Source: Planctomycetota bacterium (GTDB taxonomy: Bacteria > Planctomycetota > Planctomycetia > Gemmatales > Gemmataceae). From it: a stretch of DNA of 49,440 nucleotides. This document shows positions 1 through 49,440 of this stretch, piece after piece. A model generated the notes under the pieces. It made no database searches. It was given only the letters and a program-made list of their open reading frames with translations, and was not told where the DNA came from. The translations under genes were made by a program, and so were the position numbers. The stretch lies in contig JAKBCS010000020.1 in the NCBI GenBank assembly GCA_021807595.1, positions 1 through 49,440 of the forward strand, read 5' to 3'. The stretch's first letter is position 1, and each line of letters starts with the position of its first letter.

Positions 1-690
1 GGGGCGTCGGCTCTTTACGTTCTGCATACGCGCAACGGCGAGACGCGCTGGAAGGCCGACCGCGACGAAGTGACGACCTGGAACACGCCGCTGGTGGTCG
101 AACACAAGGGCAAAACGCAGGTGATTCTAACGGCGACCAAGTTCATCCGCGGTTACGATCTCGCCGACGGACACGTTTTGTGGAAGTGCGGCGGGCTGAC
201 GATCAACTGTATTCCCTCGTCGCTGCACTACGGCGACAGCGTGATTTGCATGAGCGGCTACCGCGGCGCGGCGGCCTTTTGCATCCCGCTGGACGTCAAA
301 GACGATGTGACGGGATCGGACAAGATTCGCTGGAGCTACAAGCGCGGCACCCCCTATGTGCCGTCGGCGCTGTTGACCGGCGACCGTCTGTACTTCACCC
401 AATCGAACGATCCGCTGATGACCTGCTTGAACGCTAAAACCGGCGAGGTCATCCTCGACCGCGCGCGTTTGGCGGGGTTGAGCAGTATGTACGCTTCACC
501 GGTGGAGGCGGACGGCCGCATCTATCTGACCGACCGCGACGGCACGACGATGGTGCTGGAACGCGGCGATAAGCTGAAAGTTCTCTCGGTCAATCGTCTC
601 AACGAACCAATTGACGCCTCGCCCGCCGTCGCCGGCAAGCAGTTGTTTCTGCGCGGGGCAAAACACTTGTATTGCCTGCAAGAAAAGTGA
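1..690 (+). CDS. PQQ/BamB-like beta-propeller protein, C-terminal part
   Basis: The frame is open from base 1, so the gene begins upstream of the window; 229 residues and the stop are present. The sequence is a run of short beta-propeller blades with the usual pattern of the PQQ-like/BamB fold: alternating hydrophobic strands, then A-x-D-G or A-K-T-G-E turns (L-A-D-G-H-V-L-W-K; L-N-A-K-T-G-E-V-I; V-E-A-D-G-R-I-Y-L). Planctomycetes carry many exported proteins of this fold. Some are BamB-like scaffold proteins and some are quinoprotein-like, but no PQQ-ligand signature is visible here, so a binding or scaffold role is more likely than enzymatic activity. The N-terminus, where a signal peptide would sit, is not available. 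The next gene starts 120 bases downstream. Confidence 0.75.
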   Translation, partial: GASALYVLHTRNGETRWKADRDEVTTWNTPLVVEHKGKTQVILTATKFIRGYDLADGHVLWKCGGLTINCIPSSLHYGDSVICMSGYRGAAAFCIPLDVKDDVTGSDKIRWSYKRGTPYVPSALLTGDRLYFTQSNDPLMTCLNAKTGEVILDRARLAGLSSMYASPVEADGRIYLTDRDGTTMVLERGDKLKVLSVNRLNEPIDASPAVAGKQLFLRGAKHLYCLQEK

Positions 691-809
691 GAGGACACGA
701 CGTGAAGCCCAAGCATCCCGTCGATGCGGGAAGGCGAACGATGGCCGCTCCCACGCGCGATATTCACGCTCGCAGCCTGGCAACTTCGTCGGCGCTTTCG
801 GAGTATTAC

Positions 810-1385
810 ATGCCCGATCTCATTACTCCGATCGAAGTGATTCGCGTACTGAATGCAGCCAAAGTTCGTTTCATGCTTTTGGGCGCGCACGGCATCGGCG
901 GCTGGACGGGCAAGCCGCGCGCCACCGAGGATGTGGATGTGCTGGTGGCCGCTCGCGGGCATAAAAAGGCCGTGGCCGCGCTGCTGGCCGCCTTTCCCCA
1001 CTTAAAAGCGGACGATAACGAAGTCGTCACTCGTTTGCGCGATCCAGAGACCAACGCCGTCGCGATCGACGTGATGAAGCCGAACCAACCGCTGTATCGG
1101 GACGCGCTCAAGTATGGACATGAAGTTGAAACGGGAGGTCAACGCTATCAAATTCCAGCGCTCGAACTAGCCTTGGCGATGAAATTGGCCGCTATGACTA
1201 GCCCAGTGCGCGACGACGACAAAAAAATGTTCGATGCCGGCGATTTCATTCGTGTAGTTCGCGCGAATCCCGACATCGACCATGTGAAACTTCACACTCT
1301 GGGTCAACTCGTGTACAACGGCGGCGGCGATGAGATTGTGGAAAAAGTGCGACAAGTCCGCGCCGGTGAGAAACTGATACTCTAA
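810..1385 (+). CDS. Nucleotidyltransferase-fold protein (AbiEii/DUF6036-like)
   Basis: A 191-residue protein. Near the N-terminus it has the pattern of minimal nucleotidyltransferases: a strand (VRFMLLGAHGI), then R-A-T-E-D-V-D-V-L-V, where the two Asp residues of D-V-D are the expected metal ligands. The rest is helical and resembles planctomycetal proteins annotated as AbiEii-type or DUF6036 nucleotidyltransferases. The ATG at 810 was chosen because CGGAG lies six bases upstream and the conserved domain begins immediately. An in-frame GTG at 702, with GAGAGG upstream, would add 36 low-complexity residues and cannot be excluded. No AbiEi-like antitoxin partner is adjacent, so a toxin role is not supported here. 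Confidence 0.7.
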   Translation: MPDLITPIEVIRVLNAAKVRFMLLGAHGIGGWTGKPRATEDVDVLVAARGHKKAVAALLAAFPHLKADDNEVVTRLRDPETNAVAIDVMKPNQPLYRDALKYGHEVETGGQRYQIPALELALAMKLAAMTSPVRDDDKKMFDAGDFIRVVRANPDIDHVKLHTLGQLVYNGGGDEIVEKVRQVRAGEKLIL

Positions 1386-1404
1386 CGGAGCATTGGCCAC
1401 TGCA

Positions 1405-1430
1405 GGGCGGGGCAAGGAGCGAGACCCACC
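1405..1430. repeat. Degenerate GGGTC...GACCC intergenic repeat, copy 1
   Basis: This short intergenic stretch has a core of G/C blocks around AAGGAGCGAGACCC. It closely resembles stretches at 41520-41542 (GGGTCGAGGAACGAGACCC) and 47025-47051. All three lie between genes and contain the same GAGCGAGA/GAACGAGA core, which suggests a dispersed palindromic repeat of the genome. This copy is the least symmetric of the three. Confidence 0.4.
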
Positions 1431-1499
1431 TCTTTCAGAACCTCACCAGCAGCGATTTCTGGAGTGTGTGACAAGATCGATTAGCTTGAGAGAAGGCGC

Positions 1500-2699
1500 A
1501 TGGACACGGATGGACGAGGACCGTTGGCGGGTATTCGCGTGGTGGATGCTTCGCGGGTATTGGCCGGTCCTTTCTGCGGGCAGATCCTGGGCGATCTCGG
1601 CGCGGAGGTGCTGAAGATCGAACGTCCCGGCGGCGGCGATGAGACGCGCGGCTGGGGACCGCCCTTTTTCGGAGCGCTTAGCGCCTATTTCCTCTCCTGT
1701 AATCGCAATAAGCGCGGCGTGACGCTCGATCTGGCTCAGTCCGAAGGCATCCGGCTCTTTCACGAATTGGTTCGCCGCAGCGACATCGTGCTGGAGAACT
1801 TCCGCGCCGACAGCTCCGAACGGCTCGGCGTCAGTCCCGAACAGTTGCTTGCCGCACATCCACGGCTGATTGTTTGTTCCATCTCCGGTTTTGGTCGTTC
1901 CAGCTCGCGGCGCGATGAGCCTGGCTACGATTTCGCCATCCAGGCGCTAAGCGGGATGATGAGCATAACGGGTCCGGTGGAGGGGCCTCCCTGCAAGCTC
2001 GGGGTGGCCGTCACCGACGTGCTGACGGGGATGTACGCCGTCGTGGCCGTGCTGGCGTGTTTGCACGCACGGCAACACAGCGGCCACGGCTACGCCATCG
2101 ATCTGTCGCTTCTCGATTGCGCCGTCGCCGCCCAGGTCAATGTGGCCCAGGCCTATCTCACGGACGGTAAATTGCCGGCCCGGCAGGGCAACGCGCACCT
2201 GCAAATCGTCCCCTACCAACTGTTCGCCACGGCCGATAGCTGGCTCGTACTCGCCGTCGGCAACGACGGACAATGGCAGCGTTTCTGCCGAGCCTCCGGA
2301 CGCGACGACCTGGCCGCCGACGCCCGCTTCACCACCAATCCCCTGCGCGTGGAGAATCGAGCGCTTCTCGTTCCGCTCGTGGAAGCGCTCATGCGAACCC
2401 GGAGTACCTCCGAGTGGGAAGCGATCCTGCATCGGGCCGAGGTGCCGCACGCGCCGGTGTGGTCCTACGCCGATCTGTTTGCGCAGCCGGAGATGGCCGA
2501 GCGTCTGCGCGTCGCGGTGCGCGATCCCGCCGGCAAACCCGTGGATCTGCTATCCTCGCCGTTTCACATCGCCGGCGCGACGCTGCCGACGCCCACCCCG
2601 CCGCCGACTTTGGGACAACACACCGACCAGGTACTGATCCAACTGCTCGGCTTGTCGGCGGAGCAAGTGGCCGATTTGCGACAAAAGAGAGTTGTTTAA
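1500..2699 (+). CDS. CoA transferase family III (CaiB/BaiF type)
   Basis: A 399-residue protein of the usual length for the CaiB/BaiF (formyl-CoA transferase-like) family, which moves CoA between carboxylic acids through an aspartyl-CoA thioester. It opens with the family block G-P-F-C-G-Q-I-L-G-D-L-G-A-E-V-L-K-I-E. It then has N-F-R-A-D-S/R-L-G, and the L-G-V-A-V-T-D-V-L-T-G segment whose Asp is in the position of the catalytic aspartate. The C-terminal half contains the P-Y-Q-L-F and P-H-A-P-V-W blocks of the second domain. The acyl substrate cannot be told from sequence. The ATG at 1500 follows GAGAGAAGG. The ureohydrolase gene begins 26 bases after its stop on the same strand, so the two are probably co-transcribed. 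Confidence 0.9.
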   Translation: MDTDGRGPLAGIRVVDASRVLAGPFCGQILGDLGAEVLKIERPGGGDETRGWGPPFFGALSAYFLSCNRNKRGVTLDLAQSEGIRLFHELVRRSDIVLENFRADSSERLGVSPEQLLAAHPRLIVCSISGFGRSSSRRDEPGYDFAIQALSGMMSITGPVEGPPCKLGVAVTDVLTGMYAVVAVLACLHARQHSGHGYAIDLSLLDCAVAAQVNVAQAYLTDGKLPARQGNAHLQIVPYQLFATADSWLVLAVGNDGQWQRFCRASGRDDLAADARFTTNPLRVENRALLVPLVEALMRTRSTSEWEAILHRAEVPHAPVWSYADLFAQPEMAERLRVAVRDPAGKPVDLLSSPFHIAGATLPTPTPPPTLGQHTDQVLIQLLGLSAEQVADLRQKRVV

Positions 2700-2725
2700 C
2701 ACTTAGTAGGCGACGATTCCTATCC

Positions 2726-3550
2726 ATGAATACCACTTGTGTCATTTTCCCATTCGATCTGTTCGGCAGCGGCGGGGCGGCGGCGGGGGCTAAGTTGCTC
2801 GCCGACGAGCTGCGCGAGATTCTCGCCGACAATCGCCGTGAGACCGTGCCCACACGCGCCCAAGCGTATGCCGACAAGATACACTTGCGCGAAATGCACT
2901 TCGAGACTCTGGACGACTTGGAGTCGTGGCGGCGAAAGGGCCATCAGACGGTGCGGCGCGTGTTCAACAGCGGCGACTTTATGTTCTGGATCGGCGGCAA
3001 TCATTTGGCCGCGCTGCCGGTATACGACGAACTGACAAACGACGATTCGGTGCTGATTGTCCAATTCGACGCCCACTTAGACATCCACCATTTCCGCGAC
3101 TGTGTGGAGACGCCATCGCACGGCAATTTCCTGCTGCACTGTCCGGGAAAGCTGATGCCGATCGTCAATCTCGGCCATCGCGATTTGCTGCTGGAACCGA
3201 AGTATATTGGGAAGTATTACCGCGGCGCTTTCGGGGCAGCGGAGCTGGCCATCGATCCCCAGCCGGCGCTGGATGCAATCAAACGACAAACCCGCGCGGC
3301 GAGTCGAGTGTTTCTCGACTTCGATTGCGATGTCTTCGATCCCCTTTTCTTTCCCGCGGTGTCGCAGCCGGTTCCGTTTGGTCTGGAGCCGTTGCGCCTG
3401 CTGCATCTGCTTGATGCGGTCTGGTCGCCCAAGGTGGCGGGAGTGATGTTCTCCGAGTTCGACCCCGGCCGCGACCGCGACGACCGCAGCCTGGCGATTC
3501 TGGTCTGGTTGCTCGAATACCTCTTCCTGCGTTTGTACGAATCGAGGTAG
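2726..3550 (+). CDS. Ureohydrolase (arginase/agmatinase/formiminoglutamase family)
   Basis: A 274-residue binuclear-manganese ureohydrolase. All metal-binding blocks are visible in order: G-G-N-H (normally GGDH), D-A-H-L-D-I-H, S-H-G-N-F, D-F-D-C-D-V-F-D-P and S-E-F-D-P-G-R-D. These supply the His and four Asp ligands of the family. Members hydrolyse guanidino compounds such as arginine, agmatine, guanidinobutyrate or formiminoglutamate; the substrate loop does not let me choose. The frame stays open far upstream (to 2273), but that part overlaps the CoA-transferase gene and has no family similarity. The ATG at 2726 starts directly with the first beta strand (V-I-F-P-F-D). Confidence 0.85.
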   Translation: MNTTCVIFPFDLFGSGGAAAGAKLLADELREILADNRRETVPTRAQAYADKIHLREMHFETLDDLESWRRKGHQTVRRVFNSGDFMFWIGGNHLAALPVYDELTNDDSVLIVQFDAHLDIHHFRDCVETPSHGNFLLHCPGKLMPIVNLGHRDLLLEPKYIGKYYRGAFGAAELAIDPQPALDAIKRQTRAASRVFLDFDCDVFDPLFFPAVSQPVPFGLEPLRLLHLLDAVWSPKVAGVMFSEFDPGRDRDDRSLAILVWLLEYLFLRLYESR

Positions 3551-3687
3551 CATTACTTGCATGTGCTACATGCAACTCATCGCGTAGTCCTCATTGCCGC
3601 TCCAAGAAGTATCTGGTGGGATTCGCGCGATACTCCTCGTGACAGGGATTCTATTCCAATTGAATCGAGCTGAGTCCGCGATGCCTC

Positions 3688-4095
3688 TCAACTCACTGCC
3701 TTCGTCACGAGGGCGGCGATCCTTGACTCTTCTTTGGTGGTGAGTTCCTTGAGCGCGAAGGCAGTCGGCCACATGAAATCTTCGTCGAGGTTGGCCTCGT
3801 GCATGAAACCGAGCGTCGCGTATCTCGTTTTGAACTTTTGTGCGCTCTGGAAGAAGCAGATAATCTTGCCGTCTCTGGAATACGCCGGCATCCCGTACCA
3901 GAGTCTCGGCACGAGGGTGGAAGCGGTTGCTTTGACGATCGCATGGAGCCGCTCGGCCAAGGCGCGATCGTGATCCGGCATTTTGGCGATGGCCTCCAAC
4001 ACGGTGCATTCGCCGTCCGACTTGTCCGCGCGCGGGCGAGGTCGCGCGGCCGGCTTCTTTGCGGACTTCTTGGCGTTTCGGGAGGGCTCAGCCAT
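3688..4095 (-). CDS. DUF1801 / YdhG-like protein
   Basis: A 135-residue cytoplasmic protein. The first 28 residues are a Lys/Arg/Ala-rich, disordered-looking tail ([12 protein letters not shown]). The remainder has the DUF1801 pattern: a helix with the [12 protein letters not shown] block, the [15 protein letters not shown] signature, and an aromatic [10 protein letters not shown] block. DUF1801 proteins include Bacillus YdhG-like proteins sometimes called iron chaperones, but their role is generally unproven. The basic tail could bind nucleic acid; that is inference. It stands alone between genes of unrelated function. Confidence 0.75.
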
Positions 4096-4220
4096 TCTTC
4101 ATTCCTTTCGATTTCCCCTAACGGCTCCTTCAGGAACGGAAATGCGAATTGCCCGTTGCGTCGGTAGAGACGAAAAAGCTCGGACTGGCGAAGCGGGCCG
4201 AAAGGAGCTTCAACGACGAC

Positions 4221-4964
4221 TCACGGTTTTGCGAAGGTGTCGTCCTGCATTTTCTCGGGAAAAGTAACCTCGGCAACTTCGGCCTCGTTGTGCGTCTTGC
4301 CGTCGTACATCAGCGTGAACTTGTGGGCCACCATCACTCCGTCGATCTCCTTGTAATCTTCGTACAGCGTCTCGGCAGAGATCTCCTCACCGTTGTGCGT
4401 CGGATCCTGGAGGCGCGTTTGCATTTTAACGAGATAACCCTTCTCTTTATCGAAAAAGAGATTGACATCGCGGTAGCCGTGGTGCTGAACGCGCATGCCG
4501 ACGGCGGATCGCTCGTTGACCGTCTCCTCCGGCAGGGGGGACAATTTGTAATCGTCGCCGGTAAGAACCGTCAAATGGGCAATGCGAAGGGCGTTCATCT
4601 GCTCGCGCATTTCGTTGCGCTCTTCCTTGCCGCATTCGCGGGTCATTTCGCCTACTTTAACCCAGCCGTTTTCTCCGTTGATAACTTGGGTAAAACTACC
4701 GATTTTGGATTCCGCCTCGGTGCGCGAGTGATCCGGCAACTCAACGGACGTTTCGCCTTTGTAGTCGATGGGCGTGCCCAAGCCGTAGAACTGCCCCTTG
4801 GTCTTAATCACGCTGGCCCGGAGCTTCTCCAATTTATCCATGCCGCCGTGGACCTGAATGGCGCGTGCAACAATCTCGCGCGGCTTCAGTTCTTCCCGAG
4901 TGCGCAAAATGATGACGAGGGCGCACGCGCCGACGACGCCGACAATACCCGCGATTTTCCACAT
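4221..4964 (-). CDS. Membrane-anchored exported protein, LolA/outer-membrane-lipoprotein-sorting-like
   Basis: A 247-residue protein with one N-terminal membrane segment (about residues 4-20, I-A-G-I-V-G-V-V-G-A-C-A-L-V-I-I-L). The exported domain begins with R-E-I-V-A-R-A-I-Q-V-H-G-G-M-D-K-L, the opening seen in planctomycetal proteins related to the LolA/LolB-like fold. It continues with alternating beta strands and ends in D-G-V-M-V-A-H-K-F and V-T-F-P-E-K. The ATG at 4964 is preferred over an upstream in-frame start at 5027 because AGGAGA sits about seven bases before it. The exact function is unknown; the fold suggests binding of a lipid or lipoprotein in the periplasm. Confidence 0.7.
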   Translation of the reverse strand: MWKIAGIVGVVGACALVIILRTREELKPREIVARAIQVHGGMDKLEKLRASVIKTKGQFYGLGTPIDYKGETSVELPDHSRTEAESKIGSFTQVINGENGWVKVGEMTRECGKEERNEMREQMNALRIAHLTVLTGDDYKLSPLPEETVNERSAVGMRVQHHGYRDVNLFFDKEKGYLVKMQTRLQDPTHNGEEISAETLYEDYKEIDGVMVAHKFTLMYDGKTHNEAEVAEVTFPEKMQDDTFAKP

Positions 4965-5057
4965 ACTCCGTCTCCTATTGGAACGAACGAACGCTTCCTC
5001 TGTGGAGGAAGGCGGCGTTATGTCCAAATCGCTCCAGAAATGCCAGAGCGCTTTCCT

Positions 5058-5807
5058 TCAATCGGCGTAGAACAACTCGACTTGGAGGTCGGACTTGGCC
5101 AAGGTGGTAACGTGTCCATCGCAGTACAGGGCGTTGAACACTTCCAGATGACGTAGGGGGTAGTGGCGCGGTGCGTCGGAGCGATCGAACGGCCAGGGGA
5201 TGCGCGGCGCGTTCGCAGTGGTCATAAACGCGCAGGCCGGAACATTGGCATGTTCCCAAAGCAACAGAACTTGACTCGTGCCGTTGGGAATTTGCGTGAG
5301 GCTTCGTCCGCACGGTCCTCCGCTCACCCAGTTGAGGGCGTAGCTAACCTGCAACGGTCGGCCGTAGTTGGGGCTGCCGGGCATCCAATCGAAGCCTTCG
5401 GGGCAATGAAAAACTTTGCCGTTGTTTTCGACGAAGGGAAACAACAATCCCTTGGGTTGATAATCCGGCAACGCGCTCGTCGCCGACGTTCCGGGTCGGT
5501 TGTCGTAGGGTGCCCACCATGTCTCGTTCGGGCCGGTGTAGGCCGTGACCGATACGACCGAGTTGCAATAAAGGTCGGCACCATTGAGCCACGGCGCGGG
5601 ACACAGGCGCGGGTAGGGGAGAACGCCGTAGGTATCGTGGTACATATGCGAGGCCAGACCGAGTTGTTTGACGTTATTGGCGCACGAAATGCGATTGGCC
5701 GTCGAGCGCACCTTCTGCACGGCCGGCAGAAGCAGCGCGATCAGGACGGCGATGATGGCGATGACGATTAGCAATTCAATGAGCGAAAACCCTTGCCGTC
5801 TTCGCAT
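5058..5807 (-). CDS. DUF1559 protein with prepilin-type N-terminus
   Basis: A 249-residue protein of the DUF1559 family, which is greatly expanded in Planctomycetes. It starts with a type-IV prepilin leader, R-R-R-Q-G followed by [11 protein letters not shown]. Processing by a prepilin peptidase is expected after the Gly, with the conserved Glu at position +5 of the mature protein, and the hydrophobic helix continues to V-Q-K-V-R. The end contains the usual [14 protein letters not shown] block of the family (F-x-D-G-H-V). The ATG at 5807 follows GAGGGG at a good distance. DUF1559 proteins are thought to be pseudopilin-like surface or secretion components. The large secretin at 24.5-29.8 kb could use such proteins, but that link is inference. 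Confidence 0.9.
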
Positions 5808-6016
5808 AGTCAACCCCCTCAATCGAGACACACCCCTCTCCCCAGAAAGGCATCCCGATCTCCGCGTATCGACGGCACCAAACTCTGCTATTTATTGTTG
5901 GCTTCGCACATCCAGAAAGCAATACCGTTCGAGAAATCGCTCCCCCAGAACTTCTCAGAGGAAGCGAGATACCTCCAAGCCGGACTTCGCCTCGGTTTCG
6001 TCCCGGCCATTCGCGG

Positions 6017-7624
6017 CTAGAAGAACTTGTGCAGCGGCTGTGGTATTTCCTGAGCCTTGACCCCGTTCTCTCGATTATAATGTACGGCTTTTCGTATCCA
6101 AAATCGCCACTTCTCGTCTTGCCACATCCAGTTGGACCCCTGTTTCCCTCGGGGGCGCTGGAACACTTTCTGAAAAATCGCGTTCGACTCGGCAGGGTTG
6201 TTTTGAATCGCCAATACGACTGCGCGACCTGCTTGGCCGAACAGTGGATAGCCCGCTCCGGCGTGTTTGCTCATGCGCGTAAACAGCGTGAGCGCCTCGT
6301 CGCCGCGATCGCGTTCCAAGTAAAAGAATCCGAGCTTGGCGCAGACGCTCGCGCCGGCTTGATTGTCCATCGGCGCTCCGGCCCCGGCATCGAGATACTG
6401 CTCGACAACCGTGCGCAACGCTTTCTCTTGTTCCAGATCGTTGGGCTTGCCGTCCTCGGACGCCTCGACGACGGCTCCTTGCTTGGGAAAAGCGGACAAG
6501 TGCCGATACCAAGCGACGCCGACACCGAGGACGGCGGCGAGCAGCATGGAAACGGTGAAGGCCGACCGACGCCAGCGCCGCGAGGGCAAGCGCGGCATCG
6601 GCGCGGTAGCCGGCGCGACGTCGACCTGCGCGGTCGCGGTCACGGGAGCCTCGTCCGCCGACCCCAAAGCCGCGGTGAGGCCGCTCAGGCTCTCGCGCAC
6701 TCGGGCTATGTCTTTGAGAAGCTCGCGGCAGGTTTGATAGCGCGCGTCGGGTTCCTTGGCCATCATTTTATGAACGATCGCGCACAATCCGGGTGGCAGA
6801 TCATGGCGAATCTCGATGAGCGGCTTCGGTGCCTCGCGCACATGCTGCAAGGCAACCTCGAAGGGAGATTCGCCCAGAAACGGAGGATGCCCGGCCAGCA
6901 TGTGATAGCAGGTGACGCCGAACGAGTAGACATCGGTTCGGCAATCGAGGGGCTTGCCTTCCACCTGTTCCGGACTCATATACAGCGGCGTGCCCATGGT
7001 TACGCCGCTTTGCGTAAGATTCAAGGCGGGGCGATCTCCACCCAGACAGCGCGACAAGCCGAAGTCGGCGACTTTCACCTCGCCCTTGCGCGTCAGCAAG
7101 ATGTTCTCCGGCTTGATGTCGCGGTGTACAATGCCCAATTCGGCGGCGCGCTGCAGAGCGTTCGCCACCTGGCGCATGATGCTCAGAGCCATTAAGGTAT
7201 CCGGCGGTCCTTTTTTTTGCAGATACTCGCGGAGGTTACGGCCTTCGACGTATTCGAGAGCCATGTAAGCCAAATGGTCGGCTTCGCCGATGGCGTAAAT
7301 CTGCACGATGTTCGCATGAGTGGCTTGAGCGACGGCGGTGGCTTCGGCCTTGAAGCGTTGCAGCGAAGTAGGGTCGGCGGCCATCTCCGGACGAAGAATC
7401 TTCAAGGCGACTTTGCGTTTGAGCGAGATTTGCTCGGCGAGATAAACCTGCCCCATGCCGCCTTGACCGAGGTGGCGCAACAGGTGAAAATCGGCAAGGA
7501 TGCGTCCGGTGAAATCCGGATCGCCGTTCGGCAACTGGCCGGTTGGCAGAAGATTGGTCTGCGTCACTGGTTCCATGATGCGATCGACCATCCTCCCCAT
7601 AGGAACGGCCGCATCCCGAAGCAT
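6017..7624 (-). CDS. Membrane-anchored Hanks-type Ser/Thr protein kinase
   Basis: A 535-residue protein. Kinase domain at about residues 43-305: glycine loop G-Q-G-G-M-G-Q-V (53-60), Lys75 in V-A-L-K, catalytic H-R-D-I-K-P-E-N (167-174), D-F-G (187-189) and the activation-segment end S-P-E-Q, so it should be active. A single membrane segment lies at about 355-373 after a basic stretch (R-R-W-R-R), followed by a roughly 160-residue exported tail with helical, TPR-like character (L-G-F-F-Y-L-E-R-D-R-G-D-E-A-L-T-L-F). The kinase is therefore cytoplasmic with an external sensor or interaction domain. Several Met codons within the first 18 residues leave the start uncertain. It is divergent from the lipoprotein operon beginning near 7.9 kb. 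Confidence 0.9.
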   Translation of the reverse strand: MLRDAAVPMGRMVDRIMEPVTQTNLLPTGQLPNGDPDFTGRILADFHLLRHLGQGGMGQVYLAEQISLKRKVALKILRPEMAADPTSLQRFKAEATAVAQATHANIVQIYAIGEADHLAYMALEYVEGRNLREYLQKKGPPDTLMALSIMRQVANALQRAAELGIVHRDIKPENILLTRKGEVKVADFGLSRCLGGDRPALNLTQSGVTMGTPLYMSPEQVEGKPLDCRTDVYSFGVTCYHMLAGHPPFLGESPFEVALQHVREAPKPLIEIRHDLPPGLCAIVHKMMAKEPDARYQTCRELLKDIARVRESLSGLTAALGSADEAPVTATAQVDVAPATAPMPRLPSRRWRRSAFTVSMLLAAVLGVGVAWYRHLSAFPKQGAVVEASEDGKPNDLEQEKALRTVVEQYLDAGAGAPMDNQAGASVCAKLGFFYLERDRGDEALTLFTRMSKHAGAGYPLFGQAGRAVVLAIQNNPAESNAIFQKVFQRPRGKQGSNWMWQDEKWRFWIRKAVHYNRENGVKAQEIPQPLHKFF

Positions 7625-7768
7625 GGCGGGTCGGAATGCTTCACTCTCTTTTTATCTTACGGCGCGAAACGAGTCGAAGGCATGTAATTCCGGCAACTTT
7701 CTCCCCGCCTCTCCGCCTCTCCACCCACCGATGCTCCCGCTCGACGCGCCGAGAACGTCTCTTGTGCA

Positions 7769-7798
7769 TTGCACGCAATCGGCTTGTCTTGTTATACT
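7769..7798 (+). promoter_or_regulatory. Sigma-70-like promoter for the lipoprotein-methyltransferase-glycosyltransferase operon
   Basis: TTGCAC (7769-7774) and TATACT (7793-7798) are separated by 18 bases, close to the housekeeping consensus. The site lies in the divergent gap after the kinase gene, about 75-80 bases before the lipoprotein start. Confidence 0.5.
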
Positions 7799-7876
7799 CT
7801 TTCGCCGCGTCTCGTAAAAGGACCGGAGGGCGCGGCGGAGATCGCCCGTTGCCCAGTTTCCCCGATGGATTGGGGG

Positions 7877-8305
7877 ATGCGAGTGAAGTCATTGCGTACA
7901 ATGCTGGCCCCCTGCTGCATTGCGGCGGCGCTGGCCGGTTTGGGCTGCGGATCGAACGAGAACATCACGCCGGTTCACGGCCGCGTCTTCTATCGCGGTC
8001 GCCCGTTGCCCGGTGGCACCATCGTGTTCGCGCCGGACGTGGAACGAGGTGGCAACGGCCCCTTGGCCACCGGCGAGATCGACGCCGAAGGCCACTACAC
8101 GATGCGTACGCGGGAACAGCTCGGCGTCGTTGCCGGTTGGCATCGCATTACCATCGCATCTCCCGCCCTAGCCGTCTCACCCGGACAAGATGCTCCGCCT
8201 CCCATCGTCGATCTGCCGCGCAAATACAGCGATCCTCAACAGTCCGGCTTGTTGCGCCAGGTTCGTCCCGGAAAAAGTGGCGAGCAGGACTTTTACTTGG
8301 AGTAG
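7877..8305 (+). CDS. Planctomycetal lipoprotein with carboxypeptidase-regulatory-like fold
   Basis: A 142-residue exported protein. A basic start (M-R-V-K) leads into a hydrophobic segment ending at the lipobox L-A-G-L-G-C, so lipidation at Cys is expected. The mature part has the short beta-sandwich pattern common in planctomycetal lipoproteins: V-H-G-R-V-F-Y-R-G-R-P-L-P-G-G-T-I-V-F, then G-P-L-A-T-G-E-I-D-A-E-G-H-Y, and P-R-K-Y-S-D-P near the end. This resembles carboxypeptidase regulatory-like (transthyretin-like) domains. An in-frame ATG at 7865 is an alternative start. It is first in a likely three-gene operon with a methyltransferase and a glycosyltransferase; the small gaps support co-transcription, not necessarily a shared function. 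Confidence 0.8.
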   Translation: MRVKSLRTMLAPCCIAAALAGLGCGSNENITPVHGRVFYRGRPLPGGTIVFAPDVERGGNGPLATGEIDAEGHYTMRTREQLGVVAGWHRITIASPALAVSPGQDAPPPIVDLPRKYSDPQQSGLLRQVRPGKSGEQDFYLE

Positions 8306-8321
8306 AAGGGATGACGAATCC

Positions 8322-9086
8322 ATGAACGCCGTCATGCGAGGTCTGGTTCGAGCAGTCGCCGAGACGTTTACGCTCCCCGGCCCGATTCTGGAAATCGGTT
8401 CTTATCAAGTGCCGGGGCAGGAAGCGGTGGCCGATCTTCGTTCTTTATTCCCCGGTCGTTCGTTTCTTGGATTGGACGTGCGGGCGGGGCGCGGGGTCGA
8501 TCTGCTGGCCAACGTCGAGTCGTTGCCGTATGCCGAAGGCTCCATCGGCACCATTTTGGCCATTAGCACCCTCGAGCATGTGCCGCGGTTCTGGCGCGCT
8601 TTCGACGAGATGCATCGCGTGCTTCGCCCCGACGGAGCGTTGCTCGTCGCTTGCCCATTCTATTTCCATCGCCACGATCACCCCAACGATTATTGGCGAT
8701 TCACTCCGGAGGCGCTGGAGATGTTGTTGACACCGTATCCGAGCAAGATCGTGGGCTATCACGGCCCGCGTTCTCGCCCGGCCAACGTCTGGAGCCTGGC
8801 CTTCCGCGAAGCGCGCCCGCCCATCGGCAAGGACCAATTCCACGTCTACCAGACGCGGCTTCGCCATCACGCGCGCATGCCACTGACCTGGTCGCGCTAC
8901 CTGCGCTTGCAGCTGGGGCGAATCCTGTTCGGGGCGGGCCACTTCGCTCCCTATCTGCAACGCGAACGGCTCAACAACCGATGTCTCAATGCCCCAATTC
9001 ACAATCCGGTCGTCGAAATACGCAAACCGAAATCGGACGATCGAGCCACGGAGAGGAAGGCGCGCTATGTCAACACTGCCGCTTGA
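8322..9086 (+). CDS. Class I SAM-dependent methyltransferase
   Basis: A 254-residue Rossmann-type methyltransferase. Motif I is I-L-E-I-G-S-Y-Q-V-P-G-Q-E, an acidic residue in L-G-L-D-V-R ends strand 2, and I-S-T-L-E-H-V-P and H-R-V-L-R-P-D-G-A-L-L-V are the later SAM-fold motifs. This is the pattern of the Methyltransf_11/23 group, which often modifies sugars or lipids in polysaccharide loci. The C-terminal 90 residues are basic and not recognisable. It begins 16 bases after the lipoprotein stop, and its last 20 bases overlap the glycosyltransferase gene, so translational coupling is likely. Confidence 0.85.
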   Translation: MNAVMRGLVRAVAETFTLPGPILEIGSYQVPGQEAVADLRSLFPGRSFLGLDVRAGRGVDLLANVESLPYAEGSIGTILAISTLEHVPRFWRAFDEMHRVLRPDGALLVACPFYFHRHDHPNDYWRFTPEALEMLLTPYPSKIVGYHGPRSRPANVWSLAFREARPPIGKDQFHVYQTRLRHHARMPLTWSRYLRLQLGRILFGAGHFAPYLQRERLNNRCLNAPIHNPVVEIRKPKSDDRATERKARYVNTAA

Positions 9087-10086
9087 AGCCCCCCTAGTGA
9101 GTCGCGGCGGTCGGACGACGGAGGCGGGTGTCGAAGTCTCGGTCTGCATCGTCAACTGGAACTGCCGCGAGCATCTGCAAGGCTGCCTGCAATCGCTGCG
9201 CGAGGCGGCCCTGGAAGTCTCGTTGGAAGTGCTGGTTGTGGATAACGGCTCGACGGACGGAGCGGCGGAGATGGTGGCCGTCCTGTTTCCGGAAGTCGTC
9301 CTCATCCGCAATACCGAGAACGCCGGATTCTCGCGCGCCAACAATCAGGCGGCCCAACGCGCGCGGGGACGGTATCTCTTTTTTCTCAACAACGATACCC
9401 TGGTACCGCCCGGAACCCTGCGCGGCTTGCTTGAGTTTGCACGAGCCAATCCCGAGGCGGGCATCATCGGCCCTCGACTGCGAGACGAACACGGTCGATT
9501 GCAAGTCTCCTGTCGTCGCTGTCCGACCTTGTCCGCCCTACTGCATCGCATCACTTGGCTGCGATGGTTGGGACTGTTCCGTCCGGCGTATCGGCACTAT
9601 CGAGGCCGCGACGCGTTGGACATGGGCACGCCGCGCGCCGCCGAGATTCTCATGGGGGCCGCCCTCTTCTTACCCCGCGCCGTCTTCCGATCCTGCGGCG
9701 GTTGGGACGAGGGGTACACGTTTGGCGGAGAAGACATCGACTTGTGCGAACGCGTGGGTCGTCGCTACCGGGTTATGCATCATCCAGGCTTGGAAGTCGT
9801 TCATTTCGGTCGCGTCAGCAGTCGGCAACACATCGGCTTCGCCTACTCGCACACGCTCGTCGGCGTGGCGCGCTTCCTTCGCAGTCGCGGTTGTTCTCGA
9901 TTCGGATTGGCCTTTTACAAGTGTGCCCTGACGCTCGACGTACCGTCGCGCTGGCTGGGACACGCCGCTCGCTACGTCTGGCGGCGTCTCCGCAATCAAC
10001 CGCTCCGCGCCGCCAAAAGTCGCTTGTTGTTGGAGGCGTTGGGGCATTTCCTGAAACACGGACTGATCGCCCTTTGGCGCGTCTAA
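9067..10086 (+). CDS. Family-2 glycosyltransferase (rhamnosyltransferase-like)
   Basis: A 339-residue GT-A glycosyltransferase. Its features are V-S-V-C-I-V-N-W-N-C-R-E-H-L at the start of the nucleotide-binding half, V-V-D-N-G-S-T-D-G, N-A-G-F-S-R-A-N-N, the metal-binding N-N-D at residues 108-110 (a DxD-type site), G-A-A-L-F-L-P-R and the catalytic-region block F-G-G-E-D-I-D-L-C-E-R. This layout matches WbbL-like rhamnosyltransferases of cell-surface polysaccharide synthesis. The C-terminus ends with a basic amphipathic helical region that may touch the membrane. The ATG at 9067 follows AGGAAGG by six bases and overlaps the methyltransferase gene. It is convergent with the export lipoprotein gene downstream. 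Confidence 0.9.
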   Translation: MSTLPLEAPLVSRGGRTTEAGVEVSVCIVNWNCREHLQGCLQSLREAALEVSLEVLVVDNGSTDGAAEMVAVLFPEVVLIRNTENAGFSRANNQAAQRARGRYLFFLNNDTLVPPGTLRGLLEFARANPEAGIIGPRLRDEHGRLQVSCRRCPTLSALLHRITWLRWLGLFRPAYRHYRGRDALDMGTPRAAEILMGAALFLPRAVFRSCGGWDEGYTFGGEDIDLCERVGRRYRVMHHPGLEVVHFGRVSSRQHIGFAYSHTLVGVARFLRSRGCSRFGLAFYKCALTLDVPSRWLGHAARYVWRRLRNQPLRAAKSRLLLEALGHFLKHGLIALWRV

Positions 10087-10139
10087 ATCGGGGACTTACG
10101 CAGTCCCCACGACGGGTTTTTCCGAATGCTCGCCCGGTC

Positions 10140-11102
10140 TCACTGCTGGCGCGGCCGGAAGCGGACGGGCGGGACGGGGGGAGGCAGGTTTGGATCTCGA
10201 TAACGCGAGGTCGTTGTTGCCGGCATTCGGCCCAGAGTGGACGGAGAGAGCGGGGTTGAAGACGAGATGTCACCCGCGGTTATCTCGCCGCCGCTGGGAC
10301 AACCGACGGGGATTCCGTTCAAGTCCGTACACGGCACTTGAGGACGGAGACACGGCGGGCAGAGGTTGCGCCGCTTACAGTCCTCGCGTCCGCGCGTCGG
10401 AACGTAGATGCGATCGCCGGAGGCGATTTGATAGTTCGTCGAAGTGTCGCCGATCTGCGCAATCTCGTTATAACAAATGGGTAATACGACGCGGCAGCCG
10501 TTGGGTTTGGTCGGACGAGTCAGCGTGATGTACTTCTTCGATGCCCGATCGTTCAACCCGCCCGCCGCCAAGATGGCATCGAGAACCGTCTCGCGTCCCT
10601 GAAGTGGAAACGCACCCGGCGCGTTCACTTCGCCGAGAACGTAATAGACCTTGCTTACGCGCGTCACCAGGCGCGCGGTAACGGAACCCGCATTCTTTTC
10701 CTGTGCTTCAATTTGCGCGCGCACCTCCGATTCAATCTGCGGAATCGTTTTGCCGGCCACGACGATCTGCCCGAACTTGCCGAGCTGAATCGTGCCATCG
10801 GGCAACACCGTCTGATCGCCCGGCAAGCGCACCGGCGATTCGAGATTGACCGGCTGTACGAGGAGAACGTCGCCCGGCTCGACCGTATAGGGGTCCGCGG
10901 TTCGCTTGCTCAACTCGCGCGGCAAGGGGAGCGGGTCGGAGTGAGCCGAGCGCAGAGCCTTGGCTTCCGAAGTCAGACGATGGCCGGAGGGCGTCAGTCC
11001 CAAGATGTTCATGCAGCCGGATAGGAGCGTACAACCGGCCCAAGCGATAAATGGAAGGACGAAAGGACGAAGGCTGCTTCCGCAGGTGAAGATTCGAGGC
11101 AT
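10140..11102 (-). CDS. Polysaccharide biosynthesis/export lipoprotein (Wza-like)
   Basis: A 320-residue outer-membrane-type lipoprotein. The signal peptide ends at lipobox L-L-S-G-C (Cys30). The Poly_export domain follows: Y-T-V-E-P-G-D-V-L, D-G-T-I-Q-L-G-K-F-G-Q-I-V-V-A-G-K-T and an E-x-E-V-R-A-Q-I-E helix. Next is an SLBB domain, Y-Y-V-L-G-E-V-N-A-P-G-A-F-P-L-Q-G, then A-A-G-G-L-N-D-R-A-S-K. The last 80 residues are Pro/Thr/Cys-rich and not part of the family; they contain C-K-R-R-N-L-C-P-P-C-L-R-P-Q-V-P-C. No Wzc-type kinase or Wzx/Wzy is in the window. It lies 189 bases downstream of the AsmA-like gene on the same strand, and a GGAGGAGG ribosome site precedes its ATG. Confidence 0.88.
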   Translation of the reverse strand: MPRIFTCGSSLRPFVLPFIAWAGCTLLSGCMNILGLTPSGHRLTSEAKALRSAHSDPLPLPRELSKRTADPYTVEPGDVLLVQPVNLESPVRLPGDQTVLPDGTIQLGKFGQIVVAGKTIPQIESEVRAQIEAQEKNAGSVTARLVTRVSKVYYVLGEVNAPGAFPLQGRETVLDAILAAGGLNDRASKKYITLTRPTKPNGCRVVLPICYNEIAQIGDTSTNYQIASGDRIYVPTRGREDCKRRNLCPPCLRPQVPCTDLNGIPVGCPSGGEITAGDISSSTPLSPSTLGRMPATTTSRYRDPNLPPPVPPVRFRPRQQ

Positions 11103-11291
11103 CGGCGTGTTCCTCCTCCGCCGAGCCGCAGGGGTCGAGGGAACGGTGGCGTCTCCCGCTCCCCGATGGTAGCGGCCCGGGTTGGTCCGGGAATGGGTAA
11201 GCTCCGCAACTCAAGGAGGTTGTTCACGACGGCAGAAGTGTTATCGACCGCGAAACGATCGGGGTACAGTCGAAGCGCGGAAAATGCGCGG

Positions 11292-14200
11292 CTACGGTAG
11301 AGTGGGAATGTCGAGTCCAACGGCGCGACCGAGGAAGAAGCGGATCGATTCCTCCGTCATTACCAAGAGCGGTTCCAGGCGAATCACGGGACTTCTCGCC
11401 GTTCCGGTAACGCGCAGATGCACGACGGCGGCGGACAACAGCGAACTGGCTTCGTACAAGAGCAGGCGTGGAATGGCACCGACGAGGGGGATGCGCGATC
11501 GAACCGCGTTGGACCGAGACGAATCGAGCGCATAGAGTCCGGATTGCGCGGTCACGTCGAGATTGAGATTGCCGGCCAGATTGATCGTGCCGTGCATCAG
11601 AACCTTGATGAAATCGCCGAGCAATTCGGCGCGCTGAATGCGGAAGACACCTCCGGCCAATCGCCCCTTCAACGCGCCGGATTGGAAGGTCGCCGACGAG
11701 ACACCGGGACGCAGATAGGGAGTGATCTGCCTCAGCACGGGGAACTGCAGCGCCTGCCCCTGTTCCATTTTCGCTTGAACGACCGCTGTGAGATCGTTGA
11801 TCGAACGCATCTCGCTGCCGGCAAGATCGACCCGTCCCGACACCCGGCCGGAGGCGTAGGAGCCAACTTCCGGTGAGTTGCGCAACAGCGTTCGCAGATC
11901 GACTTGATAGAAGACGAGAAGTCCGGTTAACCGCAGCCCGTTGCCCCAGTTGAGGGTGCTTTCAAATCGAGCGCGGCCTTGTGCCAAGCGGGCGTGGCTG
12001 TCGCGCACGGTCACTTCGCCGTTGCCCTGGGACGGCGCATAGCGAAACGTTACTGGCAAACGCCATTCGGGAATGTCCATGCCGTAGATTTGCCCGCGTA
12101 CCAGGCTGACCCCGCCGACGCCGTCCCATTCCCGCCCGATGCGTCCGCGTAGGTTCACGTCCAACGGCCCCTTGATTCTGGCGGCAATGTCCGGCCACGG
12201 AAGCAGCAAGCGCGACGCCTCCACCTGTTGGAGATCGAGATGGAAATGACTTCCGCGATTGGCTCGTAAACCGAAATCGAGCGAAGCGCGCAGCCGCCCG
12301 CCGGCGACATCTCCCGTAATGTTGTTCAACTGCATGTCGTCGGCGGTGAGCAGCGCGTCGCCTTGCAAACTCTGGGCAAAGCGCTCCTCGTCCCAGCGGA
12401 TATTGGTGACACGAAATAGGCCGCGACCGGAGGGAGAGAAATGGGACCCCTTTAGTTCATAGTCCAAAACGATGGAAAAGTGGCCGTTGACATGCGCCAA
12501 ACCGCCATCGAGTCGATAGGCGGACCAGAGCCGCGACAGGAGGGCGTTGCGGACCTCGAAATGTCCCCGCCCCGCCAATTGGTCGTCCTCCTGTTGCGGC
12601 ATCGCCGAGACGGGGAGCAGCGCCGCGCCTTGGGCTTCGGCGGGCGCGGACAATTTTTTCTCCGGCGGTCGCGCTCCCGGCAGGTGGAGATCACCCTTGA
12701 GCGAGAACGTGCCTCCGAGCGTCTCGCCTTGGAGACGATACTCGGCCTTGCCCTCGCGCGATTGGAGCGTGCAAGTGAGCTTCTCGGAGGGAATGCCCTG
12801 CACGCGCATTTGCGGAGAGTTTAACTCCACATTGGCGGTCCAGGCACGCGGTCGATCCTTTCGCGCCGCATCGAGCGTTCCCTCAACTTTGCCGGACACT
12901 TTCCCTTCGACGGTAAACGGAAGCGCGGGCAACGATTTGACGACCGCTTGAAGATCGAGATCGTGGACTTTGAGGTTGGCCTTCCCCGCTTCCGATCCAT
13001 CGAGAGGGATCACCGCCGAGCCGCGCGCCGAGCCGCCGAAGAGATCGGCACGAATGGCGTCGAGTTTCATGCCGTCTTTATCCTTCGACCAACCGAACGA
13101 TAACTCGTCCACCGCGACCCCCTCGGCCACGATGTTGGTGGCTCGAAATTCGCCGCGGGTATCGAAATGAAGAGGCGAGAGCGTGCCCGAGACCGCCCCT
13201 TTGAGTCCAACGCGCCCTGCGATGGCAACCGGCGGACGGAACGATTCCGGCAAGCGATTGAGCGCCGACAACTCGACTCGGCCCAATTGTAACGCGGCTT
13301 TGAAAGGGTAAGCGTCTTTCAGCCCCAACTCGGCGTCGCCCTTCAGCGGCGCGCCTTCTACTTCGGCCTTCAGCACCGTCAATCGCGCGCGCGCTTCGTC
13401 CACGAGAAGCCGAACCGACGCATTGTCGAGGGGCACTCCATAGAGCGTGAGTTGGGGGGAACTCAGACTTGCCGATCCGCGCCAGGTGGACGGATCGGCG
13501 AGCTTTTCCAGTGGGGCGCGCGCCTGGATCTCGCCGGACAACATTCCGGCGGCCAGTTCGCCCATCCCCTTCTCTCGTGCCACTCCGGGTAGGAACTTCT
13601 CAAGGATCAAGGCCGTCTCCATCCGATCGAGCTTCAGAGACGCTTGAAGTTCGCCGCGCGGTACTACTTCGATTCGCGCGTTGCCCTCAATGTCGCCGAC
13701 CGACTTGCCGCCCTTTGCCGAGAGCATTTGTCCACTTAGCTTTTCGAGATCGAGTATCCCGTTGGCGTAGCGCACTTTGGCATCGACTTTACCCATCGCC
13801 AGGCCGGCCATCTCAAAACTCGAAAGCGAGGCGTTGCCGTCGAGGCGATAGGCTTTCAGATCGCTCGCCGTGTTGATGGGAATGCCGACGTGGACCTTAA
13901 AGGTCAAACGTCCGGCGACGGTATAGGGAAGATTGAGTTTGAGCTTATTAATCAGTTGCGCCAAATCCACGTTCTGCAAGCTGAGATCGACGTTGAGATA
14001 GGTCGGTTCCTCGCCGGGCTTGGTGGGAGGTTTCAATTTATTCAACCCGCCGACGATCGCATCGATGCCCCGCGACAATTCTTGCGTACCCCATTGGAGG
14101 CCGCGGCCGACCCAATTGATCGTCTCGGCGGGAAGATTGGAGAGAAAATCGCCGCCATCCGGTTGTTCGATCAACTCCTTGGCCGGCTCGTCGGGAACGC

Positions 14201-15488
14201 TTACGACGGCTTCGACCGGCGGTGGTGTATCGACGCGGCTTTGCTTGCCGCCTATCTCCGAGACGCCCGCCGGTTCGGGCAGATGAAAACGATAGCGCCG
14301 ACCATCGGAGCGAAGTGCGAGTCGTATGGGCTTATTGGGTCGAAAGCCGCTCACTCGCGCATCCCGGATGACCCCCTCTCCCGATCCCGCCGTTTCCGCC
14401 TTCCCTTTCTTAAGTGTGACAACGACCTTGGCAGTTCCGGTTAGCTTTCCGTCGATGAAGCTCGGCACGTCCCAGCTACGAGGGAGATCGTGGATCACCA
14501 CGTCCTCCACGCCGACGTTCAAGTCGAGGCGCGAAGGGGCATCGTGAAAATTCAGCGTCCCGCTCGCCTGAATCGTGCCGCCCGCCGTCTTGCCCCGAAT
14601 GTGGTGGACTTCGATGGTCTCATCTGCCACGACTGCCTTGCCGCTGGCTTGCTCGGCTTCCAATTGGATCGAAGGCACTCTGATCGTCGCGTTTTGCGGA
14701 GCGATTTCCACTCGGTAGCGCACACTCGGCTTGCCGGCGCTTGTCGCCAAGTCGAGCCGAAGCTTTGCTGGTGTATCGCCCTGCAAGTGAATCTCGTTCC
14801 ACACCGACATCGGCACAAACGGTATGGCCTTGAGCTTCGGCATGGTGATGGCGATCCGTTCGGTTTCGAGTGTGAGTCCGCCCTTGCCGCCGTCGCCGTC
14901 GAACGCTCCGTCGAGTTTCCAATCGCCCCAAAAGTCGTCGCCGATGGTTCCAGTTAGCTTTAAGCCGCCGTCGTTAGAAACGACTTCGGCATTGAGTCCG
15001 CGAAAGATGGCCGGGGAACGATTTTCTTGGTGAAGCGTTAACTCGCCGCCTTGAATGCGAAGGCGCGGCAAAGCGGACGGCGGGCCTTGCTTACCGCCCG
15101 GCAACTTCGTCAGCAAATGTCCATCGCGATCGAAATGCAGAACGACGCGCGCGCCCTTCAGGCGAATGAATTGAGGCGATTGACCGCACAGCGCGCCAAG
15201 CGCGGACACATCGGCCTTCACGTCGTCGATGCGCAGCCAAGGTTTGTCTTGTCGGTCTTCTTCATACGCCTCAATGCCGCGTAAGCTGCTGTCGCCGATC
15301 ATGCCGATCTGCGCGTCGGCGATCGCCACGCTCCCGCCGAGCATGTCTTGCAGCTGCCCGGCCACGACTTGTGTAGCCGCCGAGGAGGAGAGATAGATCC
15401 GCAGAGCGACCAGTCCGATTGCGACGAGCAAAGCGAGAGAAAGCGGGGCGATCCATAGAATTTTGCGCAGGAAGGATGCACGCTTCAT
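11292..15488 (-). CDS. Very large AsmA-like / bridge-type envelope protein
   Basis: A 1398-residue protein with an N-terminal membrane anchor (about residues 8-28, I-L-W-I-A-P-L-S-L-A-L-L-V-A-I-G-L-V-A-L). A long periplasmic body follows, built of repeated beta-strand units such as L-S-G-E-I, G-S-A-V-I-P-L-D-G, G-K-V-S-G-K-V-E-G-T-L and F-Q-S-G-A-L-K-G-R-L-A-G-G-V-F-R-I. This is the repeating-beta-groove style of AsmA/TamB/YhdP proteins, which carry phospholipid between membranes or assist outer-membrane assembly. The C-terminus resembles the AsmA-like C-terminal domain: an A-x-S-G-L-Y-A-L-type strand, then a helix with R-L-L-L-Y-E. The ATG at 15488 follows GGAGA by six bases and is preferred over the start at 15536. 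Substrate and partners are unknown. Confidence 0.8.
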   Translation of the reverse strand: MKRASFLRKILWIAPLSLALLVAIGLVALRIYLSSSAATQVVAGQLQDMLGGSVAIADAQIGMIGDSSLRGIEAYEEDRQDKPWLRIDDVKADVSALGALCGQSPQFIRLKGARVVLHFDRDGHLLTKLPGGKQGPPSALPRLRIQGGELTLHQENRSPAIFRGLNAEVVSNDGGLKLTGTIGDDFWGDWKLDGAFDGDGGKGGLTLETERIAITMPKLKAIPFVPMSVWNEIHLQGDTPAKLRLDLATSAGKPSVRYRVEIAPQNATIRVPSIQLEAEQASGKAVVADETIEVHHIRGKTAGGTIQASGTLNFHDAPSRLDLNVGVEDVVIHDLPRSWDVPSFIDGKLTGTAKVVVTLKKGKAETAGSGEGVIRDARVSGFRPNKPIRLALRSDGRRYRFHLPEPAGVSEIGGKQSRVDTPPPVEAVVSVPDEPAKELIEQPDGGDFLSNLPAETINWVGRGLQWGTQELSRGIDAIVGGLNKLKPPTKPGEEPTYLNVDLSLQNVDLAQLINKLKLNLPYTVAGRLTFKVHVGIPINTASDLKAYRLDGNASLSSFEMAGLAMGKVDAKVRYANGILDLEKLSGQMLSAKGGKSVGDIEGNARIEVVPRGELQASLKLDRMETALILEKFLPGVAREKGMGELAAGMLSGEIQARAPLEKLADPSTWRGSASLSSPQLTLYGVPLDNASVRLLVDEARARLTVLKAEVEGAPLKGDAELGLKDAYPFKAALQLGRVELSALNRLPESFRPPVAIAGRVGLKGAVSGTLSPLHFDTRGEFRATNIVAEGVAVDELSFGWSKDKDGMKLDAIRADLFGGSARGSAVIPLDGSEAGKANLKVHDLDLQAVVKSLPALPFTVEGKVSGKVEGTLDAARKDRPRAWTANVELNSPQMRVQGIPSEKLTCTLQSREGKAEYRLQGETLGGTFSLKGDLHLPGARPPEKKLSAPAEAQGAALLPVSAMPQQEDDQLAGRGHFEVRNALLSRLWSAYRLDGGLAHVNGHFSIVLDYELKGSHFSPSGRGLFRVTNIRWDEERFAQSLQGDALLTADDMQLNNITGDVAGGRLRASLDFGLRANRGSHFHLDLQQVEASRLLLPWPDIAARIKGPLDVNLRGRIGREWDGVGGVSLVRGQIYGMDIPEWRLPVTFRYAPSQGNGEVTVRDSHARLAQGRARFESTLNWGNGLRLTGLLVFYQVDLRTLLRNSPEVGSYASGRVSGRVDLAGSEMRSINDLTAVVQAKMEQGQALQFPVLRQITPYLRPGVSSATFQSGALKGRLAGGVFRIQRAELLGDFIKVLMHGTINLAGNLNLDVTAQSGLYALDSSRSNAVRSRIPLVGAIPRLLLYEASSLLSAAVVHLRVTGTARSPVIRLEPLLVMTEESIRFFLGRAVGLDIPTLP

Positions 15489-15583
15489 GTCGGTCTCCGT
15501 CTTGGGTGCAATCTCGCGTGGATGAAGCGCGGTCATCGCCCGGCGTCGTTGTCGGGTTCTGGCCGATTGGGCCTAAGTTTATT

Positions 15584-16369
15584 CTAGCGCGCGGACGGCG
15601 CTCGGCAGCGGAACACATCGGCCTGTCCGGCAAAGCTGATCCGATGCTCGATGGACACAAAGCCCGCCCGCGTTAGTTTATTCTCGACCACCCGGGCGGG
15701 CAGATAATGGAATCGACCGAGACGAGCCTCGCGCTTGAGCCAAGCACCATAGCGCAGCATACGCAGAGAGTTCTTGACGTACCGAAGAGGATGGCCCGTG
15801 CGGAAAAATCCGGGAATGCCGTAGAGGGCGATTTTGCTCCACGCCGGCTCTGGGACATTCACGGAAAAGACGAAAGTACCTCCCGGACGCAGCACGCGGC
15901 ATACATCGGCCAACAGAGACTCGTAGGCATCCGTCGTCCATCCGCCGCGCTCCTCGGAGTACGATTCGGCATATTGAATCGCCAACCCGGAGACGACGCC
16001 ATCCACGGAACCGCTATCGAATCGTGCCAGGCCGTCGCTGAAATCGGCGTGGACGAAGCGCATCTGGCGCTCCGTGGGCGAAGGGCATACACCATTTCGC
16101 ACCTTGGCGATGGCGCGCTCGTTATGCGCAGCACAATCGAGGGCGAGGATTTCGGCGAGGCTCCCGGCGGACTTTTCCCAGAGCGTCCGCGTCAGCTGAC
16201 CGCTGCCGCAACCGAGATCGAGCCATCGCTGCCCCGGTTGTGGATCGAGCCAGTCCGCCGTATCGCGCAGCAATTGGCGATAGGGGGGCAACTCGCGCTG
16301 GCTCCAAAAGGCGCGAGCGCACGATGACTTGGGCCAATAATTGACGGCAGTAGCGGTGCCGCTCGACAT
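15584..16369 (-). CDS. Class I SAM-dependent methyltransferase
   Basis: A 261-residue cytoplasmic methyltransferase. It shows motif I (W-L-D-L-G-C-G-S-G-Q-L-T, about residues 49-60), an acidic strand-2 end (I-L-A-L-D-C-A), F-V-H-A-D-F-S-D as motif II, and V-C-R-V-L-R-P-G-G-T-F-V-F-S as the post-motif III strand and helix. The middle section includes Y-A-E-S-Y-S-E-E-R-G-G-W. No substrate signature is evident; members of this Methyltransf_11/25 type act on small molecules, quinones or sugars. It starts after AAGAGGA on the minus strand. It sits upstream of the AsmA-like gene with a gap of about 95 bases, so the two may form an operon. Confidence 0.85.
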   Translation of the reverse strand: MSSGTATAVNYWPKSSCARAFWSQRELPPYRQLLRDTADWLDPQPGQRWLDLGCGSGQLTRTLWEKSAGSLAEILALDCAAHNERAIAKVRNGVCPSPTERQMRFVHADFSDGLARFDSGSVDGVVSGLAIQYAESYSEERGGWTTDAYESLLADVCRVLRPGGTFVFSVNVPEPAWSKIALYGIPGFFRTGHPLRYVKNSLRMLRYGAWLKREARLGRFHYLPARVVENKLTRAGFVSIEHRISFAGQADVFRCRAPSAR

Positions 16370-16611
16370 GGCATCCTCTTCCTTGAATTGAGAAGGTGGG
16401 CAACCGAGGCAAATCTATCCACAAACATCGGCGCGGACGATCTTGGCGCGGAGTGTAACCATTTCCCCTCTGGCGGCGAAGGCCATTTCTCGACAGCGCC
16501 TTTTGTCTCCTCCCCGCTTGCCTTCGCCGACCGAGCGTGTTGAAATAGCGACGGTGGGAACGAACCGAACGAATGAAAAGGGTCACATAAAACATTTCGA
16601 GGATGCTCATT

Positions 16612-17367
16612 ATGGCTATTAGGCAGTCACGCGGTCTGACCGTTTTGTTGCTGGCCGGCTCGGCAGCGATGTCGGGCATCGCCCAAGCCGGCGAAGGATG
16701 GGAAACCTATGGCGTGCCCGCGCGCGGCGTGCCGTGGGCGCAACCCGGCTTCCAAGGGTACAACGAAACGAGCAAACCTGCTCAGGCTGCGCCCTCCGAA
16801 GTCTCGGCGGCACCGCGGAAGTATACCATCACCGTCACACCTCTACCGCAGAAGGTCCAGGGCGAGAATCCGAATATGGCCGTCCTCATGGCGCACCTTC
16901 CCGAAGACGCCGCCATCTGGTTCAACGGCAGTCCCACGCAATCGAAGGGCATGGTGCGTTACTTCGAGTCGCCGGCGCTTACTCCGGGCAAACGATACGT
17001 CTACACGGTTCGCATCGTGTGGCACGAGAAGGGCAAATGGGTTCATAAAGTCGAGAAGGTTCCGGTGCGCGCCGGCGAAATGCACTGCATCTACCTGACT
17101 CCGGCAGACGAAGCCGGGACCGTCGCCGACAATCTGTCCAAGCTCGCCCCAGAGGACCGCAAACTCGCCGAAGCGCAAAAGATGTGCCCGATTCAGGCGG
17201 ACAATCCCCTCGGCACGATGGGCGTTCCGGTGAAGCTCACACTCAAAGGCCAGACGGTGTTCGTGTGTTGCAAGGAGTGCGCCGACAGAGCCAAGGCCGA
17301 CCCGGAGAAGACGCTGGCCGCGGTCGAGAAGTGGAAAGAAAAGGCGAGTAGGAAGAAGGAGAAATAA
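16612..17367 (+). CDS. Exported TIGR03000-domain protein with C-terminal Cys metal-binding motif
   Basis: A 251-residue protein. The signal peptide ends near residue 26 (A-Q-A). Residues 87-163 match the planctomycete-specific TIGR03000 domain: P-E-D-A-A-I-W-F-N-G, then T-Q-S-K-G-M-V-R-Y-F, L-T-P-G-K-R-Y-V-Y-T-V and a final beta strand. The C-terminal 60 residues hold C-P-I-Q (Cys192), P-L-G-T-M-G-V-P-V-K-L and V-F-V-C-C-K-E-C (Cys219, 220, 223), the YHS/TRASH-like Cys pattern seen in metal-handling envelope proteins. The ATG at 16612 is chosen because GAGG lies about nine bases upstream; another ATG at 16603 abuts that site. A role in periplasmic metal binding is inferred. Confidence 0.8.
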   Translation: MAIRQSRGLTVLLLAGSAAMSGIAQAGEGWETYGVPARGVPWAQPGFQGYNETSKPAQAAPSEVSAAPRKYTITVTPLPQKVQGENPNMAVLMAHLPEDAAIWFNGSPTQSKGMVRYFESPALTPGKRYVYTVRIVWHEKGKWVHKVEKVPVRAGEMHCIYLTPADEAGTVADNLSKLAPEDRKLAEAQKMCPIQADNPLGTMGVPVKLTLKGQTVFVCCKECADRAKADPEKTLAAVEKWKEKASRKKEK

Positions 17368-17427
17368 CCCATTTCGGAGCGCAAGCCGGCAGCATCGGCA
17401 AGGCATGTGGAGGGTATCCCCTCACTC

Positions 17428-17466
17428 CGTCCCCTCTCCCCAGAGTAGATGGGAGAGGGGCTTCTT
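17428..17466. terminator. CCCCTCTCCC hairpin, bidirectional terminator-like repeat
   Basis: CCCCTCTCCC (17431-17440) and GGGAGAGGGG (17451-17460) form a perfect 10-base-pair stem with a 10-base loop. It lies between two convergent genes. Its minus-strand sequence AGAAGCCCCTCTCCC, followed after a few bases by TACTC, also matches the arms of the inverted repeat at 34015-34150, so it is a copy of a dispersed element. Confidence 0.6.
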
Positions 17467-17474
17467 GGGCCTGC

Positions 17475-19430
17475 TCAGCGGCGTGGCGGGCCTTCCAAAG
17501 CCGGCTTGTCCGCCGAAGTGGCGAGCAGTTTCTTCGTCGTATCGACGAGATCGAACGGTTTATTCGTCTCTTTAATCATCACTTTGGGACGAGCTTTTTC
17601 CCGCAGATTCTTGAAAGCCGTCTGCATCTCCATCTGCACCTTGCGCTCGAAGATCTTGGCCGTGAGTTCCTTACGCACGGAGTCGAGTTCGACCGTCTTG
17701 TTGGGGGGGATGCGCTTTTCGAGTTTGAAAACGACGTTTCCTTCCGGTGTTTCCAAGAGCGTAGTCATGCCGCCAGGATACAGTTTGAACGCCTCGTTTT
17801 CGACTTCTTCGTTGCCGAGCGCCCCGTGTCCGAAGGGACCGATCTTGCCGCCCTTGGCCGCCAGAGTCGGGCTGCTCTGATGCTTGGCCGCTTCGTCGAA
17901 AGCTTCGGCGCTATCCCGGACGCGCGTGTACTGGAGCATGGAATAGCGCGTCTGATCGTTGGGCCAAAGAATCATGCGGCCTTCCAGCTTCTCGCCGTAT
18001 TCCGCTTCAAACGCCAGTTTCAGATCCTCTTCCGTAATGTGGACGCCGTTGCGGCACAGTTTGCTCAAGAGCAGGCTCGGACGAATGACATCCTCTCGAT
18101 ACTCATAAATGCTCTTGTTACGGGGGCCGAGAACTTCCTTCTCGAACACTTTCAGATCGACACTGCCCATGCGTTTGAGATCTTCGGCCAGATTGGTTTC
18201 GATTTCTTCCGGTGTTACCGCGATGCCACGCGCCTGGCATTCTCTGTCAATAATTCGATGGTTGACGAATGTTTCGACTTGTTCGCCACCGTAGCGCGCG
18301 ATGAGGAATTCGCCAAACTCCTCGCGCGAAATCGTCGATTGTCCGTTGTACGAGGCGACGGTTTGCCGCGCGCGTTGACTCGGATCGCACGGCGGCAGTC
18401 CGTCGGGATCTTCGGCTTTGCGTTTGATCGCCAGGTATTCCTTCGGCTGCGCCTTTCTCTTCAGTGTGTCGAACGCCTTCTGCATCTCTCCGGCGATTTT
18501 TTTCTCCACCAATTCGTCGTTCAGCTTTTCGCGCACGGCCTCGAAGCGAACCGAGCCATCCGGAGGAACGTGACGCAGGCATTTGACGACGAGGGGTCCA
18601 TCGGCCGTCTCGAACACTTCGCTGACTTCGTTCTCCTTCAAGGCGAAGGCGATGCGGTCGAAATTGGCATCGCCCATGACATAGCGTCCGAAGGGCCGTA
18701 CCTTGCCCCCCGTGGCCGCCAACTCGGACTTCACCTTTTGACTCTTGGCCGCCCGATCGAACTCCGAGGCGTCGTCGCGGATTTTGGTGTAATCGGCGAG
18801 CGCTTGGTCTTTGCCTTCCTTCGTCTTGGGCCAGAGGATGATCTGACATTCGATCTTTTCACCGTACACCGCCTCGAACGCCTTACGCAGTTCTTCGTCG
18901 GAGATGGTGACTCGACTGCGGCACAGCTTGGCCATCTGTAGGCGCGAACGAATGATGTCTTCTTTCCATTCGTAAAGATTCTTGTGATAGCGCGCCAGCA
19001 GGGTATTGACGAAAGTTTTTTGATCGACGGCAAAGCCCTGCAACTGTTCGGTTAAAGCCGCATCGATCTCCGAGCCGCTAACCTCGACGTTGTACACTCG
19101 GCAAGCGTCGTCGATGATGCGCTTCTTGATCAGCAAATCCAGTTTGTCGCGGTGGCGGTCGATGAGATAATCGCCGAACGCCTCGCGGCTAATAGGTTCC
19201 GTATCGTAAATGTAGGCAACCACGCGGCGCGAATAGTCGGTGGGAAGCGGAGAGGCGGTTGGACCGGTCGCCGGCGCAGGCTGTACTAACGGCGGCCGCG
19301 CGTCGGCCCGCGGCAACAGGCTAATGCGAATCCAATAGCCCGCTCCCGCCAACAGAGCGAAGCACCCAGCGACGAAGACAAAACTACGCCACCCACGCCG
19401 GGTGGTACGATCCTTTTTGCGAGCCGGCAT
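17475..19430 (-). CDS. SurA-like periplasmic chaperone with an internal duplication
   Basis: A 651-residue protein anchored by an N-terminal membrane segment (about residues 15-32). The rest contains two homologous SurA-type units, roughly residues 65-340 and 355-635. Shared blocks include S-R-E-A-F-G-D-Y-L-I / S-R-E-E-F-G-E-F-L-I, R-I-I-D, K-L-C-R, F-E-A-V-Y-G-E-K / F-E-A-E-Y-G-E-K, I-L-W-P and G-G-K-V-R-P-F-G / G-G-K-I-G-P-F-G. Each unit has the SurA_N helical part followed by a parvulin-like section. A complete parvulin active site is not obvious, so a chaperone role for outer-membrane or surface proteins is more likely than isomerase activity. AGGAGG precedes the ATG. Confidence 0.8.
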   Translation of the reverse strand: MPARKKDRTTRRGWRSFVFVAGCFALLAGAGYWIRISLLPRADARPPLVQPAPATGPTASPLPTDYSRRVVAYIYDTEPISREAFGDYLIDRHRDKLDLLIKKRIIDDACRVYNVEVSGSEIDAALTEQLQGFAVDQKTFVNTLLARYHKNLYEWKEDIIRSRLQMAKLCRSRVTISDEELRKAFEAVYGEKIECQIILWPKTKEGKDQALADYTKIRDDASEFDRAAKSQKVKSELAATGGKVRPFGRYVMGDANFDRIAFALKENEVSEVFETADGPLVVKCLRHVPPDGSVRFEAVREKLNDELVEKKIAGEMQKAFDTLKRKAQPKEYLAIKRKAEDPDGLPPCDPSQRARQTVASYNGQSTISREEFGEFLIARYGGEQVETFVNHRIIDRECQARGIAVTPEEIETNLAEDLKRMGSVDLKVFEKEVLGPRNKSIYEYREDVIRPSLLLSKLCRNGVHITEEDLKLAFEAEYGEKLEGRMILWPNDQTRYSMLQYTRVRDSAEAFDEAAKHQSSPTLAAKGGKIGPFGHGALGNEEVENEAFKLYPGGMTTLLETPEGNVVFKLEKRIPPNKTVELDSVRKELTAKIFERKVQMEMQTAFKNLREKARPKVMIKETNKPFDLVDTTKKLLATSADKPALEGPPRR

Positions 19431-19623
19431 CCCTTGCGCCTCCTGTGTCGAGTCCGGTCAACCGACCGGAGTCACCTCGGAACGCGGCAAGGTATAGCCG
19501 CCGACTCAAGCAAGTGCAAGATCAGGAACCGGTCTCTTCGTTTTATCCAGATCGCCCGGCTTGCGGATCCGGCAAGATGGGACTCGGTCCCGCTTGCGTG
19601 GAGATCGGGCGAGCGTTAGGATA

Positions 19624-20106
19624 ATGAAAGTAGTGGATCGTCCTCGGCACAACTACATGCCGTTTGAGGTCGATGGGACGACTGTTATCGGGGAGAAGCC
19701 CGTGGAAAAGTCCAGCGTGTATGTGGAGGGCGAACAAGAAGCCCTTCGATTCAAGTGGATCGAGAGCGAGAAAGCGGGCTGCGATCTCGGGGAAGCGGCG
19801 ATTCGCCGTTGGGTGCAGTGTCATTGGTGGGGGTATCTGCGTGCCCGCTGGCTGGAACATCTCCAAGGTAAACGCTTCTGGGTCGAGTTGGATCGCGGCG
19901 ATTTCGGCCTGTTACAAATGAAGTTTCACGATAATACCCTCCTCCTCGATCGCATTCTCGATCGCCTCAAAGCCGGTCAGGAAAACTTGGACATCATCTG
20001 TTGGGCGCACAATTGGGGCATCGATCCCGAACCCGTCCTGCAAATCCTCGAAGCGCTCGACATCAATAGCCGACGCCTCGCCCATCGCTTCGATCCTCAA
20101 GGCTAG
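19624..20106 (+). CDS. Conserved-looking protein of unknown function
   Basis: A 160-residue cytoplasmic protein with no signal peptide or membrane segment. It is rich in Trp (W-V-Q-C-H-W-W-G-Y-L and C-W-A-H-N-W-G) and ends in an amphipathic helix (P-V-L-Q-I-L-E-A-L-D). Coding is supported by its isolation, with no stronger gene in other frames, and an ATG preceded by AGG at five bases. I do not recognise a family. It is divergent from the SurA-like gene and convergent with the HEAT-repeat gene, 24 bases from its end. Confidence 0.6.
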   Translation: MKVVDRPRHNYMPFEVDGTTVIGEKPVEKSSVYVEGEQEALRFKWIESEKAGCDLGEAAIRRWVQCHWWGYLRARWLEHLQGKRFWVELDRGDFGLLQMKFHDNTLLLDRILDRLKAGQENLDIICWAHNWGIDPEPVLQILEALDINSRRLAHRFDPQG

Positions 20107-20130
20107 AATCGAATCATCGTCTCGCCGACT

Positions 20131-22869
20131 TCAGGGACTTCGCTTGCCTTCGTTCGGGTTGATGGCTTGCAATGTCTTGAGCGCCTCCTCGCGCACACCT
20201 GGGCCGCTGTCTTGCAGCAGGTACTCGATCTCTGGAGTCGCTTCGCGCGCCTTGGGGCCAAATTCGCCGAGGGTGCGGAGAATGTAAATCCGCGCGGCGG
20301 CACTCGGCGCGCGTAGGGCGGCGGCCAAAGCCAAAATCACGTTCGGCGCTCGGCTGGGGTCGATGCGAGCCAAAACGCGGGCTGCATGAAGGCAATTCGA
20401 GGGGTCGATGTCGGCGATCGTCACCAACAGCCACGGGATCGCTCGCTTGGCTTCTTCCGACGCTCCGAGATCGTGAAGCCCTTCCACTGCGGGCAAGCGC
20501 ACGTCGAGCGGATAGGGGCTGCCGGCAAGTGCGGCGAGGAGGGGAATCATCTCCGGGATCGAAGAAGGGGCGATGCGGCTCAGGGCGTCGATGGCTCCCA
20601 AACGCACTTTGGGCGAGGCATCGTTGAGGGCGTCGAGCAGAGCCGGCGTCGCCTCGACGTAAGTTGGATCGATGCTCTTGAGAGCCAACGCGGCGGCATA
20701 GCGGACGTTCTCATCGGGATCGAGCAGACATTCGACCAGAGCGCGCCGCGCGGTCTTGGCGGCGGGACCGATGCTCCCCAGCGCCGAAGCCGATTGAGAG
20801 CGCAGCGCCCGTTGACTGGCGTACAGATTCTGGGTGAGCGCGGGCACGGCTTCCGCGCCGGCCGCGCCCAGGCGTTCGACGATGGAGGCCGCCCCAGCGC
20901 GCACCGCGGTATCGTCGTCGCCGAGCGCCTTGAGAACGGAAGGAAGTACCGACCTCGCGCCGGAGCCGATTTGATCCAACAAAGAGATACCTATACGGCG
21001 AAAATCGACATTGCGATCTTCGAGCAACTTGGCCACACTGGGCGCGGCTGCGGCACCGATGCCTTGGAGCGCTTGCAGCGCGACCTGTGCCGCCGCGCGG
21101 TCGCGCAGCGCCTCGACCAAGATGGGTGCGGCCGACTCCGCCGCCGATCCCAGGCGAGACAACGCATCTGCGGCTTGCGAACGAACCGATTCGTCTCCTT
21201 CCTTAAAATCCCGAACGAGCAGCGGAACGACCTTCGCGGTCTGCGCGGGGTCAACTTGTGCCAAGGCGACGGCCGCCTCCGCGCGTAAGGTCGGTTCCGC
21301 CAGCAACTTGGACAGCGCCGGTACGACTTCGGGAGACGGCGCGCCCAATCGCGCCAAGGCTCGCAGGTACACGCCTCCGTGGGTGCGGTCGGTGGTCAGC
21401 GCTTCGACCAGCGCGGGTATGGCCTCCTTGGGCGGTGGCAGAATCCAGCCCAGCGCCTCGGCGGCCAACGGTGCGACACCGTTTTTCCTCTCTTTCATCG
21501 CTTCGAGGATGGCCGGGACGGCCGGACGACCGATCCTTGCCAACGCTGTCTGCACTTCGACGTGGAGAAGATGGTCGTCGGTCGCGTCCTTGTGCGGCTT
21601 CAAAGCGGCGAGAAGAGAAGGCACGGCGGCGCGCGCGCTGGGGCCGATGTTGGCCAAGGCGTGGGCCGCCGGCGGTGTGAGCGAATCCATCAACGCAGGG
21701 ACGGCGGGAGCCGCTCGCGTCGGATCGATCTCCGCCAAGGCGATAGCGGCGACGCGCGATACATTGGGCGATGTATCTTTGAGCGTCGCGATCAAGTCGG
21801 GCACGGCAGGACGCGCCGGCGGGCCGATGCGGCCTAGAATCTCCGCTGCCGCTTCGCGCCGCGCCATCTCGTCATCGCGCAGGGCACTTTGGAGGAGGGG
21901 GACAACCAGGGGGCCAAACGAAGCGAGTAGATTGCGCGCCGCCGCCGTCTTTTCCAGCGGTCCCCGAGCCATCGACAGAAGCGCCGGCCAGACGCGCTCC
22001 GCCTTCCCGCCCATTCGCCAGAGAGCGATCCCCGCTTCGTCGCCCAGTCCAGCTCGGTTGCTTTGAAACTCTTCTAACAAGAACGGCGCGGCGGCGGCAT
22101 CGGCGATAAAAGAGAGCGCTTGACACGCTTTTCGAGCCACCCTCGTCTCGTCGTCCTTGAGTGTCTTCGCCAATACGGGCACGGCTGCCTTCGCACTAGG
22201 GCCGAGCCAACCCAACCCCTCCGCCGCCACAATGCGCATCTCCGCGCGGCGATCTTTGATCGCATCGATCAGCGCGGGGACGATGGTGGCCGGCGGTTGA
22301 CCGATGCTTCCCAAGGCGCGCGCCGCCTCTTGACGGGCGGCTATTCCCATTCGACTGTTGTGCAACAGGACGATTAGCTCGGACACGGCTTCCTCGGCAG
22401 GGGGGCCGATAGCACAGAGAACGCGGGCGGCAGCCTCGGCCTCATCGGACTGGCCGAGGGCATTGCGTAGAGCCGGCACGGCCGACGCTTGCAGACGTAC
22501 CAGCGGCACCTCAATCCGTTTCTCCGTCGGATTCTCTTGGAGCGCTTCCACTAGGCCCGGTACGGCTGGCGCGCCGATGCGAACCAAGACGGCGGCAGCA
22601 CGGCGATGTAAACGGATGTCGCCTTGCCTCCGCGCGTCGAGCAAGCTCGGTACCGCTTCGCCGCCGACGCGCGCCAGTACCTCGGCCGCGCAATCGCTTT
22701 TGGAATAATCGGGGTCGTCTAAATCGACAATCCATTGTTGCAGCGTCTTGCCTTCGTAAACCGGTGTGGCGGGACGGTAGTAGCGCTGCCAAGCCCAGTA
22801 TCCCAGGGCGAGCGTCGCCACTGCTAAAAGAGCGCTTTGGAATAACGTGGATTTCCTCGCGAACGTCAT
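20131..22869 (-). CDS. Membrane-anchored HEAT-repeat protein, 912 residues
   Basis: One N-terminal membrane segment (about residues 10-27) is followed by a short W-I-V-D-L-D-D-P-D-Y block and then more than twenty HEAT or PBS-lyase-type helical repeats. The recurring unit is of the form V-P-A-L-I-x-A-L-x-D, then V-R-x-x-A-A-x-A-L-G-x-I-G-P-x-A, about 37 residues long (examples: A-A-E-A-L-G-W-I-L-P, A-S-A-L-G-S-I-G-P-A-A). It is expected to be an all-helical solenoid on the outer face of the inner membrane used as a protein-binding scaffold. It lies 34 bases downstream of the FolK-SDR gene on the same strand. GGAGGAGG precedes the ATG. The function is unknown. Confidence 0.85.
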   Translation of the reverse strand: MTFARKSTLFQSALLAVATLALGYWAWQRYYRPATPVYEGKTLQQWIVDLDDPDYSKSDCAAEVLARVGGEAVPSLLDARRQGDIRLHRRAAAVLVRIGAPAVPGLVEALQENPTEKRIEVPLVRLQASAVPALRNALGQSDEAEAAARVLCAIGPPAEEAVSELIVLLHNSRMGIAARQEAARALGSIGQPPATIVPALIDAIKDRRAEMRIVAAEGLGWLGPSAKAAVPVLAKTLKDDETRVARKACQALSFIADAAAAPFLLEEFQSNRAGLGDEAGIALWRMGGKAERVWPALLSMARGPLEKTAAARNLLASFGPLVVPLLQSALRDDEMARREAAAEILGRIGPPARPAVPDLIATLKDTSPNVSRVAAIALAEIDPTRAAPAVPALMDSLTPPAAHALANIGPSARAAVPSLLAALKPHKDATDDHLLHVEVQTALARIGRPAVPAILEAMKERKNGVAPLAAEALGWILPPPKEAIPALVEALTTDRTHGGVYLRALARLGAPSPEVVPALSKLLAEPTLRAEAAVALAQVDPAQTAKVVPLLVRDFKEGDESVRSQAADALSRLGSAAESAAPILVEALRDRAAAQVALQALQGIGAAAAPSVAKLLEDRNVDFRRIGISLLDQIGSGARSVLPSVLKALGDDDTAVRAGAASIVERLGAAGAEAVPALTQNLYASQRALRSQSASALGSIGPAAKTARRALVECLLDPDENVRYAAALALKSIDPTYVEATPALLDALNDASPKVRLGAIDALSRIAPSSIPEMIPLLAALAGSPYPLDVRLPAVEGLHDLGASEEAKRAIPWLLVTIADIDPSNCLHAARVLARIDPSRAPNVILALAAALRAPSAAARIYILRTLGEFGPKAREATPEIEYLLQDSGPGVREEALKTLQAINPNEGKRSP

Positions 22870-22903
22870 CGGCCTCCTCCGTCGTTACGCAACGCCCAGG
22901 CTT

Positions 22904-24145
22904 TCACCTTATTGCGCCGCCGTTGATGCGAAGAACTTGTCCGGTGAGAAACTCGGCGGCGGGGGATGCCAGCCAGCGGGCGGCGGCCGCCACATCTTCG
23001 GGAGTTCCCCAGCGTTTCAGCGGCGTTTCCCGAAGCACGCGCTCCTGCCATTGCGACGGCGCGCCTTGGCCCCAGGCGGTGCGAATCCAGCCCGGCGCAA
23101 GACAATGGACGCGCACCGTGGGTGCCAAACTCAAGGCCAGACTGCGCGTGAATGCCGCGATTGCGCCTTTGGCAGCCGCGAACAGTTCGCCGCTGTCACC
23201 CTCCATGCCGCTCTCGGCCTGATCCCATCCCATGTTGATTACCACTCCGCCCCGGTCGGCGCGCATGCGCCGTCCCACCTCGCGGGACAGTATCATCGTC
23301 GCCGTCACGTCCACAGCCAACAGCTCGCGCAGCTTGCGCTCGAACGACCAGTTCGCCGCCTCTCCGGTGAGCGTGTCGGCCCCCGCGTTATTGATCCAGA
23401 TATCGAGTCCGTCCCACCGCTTCCACGCCTCGCCGACGAATCGATGACACGCATCGACCTCCGACAGATCCGCCATGCACACTTCGCCTCGCACTCCGTA
23501 AAGTCGAATCCGCTCTGCCGTCTCCTCAGCCGATTGCCGCGAGCGCCGGCCGTGAACGATCGCATCCGCGCCGCCCGCTGCCAGTTCGAGAGCAATCGCC
23601 CGACCGATGCCGCTGGTCGATCCCGTAACCAGCGCGCGTCGTCCCGCCAACTCGCGGCCCGGAGAGCCACCGTACACATGAAGACCTTGTAACTCTTTCA
23701 ATAGTTCGGCGATGCTTCTTTTTAGCTTGGGATGAACGAGTCCGGGAACCAGCTGGGCCAGGGGGAGCAACACGAATAATCGTTCATGCATTCGTGGATG
23801 CGGCACGATCAACCTTTCGTCGTCGCATACCAGCGTGCCGTGGAGCAATAAATCGAGGTCGATGGTGCGCGGCCCATCTTTTTCGCGGCGCAGTCGTCCC
23901 AGGCTCGTTTCGATCCGGTGCAACGAATCGAGGAGTTCCGCCGCCTCGCGCTCGGTTCGCACCTCGGCAGCGGCGTTCAAGAACATTCCCTGCTCAGTCG
24001 GTCCGCCGACGGGGCGCGTCTCGTAAAGGGGCGACACGCGCGTCACCTCGACGCCCGGCGTTTGCCGCAGCGCCTCCAGCGCTCGCCGCAAAAAGTCTTC
24101 GCGGTCGCCGAGGTTGCTTCCCAATGCGATGTATGCGTAGGTCAT
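22904..24145 (-). CDS. folK: FolK (HPPK) fused to a short-chain dehydrogenase-like domain
   Basis: A 413-residue two-domain protein. Residues 1-160 are 6-hydroxymethyl-7,8-dihydropterin pyrophosphokinase, the ATP-dependent step of folate synthesis: G-S-N-L-G-D-R at the start, Y-E-T-R-P-V-G-G, and the signature D-G-P-R-T-I-D-L-D-L-L. Residues 166-413 are an SDR fold with T-G-S-T-S-G-I-G and N-N-A-G. The position of the catalytic Ser is W307 (N-M-G-W), and the Y-x-x-x-K tyrosine is Phe322 in F-A-A-A-K (codon TTC, read as GAA on plus at 23180-23182). A pteridine reductase (FolM/PTR1-like) partner would be logical for folate synthesis, but the missing residues question that. There is no adjacent folP, folB or folE. 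Confidence 0.85.
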   Translation of the reverse strand: MTYAYIALGSNLGDREDFLRRALEALRQTPGVEVTRVSPLYETRPVGGPTEQGMFLNAAAEVRTEREAAELLDSLHRIETSLGRLRREKDGPRTIDLDLLLHGTLVCDDERLIVPHPRMHERLFVLLPLAQLVPGLVHPKLKRSIAELLKELQGLHVYGGSPGRELAGRRALVTGSTSGIGRAIALELAAGGADAIVHGRRSRQSAEETAERIRLYGVRGEVCMADLSEVDACHRFVGEAWKRWDGLDIWINNAGADTLTGEAANWSFERKLRELLAVDVTATMILSREVGRRMRADRGGVVINMGWDQAESGMEGDSGELFAAAKGAIAAFTRSLALSLAPTVRVHCLAPGWIRTAWGQGAPSQWQERVLRETPLKRWGTPEDVAAAARWLASPAAEFLTGQVLRINGGAIR

Positions 24146-24494
24146 TCTAGCAATCCATTTGTCTGCGCGTCGATTTACTCGGCGGCTTTCGTTGCTCGTT
24201 CGCCTTGAAGCCCAACGGAGATTCGGGCTTGACCTGTTTGTTCGGTGCCGTTATAGCCACTCCGCTATTTCCGTCTGAACCTTGAGTGAAAGAAAAGACC
24301 AAAGTTTTCCGACCGCACCGGGGGTTCGCTCCATGGCGGAGCGGTAGGTGCAAGCGGACGGTATACATGCAGGGGGGCTGCCTCAATCTGGAGATGGGCG
24401 AATGGAAACGAGAAGAGAGGGAAGCCGACTTCGCGCTTCGCTTTCCGTTCTCGATCCTCCATCGTTCATTTTGCAGAGAAGGGCGGCGGATTCA
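24146..24494. other. Divergent intergenic region upstream of the secretin gene
   Basis: This 349-base gap lies between the FolK-SDR gene (minus) and the secretin gene (plus). Apart from the promoter candidate at 24229-24257 I see no gene. Frames that stay open through it toward the secretin lack a plausible start and domain content. Confidence 0.6.
24229..24257 (+). promoter_or_regulatory. Sigma-70-like promoter upstream of the secretin gene
   Basis: TTGACC (24229-24234) and TATAGC (24252-24257) with a 17-base spacer. It lies about 240 bases before the gene start, implying a long leader. Confidence 0.4.
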
Positions 24495-27400
24495 ATGAAG
24501 GAGGCCAGGGTGGCTAGGGCACAGAAGAGAAAATGGATGGATCTCGTCGCGGGCCTCCTCGTTGGGGCGGCGACTCAACCACTGGCGTTGCTCGCCGGCC
24601 CGGAAAGCAATCGCACATTGCTTCCGGCGAGTCCCGAGCGAGAGGTCGCTCAGTTTGCGGGCGGCTCGTCGCGCACACGGGCGGCCCTCAACGCGGCCAT
24701 CGAAGCCGAGCGCAACGGCGATCTCGACAAGGCGGCTTCGCTATACCGCCAAGCCATGGCGCGCGCCAACGAAATGACTCCGGACGAACGGAGCGAGTTG
24801 GAACGGCGTATTGCGGCCAATCGTCTCTCTCTGAAAGCGCGCGGCGAAGCGCGCGAACAGATTGGGCTGGCCGAATCCGCCTTCCAACACAATCGGAAGT
24901 CGGATGCCGCCGCCCTCGTCAACAAGATTACCGTCAACGAACTGTATTTAAGTCCCGCCGACAAACAGCGTTTCCAGGCTCTGCGCCAACAATTGCACAT
25001 GCAAGGGAACGTACCGGTATCGGGGGGAGTCGCTGCCGCCGCGGATGCGCACACCAAAATCCAGCAGGCTCGCGCCGCGCTGGCACAATCGGATCTCGAC
25101 GCGGCAGAGAAGCTGGCCCGCGACGTGGATCGACTTGGCGTGTCGTTCGGCCCGCAAGAAGATTCGCCGCGCAAAGTCCGCGACGACATCGAGCGCCTTC
25201 GCCGCGACGCCAAGAGTATGCTGAGTGCCGCGCGTTCTGCCATGCAGCACGGCAATCTCGATCGAGCCGAGCAGTACGCTCGCGCCGCCGAAAAGTTAGC
25301 GTCGCCGTTTACCTTTATGGTGGGCGATTCGCCCTCAAAAATCTTGAAGGAAATCCAGACGGAACGCACCAATGCGCCCGTCGCCGAACGAACGACGGAC
25401 AAGGGCGCGAAGTCAACGGCCGGCTCTTCGGACGCTGCTTCGCCCAATACCGAAAAGGCTCGCGTTTTGGTGCGGCAAGGTCGAGAGGCTCTGGCTCGCA
25501 ATGACCTGGCCCAGGCGAAGAAATGCGCGGAGGAGGCCAACGCCCTCAAGCCCGATCTGCACTGGACCGAGGATACGCCCGCCCGCTTGCTCGATGAAAT
25601 CGGGCATCTCCAACCGGCGGCGTCCAAGACGAACGCTCCGAAGATCGTCTCTGGTCCCATCAAGAACAAGGCGGAAGCGATGGCGCTACTCACACAGGGA
25701 CGCGAGTTGATGGCGAAGGGGCAACTGGACGAGGCGAATCTGATCTCGGCTCGACTGCGCACGGCCACCAACATCCGCTGGGGCCTGTTCTTCGAGGACA
25801 CACCCGATAAGTTCCAGTCCGATCTGAATGCCACTCGCACCAAGCGGGACAAGGAAGAGTCCGTCCAGATGCTCGCCGAGGGGCGACGATTGTTCCAGGC
25901 GAAAGATTATGCCGGCGCGGAAAAGTTGGCGTATCAATCCAAGACCAAGCACGGCAGCTACAGCATTTGGGACTTCGGCGACACCCCGACGAAGCTGTTG
26001 GCCGACGTGCAAGCGGCGCGGCAGAAAGAGCGAACGATCAAACTTCCCGAAGCACCGAAGTCATCGCATCAAGTCGCCGATCTCAGCCACGGCCCGCTCA
26101 CTCAGCCCGATAACCAAGCTCCGGCTCAGAACAACAAGCCCAAGGAGGCCGGTTCGTACAACGCCTCTTCGTCCGGTAATGCCGGTGAAGCACGCAAGCT
26201 GGTGCAGGATGCTCGCCTGGCTCTCAACAGCGGGAAGTTGGCGCAGGCACGCATCTTGGCCGACCGTGCTCGCGAATTACGCGTCGCGTTCGCTCCGACC
26301 GAAGACTCACCGGAAAAGATCTACCGCGATCTCGAGCCGAAGTCACCGCTTTCGCCGACGGGGAACGTCCCCTCGCCGACGCGCCTCGTCTCCAACACAA
26401 ATCCCTCGGAGACGAAATCTCCACCCTCAGAGACCGGTGGTACGAGTGCCATGCAGTGGCCGACGCCTTCCCAGGGCGTTGGGGGATCGCCGAAAGACAG
26501 TGCGAATGCTTTGGCCGGTCAGACGCGCGCCCGTCAGTTGATCGCCGAGGCTCGCGCCTTGCAGCAGCAAAATCGTCTCATTGAGGCGCGCGAAAAGATC
26601 ACCGAGGCCCAAGGGTTGGGGGTGGCCGCGCGGCCCGGCGAGGAGTCGCCCAATCAAGTCTATCAGCAACTCGGTTTCCAAGCCCGTCAACGCATCGACA
26701 ATCTGGTGCGGAAAGCCAACGAAGGGCTGCGTTACGGCACCAAATCCACGCAGATTCGCTGCCAGGAAGCCGAAGGCGATCTCGCTCAAGCAGGACAGTT
26801 GGCCGCCGCGTTCGGTCTGGATACCCAGCCCATCGAATCGACTCGCCGTTTGGTGGCGCAACTTCGCGCGAGCGGTGGAAGCGCACTCGCCAATGTCTCT
26901 CCACCGTCCACCGGGATGCCGTCCGGCTATCCCGATCGAGGCGTGTCGGCGAAGGGTAACCCGTCGTCCGGCCCCTCGACGCAACAATTGCTCGATCAGG
27001 CGCGAATGGAACTGCGCAGCGGTCAGACGGCCAACGCGCGGCACTCCGCTGAGGAAGCGATCAAGCTAGGAGCGGGGGAGGTCGGCTTGGCCGTGCTTCG
27101 CACCATCGACCTCGAGGACGAAGAGCAGGCCAAGTTGCGCGCCAATCGCACCTTCGACGAAGTGACTCAAGCCTATCGTCTGCGGGATTACCGCCGGGCC
27201 AGCCTGATGCTCGCCGCCATCGACACGCCGAAGTTGGACGGACGGCGACAGGCACGGCTGCGCGAAATGCTGGCCACGCCGGAGATGCAGCCGAACGCGC
27301 GCGGTTCCGGTCTCGCTCTAACCTCCGCCCAGCAGTCCGCCACGCCGAACCAAAGCGGCGGCGATATGGGCCGCGCTCGCGCCACGGACGATCCCGGTCA

Positions 27401-29822
27401 ATCGCTGATCGCTCGCACCCGCGGCATGAGGGAAATCAAGTTCCAGCAGCTGCGCAGCGACGGTATCAAAGTTCAATCCGAAGCCCTGGAGCGATTTCGT
27501 TCCGGTCAGATGGACGTGGCCGAGGAGATACTCCAAGACTATCTCGCCCGCTTGGCCGACGAACAGCTCGATCCCGGTCAATTGTCCATGCTGCGCCGCC
27601 CTCTCGAATCGCGCTTGCAACAGTTCCGACTTCTGAAACAGCAGACAGAGTTGGTGAACAATCGCTTCGACGAAAAGTCGCAGGGCGTGAAAAAGGATCT
27701 TCTCAAGGCCAAGTCCGCCGAGCAGCTCAAGCAGAAGAACCTCGCCCAACTAATGAAACAGTTCAACGAACTCTATGCTCGCGCCAAGTATTCCGAGGCC
27801 GAGTTGGTCGCCTTGAAAGTGAAGGAGTTGGATCCCGATAACCCAATGGCCACGGGTGCTATTCAGATGGCCAAGTCCCATCGCAACCTGAGCCAGTACG
27901 AAAGCGACAAGGCGAACCAGGAAGACGTGTTTATGGAGGCGATGCACGATACCGACGATGTAGGCCCGGCGGGAGTCATCTCGCGGGGGATCGCCTTCAG
28001 CAAGGACGAAGAGCGCCTCAAAACGATTCGCAATCGTAAATCACTTGAGGGCGTGCTTCCCTCTCACGAAACCGACGCGGAACGGAACATCAAGCGCAAG
28101 CTGATGGAGACGGCGTGCCTGAGTTTCACCAACAAGACACTGCGCGAGGCCATCGACTACGTTCGCGGCGTCCACGGGATCAACATTTTCGTGGACGAGC
28201 CGGCTTTGGCCGACCGCAACATCACGCTCGATGCGCCGGTAACGATCAAACTCGACCACATCGCTCTGAAATCGGGTCTGAAGCTGTTACTGCGCACCGT
28301 CCATCTCACCTACGTCGTTGCCGACGACGTGTTGAAGATCACCACGGAGGATCAGGCGCGCGGCAAAACGCAGCGGCGGGTCTACCAAGTGCCCGATCTC
28401 GTCATTGCCGTCGAGAACTACGGACAGGTCGGCACGACGCCCGTGCCGGATCTGGGCATGCTCAACGTCAACCAGGCTATGAGCGCCCCCACGTCGCCGA
28501 TGACTGGGATGACCTCCATGCAGGGAGGTCAAGGGGTAGGCGCGCCGTCGGGCGGTTCGATGGCCAGTCCCAACAGCGGTTTCGCCGCCGATCCGAGCGG
28601 CAATCCGGTCCAGGTCACCAAGCAGCGCTCTCACACGCACGAAGACATGCTAATCAAGCTCATCACCAGTACGGTCGAACCGCGCAGCTGGGCCGATCAA
28701 GGCGGGCCGGGAACCATCGACTTCCATCCCCTGACCAACGCCTTGATTATCAATCAGACGCCCGACATTCAGGATCAGATTCAAGATCTGCTCAACGCCC
28801 TGCGGCGCTTGATCGATCAAGAAGTGGCGGTCGAAGTGAAGTTCATCAGCATCGCCGAAGATTTCTTCGAGCGTATCGGCGTGAACTTCAACATGAACAT
28901 CGTCAACAAGAACCGGCAAGCGCTGAACTTGCAGCCGGAATTGACTTCCGGACAGTTCGCTCAACCGGGCTTTATCAACGTATTGCAACCGAGCAATTTG
29001 CTCTCCGGCCTAACTCCGGCGGGCACCTTGACGAACGACTTGAACATTCCCATCACCAACAGTACCTATGCCCAGGCCGTCCCGCCGTTCGGCGGCTACC
29101 CCGGTGTTCCGGGCTTCGGTGGTCTGACGTTGGGTTTGGCGTTCCTCAGCGATATTCAAGTGTTCTTGTTTATGGAGGCCGTTCAGGGCGACTATCGTTC
29201 CAATGTCATGCAAGCGCCCAAGCTGACTCTGTTCAACGGTCAAACGGCCACGCTGTCCGTCACCGACTTCCAGTTCTTCACCCTCGGCGTGAACATCACC
29301 AACGGCGGGTTCGGCCAGCTGATTTACAATCCCTTGACGACCATGGCCCCCATGGGAACGACCTTGTTCATGCAGGCGGTCATTTCCGGCGACCGGCGAT
29401 TCGTGCGTCTGTCACTGCAACCGAGCATGACCAACCTGGTCAACGGCGAGGTCAACCTGTTCCCGGTCGTGACGCCAATCTTTCCGTTGTTCGACGGTAC
29501 GGCGACGGGTCAGCCGGTCGTCTTCACGCAGTTCGTGCAGCAGCCGCACATCACCCGCGTGTTCGTGCAAACGACCGTGGCGGTGCCGGATGGCGGAACG
29601 GTGTTGATGGGCGGCTTGAAACGGCTGTCGGAAGGCCGCAATGAGTTCGGCCCGCCCGTCATCGGCAAGATTCCTTATCTCAGCCGTCTGTTCCGCAACA
29701 TCGGTTACGGTCGTTCGGCAGAGAGCTTGCTGATTATGGTGACGCCCCGCATCATCATCCAAGCCGAGGAAGAAGAGAAGCAGACCAACTATACGCCGCC
29801 ACCGGCAGTAAGCGGTCTGTAA
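24495..29822 (+). CDS. Secretin-family protein with a long repeat-rich N-terminus
   Basis: A protein of about 1775 residues. A signal-type segment (M-D-L-V-A-G-L-L-V-G-A-A) is followed by some 850 residues of helical repeats (see the repeat feature). A coiled-coil/TPR-like region then leads to a secretin/TonB N-domain (T-L-R-E-A-I-D-Y-V-R-G, then I-N-I-F-V-D) and a secretin N3-type segment (T-N-A-L-I-I-N-Q-T-P-D-I-Q). It ends in the secretin beta-barrel: V-P-D-G-G-T-V-L-M-G-G, I-G-K-I-P-Y-L-S-R-L-F-R-N and L-L-I-M-V-T-P-R-I-I. Secretins form outer-membrane gates for type II/III secretion or pili; no GspE, F or C genes are nearby. A GTG at 24510, five bases after AAGGAGG, may be the true start rather than the ATG at 24495. 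Its end faces recJ. Confidence 0.88.
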   Translation: MKEARVARAQKRKWMDLVAGLLVGAATQPLALLAGPESNRTLLPASPEREVAQFAGGSSRTRAALNAAIEAERNGDLDKAASLYRQAMARANEMTPDERSELERRIAANRLSLKARGEAREQIGLAESAFQHNRKSDAAALVNKITVNELYLSPADKQRFQALRQQLHMQGNVPVSGGVAAAADAHTKIQQARAALAQSDLDAAEKLARDVDRLGVSFGPQEDSPRKVRDDIERLRRDAKSMLSAARSAMQHGNLDRAEQYARAAEKLASPFTFMVGDSPSKILKEIQTERTNAPVAERTTDKGAKSTAGSSDAASPNTEKARVLVRQGREALARNDLAQAKKCAEEANALKPDLHWTEDTPARLLDEIGHLQPAASKTNAPKIVSGPIKNKAEAMALLTQGRELMAKGQLDEANLISARLRTATNIRWGLFFEDTPDKFQSDLNATRTKRDKEESVQMLAEGRRLFQAKDYAGAEKLAYQSKTKHGSYSIWDFGDTPTKLLADVQAARQKERTIKLPEAPKSSHQVADLSHGPLTQPDNQAPAQNNKPKEAGSYNASSSGNAGEARKLVQDARLALNSGKLAQARILADRARELRVAFAPTEDSPEKIYRDLEPKSPLSPTGNVPSPTRLVSNTNPSETKSPPSETGGTSAMQWPTPSQGVGGSPKDSANALAGQTRARQLIAEARALQQQNRLIEAREKITEAQGLGVAARPGEESPNQVYQQLGFQARQRIDNLVRKANEGLRYGTKSTQIRCQEAEGDLAQAGQLAAAFGLDTQPIESTRRLVAQLRASGGSALANVSPPSTGMPSGYPDRGVSAKGNPSSGPSTQQLLDQARMELRSGQTANARHSAEEAIKLGAGEVGLAVLRTIDLEDEEQAKLRANRTFDEVTQAYRLRDYRRASLMLAAIDTPKLDGRRQARLREMLATPEMQPNARGSGLALTSAQQSATPNQSGGDMGRARATDDPGQSLIARTRGMREIKFQQLRSDGIKVQSEALERFRSGQMDVAEEILQDYLARLADEQLDPGQLSMLRRPLESRLQQFRLLKQQTELVNNRFDEKSQGVKKDLLKAKSAEQLKQKNLAQLMKQFNELYARAKYSEAELVALKVKELDPDNPMATGAIQMAKSHRNLSQYESDKANQEDVFMEAMHDTDDVGPAGVISRGIAFSKDEERLKTIRNRKSLEGVLPSHETDAERNIKRKLMETACLSFTNKTLREAIDYVRGVHGINIFVDEPALADRNITLDAPVTIKLDHIALKSGLKLLLRTVHLTYVVADDVLKITTEDQARGKTQRRVYQVPDLVIAVENYGQVGTTPVPDLGMLNVNQAMSAPTSPMTGMTSMQGGQGVGAPSGGSMASPNSGFAADPSGNPVQVTKQRSHTHEDMLIKLITSTVEPRSWADQGGPGTIDFHPLTNALIINQTPDIQDQIQDLLNALRRLIDQEVAVEVKFISIAEDFFERIGVNFNMNIVNKNRQALNLQPELTSGQFAQPGFINVLQPSNLLSGLTPAGTLTNDLNIPITNSTYAQAVPPFGGYPGVPGFGGLTLGLAFLSDIQVFLFMEAVQGDYRSNVMQAPKLTLFNGQTATLSVTDFQFFTLGVNITNGGFGQLIYNPLTTMAPMGTTLFMQAVISGDRRFVRLSLQPSMTNLVNGEVNLFPVVTPIFPLFDGTATGQPVVFTQFVQQPHITRVFVQTTVAVPDGGTVLMGGLKRLSEGRNEFGPPVIGKIPYLSRLFRNIGYGRSAESLLIMVTPRIIIQAEEEEKQTNYTPPPAVSGL
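25048..27110 (+). repeat. About eight copies of a 50-residue helical repeat with EDSP/EDTP motif
   Basis: These are repeats within the secretin protein. The unit has the pattern A-x-x-L-x-x-A-R-x-x-L-x-x-G-x-L-x-x-A, then L-A-x-x-A-x-x-L, and ends in E-D-S-P or E-D-T-P, then K and an acidic-helix D-I/L. Approximate starts of copies: 25048, 25210, 25458, 25675, 25857, 26187, 26520 and 26980. Linkers between some copies are Ser/Pro/Thr-rich (for example 26080-26170 and 26340-26510). Confidence 0.75.
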
Positions 29823-29843
29823 GTTTGGCTATCGTCTATCGTC

Positions 29844-29894
29844 TATCGGCCATTGGCAATCCGCGACACTCGTTCGGATTGCCGGTGGCCGATA
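29844..29894. terminator. Long hairpin, probable bidirectional terminator
   Basis: Arms 29844-29863 and 29875-29894 pair over 20 positions, with only two G-U type pairs on the plus strand and an 11-base loop. It sits exactly between the convergent ends of the secretin gene and recJ. A TATCGTC direct repeat precedes it. No strong T tract is present, so it may act by stem stability alone. Confidence 0.65.
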
Positions 29895-29905
29895 GCGTTT
29901 AGGGA

Positions 29906-31702
29906 TTAGCCGAGTACCGCTTGCGCTCCTGCCTGGAAATCGGACACTTCGAGATCGACGCTGCGATAGCCCTGCCACTCGTTGATTTTCGGTGTGAAGG
30001 CGAGGCAACAGGCACCGCCGGCGGAGAGCAATTCCTCAAGTCGCTCGGCCATGTTCCAGGCGACGGCTCGCAAGACGGTTCCCCCCTGGACGACGCGAAA
30101 ACTGAGATGGCGCTCGCCGCCGCCCATCTTGCGCGGCTCGCCCTTAATCCGCAAATCGCCGGCCAAAAACAGCGGTCGGCGATTGTGCGCGCCATACGGC
30201 TCCAGGCGGTCGAGGTCGGCGACCAGGCCGAGCGTTATTGCGCTGAGCGGCGTCTCGGCGTCGAGAAGCAGCGTCGGCGCGGCCACTCCATCGGGAAACT
30301 GAGCGGCGGCACGTTCGCAGAGCCGCGCGCGAAACGCATCTATGTTCTCCGGCAGAATCCGAAATCCGGCAGCCGCAGCATGTCCGCCGTGCGACAGCAA
30401 GAGATCGTCGCAGTCGCGCAGCGCTTTGTGCAGGGCGAAGCCGGGGACCGAACGTCCGGATCCGACGCCGACGCGGACGTGTTTTCCGTCCGCGTCCGCC
30501 TCCGGGTCCGGCAGCGCGATCGTCAGGGTGGGACGAGCATAGCGATCGACCAGCCGACCGGCGACGATGCCGATTATGCCGGGATGCCATCCCGCGTGCG
30601 CCAGCACCAACGCCGGATCGTCGCCGCGCTTCTGTTCTTCGATGGTCTTGCGCGCTTCGGCGACCATGCGTCGTTCCAGCGCTTGTCGTTGTGCGTTCTG
30701 TTCTTCCAGATAGCGCGCCAGTTGAGTGGCTTGTTCGGCGCGCGGCGTGGTGAGGAGATCGACCACGAGGCGCGCGCAGCCCAGCCGGCCCGCCGCGTTC
30801 AAGCGGGGAGCGATTCGGAAACCGATGTCGGAAGCTCGCAATGCGGTTTGGGGAGCAAGGCCAGCGCTGGCGCACAGAGCTTGAAGTCCGGGCAACGACA
30901 TCTGACGCAGACGGTGAAGTCCGTGTCGCACCAGGATTCGATTTTCGTCGAGTAACGGCACGACATCGGCGACGACGCCGAGCGTGGCAAGGGCGATGCT
31001 GTCCAGGAGATACTCGCGGAATTTCGGCGTCACCTTGGGACTGCCGCTCGCGCGTAGAGCCAACGCCCAAGCCAGCTTGAACGCCACCGCCGAGCCGGAA
31101 AGGCTGCCGAATGGATAGTGGGTGCCCGGCAAGCGCGGATGTACCAGGGCCGCCGCCCTGGGCAGTTCGTCCCGCATTTCGTGGTGGTCGGTAACGATCA
31201 ATTCCATGCCGAGCCGTTGGGCTTCTTCGGCTTCCTCCAAACTGGCGATGCCGCAATCGACGGTGACGACCAACGACGCGCCGGAGTCTGCAATTTGCCG
31301 CAGGGCTTGCCGATTCAGCCCATATCCTTCCTCCAATCGATGAGGCACATAGACATCTACCTTGGCGTTCAGAAGCTTTAAGCCGGTCAACAAGATCGCC
31401 GAGCCGCTAACGCCATCCACATCGTAATCGCCGTAGACGCAGATCCGCCGGCCGGCGGCAATCGCCGCGAAGATGCATTCGACCGCCTCTGGGACGCCGG
31501 GCAATTGTTCGGGAGGATGCAAGCCGCTTAAGGGTGCGTCCAAGAATCGGCGCGCCTGTATCGGGTCGTTCAGTCCCCGATTCAGCAAGAGCTGGGCCAC
31601 AATCGGTCCCACTTGGAGAGAGGACGACAGCCGTTCGAGGGCCGCGCGATCGAGCGGCAACAAGCGCCAGGTCTTTGTGACATGAGTATTCAAAGAGCGC
31701 AC
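29906..31702 (-). CDS. recJ: Single-stranded-DNA-specific exonuclease RecJ
   Basis: A 598-residue protein, the usual length. DHH-family motifs: V-Y-G-D-Y-D-V-D-G-V-S-G (motif I, DYDVDG at 92-97), V-T-V-D-C-G (motif II), V-T-D-H-H-E (motif III, DHH at 172-174) and the later H-P-R-L. The C-terminal DHHA1 domain carries the block S-H-G-G-H-A-A-A-A-G-F, and an OB-fold domain follows. RecJ degrades 5' single-stranded ends in recombination, mismatch and base-excision repair. The start is a GTG at 31702 with a GGAAAGG immediately upstream; an internal start is possible. A TATAAT in the divergent gap at about 31732 could serve either direction. Confidence 0.95.
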   Translation of the reverse strand: MRSLNTHVTKTWRLLPLDRAALERLSSSLQVGPIVAQLLLNRGLNDPIQARRFLDAPLSGLHPPEQLPGVPEAVECIFAAIAAGRRICVYGDYDVDGVSGSAILLTGLKLLNAKVDVYVPHRLEEGYGLNRQALRQIADSGASLVVTVDCGIASLEEAEEAQRLGMELIVTDHHEMRDELPRAAALVHPRLPGTHYPFGSLSGSAVAFKLAWALALRASGSPKVTPKFREYLLDSIALATLGVVADVVPLLDENRILVRHGLHRLRQMSLPGLQALCASAGLAPQTALRASDIGFRIAPRLNAAGRLGCARLVVDLLTTPRAEQATQLARYLEEQNAQRQALERRMVAEARKTIEEQKRGDDPALVLAHAGWHPGIIGIVAGRLVDRYARPTLTIALPDPEADADGKHVRVGVGSGRSVPGFALHKALRDCDDLLLSHGGHAAAAGFRILPENIDAFRARLCERAAAQFPDGVAAPTLLLDAETPLSAITLGLVADLDRLEPYGAHNRRPLFLAGDLRIKGEPRKMGGGERHLSFRVVQGGTVLRAVAWNMAERLEELLSAGGACCLAFTPKINEWQGYRSVDLEVSDFQAGAQAVLG

Positions 31703-32009
31703 CCTTTCCGCAGCTTCTCCCGTAACGATTATAATGCCCCAAACGGCGCGAGGTGGGATCGCCTCAGAAAGAGTCTGCGAAGTGGACGCCCTTGCCGCTC
31801 TTTAGCCGTCAACCTCGCTACCCCTGCTTCTCACAGTGGGTCAAGCTCATCCGTCTCAAACCTTTTTCCCAGAATATACCGCAAGAACTCAGCGACCGAA
31901 TCCGATAAATTCAGACAGTATCCGATTGCTCGCTCTCCTCGATCGAAGTCTGCTCAATCGCTAGAACGCAACGCCTAGCCCCGGCGCGTTCCCAACCGTG
32001 AGGCTATAT
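31703..32009. other. Divergent intergenic region between recJ and a lipoprotein gene
   Basis: 307 bases without a credible gene. A symmetric ATTATAAT near 31731 may be a -10 element for recJ or for the opposite direction; no good -35 element is seen. Short open frames here have no recognisable content. Confidence 0.5.
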
Positions 32010-32627
32010 ATGAGACGCATCCTGCCGGGCGCATGGCTCGGTGTCTTTCTATTGTTGCCCATCGTATCCATCGGCTGCCAGCACAATCCTCCCGTCTGTG
32101 CGCGTTGTGCCGCCGCGGCCTCGGCTTCGGCGCGGGGAACGCCGGTCGGACTTCCTTCCAGCGCAGCCTCCGCCGTGGCCTACGCTCCCCGCTCGGTCGA
32201 GCCATCGCCTCCACTTGAGAAACCCGCCGCGGCCAAGGTTCATCGGACGGCCAAGCCGATTCTCACCGCCGCGCCGAATGGCGCGCCCTTCGCCATCGAC
32301 TCCACGTCCGAGCCGCTCTCGGACAAGGCCAATCCGGTTGAGGCGACGACGATGGATTCTCCGCCGCGCTTCGGACACGATCCGAATTATCGTTGGCTGG
32401 TGGGTACGCTCGATTATTCAAAAATTCAGCGTGGGTGGCTGCTGCGCTATGGACCACTGCAAGAAGAAGATCGCTATGGCGGATGCGTCCTGCTGCTGGC
32501 TCCTAGCCACGATACGACGTTCAAATCGGGGCAAACCGTGCGCGTGGAAGGAAGTTTGATCGACCCGACCAGTCATCAGTTGCGACCGGCGTATCGCGTG
32601 GAGAACGTCCGGGTCGAGCAGCCGTGA
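32010..32627 (+). CDS. Exported lipoprotein with C-terminal OB-like domain
   Basis: A 205-residue protein. A basic start and hydrophobic stretch end in lipobox V-S-I-G-C (Cys23). Residues 25-118 are Ala/Pro/Ser-rich and probably disordered. Residues 120-205 form a small beta domain with D-P-N-Y-R-W-L-V-G-T-L-D-Y, W-L-L-R-Y, E-D-R-Y-G-G-C-V-L-L, V-R-V-E-G and P-A-Y-R-V. The same pattern is the whole of the small protein at 33592-33888, so these are paralogous domains, probably OB-fold-like. The ATG at 32010 is preferred over the upstream GTG at 31998 because it gives a compact lipoprotein signal. The gene ends at a strong terminator. Confidence 0.75.
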   Translation: MRRILPGAWLGVFLLLPIVSIGCQHNPPVCARCAAAASASARGTPVGLPSSAASAVAYAPRSVEPSPPLEKPAAAKVHRTAKPILTAAPNGAPFAIDSTSEPLSDKANPVEATTMDSPPRFGHDPNYRWLVGTLDYSKIQRGWLLRYGPLQEEDRYGGCVLLLAPSHDTTFKSGQTVRVEGSLIDPTSHQLRPAYRVENVRVEQP

Positions 32628-32990
32628 ACACACCCCGATCCTACCCCCCCTGCGAACGGAACCCCCAGGTCGTCTTCGGCCTGGGGGTTTCTGCTTTTTT
32701 ACCCCGGTATCGCACCACGGAACTGGTGGCGGTAAAATGTGCGGTTTTGACGGGGGGTGGGGTGGCACGCGAAATCCAGGATTTTAGGAAAGCTGCTCAA
32801 GCGGGGCTACCTCGCTGGTCGAATGAAGATGCAGAAATCAACGAGGGACGTACTTCATGAGGAAGTCGCCCTCGTTGGTGTGGAATCGAATGAGGAAGGC
32901 GCGGGTCGCCGCTTCTTCGGAAGGAAACGCTCCCCCCCGCGAATACGGCGGCCTACTGCCGAACTGAGTCTCCAACGGAGGATAACACTC
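32628..32990. other. Intergenic region before the Cys-rich gene
   Basis: 363 bases. It contains the terminator of the previous gene, then a probable promoter and leader for the Cys-rich gene (a TAAAAT near 32733, no convincing -35). A frame open from 32757 continues into the Cys-rich gene, but the part before 32991 has no leader or domain features. Confidence 0.5.
32660..32700 (+). terminator. Rho-independent terminator after the lipoprotein gene
   Basis: AACCCCCAGG (32660-32669) and CCTGGGGGTT (32680-32689) form a perfect 10-base-pair stem with a 10-base loop. TTCTGCTTTTTT follows. This is a textbook intrinsic terminator 33 bases after the stop codon. Confidence 0.85.
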
Positions 32991-33590
32991 GTGAATGCTG
33001 CGTTTTTGTTAGTTACGACGGCGTGGTTTGCCGCAGATGCCGCTCCCGCGAAACCGGCACCCGTTGTCTCGTCCGCCCCCGTGGCCAGCGCGTCGGTCTC
33101 GGGTTGTTGTGGCTCGACTTCTAGCTGTGGTTGCGAGAGCGACTGCTGCTGCAAGCCCAGCCTCATGCAGCGATTGAAAGCTCGCTTTCAACGCGACAAG
33201 TGCTGCGAATGCAATTCGTGCGGCTCCAGCTGTGGTACGACGAGCTGCTCGAGCGGTTGCGCCTCTAGCTCGAGCTGCTGCGCCTCTAGCTCGAGCTGCT
33301 GCGGCTCGACCACGACCGCCTCTTGCTGCGATTCGTGCAACAGCTGCTGCAAGCCGAGCCTGATGGACCGGCTTCGCGCTCGTATGAACCGTAACAAATG
33401 CTGCGAGAGCAGCTGCTGCGACAGCGGTTGCGGCGCGACCCCCTCGGCCACTATGCCCAAAGCTGCCGAACCAATTCCCGCCCCGAAAGATCCGGGCAAG
33501 AAGATGCCCAACAAAGCGGGTATCGACACCGCTCCGCAATACCTGACCCCGACCAGCTCGGTCGGTTCCAGCTCGAAGTTCCCCTTTTGA
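32991..33590 (+). CDS. Exported cysteine-rich protein, 28 Cys
   Basis: A 199-residue protein starting at GTG 32991, nine bases after GGAGG. A short hydrophobic leader (A-A-F-L-L-V-T-T-A-W-F-A-A-D-A-A) suggests export. Residues 39-147 contain 28 Cys, many as CC pairs, among Ser and Gly. Two copies of a motif, C-C-K-P-S-L-M followed by a basic helix R-L-K/R-A-R and K-C-C-E, lie at about 52-73 and 119-139. Between them are Ser/Cys repeats A-S-S-S-S-C-C. The C-terminal 50 residues are Pro/Lys/Thr-rich. Disulfide cross-linking in the envelope or metal binding are both possible; I cannot choose. The stop overlaps the start region of the next gene. Confidence 0.75.
   Translation: MNAAFLLVTTAWFAADAAPAKPAPVVSSAPVASASVSGCCGSTSSCGCESDCCCKPSLMQRLKARFQRDKCCECNSCGSSCGTTSCSSGCASSSSCCASSSSCCGSTTTASCCDSCNSCCKPSLMDRLRARMNRNKCCESSCCDSGCGATPSATMPKAAEPIPAPKDPGKKMPNKAGIDTAPQYLTPTSSVGSSSKFPF
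33259..33300 (+). repeat. Two perfect 21-base tandem copies in the Cys-rich gene
   Basis: Positions 33259-33279 and 33280-33300 are identical and in frame, each encoding a seven-residue unit of Cys, Ala and four Ser. A CTAGCTCGAGCT core makes the unit partly palindromic. Confidence 0.8.
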
Positions 33591-33591
33591 G

Positions 33592-33888
33592 TTGAGCGAC
33601 CGGTATCAATCGCGCCTCGGACGCGACGCAAACTACGGCTGGATAACGGGACAGCTGTACTATGTGCAGGCCGGTGAGTTCTGGGTTCTCCGTTACGCTT
33701 CACCGTGGAAGGAAGATGGCGACGGTGGAAGCGTGGTCTTGACTCGCGATCGGCAGATGGACAGTTTTCGCGAGGGCGACCTCGTAAAAGTCCACGGCGA
33801 GATCCTCAAGCAGAAAGGTTCAATCTTCCAGGGTAGTCCGGTGTATCGAGTGACTTCGATGGAGTTGATCGACCGCTCGGCCCGCTGA
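33592..33888 (+). CDS. Small OB-like protein, paralogue of the lipoprotein C-terminal domain
   Basis: A 98-residue protein beginning with TTG one base after the stop of the Cys-rich gene, so translation is probably coupled. It shares with residues 120-205 of the protein at 32010-32627 the pattern D-x-N-Y-x-W-x-x-G-x-L-x-Y, W-x-L-R-Y, E-D-G-D-G-G-S-V-V-L, V-K-V-H-G and P-V-Y-R-V. It has no signal peptide, unlike its paralogue. No clear ribosome site is present. The domain is not one I can name; small OB-like beta domains commonly bind proteins or nucleic acid. A terminator follows. Confidence 0.7.
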   Translation: MSDRYQSRLGRDANYGWITGQLYYVQAGEFWVLRYASPWKEDGDGGSVVLTRDRQMDSFREGDLVKVHGEILKQKGSIFQGSPVYRVTSMELIDRSAR

Positions 33889-33918
33889 TTTCCCTACCTT
33901 CTGCATACTGCTCCTCCG

Positions 33919-33962
33919 GCCCCGTAAAGGCTCCCCAACGCCTTCACGGGGCATTTTGCTTT
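33919..33962 (+). terminator. Rho-independent terminator after the small OB-like gene
   Basis: Arms 33919-33931 and 33940-33952 (GCCCCGT...ACGGGGC) form a 13-position stem with one mismatch and an 8-base loop. ATTTTGCTTTT follows. Confidence 0.8.
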
Positions 33963-34014
33963 TCTCTCCCCAATTCGCTTGCCACCTTGGCCTTCGCCGA
34001 AGAACGTCTCAACT

Positions 34015-34150
34015 GAGAGTCTGTTCCAGAAGCCCCTCTCCCCTGTACTCCGGGGGAGAGGGGTTGGGTGAGGAGGCGAGAACCCACGGAAAAATGCACC
34101 CCCCACCCCCTGAGTACAGGGGGAGAGGGGAGCTTTCGGAAAAGACTCTA
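34015..34150. repeat. 136-base inverted-repeat (MITE- or REP-like) element
   Basis: The left arm (34015-34050) and the reverse complement of the right arm (34112-34150) align over their whole length with three mismatches and two one-base gaps. Both contain AGAGTCT, AAGC, CCCTCTCCCC and TGTACTC. Each arm also belongs to its own smaller CCCCTCTCCCC/GGGGAGAGGGG hairpin (34033-34063; 34099-34130). Related copies are at 17428-17466 and, more degenerate, 38404-38438. There is no gene inside. Confidence 0.65.
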
Positions 34151-34231
34151 AGAGGTATTCGGGCGAGTTCCAGTGCGAGATACTCCTTTTGGCTGCACTT
34201 TCTCTGCCTTCTCAGCGATAAGGTATACCGG

Positions 34232-35347
34232 CTAGGATAACGGCCGCGCCGGGAGACGACGGACGCTCGCGGAAGGCAGCAAGACCTCGAATCGGCTGCC
34301 GAGACCGCTCTCGCTAAATACCTCCATCGTCAATCCTAGCTCTTCGACGAGGCGGTCTACCACGGCCAACCCCATACCGCTGCCGTCCGAATCGCTGTCC
34401 TTGGCGGTGCGACCGCGTTCGAACGGTTGAAAGATCGACTCTCGATCTTCCGGCGAAATGCCGCTACCGGTGTCTTCGACGGTCAGAACGAGAAACGAGG
34501 GAAGGCCGACCGTCTCGCCGCGCCAATCCGCGCTCAGCGAAACTTGGCCGCGCGATGTGTAGCGGATCGCGTTGGTCAGCAAGTTCGACAACAACCGCTC
34601 GAGGCGAACGCGATCGGCGCAGATCTCCAGACCTGACGCGACCCGTGCGTCGATCCGCCATCCGATCCCTTTTTCTTCGGCGTGCAGCGCGTGTTCGTCG
34701 GACAGCGCGACGAGAAACGGCTCCAACGCGAACCAAGTGCGTTCGATTTTTCGTCCCCCGCGCGCCGGCCCGCGCGTCCACTCTAACAGATCGAGTCCAA
34801 TGGACATGGTGCGATCGACGCAGGTGCGAATCCGTTCGAGGATCGAGCGCGATTCTTCGGGTACAGGAGTGCTTTCTAGGAGCGGCATCAAGAGGCGAAG
34901 CGCTTGGAGCGGAGTGCGCAGATCGTGCGATAATCCGGCCAATTGCTGCCAATCCGGCTCGAACGGCGCGACGACGAGACTGCCCAATACGCCGGTAACG
35001 TTGCCTTGCGCGTCGCCCAGCGGAGAGGCGTTCCAGGTCAGATGCCGCGCGACGCCATCGCTGCCCAGCAACAGAAACGTGCCTTCGCACGAAAGGCGTT
35101 CGCGCCAGGCGCGAATGGGAGGAAGCTCGCCAGCCGGTACCAGCTCGCCCTCAATGGTGCGGAGAGAACTGGAGGCGAGGGAACTGCCGTCTAGCGGTAC
35201 TCCTTCGCGGAGTAGCTCGCGAGCCGTCTCGTTCAAACAATAAATCAACCGGCGGCGGGTATCGAGATAAACGTGCCCCACTCGGATGGGGACCGTTGGT
35301 TTGCGATTCGCTATCCCGATGCCTCGACGGGAGAAAAACGCGGTCAT
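34232..35347 (-). CDS. PAS-type sensor histidine kinase
   Basis: A 371-residue cytoplasmic histidine kinase with no membrane segment. Residues 20-128 form a PAS-like sensor (V-Y-L-D-T-R-R-R-L-I-Y-C-L-N-E, later D-A-Q-G-N-V-T-G-V-L-G). The HisKA box is L-S-H-D-L-R-T-P-L with phospho-accepting His141. The HATPase part has N box L-L-T-N-A-I-R-Y-T, G1 D-T-G-S-G-I-S, F box F-Q-P-F and G2 G-S-G-M-G-L-A-V-V, all intact. The ATG at 35347 follows GGAG at six bases. No response regulator is adjacent. The only receiver in the window, in the NtrC-type protein at 47-48.7 kb, is a possible but unproven partner. Confidence 0.88.
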   Translation of the reverse strand: MTAFFSRRGIGIANRKPTVPIRVGHVYLDTRRRLIYCLNETARELLREGVPLDGSSLASSSLRTIEGELVPAGELPPIRAWRERLSCEGTFLLLGSDGVARHLTWNASPLGDAQGNVTGVLGSLVVAPFEPDWQQLAGLSHDLRTPLQALRLLMPLLESTPVPEESRSILERIRTCVDRTMSIGLDLLEWTRGPARGGRKIERTWFALEPFLVALSDEHALHAEEKGIGWRIDARVASGLEICADRVRLERLLSNLLTNAIRYTSRGQVSLSADWRGETVGLPSFLVLTVEDTGSGISPEDRESIFQPFERGRTAKDSDSDGSGMGLAVVDRLVEELGLTMEVFSESGLGSRFEVLLPSASVRRLPARPLS

Positions 35348-35455
35348 GCGCGACTCCACGACTGGGCCTCTCCGAAGCCGGCTCTTGCGATGGGGGAGAG
35401 CCAGTTGGTTCGGTCAAGGGAAGCCGGACGGGACCTCACGTCTTATTATGGCGAA

Positions 35456-36898
35456 TTACCGCCCGACCGCAAGGGGATAGTCGCGGGCCGCGTCGTCGAG
35501 GATAAGCACCCAATCGTTGCCGCCTCCGTTCGACGGCGGCTTAAAGGCACGCTTGCCTCTACGCGCGAACGTGCCGATTGAAGCTGTTTTGCCGGTGCGG
35601 GGATCGAACCAGGTCGATCGCATCTCTTTTCCGGACAGCTTTTCGAGATCGAGTGTGAACGGCTTGCCCGAGGCGCTATAGACGAACGCATAACTGCCGT
35701 CGTCGCCGCGCGTGGCTTGGACGCGATCCGTTCCCTTGCCCGCATCGGACGCGAGTAACGATTGATCGGGAATGCGCGACAGGAACGGACGCGATTCGAT
35801 CAGGGCGCGGACATATTGCATTTGCTTCGCGCCCGGCAGTTGCAGTGCCTTGCGCCACGGCGTTCGCGCGGCTGTGACCGGCTTGTGCGCCGGATCGAGA
35901 AATTGCCAAATATCGTGGCAGCCGTAGGTATGTCCGCAGGCACCGGCGAAGAGTGCCCAATAGGCTGCCTTGCGCACTTCGTAATCGTTCACATAACCGT
36001 TCTTGGCGTTGAACTCGGCGGGGTGGTCTTCATAGCTCGGCTCGGCGTCGAGACATGGCTTGATCGATTGAAGCGAATAAACGCGCGCAATGCGCTTGTA
36101 ATTGTCGTGATTGTAGCCGTGACCCGTTTGCAGCATGTTGAAGGCGAGCCATTTCTCGTCCTGAAACCAATCCGACGAACTGCGGCCTCCAGGCGGATGC
36201 AGCGTCATCAAATGCCGTCCTCCGTCGCCCTTCTTGAGTCCCTCGGCCAGCGCTCGGAGAATCGCCCGCTGCCGATCGTTCTCGACGGGACGGTCACCGC
36301 CGAGTATCCACACGATAGGCTTCTCTCGATAGCGTTTGCCGAGAAACTCGCCATAAATGGCTGCATTTTCCGCTGTGAATATCTCCGGTCCCTCGCCCCA
36401 TTTCTTGTTCCATTTGTCGCCCCACGTCGGCAACATTCCGATTGCCAAGCCCAGTTCGTCGGCCTTATTCACGATCCAATCGACATCGCGGAAGTAGGCC
36501 TCGACGGGTTTCGCGGGATCGTTGTTCTCCAGCGGCAAATGTCCGTAACGATTCGGTTCGGTCAACCCCGCGAACTCGGCTAGCACCACGGCCTGAATGA
36601 CGGTGAATTTCTTGCCTGCGCGATCTTTCAGGTATTCCTCGGCTTCCTCGCGGTTGAGTCGATGGAACAATTCCCATGCGGTATCGCCGAGCCAGAAGAA
36701 CGGCTTCCCGCCTCGATCGAGCAGGTAGCGGCCATTGTCGCAAACCTTGGCGGGATAGGCTGTCTCGTGAGGTATCTCCGCGCGGCGGACGTTCGGCAGC
36801 CGGATGTTAAGTTTAGCGTCCGCCGGTTCTTCGGCGCTTAGCGTTGCCGTCTGGAGCGCGAGAGCGAACCAAATGATACGAAAAGGGAAACTCGTCAT
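35456..36898 (-). CDS. Exported GH140 (DUF4038) glycosidase, apiosidase-like
   Basis: A 480-residue protein. The signal peptide ends near L-S-A (about residue 22). A TIM-barrel DUF4038 domain opens with L-D-R-G-G-K-P-F-F-W-L-G-D-T-A-W-E-L. It carries P-I-V-W-I-L-G-G-D-R-P, whose Asp is a likely catalytic residue, and C-L-D-A-E-P-S-Y-E, whose Glu is the likely partner, then G-H-T-Y-G-C-H-D-I-W-Q. The last 90 residues match the small beta-sandwich found after DUF4038 (the putative collagen-binding domain). Characterised GH140 enzymes cleave apiose from plant rhamnogalacturonan II, but other substrates are possible. The ATG at 36898 is preferred because GGAG lies nine bases upstream. Confidence 0.85.
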   Translation of the reverse strand: MTSFPFRIIWFALALQTATLSAEEPADAKLNIRLPNVRRAEIPHETAYPAKVCDNGRYLLDRGGKPFFWLGDTAWELFHRLNREEAEEYLKDRAGKKFTVIQAVVLAEFAGLTEPNRYGHLPLENNDPAKPVEAYFRDVDWIVNKADELGLAIGMLPTWGDKWNKKWGEGPEIFTAENAAIYGEFLGKRYREKPIVWILGGDRPVENDRQRAILRALAEGLKKGDGGRHLMTLHPPGGRSSSDWFQDEKWLAFNMLQTGHGYNHDNYKRIARVYSLQSIKPCLDAEPSYEDHPAEFNAKNGYVNDYEVRKAAYWALFAGACGHTYGCHDIWQFLDPAHKPVTAARTPWRKALQLPGAKQMQYVRALIESRPFLSRIPDQSLLASDAGKGTDRVQATRGDDGSYAFVYSASGKPFTLDLEKLSGKEMRSTWFDPRTGKTASIGTFARRGKRAFKPPSNGGGNDWVLILDDAARDYPLAVGR

Positions 36899-37353
36899 TG
36901 TGGACATCTCCAGGTGAAAATGCAACCGTCTTTCGTTTTATTGTGCCTTCCCGCTCCGCGAGCCGCTAGACCGAATTGCGTCAATCTTTTTTGCGTTTGC
37001 GACAGAGAACCTACGACGATTCGTGTCGGCCCAGTCCTTACCTCACTGTCAAATTTACCTTGCCTTCTCCCCCCAAATCTCCGGCGCGATTGGAATAGTT
37101 ACAACGGTTCTGCCGTCTGTAGCGGCGAGCCGTCGAGTTTGCCTAAACCGCAACCGCTGGCAGGACAGCAGATTGTGACCACAACCGAAAAAAGTTTTCG
37201 CGCGACGCCGACCCTGGCTCAACTTTTGCGTGTAGAGTTGGAGCGGACACGTTGCGACTTACCGCCTTCGGGCAGTAGGCGGTGGACAGAAAGTAGTAGG
37301 CAGTGCGCGGAAATCGGTGGCTGGCTACTGAACGAAGCCAAAGGAGAAACGGC
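36899..37353. other. 455-base divergent intergenic region
   Basis: It lies between the GH140 gene (minus) and the metallopeptidase gene (plus). It holds a perfect 7-base-pair hairpin (37261-37267 with 37277-37283), followed by imperfect AGTAGGC/GTAGTAGGCAGT repeats (37275-37305). A 298-residue frame (36914-37810) runs through it into the metallopeptidase gene but shows no protein-like composition. Promoters for both genes must lie here; I found no clear one. Confidence 0.5.
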
Positions 37354-38394
37354 ATGGCTTTACGCCCCTCAATCGCCGTCGTGTTGGTTGGCGCGATGGC
37401 ATCTCTCGGCGCTTCTTATTCCACCCCCAATTTCATCGTCGAAGCGCCGGACGTTGCTTTCGCCGAACAGATCGGCAAGTACGCCGAATACTATCGGAAA
37501 CAGAAGGCGGTCGAGTGGCTCGGTCAAGAGATGCCGAAATGGGGGAGGCCCTGTCCGTTACGCGTCTCCGTCACGGGCGGCGGCTCTGGCGGCGCTACCG
37601 AGTTTCAGTTCGACAATGGCCGCATTCTCACCATCTCCATGCACATTGAAGGAACACCCGATCGCCTGCTCGCCAGCGTACTACCCCATGAAATCACCCA
37701 TACCGTGTTGGCTTACCACTTTCGCACGCCGATTCCACGCTGGGCCGACGAGGGCAGTTCCGTGTTGTCCGAAGACGACCGCGAACGCGCACTGCACGAT
37801 CGCACCGTGAAGCAGATTTTGGGGACGCCGGGTCGATCCATCGCCCTGCGCCGGCTGTTCGCCCTCATGCAATATCCCAACGACGTGATGGTGCTTTACG
37901 CCGAGGGCTACTCGGTGACGAATTTTCTGGTGAGCCAGAGCAGCCGACAAGTTTTTCTGGCCTTCATCGCCCAAGGGATGCAGGGGGATTGGGACGCGGC
38001 GGTGCGGAAGCATTATCGCACCTATCGCAATGTGGAAGAGTTGGAGGGCGCGTGGGTGAAGGCGTTGCGTTACAATCTGCAGCCGACGACACACTTGGCC
38101 AGCACCGGGGGTTCCAGAGAAGGCTCGACTCGCGTAGTGGTTCGCCAGACCGCTCCGCCGTCGCAGCCGATTCTCGAAGCGCCGCAACCCGTCTATCGCG
38201 GTCAGATGCCCGATGATGCCGAACCGCGTCCCACGTCTCGCACCTACAGCACTCCACGTCCAGACTTTTATCGCGTGCCGCCTCCCCCTCCGCCGCGCGT
38301 GGAGAGAGACGAGTTCCTGCGTATTCCTCCGGCCATGCCGCAGTTGGGAGCGCCCCAATACGCCCCGCGTTCTCCGGTCGGCTACTCGCCCTGA
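37354..38394 (+). CDS. Exported HEXXH metallopeptidase-like protein
   Basis: A 346-residue protein with an N-terminal hydrophobic segment (residues 6-20, possible signal peptide). The zinc site is L-P-H-E-I-T-H (112-116), with a probable third ligand Glu133 in P-R-W-A-D-E-G-S-S, the gluzincin arrangement also seen in peptidase MA-like proteins of Planctomycetes. A helical region to about residue 240 follows. The last 90 residues are a Pro/Arg-rich tail (for example P-P-P-P-P-P-R-V-E-R), probably disordered and perhaps surface-associated. The ATG at 37354 follows AAAGGAGA by seven bases. The substrate is unknown. Confidence 0.8.
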   Translation: MALRPSIAVVLVGAMASLGASYSTPNFIVEAPDVAFAEQIGKYAEYYRKQKAVEWLGQEMPKWGRPCPLRVSVTGGGSGGATEFQFDNGRILTISMHIEGTPDRLLASVLPHEITHTVLAYHFRTPIPRWADEGSSVLSEDDRERALHDRTVKQILGTPGRSIALRRLFALMQYPNDVMVLYAEGYSVTNFLVSQSSRQVFLAFIAQGMQGDWDAAVRKHYRTYRNVEELEGAWVKALRYNLQPTTHLASTGGSREGSTRVVVRQTAPPSQPILEAPQPVYRGQMPDDAEPRPTSRTYSTPRPDFYRVPPPPPPRVERDEFLRIPPAMPQLGAPQYAPRSPVGYSP

Positions 38395-38722
38395 TAGCCT
38401 CCAGGAAGCCCCTCACTCCCGACAATTGTGGAGAGAGGAAAGCGGTAAGAACCTGAGCCGATCGTGCAGATTCGCGCGGGGTTCGCTGGATGATCCGGAA
38501 GCGTTCGCGGCAGGGTAGGAGCCGTGTCGGTGGCTCCACCCAGCGGCGGACGCTTCCGATTTGTCATCCGTCGAAACGACCGAGCATACAATGAGAGCAA
38601 TGGATCGGCGAATAAGAAGCTGTCTGAAAAGCTGCCGGCTCCTGTGAGTCTCGAGAGAAACATGCTTATTGGATCGGCGGATCGAGGCGGGCCGATGGAG
38701 TCCACACTGAGGAGAGCAATAG
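38395..38722. other. Intergenic region with a degenerate CCCTC hairpin repeat
   Basis: 328 bases. Just after the metallopeptidase gene, GGAAGCCCCTC and a stem CCTCACTCC (38411-38419) / GGAGAGAGG (38430-38438) form a terminator-like hairpin related to the elements at 17.4 and 34.0 kb. A second small hairpin, GGAGCC...GGCTCC, is at 38518-38537. Nothing coding was recognised. Confidence 0.5.
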
Positions 38723-40021
38723 ATGCACCCATCACCGGGACTGTTCGACGAGTTGGCGAAGAATTGGCGAGAACGGTTAGATCTTATCGTCGAAACGATG
38801 AAGGAGATGAGTCGGCAAATCGATCCGCAAGAGATGAGCCGAGCCTACGGGAAGCGGATGCAATCGTTGCGTCCGACCGATCGCATGGTGTCGGTCAGTC
38901 GTCGCGGTCTGAAGGAACCTTGGTATCGCGTCACGCGCTGCTCGCTCTGGAAGGAGAGCATCAATCCGTGGAAGGAGACCGATCGGCTGCCGTTACTCAA
39001 GGGTGGATTGATTGCCGAGCTTCTCTACGGCGACGAACCGCGCCTCTTCGACGAATTGCACACGGACGGCGACGATCCTGCCGCCGAATACTTCGACGGT
39101 ATGCAGTCGATGTTGGCCATTCCCATGTACGATCGGGGGGTGGCTTTGAACATGGTTTTGTTGATGCGGCGCGAGCCGTCGGCGTTCTCACTGGACGAGT
39201 TTCCGGAAATCGTCTGGTTGAGCAATCTGTTCGGACGAGCCACACACAATCTCGTGCTGTCGGATCGGCTACAAGAGGCGTACGAGTCGGTCGATTATGA
39301 GATGAAAGTGGTGGCCGATATTCAACGCTCGCTGCTGCCGCGCAAGATGCCCGACATTCCTACGATGTCGTTGGCGGCGTACTATCAGACCTCGCACCGC
39401 GCCGGCGGCGACTATTACGACTTTTTCCCTCTTCCAGATGGCAAATGGGGTATTTTAATCGCCGACGTCAGCGGCCACGGTACGCCGGCAGCCGTGTTGA
39501 TGGCCGTCACCCATAGTCTCGCTCACTCTTATCCCGGCGCGCCCGCTCCGCCCGGACGCATGCTCGAACACGTCAATCGACATCTCGCGGTGCGGTACAC
39601 CGCCGATTCCGACACGTTCGTCACGGCCTTCTACGGCATCTACGATCCGCAGTCGCGCACACTGACTTACGCTTCGGCCGGACACAACCCGCCTCGACTG
39701 AAACGCTGTCAGGATGGTACGCTGGACTCGTTGGATGGAGCAACCGCCCTGCCGCTGGGAATCTTCGCCGAGCAGACGTATCCCGAACGGACGTACCACC
39801 TGGTCCGGGGTGATCGGCTGGTGTTGTACACCGACGGCATCACCGAGGCCCAAAACGAGTTCGGCGAGATGTTCGGCTTGGCCCGGCTGGATAAAGTGTT
39901 GGAGAATTGTGCCGTCGGCGCTTCGGACTTGTTGGAGTCGGTGTTGGCGGAGTTGAAAGAGTTTACCGCGGGGCACGCGATTCACGACGATTGTACCCTC
40001 TTGGTGGCAAAGATTTCATAA
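38723..40021 (+). CDS. GAF-PP2C (SpoIIE/RsbU-type) serine phosphatase
   Basis: A 432-residue protein. Residues 45-185 resemble a GAF sensor domain and lead through a helical linker (V-V-A-D-I-Q-R-S-L-L-P) into a SpoIIE-type PP2C domain. Metal-binding residues are visible in R-A-G-G-D-Y-Y-D-F-F (Asp230) and I-A-D-V-S-G-H-G (Asp248). Later motifs are A-S-A-G-H-N-P-P, L-Y-T-D-G-I-T-E-A and D-D-C-T-L-L-V. Phosphatases of this type usually dephosphorylate anti-sigma antagonists; no partner kinase or antagonist is next to it. The gene for a small two-TM protein starts ten bases after its stop. Confidence 0.9.
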   Translation: MHPSPGLFDELAKNWRERLDLIVETMKEMSRQIDPQEMSRAYGKRMQSLRPTDRMVSVSRRGLKEPWYRVTRCSLWKESINPWKETDRLPLLKGGLIAELLYGDEPRLFDELHTDGDDPAAEYFDGMQSMLAIPMYDRGVALNMVLLMRREPSAFSLDEFPEIVWLSNLFGRATHNLVLSDRLQEAYESVDYEMKVVADIQRSLLPRKMPDIPTMSLAAYYQTSHRAGGDYYDFFPLPDGKWGILIADVSGHGTPAAVLMAVTHSLAHSYPGAPAPPGRMLEHVNRHLAVRYTADSDTFVTAFYGIYDPQSRTLTYASAGHNPPRLKRCQDGTLDSLDGATALPLGIFAEQTYPERTYHLVRGDRLVLYTDGITEAQNEFGEMFGLARLDKVLENCAVGASDLLESVLAELKEFTAGHAIHDDCTLLVAKIS

Positions 40022-40030
40022 GAGAGTCAC

Positions 40031-40435
40031 ATGGCGACATTCGACAACCGCCGCGCGGAAGCGGCCCGGGACGAGGAAGAGTTGCTGTCCTCACCGCGCC
40101 AGAGCAATCGTCCGTTGATCTTGGCGTTCGTGGGTCTGGTGCTGATGCTGGGCGGCTATGCGGCCACCAACTACACTCCAACATCGGCGCGCCAGGCGGA
40201 GACGGAACGCCGTTTGGCGGAATTGCGCCTCCTCGCTCAACAGCGGCAAGAAGCGGGCGCGAACGACGACTTGGCCGCAAAACTCGACCGAGTCGCGGAA
40301 CCTCGGCGCGACTTTCCCTATCCTATGGCCGGCCGCTTGGCGATCTACGGTGGCTTGTTCCTCTTCGTCTTGGCCGGTATTCAGATGTACCACAGTTCGC
40401 CCCCTCCCAAAAAGGATGACGACGGGAACGAATAG
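40031..40435 (+). CDS. Small protein with two membrane segments
   Basis: A 134-residue protein. Membrane segments at about 28-46 (P-L-I-L-A-F-V-G-L-V-L-M-L-G-G-Y-A) and 104-119 (L-A-I-Y-G-G-L-F-L-F-V-L-A-G-I) flank a charged, probably coiled-coil loop rich in Arg, Gln and Glu (E-T-E-R-R-L-A-E-L-R-L-L-A-Q-Q). The acidic C-terminal tail is D-D-D-G-N-E. No family was recognised. The short spacing to the PP2C gene suggests they are co-transcribed; it could anchor or tune that phosphatase, but this is inference. Confidence 0.7.
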   Translation: MATFDNRRAEAARDEEELLSSPRQSNRPLILAFVGLVLMLGGYAATNYTPTSARQAETERRLAELRLLAQQRQEAGANDDLAAKLDRVAEPRRDFPYPMAGRLAIYGGLFLFVLAGIQMYHSSPPPKKDDDGNE

Positions 40436-40481
40436 AGACCCACCGCTTCTCGCATCAGTTTTCTCGGCAAATCGCGTGGAA

Positions 40482-41429
40482 TCAGGTCGTGCCGAACGAG
40501 CGCTGTAAGATCGACGGTTCGATCCGGCCAAAGAGGTGGCTGCGCCCGGTGCTGAGATTCTGAAGGACGATGCGCGCCGGCGAGAACAAAAGCGGATCGA
40601 TGCGGTAAAAATCTTGTTCGTAGCGGGCAAAGATGTCGGCGAAAGGCTCTCCGTGATCGGGCGAGGCGGAAGACGGAATCTTGGGACCGATCTCGGCCAG
40701 TTGCTCGTCGTCGGCACGCACCCACAAGATCACCTGCGCGCCGTAGAGAATGGCATCGTTGGTGCGTCCGATCGCGCCGAGGAAATCGGCGGCGACCGGC
40801 GGCAACGGCGCGGACCCAAATCCGGATACGATTTGTCCGAGATCGAATTGCAACTCGTAGAGTTTATGCAGCGCCGTCTCCAGCGAACGGGCCACGACTT
40901 GGAGATTGCCGGCCTGGCTCGACGCCGGCGCAGCCAACAGCGTCAGTTTATCCGGTGGTAGTTCGAGACGTTCGGCAAGATAGGCGGTTACGTCGTCGCC
41001 GGGTAATTTCGGCGTTTCCAATACGCCCACGGCGGTGTTGGCGCGCTCGCGCCCCGGAATCGCGTCGAAGAGTTCCTCCTTGCCGTAGGCCGCGCGCATC
41101 GGCCCGGAACCCATTGCGAAAAACTTGCCGACCGATACTTGCCAACCGGCATACTGGGACGCCATGCACGCTAATACGGGACGATCGCTCTGAACCTGCA
41201 CCATCGGAAACGGAAGTTCGTCGAGACATCCCGGAGCGAGTGCAACCTCGGCTTGCCCCGCCAAGCAGACGCGGGCCAACGCCAAGCCCGCCTGCAAACC
41301 GCCTTCGACGGCAACTCCGCAATCGATCAGTCTCGCGCCGTTGGGCGTGACGTGGACGGCGAGGCGGAGAGCAGCGGCGTTTGCGACCATGTAATCGGCC
41401 AGTCGCAAGGCACGTTCATTCAGCGACAT
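40482..41429 (-). CDS. mch: Methenyltetrahydromethanopterin cyclohydrolase
   Basis: A 315-residue enzyme, full length for Mch, which interconverts methenyl- and formyl-tetrahydromethanopterin in the C1 pathway of methanogens, methylotrophs and many Planctomycetes. Visible family blocks are the N-terminal L-N-E-R-A-L, I-D-C-G-V-A-V-E-G-G-L-Q-A-G-L (35-49), A-L-A-R-V-C-L-A-G, and the signature S-V-G-K-F-F-A-M-G-S-G-P-M-R-A (99-113), ending with V-S-G-F-G-S-A-P-L-P-P. No other H4MPT-pathway gene (fhcABCD, fae, mtdB) is in the window, so it is encoded apart here. It is divergent from ftsH. Confidence 0.93.
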   Translation of the reverse strand: MSLNERALRLADYMVANAAALRLAVHVTPNGARLIDCGVAVEGGLQAGLALARVCLAGQAEVALAPGCLDELPFPMVQVQSDRPVLACMASQYAGWQVSVGKFFAMGSGPMRAAYGKEELFDAIPGRERANTAVGVLETPKLPGDDVTAYLAERLELPPDKLTLLAAPASSQAGNLQVVARSLETALHKLYELQFDLGQIVSGFGSAPLPPVAADFLGAIGRTNDAILYGAQVILWVRADDEQLAEIGPKIPSSASPDHGEPFADIFARYEQDFYRIDPLLFSPARIVLQNLSTGRSHLFGRIEPSILQRSFGTT

Positions 41430-41519
41430 CGAGATCCCCTAACCGCGGGCGAGGCGTCGTTGTGGCGTTCCCGTAAGGATTTGGTACGGAATGAGTTCCC
41501 GAATGAGAAGCCCGGCGCG

Positions 41520-41542
41520 ATGGGTCGAGGAACGAGACCCGC
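41520..41542. repeat. GGGTCGAGGAACGAGACCC palindromic repeat, copy 2
   Basis: A short inverted repeat GGGTC/GACCC around GAGGAACGA. It shares its core with stretches at 1405-1430 and 47025-47051. Confidence 0.5.
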
Positions 41543-41654
41543 AGTTAGAAGACGGGACTCGGCATTCGGGCAATCATTCCTCTCCAATCCCTCCACAGTC
41601 GATTCAACTTGCCGTTCCGTTTGGTCCGCAACCTCGGCAACCGAGCCGAGACCG

Positions 41655-41683
41655 TTGACCGACATCAAGAGATGCCCTACAGT
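41655..41683 (+). promoter_or_regulatory. Sigma-70-like promoter for ftsH
   Basis: TTGACC (41655-41660) and TACAGT (41678-41683) with 17 bases between them, about 80 bases before the ftsH start. Confidence 0.45.
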
Positions 41684-41765
41684 GGAGTAGCTCTCGAAAC
41701 GAAACGATTTGCATTCTCTTTCGTTCCCTCCGCGCGGTTGGGCGGAACTGGAGGAATAGGCTCTC

Positions 41766-43805
41766 GTGCAGAAAAAGCTGAAAGAATCGAACCGCTGGCG
41801 TCGTTGGCTCGTCCCGTGGCTGATCCTCACGCTGTTGCCACTCGTCTTCCTCGTTTGGTTCTATGGCCGAGAGCCTGCCGCCGTCCAATTGAAATACGGC
41901 GAACTGATTCAGATACTCAACGCGAGCCGCAATGGCCGCTCCGTCGCGCTGCGTAAGGTTCAGGTGCATCGCAACGAAATTCGCGGCGAAATCGCAACCA
42001 CCGACCGCGCTTCCGGCATCGACGCCGCCGACAAGCATACGCAAGCGCTCGTCTTCCGCACGCCGCGCATCGGCCTGGAGGATGACGGCGGATTGTACGA
42101 CTTGCTGAAATCAGCCGCCGGCTCTAACTTCCAAGGAAGCGAGGAGGAGTCTGCCTTGAAAGCGATCGGCGCGAGTCTGGCGTGGATCTTGGTTCTCGGC
42201 TTGATGGCGTTGGCATTGATGGTCGTTGTCTTGCGCATCCTGGGCGGGGGGTCGGCGTTTTCGTTTGGTCGCAGCAAGGCCAAAGTCTATGCCGAGAAGG
42301 AACTGGAAGTGACCTTCGACGATGTCGCCGGCATTGACGAGGCGGTGGCCGAGTTGCGCGAAGTGGTGGACTTCCTCAAAAATCCCGAAAAATATCAGGC
42401 ATTGGGGGGACGCATTCCCAAAGGGGTCTTGTTGGTCGGTCCACCCGGCACCGGCAAGACGCTGTTGGCCCGCGCCGTGGCGGGCGAGGCGGAAGCGCCC
42501 TTTTTCAGCCTCAGCGGCAGCGATTTCGTCGAGATGTTCGTCGGCGTCGGTGCCGCGCGAGTGCGCGATCTTTTCGCCCAGGCCGAGAGCCGCGCTCCGG
42601 CGATCATCTTCATCGACGAACTGGATGCACTGGGGAAGACCCGCTCCGGCGTTACCGTCGGCGGACACGATGAACGCGAGCAGACGCTCAATCAGCTGCT
42701 CGTCGAAATGGACGGCTTCGCCTCCAATCGCGGCGTCATCATCATGGCTGCGACCAATCGCCCCGAGACGCTCGATGCCGCTTTGATGCGACCGGGACGG
42801 TTCGATCGCCAAGTCGTAGTCGATCGCCCCGACATTTTGGGCCGCGAGGCGATTCTGAAGGTTCACGCTCGCAACGTCAAGCTCGGCGCGGATGTCGATT
42901 TGCGTCGCGTCGCGGGATTGACGCCCGGTTCGGTCGGAGCGGACTTGGCCAATTTGGTGAACGAGGCGGCGTTGATGGCCGCGCGCGGCGGCAAGGAAGA
43001 AGTGGGCATTGCCGACCTGGAAGAGGCCGTCGAACGCGGCGCGGTCGGGCTGGAGCGCAAGAGCCGCATTATGAACGCCGAGGAAAAGCAGCGCGTCGCC
43101 CATCACGAGGCCGGCCATGCCCTCGTGGCCTGTTCGCTGCCGAATACCTCGCCGGTCCACAAAATCTCGATCATTCCGCGCGGCGTCGGGGCGCTGGGCT
43201 ACGTCCTCAGCCGGCCCGAGGAAGATCGCTATCTCGTGACACAATCCGAGTTGGAAAGCCAAATCAAAGTCGCTCTCGGCGGTACGCTGGCTGAGGAAAT
43301 GGTGTATCGTGAAATCTCCAACGGCGCGACCAGCGATCTGGAACAAGCCAGTCGCATTGCCCGAAGCATGGTGAAAGAATTCGGCATGAGCCGTTTGGGT
43401 CGTGTCAATTTTCAAGAACGCTCTGGGACGCTGTTCCTCAACGGAGCGGGGACCGACATGGAGCGCGGATACAGCGAGCGCACGGCCCGCGAGATCGATG
43501 TGGAAGTGCGCCGCATCATCGACGAGGCTACCGCGGCTGTGCGCGAATTGCTTCGGACGCGCCGTCCTGCCTTGGAGGTAATCGCCCAACGCTTGATCGA
43601 AAAGGAAGTGATGGATCGCGCGGAGCTGTTGCAGCTTTTAGAGCAGCACGTTCCTGGCCCGCGTCTGGTGCCGGGTTCGGAAGCACTGAACGGAACCGTC
43701 TCGCCGACGGAAGGTGAAGGCGAATCGGCGAACGCCGGGGGAATGCCCAACGACGATCGAAACCATCAGGCGGCCTTCGCCCCCCGCCCGCCGAAGTCCG
43801 TGTAA
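41766..43805 (+). CDS. ftsH: ATP-dependent zinc metalloprotease FtsH
   Basis: A 679-residue membrane AAA+ protease. Two N-terminal membrane segments (about 13-32 and 137-158) flank a periplasmic part. The AAA domain has Walker A G-P-P-G-T-G-K-T (225-232), Walker B I-I-F-I-D-E and the second region of homology A-A-T-N-R-P, then M-R-P-G-R-F-D-R. The protease domain has H-E-A-G-H (447-451) and the distal G-A-T-S-D-L block with the third zinc ligand. It degrades damaged or regulatory membrane proteins. It starts at GTG 41766, 11 bases after GGAGG. The last 45 residues after L-L-E-Q-H-V are a disordered, charged tail common in FtsH. Confidence 0.97.
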
Positions 43806-43834
43806 ACCAACGAGTCTTCTTGGGAGCTTGTCTC

Positions 43835-44713
43835 ATGCCCGTACTGAGTCCGCCGACGTTGAAACTGCGAGACGAGTTTTTTCACGTCGAGCGCATCACG
43901 CAAACATTACCGGAGCGGCCTCCGAGGCGGCCGTATCGCATCATCGCCGTCATGCCGGCTTTCAACGCCGAGCGCACGCTGGCTTCGACTCTGGCCGACA
44001 TGCCCGCCGGCTCCGTCGATGAGGTCATTCTCGTGGACGATGGCAGCACGGATCGCACCGTCGAAGCCGCCCGCGACATGGGCCTGACCGTATTGGTGCA
44101 TCCCGAAAATCGCGGTTACGGCGGCAATCAAAAGACGTGCTACCGTGAAGCGCTCGAGCGCGGAGCCGACATCGTCGTGATGATTCATCCCGATTATCAA
44201 TACGACAGCCGCGTCATCCCCCATGCCGTCGGCTTCATCGAGATGGGCATTTGCGACGTGGTTCTCGGCAACCGCATCCGTTCGCGCCAAGAGGCCATGA
44301 AGGGTGGAATGCCGGTGTATAAATACATCAGCAATCGCTTTCTGACGACTTTCGAGAACTTCGCACTCGGCCAAAACCTCGGCGATTTCCACAGTGGTTT
44401 CCGCGTCTATCGCCGCGAGGTCTTGGAGCGCATCCCGTTCGAGAAAAACTCCGACGATTTCGTTTTCGATACACAATTCTTGGCTCAAGCGGTGCGGCTC
44501 GGTTTCCGTCTCGGGGACATTCCGGTTCCCGTGCGTTACTTCGCCGAAGCCAGCAGCATCAACTTCCGCCGCAGTCTGAAGTACGGAATCAATACGCTGG
44601 GCGTAGTCGGCCACTACTGGCTCGATCGCTTGGGAGTGCGTCGTTCGCCGCTGTTCGAAAAAAAGAATGAGAGCCGAACGGAATCGATCTCGATGGAAAG
44701 GGGAAATAGTTAG
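43835..44713 (+). CDS. Family-2 glycosyltransferase (dolichyl/polyprenyl-phosphate mannose synthase-like)
   Basis: A 292-residue GT-A enzyme. Motifs: [38 protein letters not shown], and M-I-H-P-D-Y-Q-Y-D (residues 116-124) in place of DxD, then [10 protein letters not shown]. This resembles the DPM1-like group that transfers a sugar to a polyprenyl-phosphate carrier, without the C-terminal membrane segments of the GtrB type. The ATG at 43835 follows GGGAG by eight bases. Its last bases overlap by four with the convergent CPBP gene. Confidence 0.88.
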
Positions 44714-45438
44714 GACGTCGCCCCAATACTAACGATTAAATTATAACAGGCGTGCGCACCGACGGCGATGCCGAAGCCTCGCGTTTGAAATAGGATCGCG
44801 AAGTATAAGCCGGCGATGAGTCGAAACAGGAACAAATAATTACTATAAGGTTGTCCATAGGGACCGACGTGGTGGGCGGCGGAGAACAACAGGGCCGACG
44901 CACTCGCGGCCAAGGCCACGGCGAGAAAGCCGGTCACATCCATCAAGCGCAGGACGCGCAGCAAGCAGGTAAACAAGACGAGACGAAACAACGCTTCTTC
45001 ATAGATGCCCGCGCCCAAATAGGTGATGACCCGTCCAACCGCCGGCTCTGCCGAAGCAACGGATAGATCGATGCCAACCTGTTCCAGGAGTGGCCCGAGC
45101 GCGCGGCTAATTCCCCATAAGCCGATAGCCAGGGAGACGCTTTCGAGAATCATGCCGCTCAGGACGGTCAACACTTCGTTGGGACGGTCGTTCCTGCGCC
45201 GCCACGTCCACAGACTCAACAGTGCGAGGAGTACGGCGGGAGGAAGCCAAACCCACGAGATACCGACGCGCATCAAGCCGACGCGCAGCCAATTGTCCGC
45301 TCCGTTCCTCAGATGTTCGGGATGAGGTCCGCCAAGGAGAGCAACGCCGGCTTCATAGGCGATCAACAACGGCAGCACGAACAGCAGCGACGGCCAGGGA
45401 TGCCGCGTCGATCGCACATAGCTCATGTGACTGGTCAT
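44710..45438 (-). CDS. CPBP-family intramembrane protease
   Basis: A 242-residue polytopic membrane protein with about six to seven hydrophobic segments. CPBP (Abi/CAAX-like) motifs: [11 protein letters not shown] (the EExxxR motif 1), F-S-A-A-H-H (motif 2 with the catalytic-type His), [10 protein letters not shown], and G-A-H-A-C-Y-N-L (motif 4). The active residues are present. Members act as prenyl-protein-type or bacteriocin-immunity proteases; the substrate here is unknown. The ATG at 45438 (M-T-S-H-M-S-Y) leaves a 20-base gap after the HD-GYP gene on the same strand. An upstream start at 45468 would overlap that gene. Confidence 0.85.
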
Positions 45439-45458
45439 GCCGCCGTCCTCGTCCGCGG

Positions 45459-46934
45459 TTACACCCACTCGGGGAAGCGTCCGCCCAGAACTTCTCGACT
45501 TTCAACGGACGATAGGCTGCGAACGATGCTGGGTCCGTCGGATTGCGCTAAATCGACATGGTGCGGCAGCGGCAGCGCTTGGCCATGCGAGTCGATCAAG
45601 AGGGCAACCACCGGACGTGCGGGGTTGCCTAAATCGCGGCTCGGCAGCGGCGTCGCCACCACCACGCCTACCGCTCCATCCGCCAATTCGACGACGGAAC
45701 CGATGGGGTAAAACGAAAGGTGTAACAGGCACTCGGCGTAGTGCCGATCGAGCAGTCCCTGCTCGGCGAGCAAGAGCGTATCGGTCAGGGCGGTGCGCGT
45801 TTCGCGCGGTGGTCGATGGGGGCGCGGCGAACACATCGCGGCGTAGACATCGCACACGGCCAACAGGCGCGTCAGCGGCTTCACTTGAAAGTCGCGCAGA
45901 CCGTCGGGGTAGCCCGTGCCGTCGAGCCGTTCGTGATGCCCTCCAATCGCCTCGGCCAGCCACGGCGATTCCAGAAGCAGCGGCGCGGCCATGCTGACAC
46001 CGAGATGACAGTGCGCTTCGATGAGGCGGCGCTGATTGTCGTCGATCGGTTCGGGATAGGCCAAGATTTCCGGCGGCAAGCCCATCATGCCGACGTCGTG
46101 GATCAGAGCGGCCAACAGGACATCGTGCGCTCGCCCACGCAGTTCCGCATCGTGGCGAACGATGCGTGCCGCGACCCGCGCCGTCGTCAGTCCGTGGCAA
46201 GCGGCAAAGTGCGCCGGAATGCGCGGATCGCCCCCGATGAAACGCAACGGGCCGCATTCCTGAGCTTCGGCGAGAACTTCCTCGGCCAACTCTAAAAACG
46301 GCTGATTGTCGATGGGTATGCCGCTTTCGAGGACCGAAAGCAGATCGGTGAGGCGTGTGATTTGGCCGAGTTCTCGACGCTGCCGTTCGACGCCGCCGCT
46401 CACGGATACAAGGCGAGCCGCGACGACGTTGAAGATCGCCTCCAACCCCTCGCACAGCCGCATCTGCGCGCTGGCAGTGTCGGGGAAGAGAGGAATCATG
46501 CGCAACGCGGTGTCTGTCAGCGCCACAGTCTCGCGGTACATTCGCGCCAGCGGATCGCGGCGAACGAACAGAGGCGGAGGCGCGTCGTGGTCGTCCCGCT
46601 GCTCGAAGGCGTCTGCCAATTGGCGCAGGCGAGTCAGCAACTCCCGACCGCGTTCGAGCGCTCGGCGCGCCCTCGAGGTCAGCTGACGGGGCAAGGCGTG
46701 CGATTCGTCGTTGCGGAACCGAGCCGTCAACGGGCGAACGAGGCGATCGAATTGGGCGTCGTGATCGTCGCCGTCTTCGACCAAACGCTCGAAGGCGGAC
46801 AGCGAGCGATTGCCAGCGGTTTCCTCAATGAGAGCCGTCGCCGCCGAGCGCGCTTCATTGGCCAAACCCTGCGCCTGCTCCAGCCGTTGCCGCAGCGCCT
46901 GGATCTTGCCCAGTAACACTTGCGTCTCGCTCAT
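45459..46934 (-). CDS. HD-GYP-domain protein
   Basis: A 491-residue cytoplasmic protein. The first 110 residues are helical, probably coiled coil (L-L-G-K-I-Q-A-L-R-Q-R-L-E-Q-A). A middle region is followed by an HD-GYP domain at about 235-420 with A-L-I-H-D-V-G-M-M-G-L-P (HD at 279-280) and G-G-H-H-E-R-L-D-G-T-G-Y-P-D-G-L (HHE 333-335, GYP 341-343). Such domains hydrolyse cyclic di-GMP. The Lys that normally follows the HD motif (HDxGK) is Met283 here, so activity is uncertain. It lacks a receiver domain. The ATG at 46934 opens M-S-E-T-Q-V-L-L. CPBP follows downstream. Confidence 0.85.
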   Translation of the reverse strand: MSETQVLLGKIQALRQRLEQAQGLANEARSAATALIEETAGNRSLSAFERLVEDGDDHDAQFDRLVRPLTARFRNDESHALPRQLTSRARRALERGRELLTRLRQLADAFEQRDDHDAPPPLFVRRDPLARMYRETVALTDTALRMIPLFPDTASAQMRLCEGLEAIFNVVAARLVSVSGGVERQRRELGQITRLTDLLSVLESGIPIDNQPFLELAEEVLAEAQECGPLRFIGGDPRIPAHFAACHGLTTARVAARIVRHDAELRGRAHDVLLAALIHDVGMMGLPPEILAYPEPIDDNQRRLIEAHCHLGVSMAAPLLLESPWLAEAIGGHHERLDGTGYPDGLRDFQVKPLTRLLAVCDVYAAMCSPRPHRPPRETRTALTDTLLLAEQGLLDRHYAECLLHLSFYPIGSVVELADGAVGVVVATPLPSRDLGNPARPVVALLIDSHGQALPLPHHVDLAQSDGPSIVRSLSSVESREVLGGRFPEWV

Positions 46935-47020
46935 CAGTACCTCCGAACTTCGTACCAACCTTCATCGGAGGTTCAAGGGTAACGACTTTAACGGACGTTT
47001 CGCATCCCACGAGCGGAGTG

Positions 47021-47091
47021 GTAGGGTGGGTCGAGTGGAGCGAGACTCACCGAGAGCCGCCCGGAGGGACTCGTTCCTCCACTCACCCTAC
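47021..47091. repeat. Large imperfect palindrome containing the GGGTC...GACTC repeat
   Basis: GTAGGGTGGGTCGAGTGGAG at 47021-47040 pairs imperfectly with a stretch ending CTCACCCTAC at 47091. Inside it, 47025-47051 is a third copy of the GGGTCGAG...GAGACTCACC repeat. It lies in the divergent gap between the HD-GYP and NtrC-type genes. Confidence 0.5.
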
Positions 47092-47164
47092 AATCCCTGA
47101 CTCCCCGGCGATAAAATAACTCCTTCTCTCCGATTGGGAGACACATTGAAAGGGTAGTGGATAC

Positions 47165-48691
47165 ATGGCGCAACTGGTGGAAAGCTCCGAGAACCGCAAG
47201 GCAGGCGATGGCCTCAAGGTGTTGGTCATCGACGACGAATCGTTTCACGCCGAAACCGTGGCCGAGAGCCTGGAGCGCGTCGGTTACGACTGCGTCGTCG
47301 CCACCAGCGGCGCGGCGGGTGCCAAGAAAATCGAGCAAGACGAATTCGATGTGATCGTCACCGATCTGAAAATGGCCGACCTCGATGGTTTAGCCATTCT
47401 GCGCAAGGCGCGCGAGGAGTTGCCGGAGGCGGAAGTGATTATGATAACCGGCCACGGCGATGTCAAAACCGCCGTCGAAGCCATCAAGGAAGGGGCAGCC
47501 AACTATCTCGCCAAGCCCGTCGATCTCGTCGAGCTGCGCGCCATCGTAGATAAGGCGGGCGAACGGCTGCGCTTGGCGAAGTTGAACCGCGAACTGAAAC
47601 GACAGCTCGATGAGAAGTTCGGCTTCGAGGGGGTCATCGGCAATAGTCCGGCGATGCACCATGTCATCAAAGCGTGCCAGGCCATCGCACCCACCAATGC
47701 CACCGTCCTCGTTCTCGGCGAGACCGGCACCGGCAAAGAGTTGATCGCCCGAGCCATTCACAACAACAGTCCGCGCAAGAACAAGCCGTTCGCTCCGCTC
47801 AATTGCACGGCATTCAACGAAAATCTGCTCGACGACGAACTGTTCGGACACGAAGTTGGGGCGTTCACCGGCGCGGACAAGATGCGTAAGGGGCGCTTCG
47901 AGTACGCCAACGGCGGCACGCTGTTTCTCGATGAAATCGGCGACATGCCGTTGACGCTGCAAGCGAAATTGCTGCGCGTGCTGGAGAACAAGGAGGTCTT
48001 TCGCATCGGCAGCAACGAGCCGATCAAGGTCAATGTGCGCCTGGTGTCGGCGACGTTCCGCGATCTGGAGCAGGCCATCGCCGACGGCAAGTTCCGTCAG
48101 GATCTGTATCACCGTCTCAAGGTGATGGCCATCAAATTGCCGCCGTTGCGCGAACGCCGCGAAGACTTACCCCTTCTCGCCGCACAGTTTATCAAGGAAA
48201 TGAACGCGCAACACGCTAAGCACGTTACCAGTATCGCCGAGCCGATCCGCCGCGCAATGGCCGCCTACGATTGGCCCGGCAATGTCCGCGAACTGCGCAA
48301 CTTCATCGAGAGCCTGGTCGTTCTCGATGCCGACGGCGTGTTGGGACTCGACGACGTTCAAGACAGCGCCGTGTTGAAGAAAGCGCCGCACGAAGGACGC
48401 GCCACCGACGCCGGCTATCTGGTCGGCCGTCCGCTCACCGAGGTCGAGCGCTACTACATCGAACGGGCCCTGACCCTGACGGAAGGCAACCGCGAAGAGG
48501 CAGCCAAAATGCTCGGCATCGGCGAACGCACCCTCTACCGCGTGATCCAAGAATGGAAGCTGCAAGACAGAATCCGCCAGGCGCTCGACGAGACGAACCA
48601 CGACCTTACCGCCGCCGCCAAGAGTCTGAACATGAAAGAAGCCGCCCTAGAACGCAAAATTAAAAAGTGGGGTTGGACGGAGAAAATATGA
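47165..48691 (+). CDS. NtrC-type sigma-54 response regulator with two C-terminal HTH motifs
   Basis: A 508-residue protein. The receiver domain (15-135) has acidic pocket D-D (23-24), phospho-accepting Asp67 in V-I-V-T-D-L-K-M and Lys117 in Y-L-A-K-P. The AAA+ sigma-54 activation domain has G-E-T-G-T-G-K-E (Walker A), G-A-F-T-G-A-D (the loop that contacts sigma-54) and G-T-L-F-L-D-E-I-G-D. The C-terminus has a Fis-type HTH, E-G-N-R-E-E-A-A-K-M-L-G-I-G-E-R-T-L-Y-R, followed by a second similar motif, H-D-L-T-A-A-A-K-S-L-N-M-K-E-A-A-L-E-R. It should open sigma-54 promoters when phosphorylated. No histidine kinase is adjacent. Confidence 0.93.
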   Translation: MAQLVESSENRKAGDGLKVLVIDDESFHAETVAESLERVGYDCVVATSGAAGAKKIEQDEFDVIVTDLKMADLDGLAILRKAREELPEAEVIMITGHGDVKTAVEAIKEGAANYLAKPVDLVELRAIVDKAGERLRLAKLNRELKRQLDEKFGFEGVIGNSPAMHHVIKACQAIAPTNATVLVLGETGTGKELIARAIHNNSPRKNKPFAPLNCTAFNENLLDDELFGHEVGAFTGADKMRKGRFEYANGGTLFLDEIGDMPLTLQAKLLRVLENKEVFRIGSNEPIKVNVRLVSATFRDLEQAIADGKFRQDLYHRLKVMAIKLPPLRERREDLPLLAAQFIKEMNAQHAKHVTSIAEPIRRAMAAYDWPGNVRELRNFIESLVVLDADGVLGLDDVQDSAVLKKAPHEGRATDAGYLVGRPLTEVERYYIERALTLTEGNREEAAKMLGIGERTLYRVIQEWKLQDRIRQALDETNHDLTAAAKSLNMKEAALERKIKKWGWTEKI

Positions 48692-48787
48692 TCCGTTAAC
48701 GACACTTCGCAATATCACCTCGGCATGAATGTTGCTCATTACAGTTAACGTGACACACGTTTCTTTCGCTCACGGGAGGTCGACATC

Positions 48788-49440
48788 ATGGCTATCTCTT
48801 TACCAGACGCTCGCGAACTCTCCGATGAAGTCCTCGAAGCCCTTCGCTTGCGAGCCGTACTCGGCTGCCAGTTGGGCTTCACCGAGACCGAACTCGCCGA
48901 CCTTCTCGGCGTCTGCCGCGAAACCGTTTGCCGTTGGTGGTCTGCCTATGCCGACGGCGGACTCGATGCCTTGCCCCACGACCGAACCGGCCGACCCGTC
49001 GGTTCCAGACGAGCTCTGTCCGACGAACAAGCCGCTCGCATCCAACAACTCCTACGCACCCACCAACCCGAAGAATTGGGCATCGCCGCAGCCTTGTGGA
49101 CACGTCGAGCCGTCGGCGAACTGATCCGACAAGAGTTCGGCATCGTCGTGGCCGTGCGCACGGTGGGCTTGTATCTGCAACGCTGGGGATTCACGGCCAA
49201 ACGACAGCAGCAACCATAGATGTGCCAGACCCGCACATCCGCGCCAACCAGTTGTCGGCGATAAGCAACACGGGCAAAGTTCATTTTATGACCTACCTGG
49301 GAACCTTGAATGCGGCTTTGTTCCTGACCTTTTTGGATCGTCTGCTGCGGAATACGACGGGCAAGGTATTCCTGATTGTGGACCAGTTGCGGGCGCATAA
49401 GACGCCGGAAGTGGCGGCTCATGGCGACCGTCTGGAATTG
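48788..49440 (+). pseudogene. Decayed IS630-type transposase, running past the window end
   Basis: Residues encoded by 48788-49219 are an IS630-type N-terminus: helix-turn-helix F-T-E-T-E-L-A-D-L-L-G-V, then W-S-A-Y-A-D-G-G-L-D-A-L, ending L-Y-L-Q-R-W-G-F-T-A-K. A stop follows at 49217. In another frame (from about 49213) the sequence resumes with P-D-P-H-I-R-A-N-Q-L-S-A-I-S-N-T-G-K-V and F-L-I-V-D-Q-L-R-A-H-K, part of the DDE domain. The section that should hold the first catalytic Asp (about 60 residues in the family) is absent, so the element looks frameshifted and deleted. GGGAGG precedes the first ATG. The 3' end lies outside the window. Confidence 0.75.

Follow-up and report, generated by a model that had tools for sequence, protein, structure and literature searches.

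The window, the 49,440-nucleotide stretch of planctomycete DNA that was analysed here, carries on its minus strand a single open frame with an ATG start that encodes a 413-aa protein (Table 1). The preliminary description of this DNA recognized in it an HPPK (FolK) domain and a short-chain dehydrogenase (SDR) domain with intact TGSTSGIG and NNAG motifs, and both the ORF and the Pfam matches confirm this arrangement: HPPK spans residues 5-134 (E 4e-38) and adh_short_C2, an SDR family, residues 177-410 (E 2e-44). The HPPK half scores above the curated cut-offs (140 bits versus 54 for TIGR01498; 131 versus 25.7 for PF01288) and contains all the metal- and ATP-binding residues (DxD, the Arg loop, and PHPR); R84, R86, D96, D98, H116, R118, and R122 are invariant among 30 aligned fusions. 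The SDR half has the TGxxxGxG and NNAG Rossmann motifs and the fold of a classical SDR. Five Pfam families match the fusion protein, and PF00186, the family of the DmrA/DHFR fold, is not among them. Just downstream on the same strand, a 912-aa HEAT-repeat protein is encoded (20131-22869), and the plus strand at 24348-29822 encodes a protein of 1824 aa, whose N-terminal part is long and repetitive and which has a secretin domain at the C-terminus.

The predicted model of the fusion protein is confident (mean pLDDT 90.6, pTM 0.63) and includes a flexible linker at residues 155-162. Structure comparison gave FabG 4jro as the best match (Z 34.8, rmsd 2.0, 241 residues aligned), that is, a general FabG-like fold that does not discriminate between functions; FolM and PTR1 were not among the matches listed, an absence that carries no weight on its own.

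Table 1. Features of the HPPK-SDR fusion gene (positions in the window)
Feature	Position	Strand	Basis
HPPK-SDR fusion ORF, 413 aa	22904..24145	-	ORF and profile matches; found again by whole-genome search
HPPK (FolK) domain	23744..24133	-	TIGR01498 match; sole HPPK of the genome
HPPK C-terminal tail and linker, residues 135-164	23654..23743	-	pLDDT <50 at residues 155-162
SDR domain, residues 165-413, FabG-like Rossmann fold	22907..23653	-	Pfam, predicted structure, structure comparison
TGSTSGIG cofactor-binding motif, residues 174-181	23603..23626	-	TGX3GXG type, not the PTR1/FolM TGX3RXG
NNAG motif, residues 252-255, followed by AD	23381..23392	-	family alignment; D257 in 86/87
D279, position of the catalytic-tetrad Asn	23309..23311	-	Asp 87/87; Asn in 15/18 outgroup rows
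W307, position of the catalytic Ser	23225..23227	-	Trp 87/87; Ser in 17/18 outgroup rows
D308, directly after W307; candidate acid or pterin anchor	23222..23224	-	87/87
F322, position of the catalytic Tyr	23180..23182	-	Phe 85/87, Tyr 2/87; Tyr in 17/18 outgroup rows
K326, catalytic Lys, kept	23168..23170	-	87/87

The suggestion that the joining to FolK is meaningful is borne out by the relatives: all 40 full-length matches at the order level are HPPK-SDR fusions (33 genomes from the same family, 7 from a second one), and the three remaining genomes of the genus all keep the full-length fusion. Other families of the class have the SDR as a free-standing gene (49-61% identity), and more such genes are found elsewhere in the phylum; named members were added to the SDR family by a genome-wide scan. 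A contig titled Bacteroidales (L072) also encodes a fusion; its SDR matches the one in planctomycete genome G220 exactly, and the contig is probably mislabelled or mis-binned. The HPPK fusion places the SDR half in pterin metabolism. The DHPS-flavoreductase of Helicobacter pylori similarly joins a pterin-pathway enzyme to a non-FolA reductase (PMC1971073), although the partner there is DHPS and the chemistry is that of flavin.

The active site of the SDR half

Residues were counted in an alignment of 87 family members with an outgroup of 18 ordinary SDRs, drawn from the same genome and from other sources. As first described, Trp307 occupies the position of the catalytic Ser and Phe322 that of the Tyr in YxxxK (the site reads F322-AAA-K326), and both replacements prove to be features of the family (Table 1). 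Three further features had gone unmentioned: D279 in place of the catalytic Asn, the invariant D308, and a two-residue insertion ahead of F322 relative to most ordinary SDRs. Thus, of the Asn-Ser-Tyr-Lys tetrad, the Lys alone is kept. The fusion shares with FabG and other classical SDRs the overall fold (Z up to 34.8), the cofactor motifs, and this Lys, but has Asp-Trp-Phe for Asn-Ser-Tyr and, additionally, a Trp-rich C-terminal segment. Other invariant or near-invariant residues specific to the family are D257, T260, W358, W366, E373, and W379. In a quick tree with long outgroup branches, the family forms one side of a branch that separates it from other SDRs (SH-aLRT 96), within which L016 and L070, the members that have Tyr, occupy separate places. 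A diverged member from a Chloroflexota MAG (L096:7956-8729) reads GWDM and MFSLIK, and no genes of the tetrahydromethanopterin (H4MPT) pathway were recognized nearby.

The idea of a kinship with the pteridine reductases FolM and PTR1 did not survive. The fusion resembles these enzymes in the SDR fold, the NADP(H)-type site, the proposed pterin reduction, and an acidic residue close to the position of the Ser (next to it in the fusion). However, the fingerprint of PTR1 and FolM is TGX3RXG (PMC1971073), whereas the SDR half has TGX3GXG, with Gly179 in 86 of the 87 rows and a gap in the remaining one. Of the Asp-Tyr-Lys triad of PTR1 (PMC1618733), the Tyr is replaced by Phe and the Asp is shifted by one, following the Trp. 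The scores against the NCBIfam models for pteridine reductase (137.9 bits versus a cut-off of 288) and TmpR (134.5 versus 325) fall far short, and the best profile scores of the SDR half are to general FabG-like SDRs. With both fingerprint and triad missing, membership in FolM/PTR1 is ruled out. The family also differs from FolM and PTR1 in its genomic partners, which are H4MPT genes rather than folate genes.

Co-occurrence and clustering with tetrahydromethanopterin genes

Among the 199 sampled Planctomycetota genomes, the SDR (scored as present at E<=1e-60) was found in 17 of the 18 genomes in which beta-RFAP synthase is clearly present and in none of the other 181 (Fisher 1e-23); conversely, all 17 SDR-carrying genomes, which include several families outside the class of the window, encode beta-RFAP synthase. 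Two genomes with marginal beta-RFAP matches (E about 3e-4) were scored negative. None of the beta-RFAP matches reaches the model's curated cut-off, for which archaeal-type proteins were the standard; the assignment therefore relies on similarity together with the DUF447 and PabB neighbours. Among closer relatives, the SDR is present in 52 of the 55 beta-RFAP-positive genomes, and the two SDR-positive relatives in which no beta-RFAP synthase was detected are just 84% and 86% complete. The co-occurrence is inflated by shared ancestry within the class but holds in several outside families as well.

Four genomes (G185, G213, G216, and G222; loci L169, L166, L167, and L168, respectively) have beta-RFAP synthase and DUF447 yet lack a GWD-type SDR; when they were searched with the family profile, none of the top-scoring matches inspected had a GWD motif. 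Three of the four encode a DHFR-family protein, at least one of them beside thyA, so that substitution for the SDR is possible in these genomes. In G216, folA directly adjoins thyA (L178:3536-4899), which suggests that folA in this group tracks the type of thymidylate synthase rather than the SDR. No PF00186 protein was found in G222; its last reductase would be of a further kind, unless the assembly lacks the gene.

The recurring neighbours of a separate-gene SDR are a DHPS-like gene (TIGR00284, DUF6513), a PabB/TrpE-like gene, a PabA-like amidotransferase, DUF447, and beta-RFAP synthase. The DHPS-like gene comes next after the SDR, or with only a gene for pterin-4a-carbinolamine dehydratase (PCD) in between, in 18 of the 38 separate-gene loci, and in some loci (L077, L078, and L081) the SDR ORF overlaps the following gene by 4 bp. 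PCD intervenes at L071:7250-7717, L075:8692-9114, and L094:4215-4574; the PF01329 profile confirmed it in L071 and L094. The fuller clusters run on into PabB, PabA, DUF447, and beta-RFAP synthase. In a Gemmatimonadaceae MAG (L094), the order is SDR, PCD, DHPS-like, PabB, PabA, aminotransferase class IV, DUF447, and a beta-RFAP-type gene, of which the start is present. Commitment to methanopterin synthesis begins with beta-RFAP synthase (PMC6787355, PMC8305020), which identifies these clusters as H4MPT biosynthesis operons, commonly headed by the separate-gene SDR. No H4MPT genes were seen near the distant members L088-L093 and L096. The linkage concerns separate-gene members; the fused gene of the window is itself unlinked. 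In this draft genome (282 contigs, 95.5% complete), beta-RFAP synthase and DUF447 lie on contig C210, the DHPS-like gene on C259, and folP on C280. The HPPK of the fusion is the only one in the genome; given FolP and the H4MPT genes, it probably supplies both folate and H4MPT.

Proposed dihydromethanopterin reduction and alternative roles

The SDR half, fused to HPPK in the order of the window, appears fairly likely to be an SDR-type dihydromethanopterin reductase of H4MPT biosynthesis. Beyond the observed fusion, residue conservation, operonic placement, and co-occurrence, we infer its substrate, cofactor specificity, and residue roles as follows. In PTR1, the proton of the first reduction is delivered via Asp-Tyr-Lys, whereas the second step, from dihydro to tetrahydro, is DHFR-like, with the hydride coming from nicotinamide and the proton from activated water, not from Tyr (PMC1618733). 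An enzyme limited to a reduction of the second type would need no strict Tyr, which would explain the tolerated Phe. The reaction would most likely be the last H4MPT step, the NADPH-dependent conversion of 7,8-dihydromethanopterin to H4MPT. Lys326 and the Rossmann site would place NADPH for hydride transfer to C6, and N5 would be protonated, as in DHFR and the second step of PTR1, by activated water, which Asp308 and Asp279 may steer. Tyr and Ser, the proton relay in carbonyl reduction and in the first step of PTR1, would be dispensable, and aromatic residues would line the pterin pocket. HPPK, the fusion partner, makes the pterin pyrophosphate on which the DHPS of folate synthesis and the DHPS-like enzyme of the H4MPT pathway both draw.

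Such an enzyme would bring the kinds of dihydromethanopterin reductase to three. DmrA of Methylobacterium catalyses the same proposed reaction, the last H4MPT step, with NADPH and without flavin (as also proposed for the SDR), but has the DHFR fold and is unrelated in sequence to the SDR half. DmrX/AfpA/DmrB of archaea and betaproteobacteria, again with the same proposed reaction, is an unrelated FMN flavoprotein. According to Chistoserdova, the Afp protein is not recognized in planctomycete genomes, and DmrA is its non-homologous substitute in Methylobacterium (PMC5020050); DmrA is almost confined to alphaproteobacteria, and its planctomycete homologues group with ordinary DfrA (PMC6193120). 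The possibility that DmrB/AfpA is already present was rejected: the AfpA profile gave nothing above the cut-off in the 199 genomes (best match 34 of 192 bits), although divergent forms may escape such a search. A literature search, with subscription journals and book chapters outside its scope, found no paper that pairs dihydromethanopterin reductase with short-chain dehydrogenases and none on a planctomycete FolM.

There is a minor but appreciable chance that the SDR acts elsewhere in H4MPT biosynthesis, for example, where the C-riboside is reductively opened to give the ribityl chain, a reaction that in White's pathway comes after the DHPS-like step. The operons and the co-occurrence fit such a role equally well, the frequent adjacency of the SDR to the DHPS-like gene is in line with it, and the reduction of a quinone-methide-type intermediate would require no Tyr either. 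Several methanopterin steps have no known gene, by the estimate of PMC3087415. Nevertheless, HPPK, a pterin enzyme, as the fusion partner fits a pterin substrate more directly, and it is the Dmr step that is the documented gene gap in planctomycetes (PMC5020050).

The preliminary description had proposed a folate setting, with the SDR standing in for DHFR, and this interpretation is partly supported. The suggested genome search for folA turned up no FolA-type DHFR (PF00186) in the genome of the window at the Pfam threshold (E 0.001), whereas FolP is present, which leaves dihydrofolate reduction there without a known enzyme. Similarly, no clear PF00186 match was obtained for 49 of the 63 H4MPT genomes that carry the SDR, and among the H4MPT genomes, absence of the SDR is weakly linked to presence of DHFR (p 0.047, with only four SDR-less genomes). 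Across the phylum, however, the SDR and folA are unrelated (folA in 5 of 17 SDR-positive genomes versus 70 of 182 others, p 0.60), which rules out a simple replacement of folA, and many folA-less genomes have no SDR either. The SDR tracks the H4MPT pathway near-perfectly and, as a separate gene, sits in its operons; the interpretation is better moved to that pathway. A dihydrofolate or dihydropteridine reductase replacing FolA, alone or besides dihydromethanopterin reduction, is accordingly an unlikely identity for the SDR, a dual role being possible.

Of the two options that the preliminary description left for the replaced residues, different chemistry fits the conservation, whereas a regulatory module is unlikely. 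The view that the SDR half is catalytically dead and merely binds NADPH as a regulatory or scaffolding module has a slim chance of being right. Three of the four tetrad residues are replaced, and the identical Tyr-to-Phe change inactivates a carbonyl-reducing SDR (according to the title of PDB 3itd, a Foldseek match). However, about 40 columns are invariant in the family, including Lys326 and new residues in the active-site region, and purifying selection on the SDR half is strong, with dN/dS within the genus of 0.06-0.12 versus 0.10-0.26 for the HPPK half and lower in every pair. Conservation and low dN/dS are unlike those of a dead domain; moreover, the protein is free-standing and single-domain in many lineages, and two members have the Tyr. 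An ordinary SDR altered by misassembly or by decay in this lineage, conceivable in a draft genome, has a negligible probability, and the local mutation or base error in the Phe322 codon once considered fails likewise, given the identical residues in 87 sequences from independent assemblies, finished chromosomes included (Trp307 in all 87, Phe322 in 85).

Returning to dihydromethanopterin reduction, we lean, with some caution, toward the full reading: a non-homologous third dihydromethanopterin reductase of the SDR fold that would have discarded Asn, Ser, and Tyr in favour of DHFR-like protonation by water, would close the gap at the end of planctomycete H4MPT biosynthesis, and, in its fusion with HPPK, may double as dihydrofolate reductase where FolA is lacking. 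Planctomycetes hold a central place in the debate on the spread of H4MPT-linked C1 metabolism between archaea and bacteria, and their unrecognized dihydromethanopterin reductase (PMC5020050) is a gap that is now testable through one named gene family. If this reading is correct, there would be a simple chemical reason why an unusual SDR active site stays conserved with three of its four catalytic residues gone, and the bacterial fusion would join the shared branch point of folate and methanopterin synthesis to the terminal reductase.
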